Shown: positions 1-7,181 of the stretch, piece by piece
Numbering within the stretch: position 1 is the stretch's first letter
Layout: each line of letters starts with the position of its first letter
NCBI GenBank assembly: GCA_011772595.1
Contig: WVZH01000312.1
Coordinates: forward strand, 84,196-91,376
DNA from: Anaerolineales bacterium
Lineage (GTDB): Bacteria > Chloroflexota > Anaerolineae > Anaerolineales > E44-bin32
DNA: 7,181 nt
Direction of reading: 5' to 3'
Translations under genes and position numbers: made by a program
Notes under the pieces: model-generated
What the model was told of the DNA's origin: nothing
The model's database searches: none
The model's input: the letters and a program-made list of their open reading frames with translations, nothing else

Positions 1-35
1 ATGGACGAAAGGGGAATGAAAGGAAATTCGCGTGA
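1..35 (+). CDS. 3' tail of an upstream gene, possibly the partner sensor kinase
   Basis: Frame 3 is open from the window edge to the TGA at 33-35 and reads GRKGNERKFA. Its stop overlaps the GTG start of the response regulator by four bases (GTGA, 32-35), a typical sign of translational coupling. Kinase and regulator genes are often arranged this way, so a histidine kinase is a reasonable guess, but ten residues cannot show it. Frame 1 is also open to a TAA at 40-42, so the assignment of frame is itself uncertain. Confidence 0.4.
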   Translation, partial: GRKGNERKFA

Positions 36-430
36 CAGTTAAATTGCTCGTGGTTGAGGATCACGCTGTCGTACGTCTTGGCTTACAGATGCTCCTTGAT
101 AATCAACCCGATGTTGATATCGTTGGTGAAGCGCTCACAGGGGCGCAGGCGCTTCAATTAGCTGACGCGCTTCGACCGGATGTCGTATTGATGGACCTCG
201 GACTGCCTGACTCTTCTGGGATCGACATCTCGGCAGAGATCAAAAGGCGCCATCCAGATACGGCCATCGTCGCGCTCACGATTCATGAGGATCGAGAGTA
301 TATCGATAGGATGCTTTCGATTGGCGCGTTGGGCTACATATCCAAGCGAGCTGCCCCGGAGGAATTGATCGCCGCAATTCACAAGGCCGCTGAAGGTCAA
401 ACATACCTGGGCGCTGTGCTGCCTGGTTAG
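32..430 (+). CDS. Receiver-only response regulator (NarL/FixJ-like, no DNA-binding domain)
   Basis: This 132-residue protein is a complete phosphoacceptor receiver domain, the part of a two-component system that takes a phosphate from a sensor kinase. Visible landmarks are the acidic pair E9-D10, the phosphorylated aspartate D55 in VLMDLGLP, the switch threonine T83 and the conserved lysine K105 in GYISKRA. The segment at about 110-126 (EELIAAIHKAAEGQTYL) is the usual run-out of NarL-family receivers towards the linker. There the protein stops, about 75-85 residues short of a normal NarL regulator. None of the three frames downstream encodes a LuxR-type helix-turn-helix, so this is a loss and not a simple frameshift. 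The start is GTG, with an AAAGGA Shine-Dalgarno at 19-24, and overlaps the upstream stop. It may act through protein contacts, as CheY or Spo0F do, or may be a degraded regulator. Confidence 0.85.
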   Translation: MTVKLLVVEDHAVVRLGLQMLLDNQPDVDIVGEALTGAQALQLADALRPDVVLMDLGLPDSSGIDISAEIKRRHPDTAIVALTIHEDREYIDRMLSIGALGYISKRAAPEELIAAIHKAAEGQTYLGAVLPG

Positions 431-520
431 GCGTAAATCAGCCTCGAATCTCGGCAAACCAATAGAAGTTTATAGCAGGTGGGTGTGAGAGCGCGCGGAC
501 ACGGTTTCGTCCACAATTTT

Positions 521-552
521 AAGGTCACTCAAATTAAATAAGAAGGTCACTC
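521..552. repeat. Two direct copies of AAGGTCACTC, 22 bp apart
   Basis: AAGGTCACTC occurs at 521-530 and again, identically, at 543-552. The start-to-start distance is 22 bp, about two turns of the helix, so both copies would face the same side of the DNA. The pair lies in the gap between the response regulator and the cyclic-nucleotide-binding-fold gene (start 643). That position fits a binding site for a regulator, but no protein can be named. Confidence 0.5.
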
Positions 553-632
553 GTAAGGACTTCTTTGGAGCGAAACCATCATCAATGATTTGTGCAGTAT
601 GGGAAGTCCGGCATGATTCCATTCAACGCTTT

Positions 633-636
633 GGAG
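633..636 (+). promoter_or_regulatory. Shine-Dalgarno GGAG deciding the start at ATG 643
   Basis: GGAG lies six bases before ATG 643. The in-frame alternatives, GTG 592 and ATG 613, have no comparable site, so 643 is the preferred start of the cyclic-nucleotide-binding-fold protein. Confidence 0.6.
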
Positions 637-642
637 ATCGGC

Positions 643-1095
643 ATGGATCCAAACGAAGTATTAACTACCAATGCATTATTCGACGGCGTCCCTGACCAGG
701 TGCTTGCTACGATTGCTGATATCAGCAAGGAGGTCGAACACTTCAGAGGGGAGCTTATCTTTGAAGAGGGGGAAAAGGCAGAGCATTTGTACATTTTGGT
801 CGAGGGGAAGGTCTCAATTCGCGCTCACCTGACATCACGACCGGAGAGCATTACCGTAGCAATCTTGAACCAGAGCGATCAAAGCTTCGGGTGGTCCTGT
901 GTGGTTGCGCCGTTTTGTTACACGGCTTCGGCGCTATGTGAGACAGATTGCCGTCTCCTGGCGATCCCGGGGTAGAAGCTCCTTGAAATTCTCAAGCGGG
1001 AACCAGCGTCCGGGTTTGCGGTCATGAGGCGCATCTCCGAGGTGATCAGCAGCCGGCCACGAAACAGCCGCGCAGTCCTGCTAAAGACATTGTGA
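643..1095 (+). pseudogene. Stand-alone cyclic-nucleotide-binding-fold protein interrupted by an in-frame TAG
   Basis: From ATG 643 the frame encodes a Crp-like sensor beta-barrel with no DNA-binding domain. Residues 34-57 (FRGELIFEEGEKAEHLY then ILVEGKV) are the typical jelly-roll strands. A TAG at 973-975 (codon 111) stops translation after 110 residues. The same frame continues without another stop to TGA 1093-1095, reading KLLEILKREPASGFAVMRR and ending SRAVLLKTL, which is the normal C-terminal helix of these roughly 150-residue proteins. A single change from GAG would explain the stop. The canonical phosphate-binding cassette is altered: GW (83-84) stands where GE is usual, and YTA (93-95) where R-S/T-A is usual. 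It probably does not bind cAMP in the standard way. Likely a recent pseudogene; the alternatives are a short but functional protein, TAG read-through, or a sequencing error. Confidence 0.8.
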
Positions 1096-1243
1096 TTGTA
1101 TGAGCGAGAAAGGGTTCTCAGCCGTCCATACCTTTCTTCGTCTTGGGGTGGCGCTTCTGGTAACCGAATGTTTGGGCTTTGATCTTGAGAGTCATTGACA
1201 TTCTGTTATGTGTAAATAAGTGGTAAATGAGGAGGGTGGAGCT
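1096..1243. other. Intergenic region before the small CxxC protein
   Basis: No convincing gene was found. TTGACA at 1195-1200 matches a -35 box perfectly, but no -10 box lies at the usual spacing. The nearest AT-rich element, TAAATA at 1213-1218, is only 12 bases downstream, though TGTG just before its core resembles an extended -10. The minus strand holds a 25-codon lysine-rich reading frame (1195 down to about 1118) with no ribosome site that I could see. Confidence 0.35.
1231..1235 (+). promoter_or_regulatory. Shine-Dalgarno GGAGG deciding the start at ATG 1244
   Basis: GGAGG lies eight bases before ATG 1244. It makes this a better start than the in-frame GTG at 1220, which would place the ribosome site inside the coding region. 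Confidence 0.65.
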
Positions 1244-1579
1244 ATGTCGCCAAAGGTTTGTAAACATCGTCCAGTAATCTTGGGAACCATGCCGGAAGAC
1301 AACGTCATCATGGATTGGCTGAAGACGAACCAGCAATTATATATTGTGGCCTGCAATGACTGTGGCTTGATCGGCAAACTGGAGCCGGTCATTGATCAAC
1401 AGGCTTATTTTCAAAAGCATCCCGACCTGACGATCCAGGAGTTGCGTCGATTAATCGAGTTGGGGATGGTGAGAGTTCGCATGGGTCAGTTCTGGGACAC
1501 GAAACACTGGGACATGGAGCATGTCGGGGATCTCTACTTCCTCGACGAAAAATCCAATTGGGTCGAGTGGCGTATGTGA
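1244..1579 (+). CDS. Hypothetical protein with a possible CxH...CxxC metal site
   Basis: This intact frame encodes 111 residues that I cannot assign to a named family. A Cys-Lys-His near the N terminus (C6, H8) and a Cys-Asn-Asp-Cys (C37, C40) could together hold a zinc ion; this is inference from residue spacing only. The rest is mixed helix and strand, with a charged helical segment at about 58-71 (LTIQELRRLIELG) and a tryptophan-rich C terminus (W81, W86, WVEW near 107-110). There is no signal peptide or membrane segment, so it is probably cytoplasmic. It has a strong ribosome site, which argues that it is expressed. It stands alone between two decayed genes, so context gives no clue to function. 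Confidence 0.7.
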   Translation: MSPKVCKHRPVILGTMPEDNVIMDWLKTNQQLYIVACNDCGLIGKLEPVIDQQAYFQKHPDLTIQELRRLIELGMVRVRMGQFWDTKHWDMEHVGDLYFLDEKSNWVEWRM

Positions 1580-1640
1580 CCCTTACCTCGATGCACAATT
1601 CGTGTCTCTCCGTCGACATACGACCTGCACCACACTCTCT

Positions 1641-1823
1641 CCGGAACAATCCTATGAGAAAGTCGGCTTCGCTCCGGGTGTTCTCTTCCCCACAGGAGCT
1701 GTTCTTGATGAAAGTGGGGAAGAGGTGTTGCTATTTTGTGGTGGTGCGGATGAAGTGGTAAGCGTATTGAGGTACTCCATGGATTCGATTTTAGAGCACC
1801 TCGGGATTTCAACGCGCGTATGA
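1641..1823 (+). pseudogene. C-terminal remnant of a GH130-type glycosidase/phosphorylase
   Basis: The frame from about 1641 to TGA 1821-1823 reads PEQSYEKVGFAPGVLFPTG, then AVLDESGEEVLLFCGGADEV, and ends with a helix near SMDSILEHL. This matches the characteristic end of GH130 enzymes (beta-mannoside phosphorylases and related hydrolases), where a YE-x-EGF-x-P-N-V-V-FP-x-G segment is followed by a YYGAADTV strand and a short helix. About 60 residues remain of an enzyme usually over 300 residues long. The upstream stretch (1580-1640) shows at most faint similarity in the same frame, and the rest of the gene is absent because a different gene occupies 1244-1579. There is no start codon with a ribosome site. 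The typical YYGAAD has become FCGGAD, in keeping with decay. It is almost certainly non-functional. Confidence 0.7.
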
Positions 1824-1921
1824 CCTTCCGATTCGCGTTGACCCATTTATCCTGTTAGATCCCAGTTTGATAGTCAATATCGATCTTGTCTTAAACCCTC
1901 CCCTTTTTTCCTGGCAAGCTA

Positions 1922-1950
1922 TTGTCACATCTAGATCATTCTCTTGAAAT
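1922..1950 (+). promoter_or_regulatory. Candidate sigma-70-type promoter for the aminotransferase
   Basis: TTGTCA (1922-1927, 5 of 6 to consensus) and TGAAAT (1945-1950, 4 of 6) are separated by exactly 17 bases. Transcription would start near 1957, inside the inverted repeat at 1953-1975, and give a leader of about 115 bases. This is a motif match only. Confidence 0.35.
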
Positions 1951-1952
1951 GG

Positions 1953-1975
1953 TCCAACGGACGTTGAGCGTTGGA
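1953..1975. promoter_or_regulatory. Inverted repeat TCCAACG-N9-CGTTGGA, candidate operator or leader hairpin
   Basis: The 7-bp arms TCCAACG (1953-1959) and CGTTGGA (1969-1975) are perfectly complementary. The 9-base centre carries another CGTTG (1962-1966) that can pair with CAACG (1955-1959) over a 2-base loop, so two mutually exclusive hairpins are possible. The repeat directly follows the candidate -10 box, a common place for a repressor site. No regulator can be named. Confidence 0.45.
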
Positions 1976-2061
1976 TGGCAGTAGTTGATAAAATTCGACA
2001 GGCGTGCGATAAAGGGGGCATAGAAACAGCCACGGTTTACAAGAACTACGCCGACATCTCC

Positions 2062-2066
2062 GGAGG
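2062..2066 (+). promoter_or_regulatory. Shine-Dalgarno GGAGG deciding the start at ATG 2074
   Basis: GGAGG lies seven bases before ATG 2074. The conserved family sequence (PGPVEV) begins ten residues after this ATG, so it is preferred over ATG 1975. Confidence 0.8.
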
Positions 2067-2073
2067 AAAAAAG

Positions 2074-3189
2074 ATGGCAGATAAACCCTTGAAGCTGATG
2101 ATTCCTGGACCTGTTGAGGTGGAGCAGGAGGTCCTGGCGGTCATGGCAAACCCCGTGATGCCTCATTACGGGGAGGCGTGGACAAAGCTCTTCAACGAGA
2201 CCATAGAATTGCTGAAATCGGTCTTCAATACACAAGGTGACGTTTTCCTCATGGTTGGCTCTGGAAGCGCAGGCATCGATGCCTGTATCGGGAGTTCGCT
2301 GCGACGCGGTGAGAAAATCCTCGTGGGTGTCAATGGTTTTTTTGGTGAACGCATGGCGATCATCGCAGAGGGTTATGGTCTGCATGTGGTGCGCCTGGAG
2401 AGGGAGTGGGGCGCGCCGATTCCCGCAGCGACGATTGAACAAGCCTTGCGTGAACATCCTGATGCCAAAGCGGTTGCCATGGTGCACTTGGAGACTTCCA
2501 CGGCGATCGCAAATCCTGTCGAGGTGATAGGTGCTCTAGTCAAGGAGGCCGGCGCCTTATTTATCATCGATTCAGTCTCCTCCTTAGGAGGATTGCCGTT
2601 GAAGGTGGACGCATGGGGCATCGATCTTTGCGCCTCGGCCTCTCAGAAATGTCTGGGTGCGCCTCCTGGTCTTACGCCGGTTTCTGTCTCCTCTGCTGCC
2701 TGGGAGGCCATTATGGCGAACGACACGCCACATGGTTGGTATTTAGATTTAAAGGTCTGGCGTCAATACGCCATTGATTGGGCAGACTGGCATCCATACC
2801 CGACGACCACAGCGACCAACAATATCCTCACGTTGCGTGCCAGCCTCAAACGCCTGCTTGAGGAAGGACTGGAAGCACGTTTGATTCGCTATCGGGACTT
2901 AGCGCTTCAGTTACGCCGGGGATTGCGTGAGATCGGCATGCCCCCTTACACGCCTGACGAGGATCTCGTTCCCGTGCTGACGCCTGTTTGTGCACCAGAG
3001 GGCGTGCCGGCAGGTGAGGTCGTGGAATACATGGAACAGGTTCAGCGTATCAAGATCGGACCCGGATTGGGCGAGGCGCTGCAAGACAAGATATTCCGCA
3101 TTGGACATATGTCTCCTGCCGTCACAAGCGAAGACATTGAGGAAGTGCTACAAGCGCTTGCAGCTTTCACCCCTTCGTGGCGAGGGTGA
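2074..3189 (+). CDS. Class V PLP aminotransferase, alanine/serine-glyoxylate type
   Basis: This 371-residue protein is a full-length fold-type I, class V aminotransferase, the family of alanine-glyoxylate, serine-pyruvate and ureidoglycine-glyoxylate aminotransferases. Visible in order: the N-terminal PGPVEV (11-16); the glycine-rich cofactor phosphate-binding turn GSGSAGIDA (62-70); HLETSTA (138-144); the aspartate that pairs with the PLP ring nitrogen, D166 in IIDSVSSLGG; the Schiff-base lysine K192 in SASQKCLGAPPG; and the C-terminal R342 in FRIGHMS, which binds the substrate carboxylate in relatives. All key residues are present and the length is normal, so it should be active in the cytoplasm. 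Glyoxylate as amino acceptor is likely from family resemblance. The donor (alanine, serine or ureidoglycine) is not decided by what I can see. The nearby fdrA/DUF1116 genes, known from allantoin breakdown, make a ureidoglycine role worth considering. It is transcribed alone and converges on the capA-like gene. Confidence 0.92.
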   Translation: MADKPLKLMIPGPVEVEQEVLAVMANPVMPHYGEAWTKLFNETIELLKSVFNTQGDVFLMVGSGSAGIDACIGSSLRRGEKILVGVNGFFGERMAIIAEGYGLHVVRLEREWGAPIPAATIEQALREHPDAKAVAMVHLETSTAIANPVEVIGALVKEAGALFIIDSVSSLGGLPLKVDAWGIDLCASASQKCLGAPPGLTPVSVSSAAWEAIMANDTPHGWYLDLKVWRQYAIDWADWHPYPTTTATNNILTLRASLKRLLEEGLEARLIRYRDLALQLRRGLREIGMPPYTPDEDLVPVLTPVCAPEGVPAGEVVEYMEQVQRIKIGPGLGEALQDKIFRIGHMSPAVTSEDIEEVLQALAAFTPSWRG

Positions 3190-3248
3190 TGCCTTCGTTC
3201 GGCTTGTATGATCTGCACCGCCTCGCTTGTGAGAACTATATATAACAA

Positions 3249-3274
3249 AGGTGCCCGGCGCTTTGGGGCGCCTG
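3249..3274 (-). terminator. Palindromic repeat copy 1, possible terminator of the capA-like gene
   Basis: AGGTGCCC (3249-3256) pairs with GGGCGCCT (3266-3273) as eight base pairs with one G-T wobble around a 9-base loop. Read on the minus strand, downstream of the capA-like stop, the hairpin is followed by TTTGTTATATATA, a moderately T-rich tail that could support intrinsic termination. Positions 3251-3274 match 4544-4567 at 21 of 24 bases, so it also belongs to a dispersed palindromic repeat. Confidence 0.45.
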
Positions 3275-3282
3275 ATCTTAGG

Positions 3283-3316
3283 GGTTGAGACGCTCCTGAC
3301 GGATCAGACCTCAACC
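3283..3316. terminator. Nested hairpin between convergent genes
   Basis: GGTTGAG (3283-3289) is perfectly complementary to CTCAACC (3310-3316). Inside, CTGA (3296-3299) pairs with TCAG (3304-3307) over a CGGA tetraloop. This gives a two-storey stem with an asymmetric internal loop. There is no T-run on either side, so it is at best a non-canonical or factor-assisted terminator, or a structure that protects 3' ends. Confidence 0.4.
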
Positions 3317-3326
3317 TGGGGGCGCC

Positions 3327-4436
3327 TCACCTCACCTCGATCACCAGACGATTTCCCTCGCGCCGGACCTCCGTTCCCATTGCGGCGGAGAGTTCTTGCA
3401 TTCGTGCATGGATTTGATCAAAGTCTGCTCCATGAGCTTGGTTGGTCTGGGCGAGACGGATCATTACCGGAACCAATTCAATCTTCTTCACACCTCTTTT
3501 GGTCACAGTTAGGAGAAAGAGGAGTTGTTGATCGTTCCTGAGAACCTCATCCACAGCATAGTCGTCTATTAGATCTCCGGTATCGTAGAGAATAACCTTT
3601 CCATTGTAGATTTCAATGCCTTGGAAGACGTGAGCGCTGTGTCCGTGGAAGATGTCGGCGCCTGCATCCATCACCTCCCTGGCGAACTCTTTGAACTCGG
3701 TGGTTGGGATTTGCCTCATATTAGGACCCCAGTGGATGGAGAACACGACGAGATCTGCTCCGGCCTCTCGAACCTTCTCGATGCTTTGCCGAACCCGGTT
3801 GAAATAAGGCTCGTCGACGGTTATCGGGATGACGTTGGTGCCGGCTTTGTTCTCCGTGGCAGCATACTCACGAAAGTGGTCGGTAAAAGCTATTACACCA
3901 ATGGTGATCCCTTTCGCTTCCAGCAGTGTGAACTGAGAAGCAGCTTCTAGATTCCTTCCCGCCCCGGCATAAGCGATCCCGTGCTCGTCCAGGTGGTGAA
4001 TGGTTTCTAATAGGGCTGGAGATTGATAATCCATGGCGTGGTTGTTGGACAGTGTAACGTAGTCAACACCAGCCGCAGTTAATGCTTCTATCACCTTGGG
4101 ATCCGCTCTGAAATAAAAAACTCTGGGTGGGCGGAAGGGTTCACCACTCTCGGCGATGACGCACTCGAGGTTGATCAAGAAAAGATCGGCCGATTGAACG
4201 AGAGCGAGAAGATCGCCCCAAGGGTAGAGTGGGCCAAACTTCAGGATTATTTCATTAACCCAGCGCCCGAGCATGACGTCGCCGGCTAAAGCGAGGGTGA
4301 TCTCCTCTGTATCTCCTTCAAGCGTGGGTTGCGGCGTGACGGGGGAGGGGACCGCCAATTCTTCCAATGGTGATACTGGGCTGGTTGCACAACCACTGGT
4401 CAAGAGTACTAGGAATAGAAAGGCGAGGCGTTTCAT
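3327..4436 (-). CDS. CapA/PgsA-family putative lipoprotein (metallophosphatase-like fold)
   Basis: From ATG 4436 the protein has 369 residues. It starts with a lipoprotein signal: MKR, a hydrophobic stretch (4-12), and TSGC with the acylated cysteine at C16. A proline-rich spacer (about 20-40) follows. The CapA domain then shows ALAGDVMLGR (49-58), INLEC (88-92), TLSNNHAMDY (128-137), SIHWGPN (233-239), HGHSAHVFQG (264-273) and YDTGD (284-288). These Asp, Asn and His residues are the predicted metal site of this calcineurin-like family, whose members take part in poly-gamma-glutamate capsule export or cell-envelope chemistry. No capB, capC or pgsE genes are visible, so a capsule role is unproven. 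The frame is open upstream to 4580, but the lipoprotein signal and a GGGGTGA ribosome site (4441-4447) fix the start at 4436. It is apparently a single-gene unit. Confidence 0.88.
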   Translation of the reverse strand: MKRLAFLFLVLLTSGCATSPVSPLEELAVPSPVTPQPTLEGDTEEITLALAGDVMLGRWVNEIILKFGPLYPWGDLLALVQSADLFLINLECVIAESGEPFRPPRVFYFRADPKVIEALTAAGVDYVTLSNNHAMDYQSPALLETIHHLDEHGIAYAGAGRNLEAASQFTLLEAKGITIGVIAFTDHFREYAATENKAGTNVIPITVDEPYFNRVRQSIEKVREAGADLVVFSIHWGPNMRQIPTTEFKEFAREVMDAGADIFHGHSAHVFQGIEIYNGKVILYDTGDLIDDYAVDEVLRNDQQLLFLLTVTKRGVKKIELVPVMIRLAQTNQAHGADFDQIHARMQELSAAMGTEVRREGNRLVIEVR

Positions 4437-4512
4437 TGGATCACCCCATGAAATGTATATCACCTCAAGTGTTGAAATCCAAGGTCGCCTGATAACCCTG
4501 GAGTGGCTTTGC

Positions 4513-4527
4513 GTTCTTACCAAGAAC
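4513..4527. promoter_or_regulatory. Perfect inverted repeat GTTCTT-ACC-AAGAAC, candidate operator
   Basis: Two 6-bp arms (4513-4518 and 4522-4527) are perfectly complementary around a 3-base centre. The site lies about 77 bases upstream of the capA-like start codon, on its promoter side. Its compact symmetric form suits a dimeric repressor. No family can be named. Confidence 0.45.
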
Positions 4528-4543
4528 AGAAGGGATATCGATC

Positions 4544-4567
4544 GTGCCCCGCACTTTGGGGCACCTG
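4544..4567. repeat. Palindromic repeat copy 2 (REP-like)
   Basis: GTGCCCC (4544-4550) and GGGGCAC (4558-4564) form a perfect 7-bp stem around GCACTTT. The block matches 3251-3274 at 21 of 24 positions in the same orientation. The differences are 3257/4550 (G/C), 3260/4553 (G/A) and 3270/4563 (G/A), and similarity ends sharply on both sides. This is what a dispersed intergenic palindromic element looks like. It may also serve as the transcript end of the fdrA operon. Confidence 0.6.
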
Positions 4568-4659
4568 GGTAGTTTTCCAAATTGTGTTGTGAAGTTTATG
4601 CGGAGGTCTTCGATCTGGAATTACATAGATTCCGGAAATCGATTATGGACTCTCTTGGT

Positions 4660-4833
4660 CTACAGTAGCTCATCCAACAGCTCAATCATCTCTTTATCAC
4701 CACCGGCTGGTGGGATCCAGTCCACTTGAACCACTTCAACTTCCTGTTTCTCCAGGTTATCTGCAAATCCCTTCAGACCGATGTTAATGACGACAAGGGG
4801 TTCGTGGAGAAGCTCTTCAATCTTGCTATCCAT
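4660..4833 (-). CDS. Small FdrA-associated protein, 57 residues
   Basis: This short frame runs from ATG 4833 to TAG 4660-4662. The Shine-Dalgarno AGGAGGG directly precedes it and overlaps the fdrA stop codon, with only nine bases between the genes, so it is very probably co-translated with fdrA. The sequence starts MDSKIEELLHEPLVVINIG and continues with FADNLEKQ and VEVVQVDWIPPAGGD (33-46). It ends in an acidic helix, KEMIELLDELL (47-57). I recognise the pattern N-I-G-L-x-x-F-A ... V-x-W-x-PPAGGDKEM-x-x-LLD as that of short proteins annotated as 'fdrA domain protein' beside fdrA in other bacteria, but their function is unknown to me. It has no signal peptide or membrane segment. A structural or accessory subunit of the FdrA/DUF1116 complex is the likeliest role. 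Confidence 0.85.
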   Translation of the reverse strand: MDSKIEELLHEPLVVINIGLKGFADNLEKQEVEVVQVDWIPPAGGDKEMIELLDELL

Positions 4834-4842
4834 CCCTCCCTC
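4834..4842 (-). promoter_or_regulatory. Ribosome-binding site of the 57-residue gene, abutting the fdrA stop
   Basis: The minus strand reads GAGGGAGGG here, just before ATG 4833, giving strong complementarity to 16S rRNA. It directly follows, and with AGGAGG partly overlaps, the fdrA TAG at 4843-4845. This supports the small gene as real and as coupled to fdrA. Confidence 0.7.
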
Positions 4843-6387
4843 CTAGCCAGGCTTTACTAATTCGCTGCAGAAGAGCGCCGCTCTCGCGTTGCTTTGGAAT
4901 ACGATCACGCCTGCTTCTCGAAGCAGTCTTGCTTGCAGGTTTAGATCCTGGGGATCCTCTTCGGTGCCGCAGATTGAGGCGACGACTGTTAATTCCCCTC
5001 CACGCTTGCGTGCGTCCCGCATCGCACGTACGATGGCATCCTGTAGCTCACCTGCAGGATCCATCGCTGCGTTGTATCCCAGGATGAAATCAAGCAATAG
5101 GATCGCGACCGTCGGATCACGGCTTTCGGTGAGGATGCGCTGTTTACGAATCGTTCCATCGATCATCGGATGGGGTCTTCCCAGCGTGTAGGTTTCGTCG
5201 CCCAGGTCGATGAAGGAGTGTGCGTGGCTCTGATCTGGATCTGTGAGCCTGTATTGGTGATCCAAGGGTGCGTTTGAGTAAACGTCTACCCCCGCATCCT
5301 TTAGGATTTGCTGGGACTGGTAGCAGAAAGTCCCTCCGGCGAATAACCCACGGAGATATCGCTGCTCTGGGTGCCAATTCTCACGCGTGCGAGCAGCTAA
5401 ATCACGCTCTTGTTGTGTGAGATGAAGTTGTGCAGGCGCATGTTTGGCATTCAGGCGGTGAATCGCTGCGTGGACCGCTTCGTCGATGGAAGGCACCAAA
5501 ACGAGCGAGTCCCCTCCTACGAGCGACTCCATGCCTGCACCTAGGAAGCATCCAACCACGGGCTTCTTGCAGGTTTTCAGCCGTGTGAGCAGTTGTCCAA
5601 AGGTCCTTTCCCCCGGAGGCTTTGTAACGACCGAGATAATGCTTGTTTGCTCGTCGTCTTCAAGCGCTTCCAACGCAGCAAACGTTGTGATTCCACCGAT
5701 TTCGTCGGAAAGATCACGGCTTCCTGTGCCAATTGCATGGGAAATTCCGTATCCTTCGTTATGCACCTGGCTGGTAAACTCTTGCAACCCTGTGCCAGAC
5801 GGTCCGATCGCACCGATCGGTCCTCTTCTCACAACATTTGAGAACCCAAGGCCTACACCGCCGAGCAGACTGGTACCGCAATCAGGACCCATAACGAGCG
5901 AATTCTTCTTTACCGCTGACTGTTTTAATCTGAGCTCTTCTTCAACATCCACATTGCTGCTGAAGATGAAGACATTCAGGCCAGCATCCAAAGCCTTTAT
6001 GGCTTCTCGGTATACGAATTCGCCGGGGATAGAAAGGACTGCCAGGTTGGCGAGCGGCTTGTCGGCCAAGCCCTCTTCAAAGGTGCGAAACTGTGATATT
6101 GGTATGCTTCCCTCAAGCGCCAACAGCGCTTCATCCAGGCTCTCTAAGACGACTTCGACGATTTGAGGACTTTCCGCGATTACGGCGACGACTAGGTCGT
6201 TAGGTTTGGCGATGTCGATTTCATCTCCGTGGATGCCGATATCGGCAAGGAGCCGCTTGTTGTTCTCCGTTGCCATCAGAGCAGCTGTTTGTTGCACGCC
6301 TGGGTGTTGGGACAAGCGCTTATTGACTCCCATCAGAAAGACAGAGTCGTAGTATTGGTTCTTGCGGACGAGAAACCCGGATGCCAT
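4843..6387 (-). CDS. fdrA: FdrA-family protein, putative oxamate carbamoyltransferase subunit
   Basis: This 514-residue protein is full length or slightly shorter than E. coli FdrA (about 555). FdrA proteins are built like the alpha chain of succinyl-CoA synthetase: a CoA/nucleotide-binding fold followed by a flavodoxin-like ligase domain. The N terminus (FLVRKNQYYDSVFLMGVNKR) matches FdrA, supporting ATG 6387, which has GGAAAG (6393-6398) before it. Visible motifs are MGPDCGTS (166-173), AIGPSGTGLQEF (193-204), GTGSRDLSDEIGG (220-232) where the synthetase ligase domain begins, VTKPPGE (254-260), LFAGGTFCYQ (348-357), GRPHPMIDGTIR (403-414) and LLDFILGYNAAMDPAG (431-446). In E. coli, FdrA with YlbE and YlbF belongs to allantoin breakdown and has been linked to oxamate carbamoyltransferase (oxalurate plus phosphate to oxamate plus carbamoyl phosphate). 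Here it sits between a YlbE-type gene and the 57-residue gene in one apparent operon. Cytoplasmic. Confidence 0.9.
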   Translation of the reverse strand: MASGFLVRKNQYYDSVFLMGVNKRLSQHPGVQQTAALMATENNKRLLADIGIHGDEIDIAKPNDLVVAVIAESPQIVEVVLESLDEALLALEGSIPISQFRTFEEGLADKPLANLAVLSIPGEFVYREAIKALDAGLNVFIFSSNVDVEEELRLKQSAVKKNSLVMGPDCGTSLLGGVGLGFSNVVRRGPIGAIGPSGTGLQEFTSQVHNEGYGISHAIGTGSRDLSDEIGGITTFAALEALEDDEQTSIISVVTKPPGERTFGQLLTRLKTCKKPVVGCFLGAGMESLVGGDSLVLVPSIDEAVHAAIHRLNAKHAPAQLHLTQQERDLAARTRENWHPEQRYLRGLFAGGTFCYQSQQILKDAGVDVYSNAPLDHQYRLTDPDQSHAHSFIDLGDETYTLGRPHPMIDGTIRKQRILTESRDPTVAILLLDFILGYNAAMDPAGELQDAIVRAMRDARKRGGELTVVASICGTEEDPQDLNLQARLLREAGVIVFQSNARAALFCSELVKPG

Positions 6388-6420
6388 AGGAACTTTCCAA
6401 ACTCAATCGTTTATTATTGG

Positions 6421-7181
6421 CTACATGTTATATCTCTGACCGAACGCAATCAAGGCTTGTTTAAAGCAGTCCATGGGTGCACGCACCAAGCCTGCGCCAA
6501 TGATCGGGTACCCTGGATCCTTGTGCGCAATGGCCGTATCGATAATAGGTGTGATGTTGGTTTGTACCACTTTGCGGATGTCAATCCCGACGGAAGTGCC
6601 GGCGAAACCAAGAATTGGCATACGATAGGTGGGATGTGTCGCGGTTGTGATCTTCCTCATCTCTCGCGTAAACGCCAACGCCTCCTCATGTGTACCACCT
6701 ACGAGTGTAAGAATCCCTGGAGCACCACCCAAGGTGAAAGCGCCCCAGCCGACGGTTTCGGTTATGGCTGAATCGCCCATGTCTAGGCCGGCGTCCTTAG
6801 CGAAATATCCAGGCAAGTACAGACCATCGACCACGGGCGCTTGAGCTGTAAACCACTCATCACCTAATCCACTGACGCGTATCCCGAACTCAGTCCCATT
6901 GCGGCACATGGCTGTAACGATGGTGCAGTGTTCAATTCCAGATGCAGGATCTGCTGTGGCTTTCCCGCACGCCATCGCCAATCCCAGAAAAAGCAAATGG
7001 TGTCCGGAGAGATACTGGAGTGTTGGAAGAGCTCGATCTTTAGGAATATCGGCTTCCGTCATGGCGACGGCCATGCTATTCGCAAAGAGGCTTGAGGAGG
7101 CGGTGTTGCGATTGTGCAGCTCATCACCCATTTGCAGCGCCTGGGTGATGATGGGGTTGAGATCGAGCCCGCCTGTCTTTT
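6421..7181 (-). CDS. ylbE: DUF1116/YlbE-family protein, C-terminal part (5' end beyond window)
   Basis: The frame is open to the right edge, so the true start lies outside; 252 residues are visible out of the roughly 420-470 usual for the family. The ATG at 7131 is internal: the 16 preceding codons read TGGLDLNPIITQALQ, followed by MGDELHNRN, a family hallmark. Other visible blocks are MCRNGTEFGIRVSG (91-104 of the visible part), VDGLYLPGY, ITETVGWGAF, and the C-terminal HKDPG (219-223) followed by IGAGLVRAPMDCF. In E. coli, YlbE is encoded next to FdrA in the allantoin region and is thought to be its partner in oxamate carbamoyltransferase. The stop is 33 bases before the fdrA ATG on the same strand, so the genes very probably form one operon with this one first among those visible. 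Further partners, such as a YlbF-like protein or carbamate kinase, would be expected beyond the right edge. Confidence 0.88.
   Translation of the reverse strand, partial: KTGGLDLNPIITQALQMGDELHNRNTASSSLFANSMAVAMTEADIPKDRALPTLQYLSGHHLLFLGLAMACGKATADPASGIEHCTIVTAMCRNGTEFGIRVSGLGDEWFTAQAPVVDGLYLPGYFAKDAGLDMGDSAITETVGWGAFTLGGAPGILTLVGGTHEEALAFTREMRKITTATHPTYRMPILGFAGTSVGIDIRKVVQTNITPIIDTAIAHKDPGYPIIGAGLVRAPMDCFKQALIAFGQRYNM

Follow-up and report, generated by a model that had tools for sequence, protein, structure and literature searches.

The 7,181 nucleotides of Anaerolineales DNA studied here, referred to as the window, hold a short reading frame directly behind fdrA. This raises the question of whether the frame is a gene at all and, if so, whether its product is a third, uncharacterised subunit of the FdrA/DUF1116 enzyme, as the original prediction proposed, or a piece of that enzyme known elsewhere in another form.

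A 57-codon gene behind a shortened fdrA

We identified the predicted 57-codon frame exactly where it had been placed, at positions 4660..4833 of the minus strand (stop included) with an ATG start, and its product contains the three motifs previously read from it (NIGL, WIPPAGGDKEM and LLDELL). Upstream on the same strand are fdrA (allF) at 4843..6387, encoding a core of 514 residues without the C-terminal domain, and allG (DUF1116, PF06545) at 6421..7179, of which the C-terminal 252 residues are in view and the 5' part lies outside the window. The minus-strand junction of fdrA and the small frame (4834..4845) reads CCTGGC TAG GAGGGAGGG ATG, with 9 nt between stop and ATG; the strong ribosome site said to abut the fdrA stop is a Shine-Dalgarno sequence, AGGAGG, that lies 5 nt ahead of the ATG and is overlapped by the TAG of fdrA. 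Core and tail are thus not joined in one chain as they are in E. coli AllF, being separated by a TAG and 9 nt, with a separate ATG and Shine-Dalgarno sequence for the small gene.

Homologues of the small protein were found well outside the source genome. In a single-sequence protein search, 212 of 213 candidates matched at E<=10, and 109 of the 120 homologues among the matches listed were exactly 57 residues long. A broad profile built from 36 diverse standalone forms, with candidates limited to proteins of about the length of the small frame, matched at least 7309 proteins at E<=1e-5 (7994 scored). Across 15 standalone genes pN was below pS in all 105 pairs, with dN/dS of 0.054-0.145 in the five pairs that were unsaturated (dS<1), and the pooled pN/pS of the small gene was 0.28 vs 0.287 for six FdrA genes. 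The frame is a real, conserved gene, far above chance, as its conserved look had led the original prediction to expect. The remark that such a gene is easily missed holds only in part, since public collections do predict homologues, some of them named 'fdrA domain protein' or 'FdrA protein'.

Two readings would deny the frame the status of a separate gene. In the window, fdrA and the small frame share one phase with a single TAG between them, as would be expected if this TAG were read through to give a full-length AllF, the small frame being only its in-frame tail. We surveyed 31 loci with a separate domain gene after fdrA (including the window, and leaving out loci without a determined fdrA start), and found the domain gene in frame in only 8, offset by 2 in 17 and by 1 in 6, behind mixed fdrA stops (TGA 12, TAG 11, TAA 8). 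The domain-gene start overlapped the end of fdrA in 9 of the 31 loci, and a Shine-Dalgarno-like match of at least 4 bases preceded it in 26, indicating that the small frame is translated from its own start. Readthrough as a general mechanism is ruled out by this survey, in which the in-frame TAG of the window is no general signal, and we regard it as very improbable for the window. The position of the frame behind fdrA and its match to the E. coli FdrA tail might equally suggest a spurious frame or a decaying remnant of a longer fdrA; however, selection as strong as on FdrA (dN/dS 0.05-0.15, pooled pN/pS 0.28 against 0.29), and thousands of homologues close to it in length, leave this reading a negligible probability.

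The small protein corresponds to the C-terminal domain of AllF

Residues 507-554 of E. coli K-12 AllF (locus L181) aligned with the small protein at 46% identity over 48 residues (E 4.9e-11), and the FdrA of the window aligned with residues 5-495 of the same protein. The NCBIfam FdrA model NF004760 (555 positions) gave the same division: the small protein matched positions 504-554 (E 4.5e-12, 45.2 bits), below the full-length cut-off because a fragment cannot reach it, and the window fdrA matched positions 5-495 at 447.8 bits, above the curated cut-off of 433. All 28 members of an alignment of similar sequences (A1) also matched NF004760. The window FdrA additionally carries the CoA_binding (PF02629, 3.4e-9) and Ligase_CoA (PF00549, 3.4e-29) domains, and the solved structure of E. 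coli FdrA, PDB 3dmy, includes the small domain at chain positions 426-473 (E 8.7e-6). Since the small protein covers the AllF tail and the window FdrA covers 5-495, it takes both genes, the shortened fdrA and the small one, to make up one AllF of the E. coli type. A Pfam-A search with the small protein returned no family at E<=1; weak matches to acylphosphatase (E 0.05-0.5) were taken as chance, and this identity was rejected.

At the level of sequence, the homology to the AllF tail, the end of FdrA where that tail starts, the selection, the ribosome site and the linkage to AllF and AllG described below are established. We consider it probable that the 57-residue product is the C-terminal domain of AllF made as a free polypeptide, which completes an AllFGH-type enzyme together with AllF and AllG. 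In E. coli AllF (b0518) the homologous region, at about 500-555, likewise follows the AllF core, but lies within a single chain of 555 residues, whereas in the window it is a separate protein of 57 residues. The statement that E. coli has no separate gene of this kind was therefore wrong or incomplete, as the domain forms the last ~50 residues of E. coli FdrA/AllF. Proteins named 'fdrA domain protein' in Clostridiales, Lutibacter sp. B2, Alkaliphilus serpentinus and others (56-59 residues) belong to the same standalone family; in the clostridial loci studied (e.g. L019, L029, L067) their gene lies between fdrA and allG, whereas in the window the small gene follows fdrA and allG is upstream of fdrA.

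Distribution and linkage to FdrA and AllG

We investigated where the domain (s) occurs relative to FdrA (F) and AllG (G) in two sets of loci. A contig scan with VDWxPPAGG confirmed 451 places, and 80 of these were analysed. Standalone genes with both partners in view made up 53 of these (17 G-F-s, 23 s-G-F and 13 F-s-G), and standalone genes with at most one partner in view a further 7 (3 F-s, 2 s-G, 1 s-F and 1 s alone); the domain was fused to the N-terminus of AllG in 15, to the C-terminus of FdrA in 3, and placed between the two in a single FdrA-domain-AllG chain in 2. Because this set had been chosen by the domain's own motif, we added a survey that started from AllG in the phyla of L001 (Chloroflexota), L078 (Lysinibacillus) and L011 (Hyphomicrobiales), the last two of which we take to be Bacillota and Pseudomonadota. 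PF06545 was found in 57 of 301, 44 of 299 and 11 of 299 genomes (one of the 11 below cut-off), and the loci covered, respectively, 60 of 68 listed places, 40 stretches with 42 of about 50 listed genes, and 13 of 14 places. Four of them (L159, L153, L167 and L180) are also in the motif-first set, and L188 is the locus of the L011 genome itself.

A domain HMM identified the domain in 105 of the 113 AllG-first loci (94/100 and 11/13), and in 104 of the 106 that also hold FdrA (93/95 and 11/11). In the first 100 loci it was fused to AllG in 65, fused to FdrA in 14 and standalone in 15; the corresponding numbers for the further 13 were 7, 2 and 2. The two loci with FdrA and AllG in which the domain HMM gave no significant match, L127 and L131 of Chloroflexota, had only traces (E 0.8-1.6) at the start of AllG. 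Their FdrA matches the HMM poorly in its middle part (266-392 unmatched), and their genomes (G263 and G184) have a second AllG elsewhere. Neither domain nor FdrA was found within the loci L134, L135, L137, L175, L193 and L194, the last two being weak AllG matches. The AllG of L134 adjoins genes for glutamine synthetase and an amino-acid permease, that of L135 Bmp/ABC transporter genes and that of L175 a cyclase-family gene; in L134, L135, L137 and L175 AllG possibly has other functions. L138 holds the domain and AllG, with FdrA absent from the locus.

Linkage was equally close when viewed from the domain. Among loci L001-L180, 174 of 175 domain matches lay no more than 4 kb from an FdrA or AllG gene of the same strand; the remaining one was at a contig end. 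A genome-wide search of the 301 Chloroflexota genomes with the domain alignment found the domain in at least 51: at least 50 of the 57 with AllG, against at least 1 of the 244 without. The only match in an AllG-less genome among the matches listed (G244) was weak, covering 16 positions at E 4.3e-4, and two of the seven AllG genomes missed by this search (G035 and G044) scored 26 bits for the domain when single loci were searched (L116 and L113). We additionally noted that G001, the genome of L001, has two AllG genes, one in a standalone-domain system and one fused to the domain (L082), and that G003, the genome of L030, has two as well, the second with a 474-residue frame. No FdrA was found in a genome search of Calidifontibacillus (L077) despite its domain-AllG fusion and carbamate kinase, and the 411-residue frame at the expected place of FdrA had no FdrA similarity. 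This locus (2860-8375) encodes PucR, a membrane-protein-like frame, the domain-AllG fusion and carbamate kinase.

Bacteria have repeatedly attached the domain to one partner, the other, both or neither. In the 180 loci L001-L180 it was fused to FdrA in 17, to AllG in 80 and to both in 2, always after FdrA (17/17) and always before AllG (80/80) in the two-part fusions, so that the proposed check, for homologues adjoining fdrA or joined to either FdrA or DUF1116, came out positive in every form. The standalone genes have similarly restricted orders. With both partners in view, 68 were counted, or 66 once loci common to both sets were removed, and these fell into G-F-s (19), F-s-G (24) and s-G-F (23), the three cyclic permutations of FdrA, domain and AllG; the other three orders occurred in none of the 66. 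The one possible exception is L041, with the order s-F and AllG outside the view, in a locus that has 27 N. A single short frame beside FdrA in this locus (4037-4312) has two domain matches, the first partial, perhaps a tandem partial duplication. On a FastTree phylogeny of AllG (190 rows) the architecture label requires at least 27 changes, with related loci not being independent, and the AllG of the window belongs to a starred group of 18 rows, each of them standalone.

Triple fusions and structural models

A natural triple fusion used as query matched at least 542 proteins at E<=1e-10 (7997 scored). In all 120 FdrA-domain-AllG proteins among the matches listed the HMM placed the domain between its two partners (P0174 is partial). 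Such FdrA-DUF1116 fusions of about 1000-1040 residues (Gracilinema, Sphaerochaeta, Terrabacter and others) resemble the window in their domain, set between AllF and AllG, and differ in having all three parts in one chain and in the loop: the strict pattern W-x-P-x-[AG]-G-G is kept in 52 of the 120 and missing in 68. In window numbering, G19 and P41 are kept in 100% and W39 in 97% of the same proteins. Many of P0202-P0240, several actinobacterial by name, mostly keep W-x-P and have an altered PPAGGD loop, which reads PPMPGT in P0232 and P0239; these variants could show, as a natural test, which residues of the loop are important. The newer Pfam model PF27530 is annotated on triple fusions, and not on standalone domain proteins, among the matches listed.

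We modelled the triple fusion of L052 with AlphaFold2, using an alignment of 73 natural triple-fusion sequences (A4), and obtained a pLDDT of 90.1 and a pTM of 0.85. The domain in this model (about 550-605) had block means of 90-95 and a helix-strand-helix-strand-helix fold. Modelled alone from A1 (28 sequences, 67-82% identical), the 57 residues gave three helices and no strand, with a pLDDT of 68.9 and a pTM of 0.33. The two models, whose alignment depths differ, would fit a piece that folds on its partners. Foldseek and VIA-align matched the triple-fusion model to AllG (3clq; model 604..1019, entry residues 57..474), to AllF (3dmy; model 97..591, entry residues 101..551, rmsd 19.9 over 428 residues) and to CoA-ligase relatives, and Foldseek against viral models found no match at E<=0.001. 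The PDB searches found AllF and AllG each alone, and no complex. Succinyl-CoA synthetase alpha chain is a fold relative that has the CoA-binding and CoA-ligase domains in common with the AllF core, but its structural matches extend over no more than the first ~320 residues of the triple-fusion model.

Covariation (MI-APC) over 264 paired sets, with an effective number of 157, gave domain-FdrA pairs at 0.52, 0.84, 0.94 and 1.21 of expectation in the top 200, 500, 1000 and 2000, and domain-AllG pairs at 0.22-0.28 of expectation from top 200 to 2000, without a signal of AllG contact. It is equivocal on contact between the domain and AllF, and decides nothing on the place of the domain, since the signal is dominated by a single domain column and uncorrected for kinship.

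Operon context and the enzyme

Oxamic transcarbamylase was assigned to E. coli AllF, AllG and AllH (allFGH) in 2024 (PMC11326118), and the known enzyme already has AllH as its third subunit; OXTCase transfers a carbamoyl group, in which it differs from succinyl-CoA synthetase. The Discussion of that report names no role for the AllF tail.

In the window allG adjoins allF (PF06545 E 2.5e-49, 6421-7179; PDB 3clq). The window ends within allG, and we searched upstream of this gene in 19 relatives of the G-F-s order. AllH matched in 13, directly upstream of allG in 12 and apart from it in L133; there was no match in L008, L021, L047 and L071 despite room upstream of allG, and in L005 and L007, also without an AllH match, the sequence ends close upstream of it. 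Nucleoside-type ABC transporter genes were present in the same 19 relatives, Bmp in 11 and permease (BPD_transp_2) in 9, giving a common operon of allH-allG-allF-small, often behind such transporter genes. For nitrifiers, PMC12625717 describes allFGH next to triuret genes, in neighbourhoods that also contain bmpA-nupABC. The reaction of the enzyme is probably oxalurate + phosphate <-> oxamate + carbamoyl phosphate. Elsewhere in the window (1975-3189, plus strand) we noted a class V aminotransferase near the pyridoxamine-pyruvate, PhnW and BhcA models, below the cut-offs of all three.

Proposed role and alternative readings

We propose that translational coupling to allF would keep the small protein and AllF in step, and that the 57-residue protein would bind back to AllF and AllG. 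It would sit at or near the AllF-AllG junction, toward AllG, a placement suggested by the natural fusions, in which the chain passes from the AllF C-terminus into the AllG N-terminus. The AllFGH-type enzyme, which transfers carbamoyl groups, may depend on it for assembly or completion. Its likely role would be that of an interface piece required for AllF and AllG to assemble; it might act as a structural clip alone or also contribute active-site residues through its W-x-P-P-A-G-G-D loop. The proposal of a third, uncharacterised subunit stands insofar as the gene is real and closely linked to FdrA/DUF1116, and its product very probably belongs to the enzyme; it fails in that the protein is a split-off AllF domain and the enzyme was already known. 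Given the AllF tail in E. coli and the known AllFGH and AllH, the small protein is a further polypeptide of a known system and not an unrelated third subunit.

Other readings of the role differ in plausibility. The small protein might instead be an independent subunit with a role of its own, for example as a regulator, and the copy in E. coli AllF a secondary fusion; the separate gene in many lineages, its three gene orders and the at least 27 architecture changes, among which 'part of AllF' is only one state, argue for this, but the domain accompanies FdrA and AllG in 104 of 106 loci, unlike an optional regulator, and we hold this to be quite improbable. A more specific and speculative idea, to which we give a somewhat better though still low chance, is that the 50-residue module is a moving or catalytic part, its W-x-P-P-A-G-G-D loop completing the active site at the AllF-AllG junction, e.g. 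by closing over carbamoyl phosphate; evolution would then have kept it free to attach to either, both or neither because it must reach both subunits. Doubts of another kind concern the reaction. The AllFGH of the Chloroflexota clade of the window could perform a related but different carbamoyl or acyl transfer, and not oxamic transcarbamylation, as its AllG proteins score 248-256 bits against PF06545 (G001:C82, G002, G003:C190 and G241; best ~340) and G001 and G003 have a second, higher-scoring AllG; however, AllH and nucleoside-type transporter genes occur in many relatives' operons, as expected for purine-derived substrates. We regard this departure as unlikely, if marginally the least so of the alternatives. 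Our preferred reading remains the AllF C-terminal domain supplied in trans.

Significance

The names 'fdrA domain protein' and 'FdrA protein' on some homologues, and the enzyme AllFGH, were already known. In the mostly open-access full-text literature searched, including PMC8550087, PMC12625717 and PMC3364942, we found no account of a separate FdrA tail protein or of its movement between AllF and AllG; the split-subunit form of AllFGH appears to be new. Assignment to the AllF tail tells what thousands of small proteins are, and leads to the prediction that AllF expression constructs from organisms of the window type would be incomplete without the small gene. The movement of the domain between chains and the cyclic gene order point to a specific 50-residue element that would be needed for the enzyme, and that likely lies between AllF and AllG.
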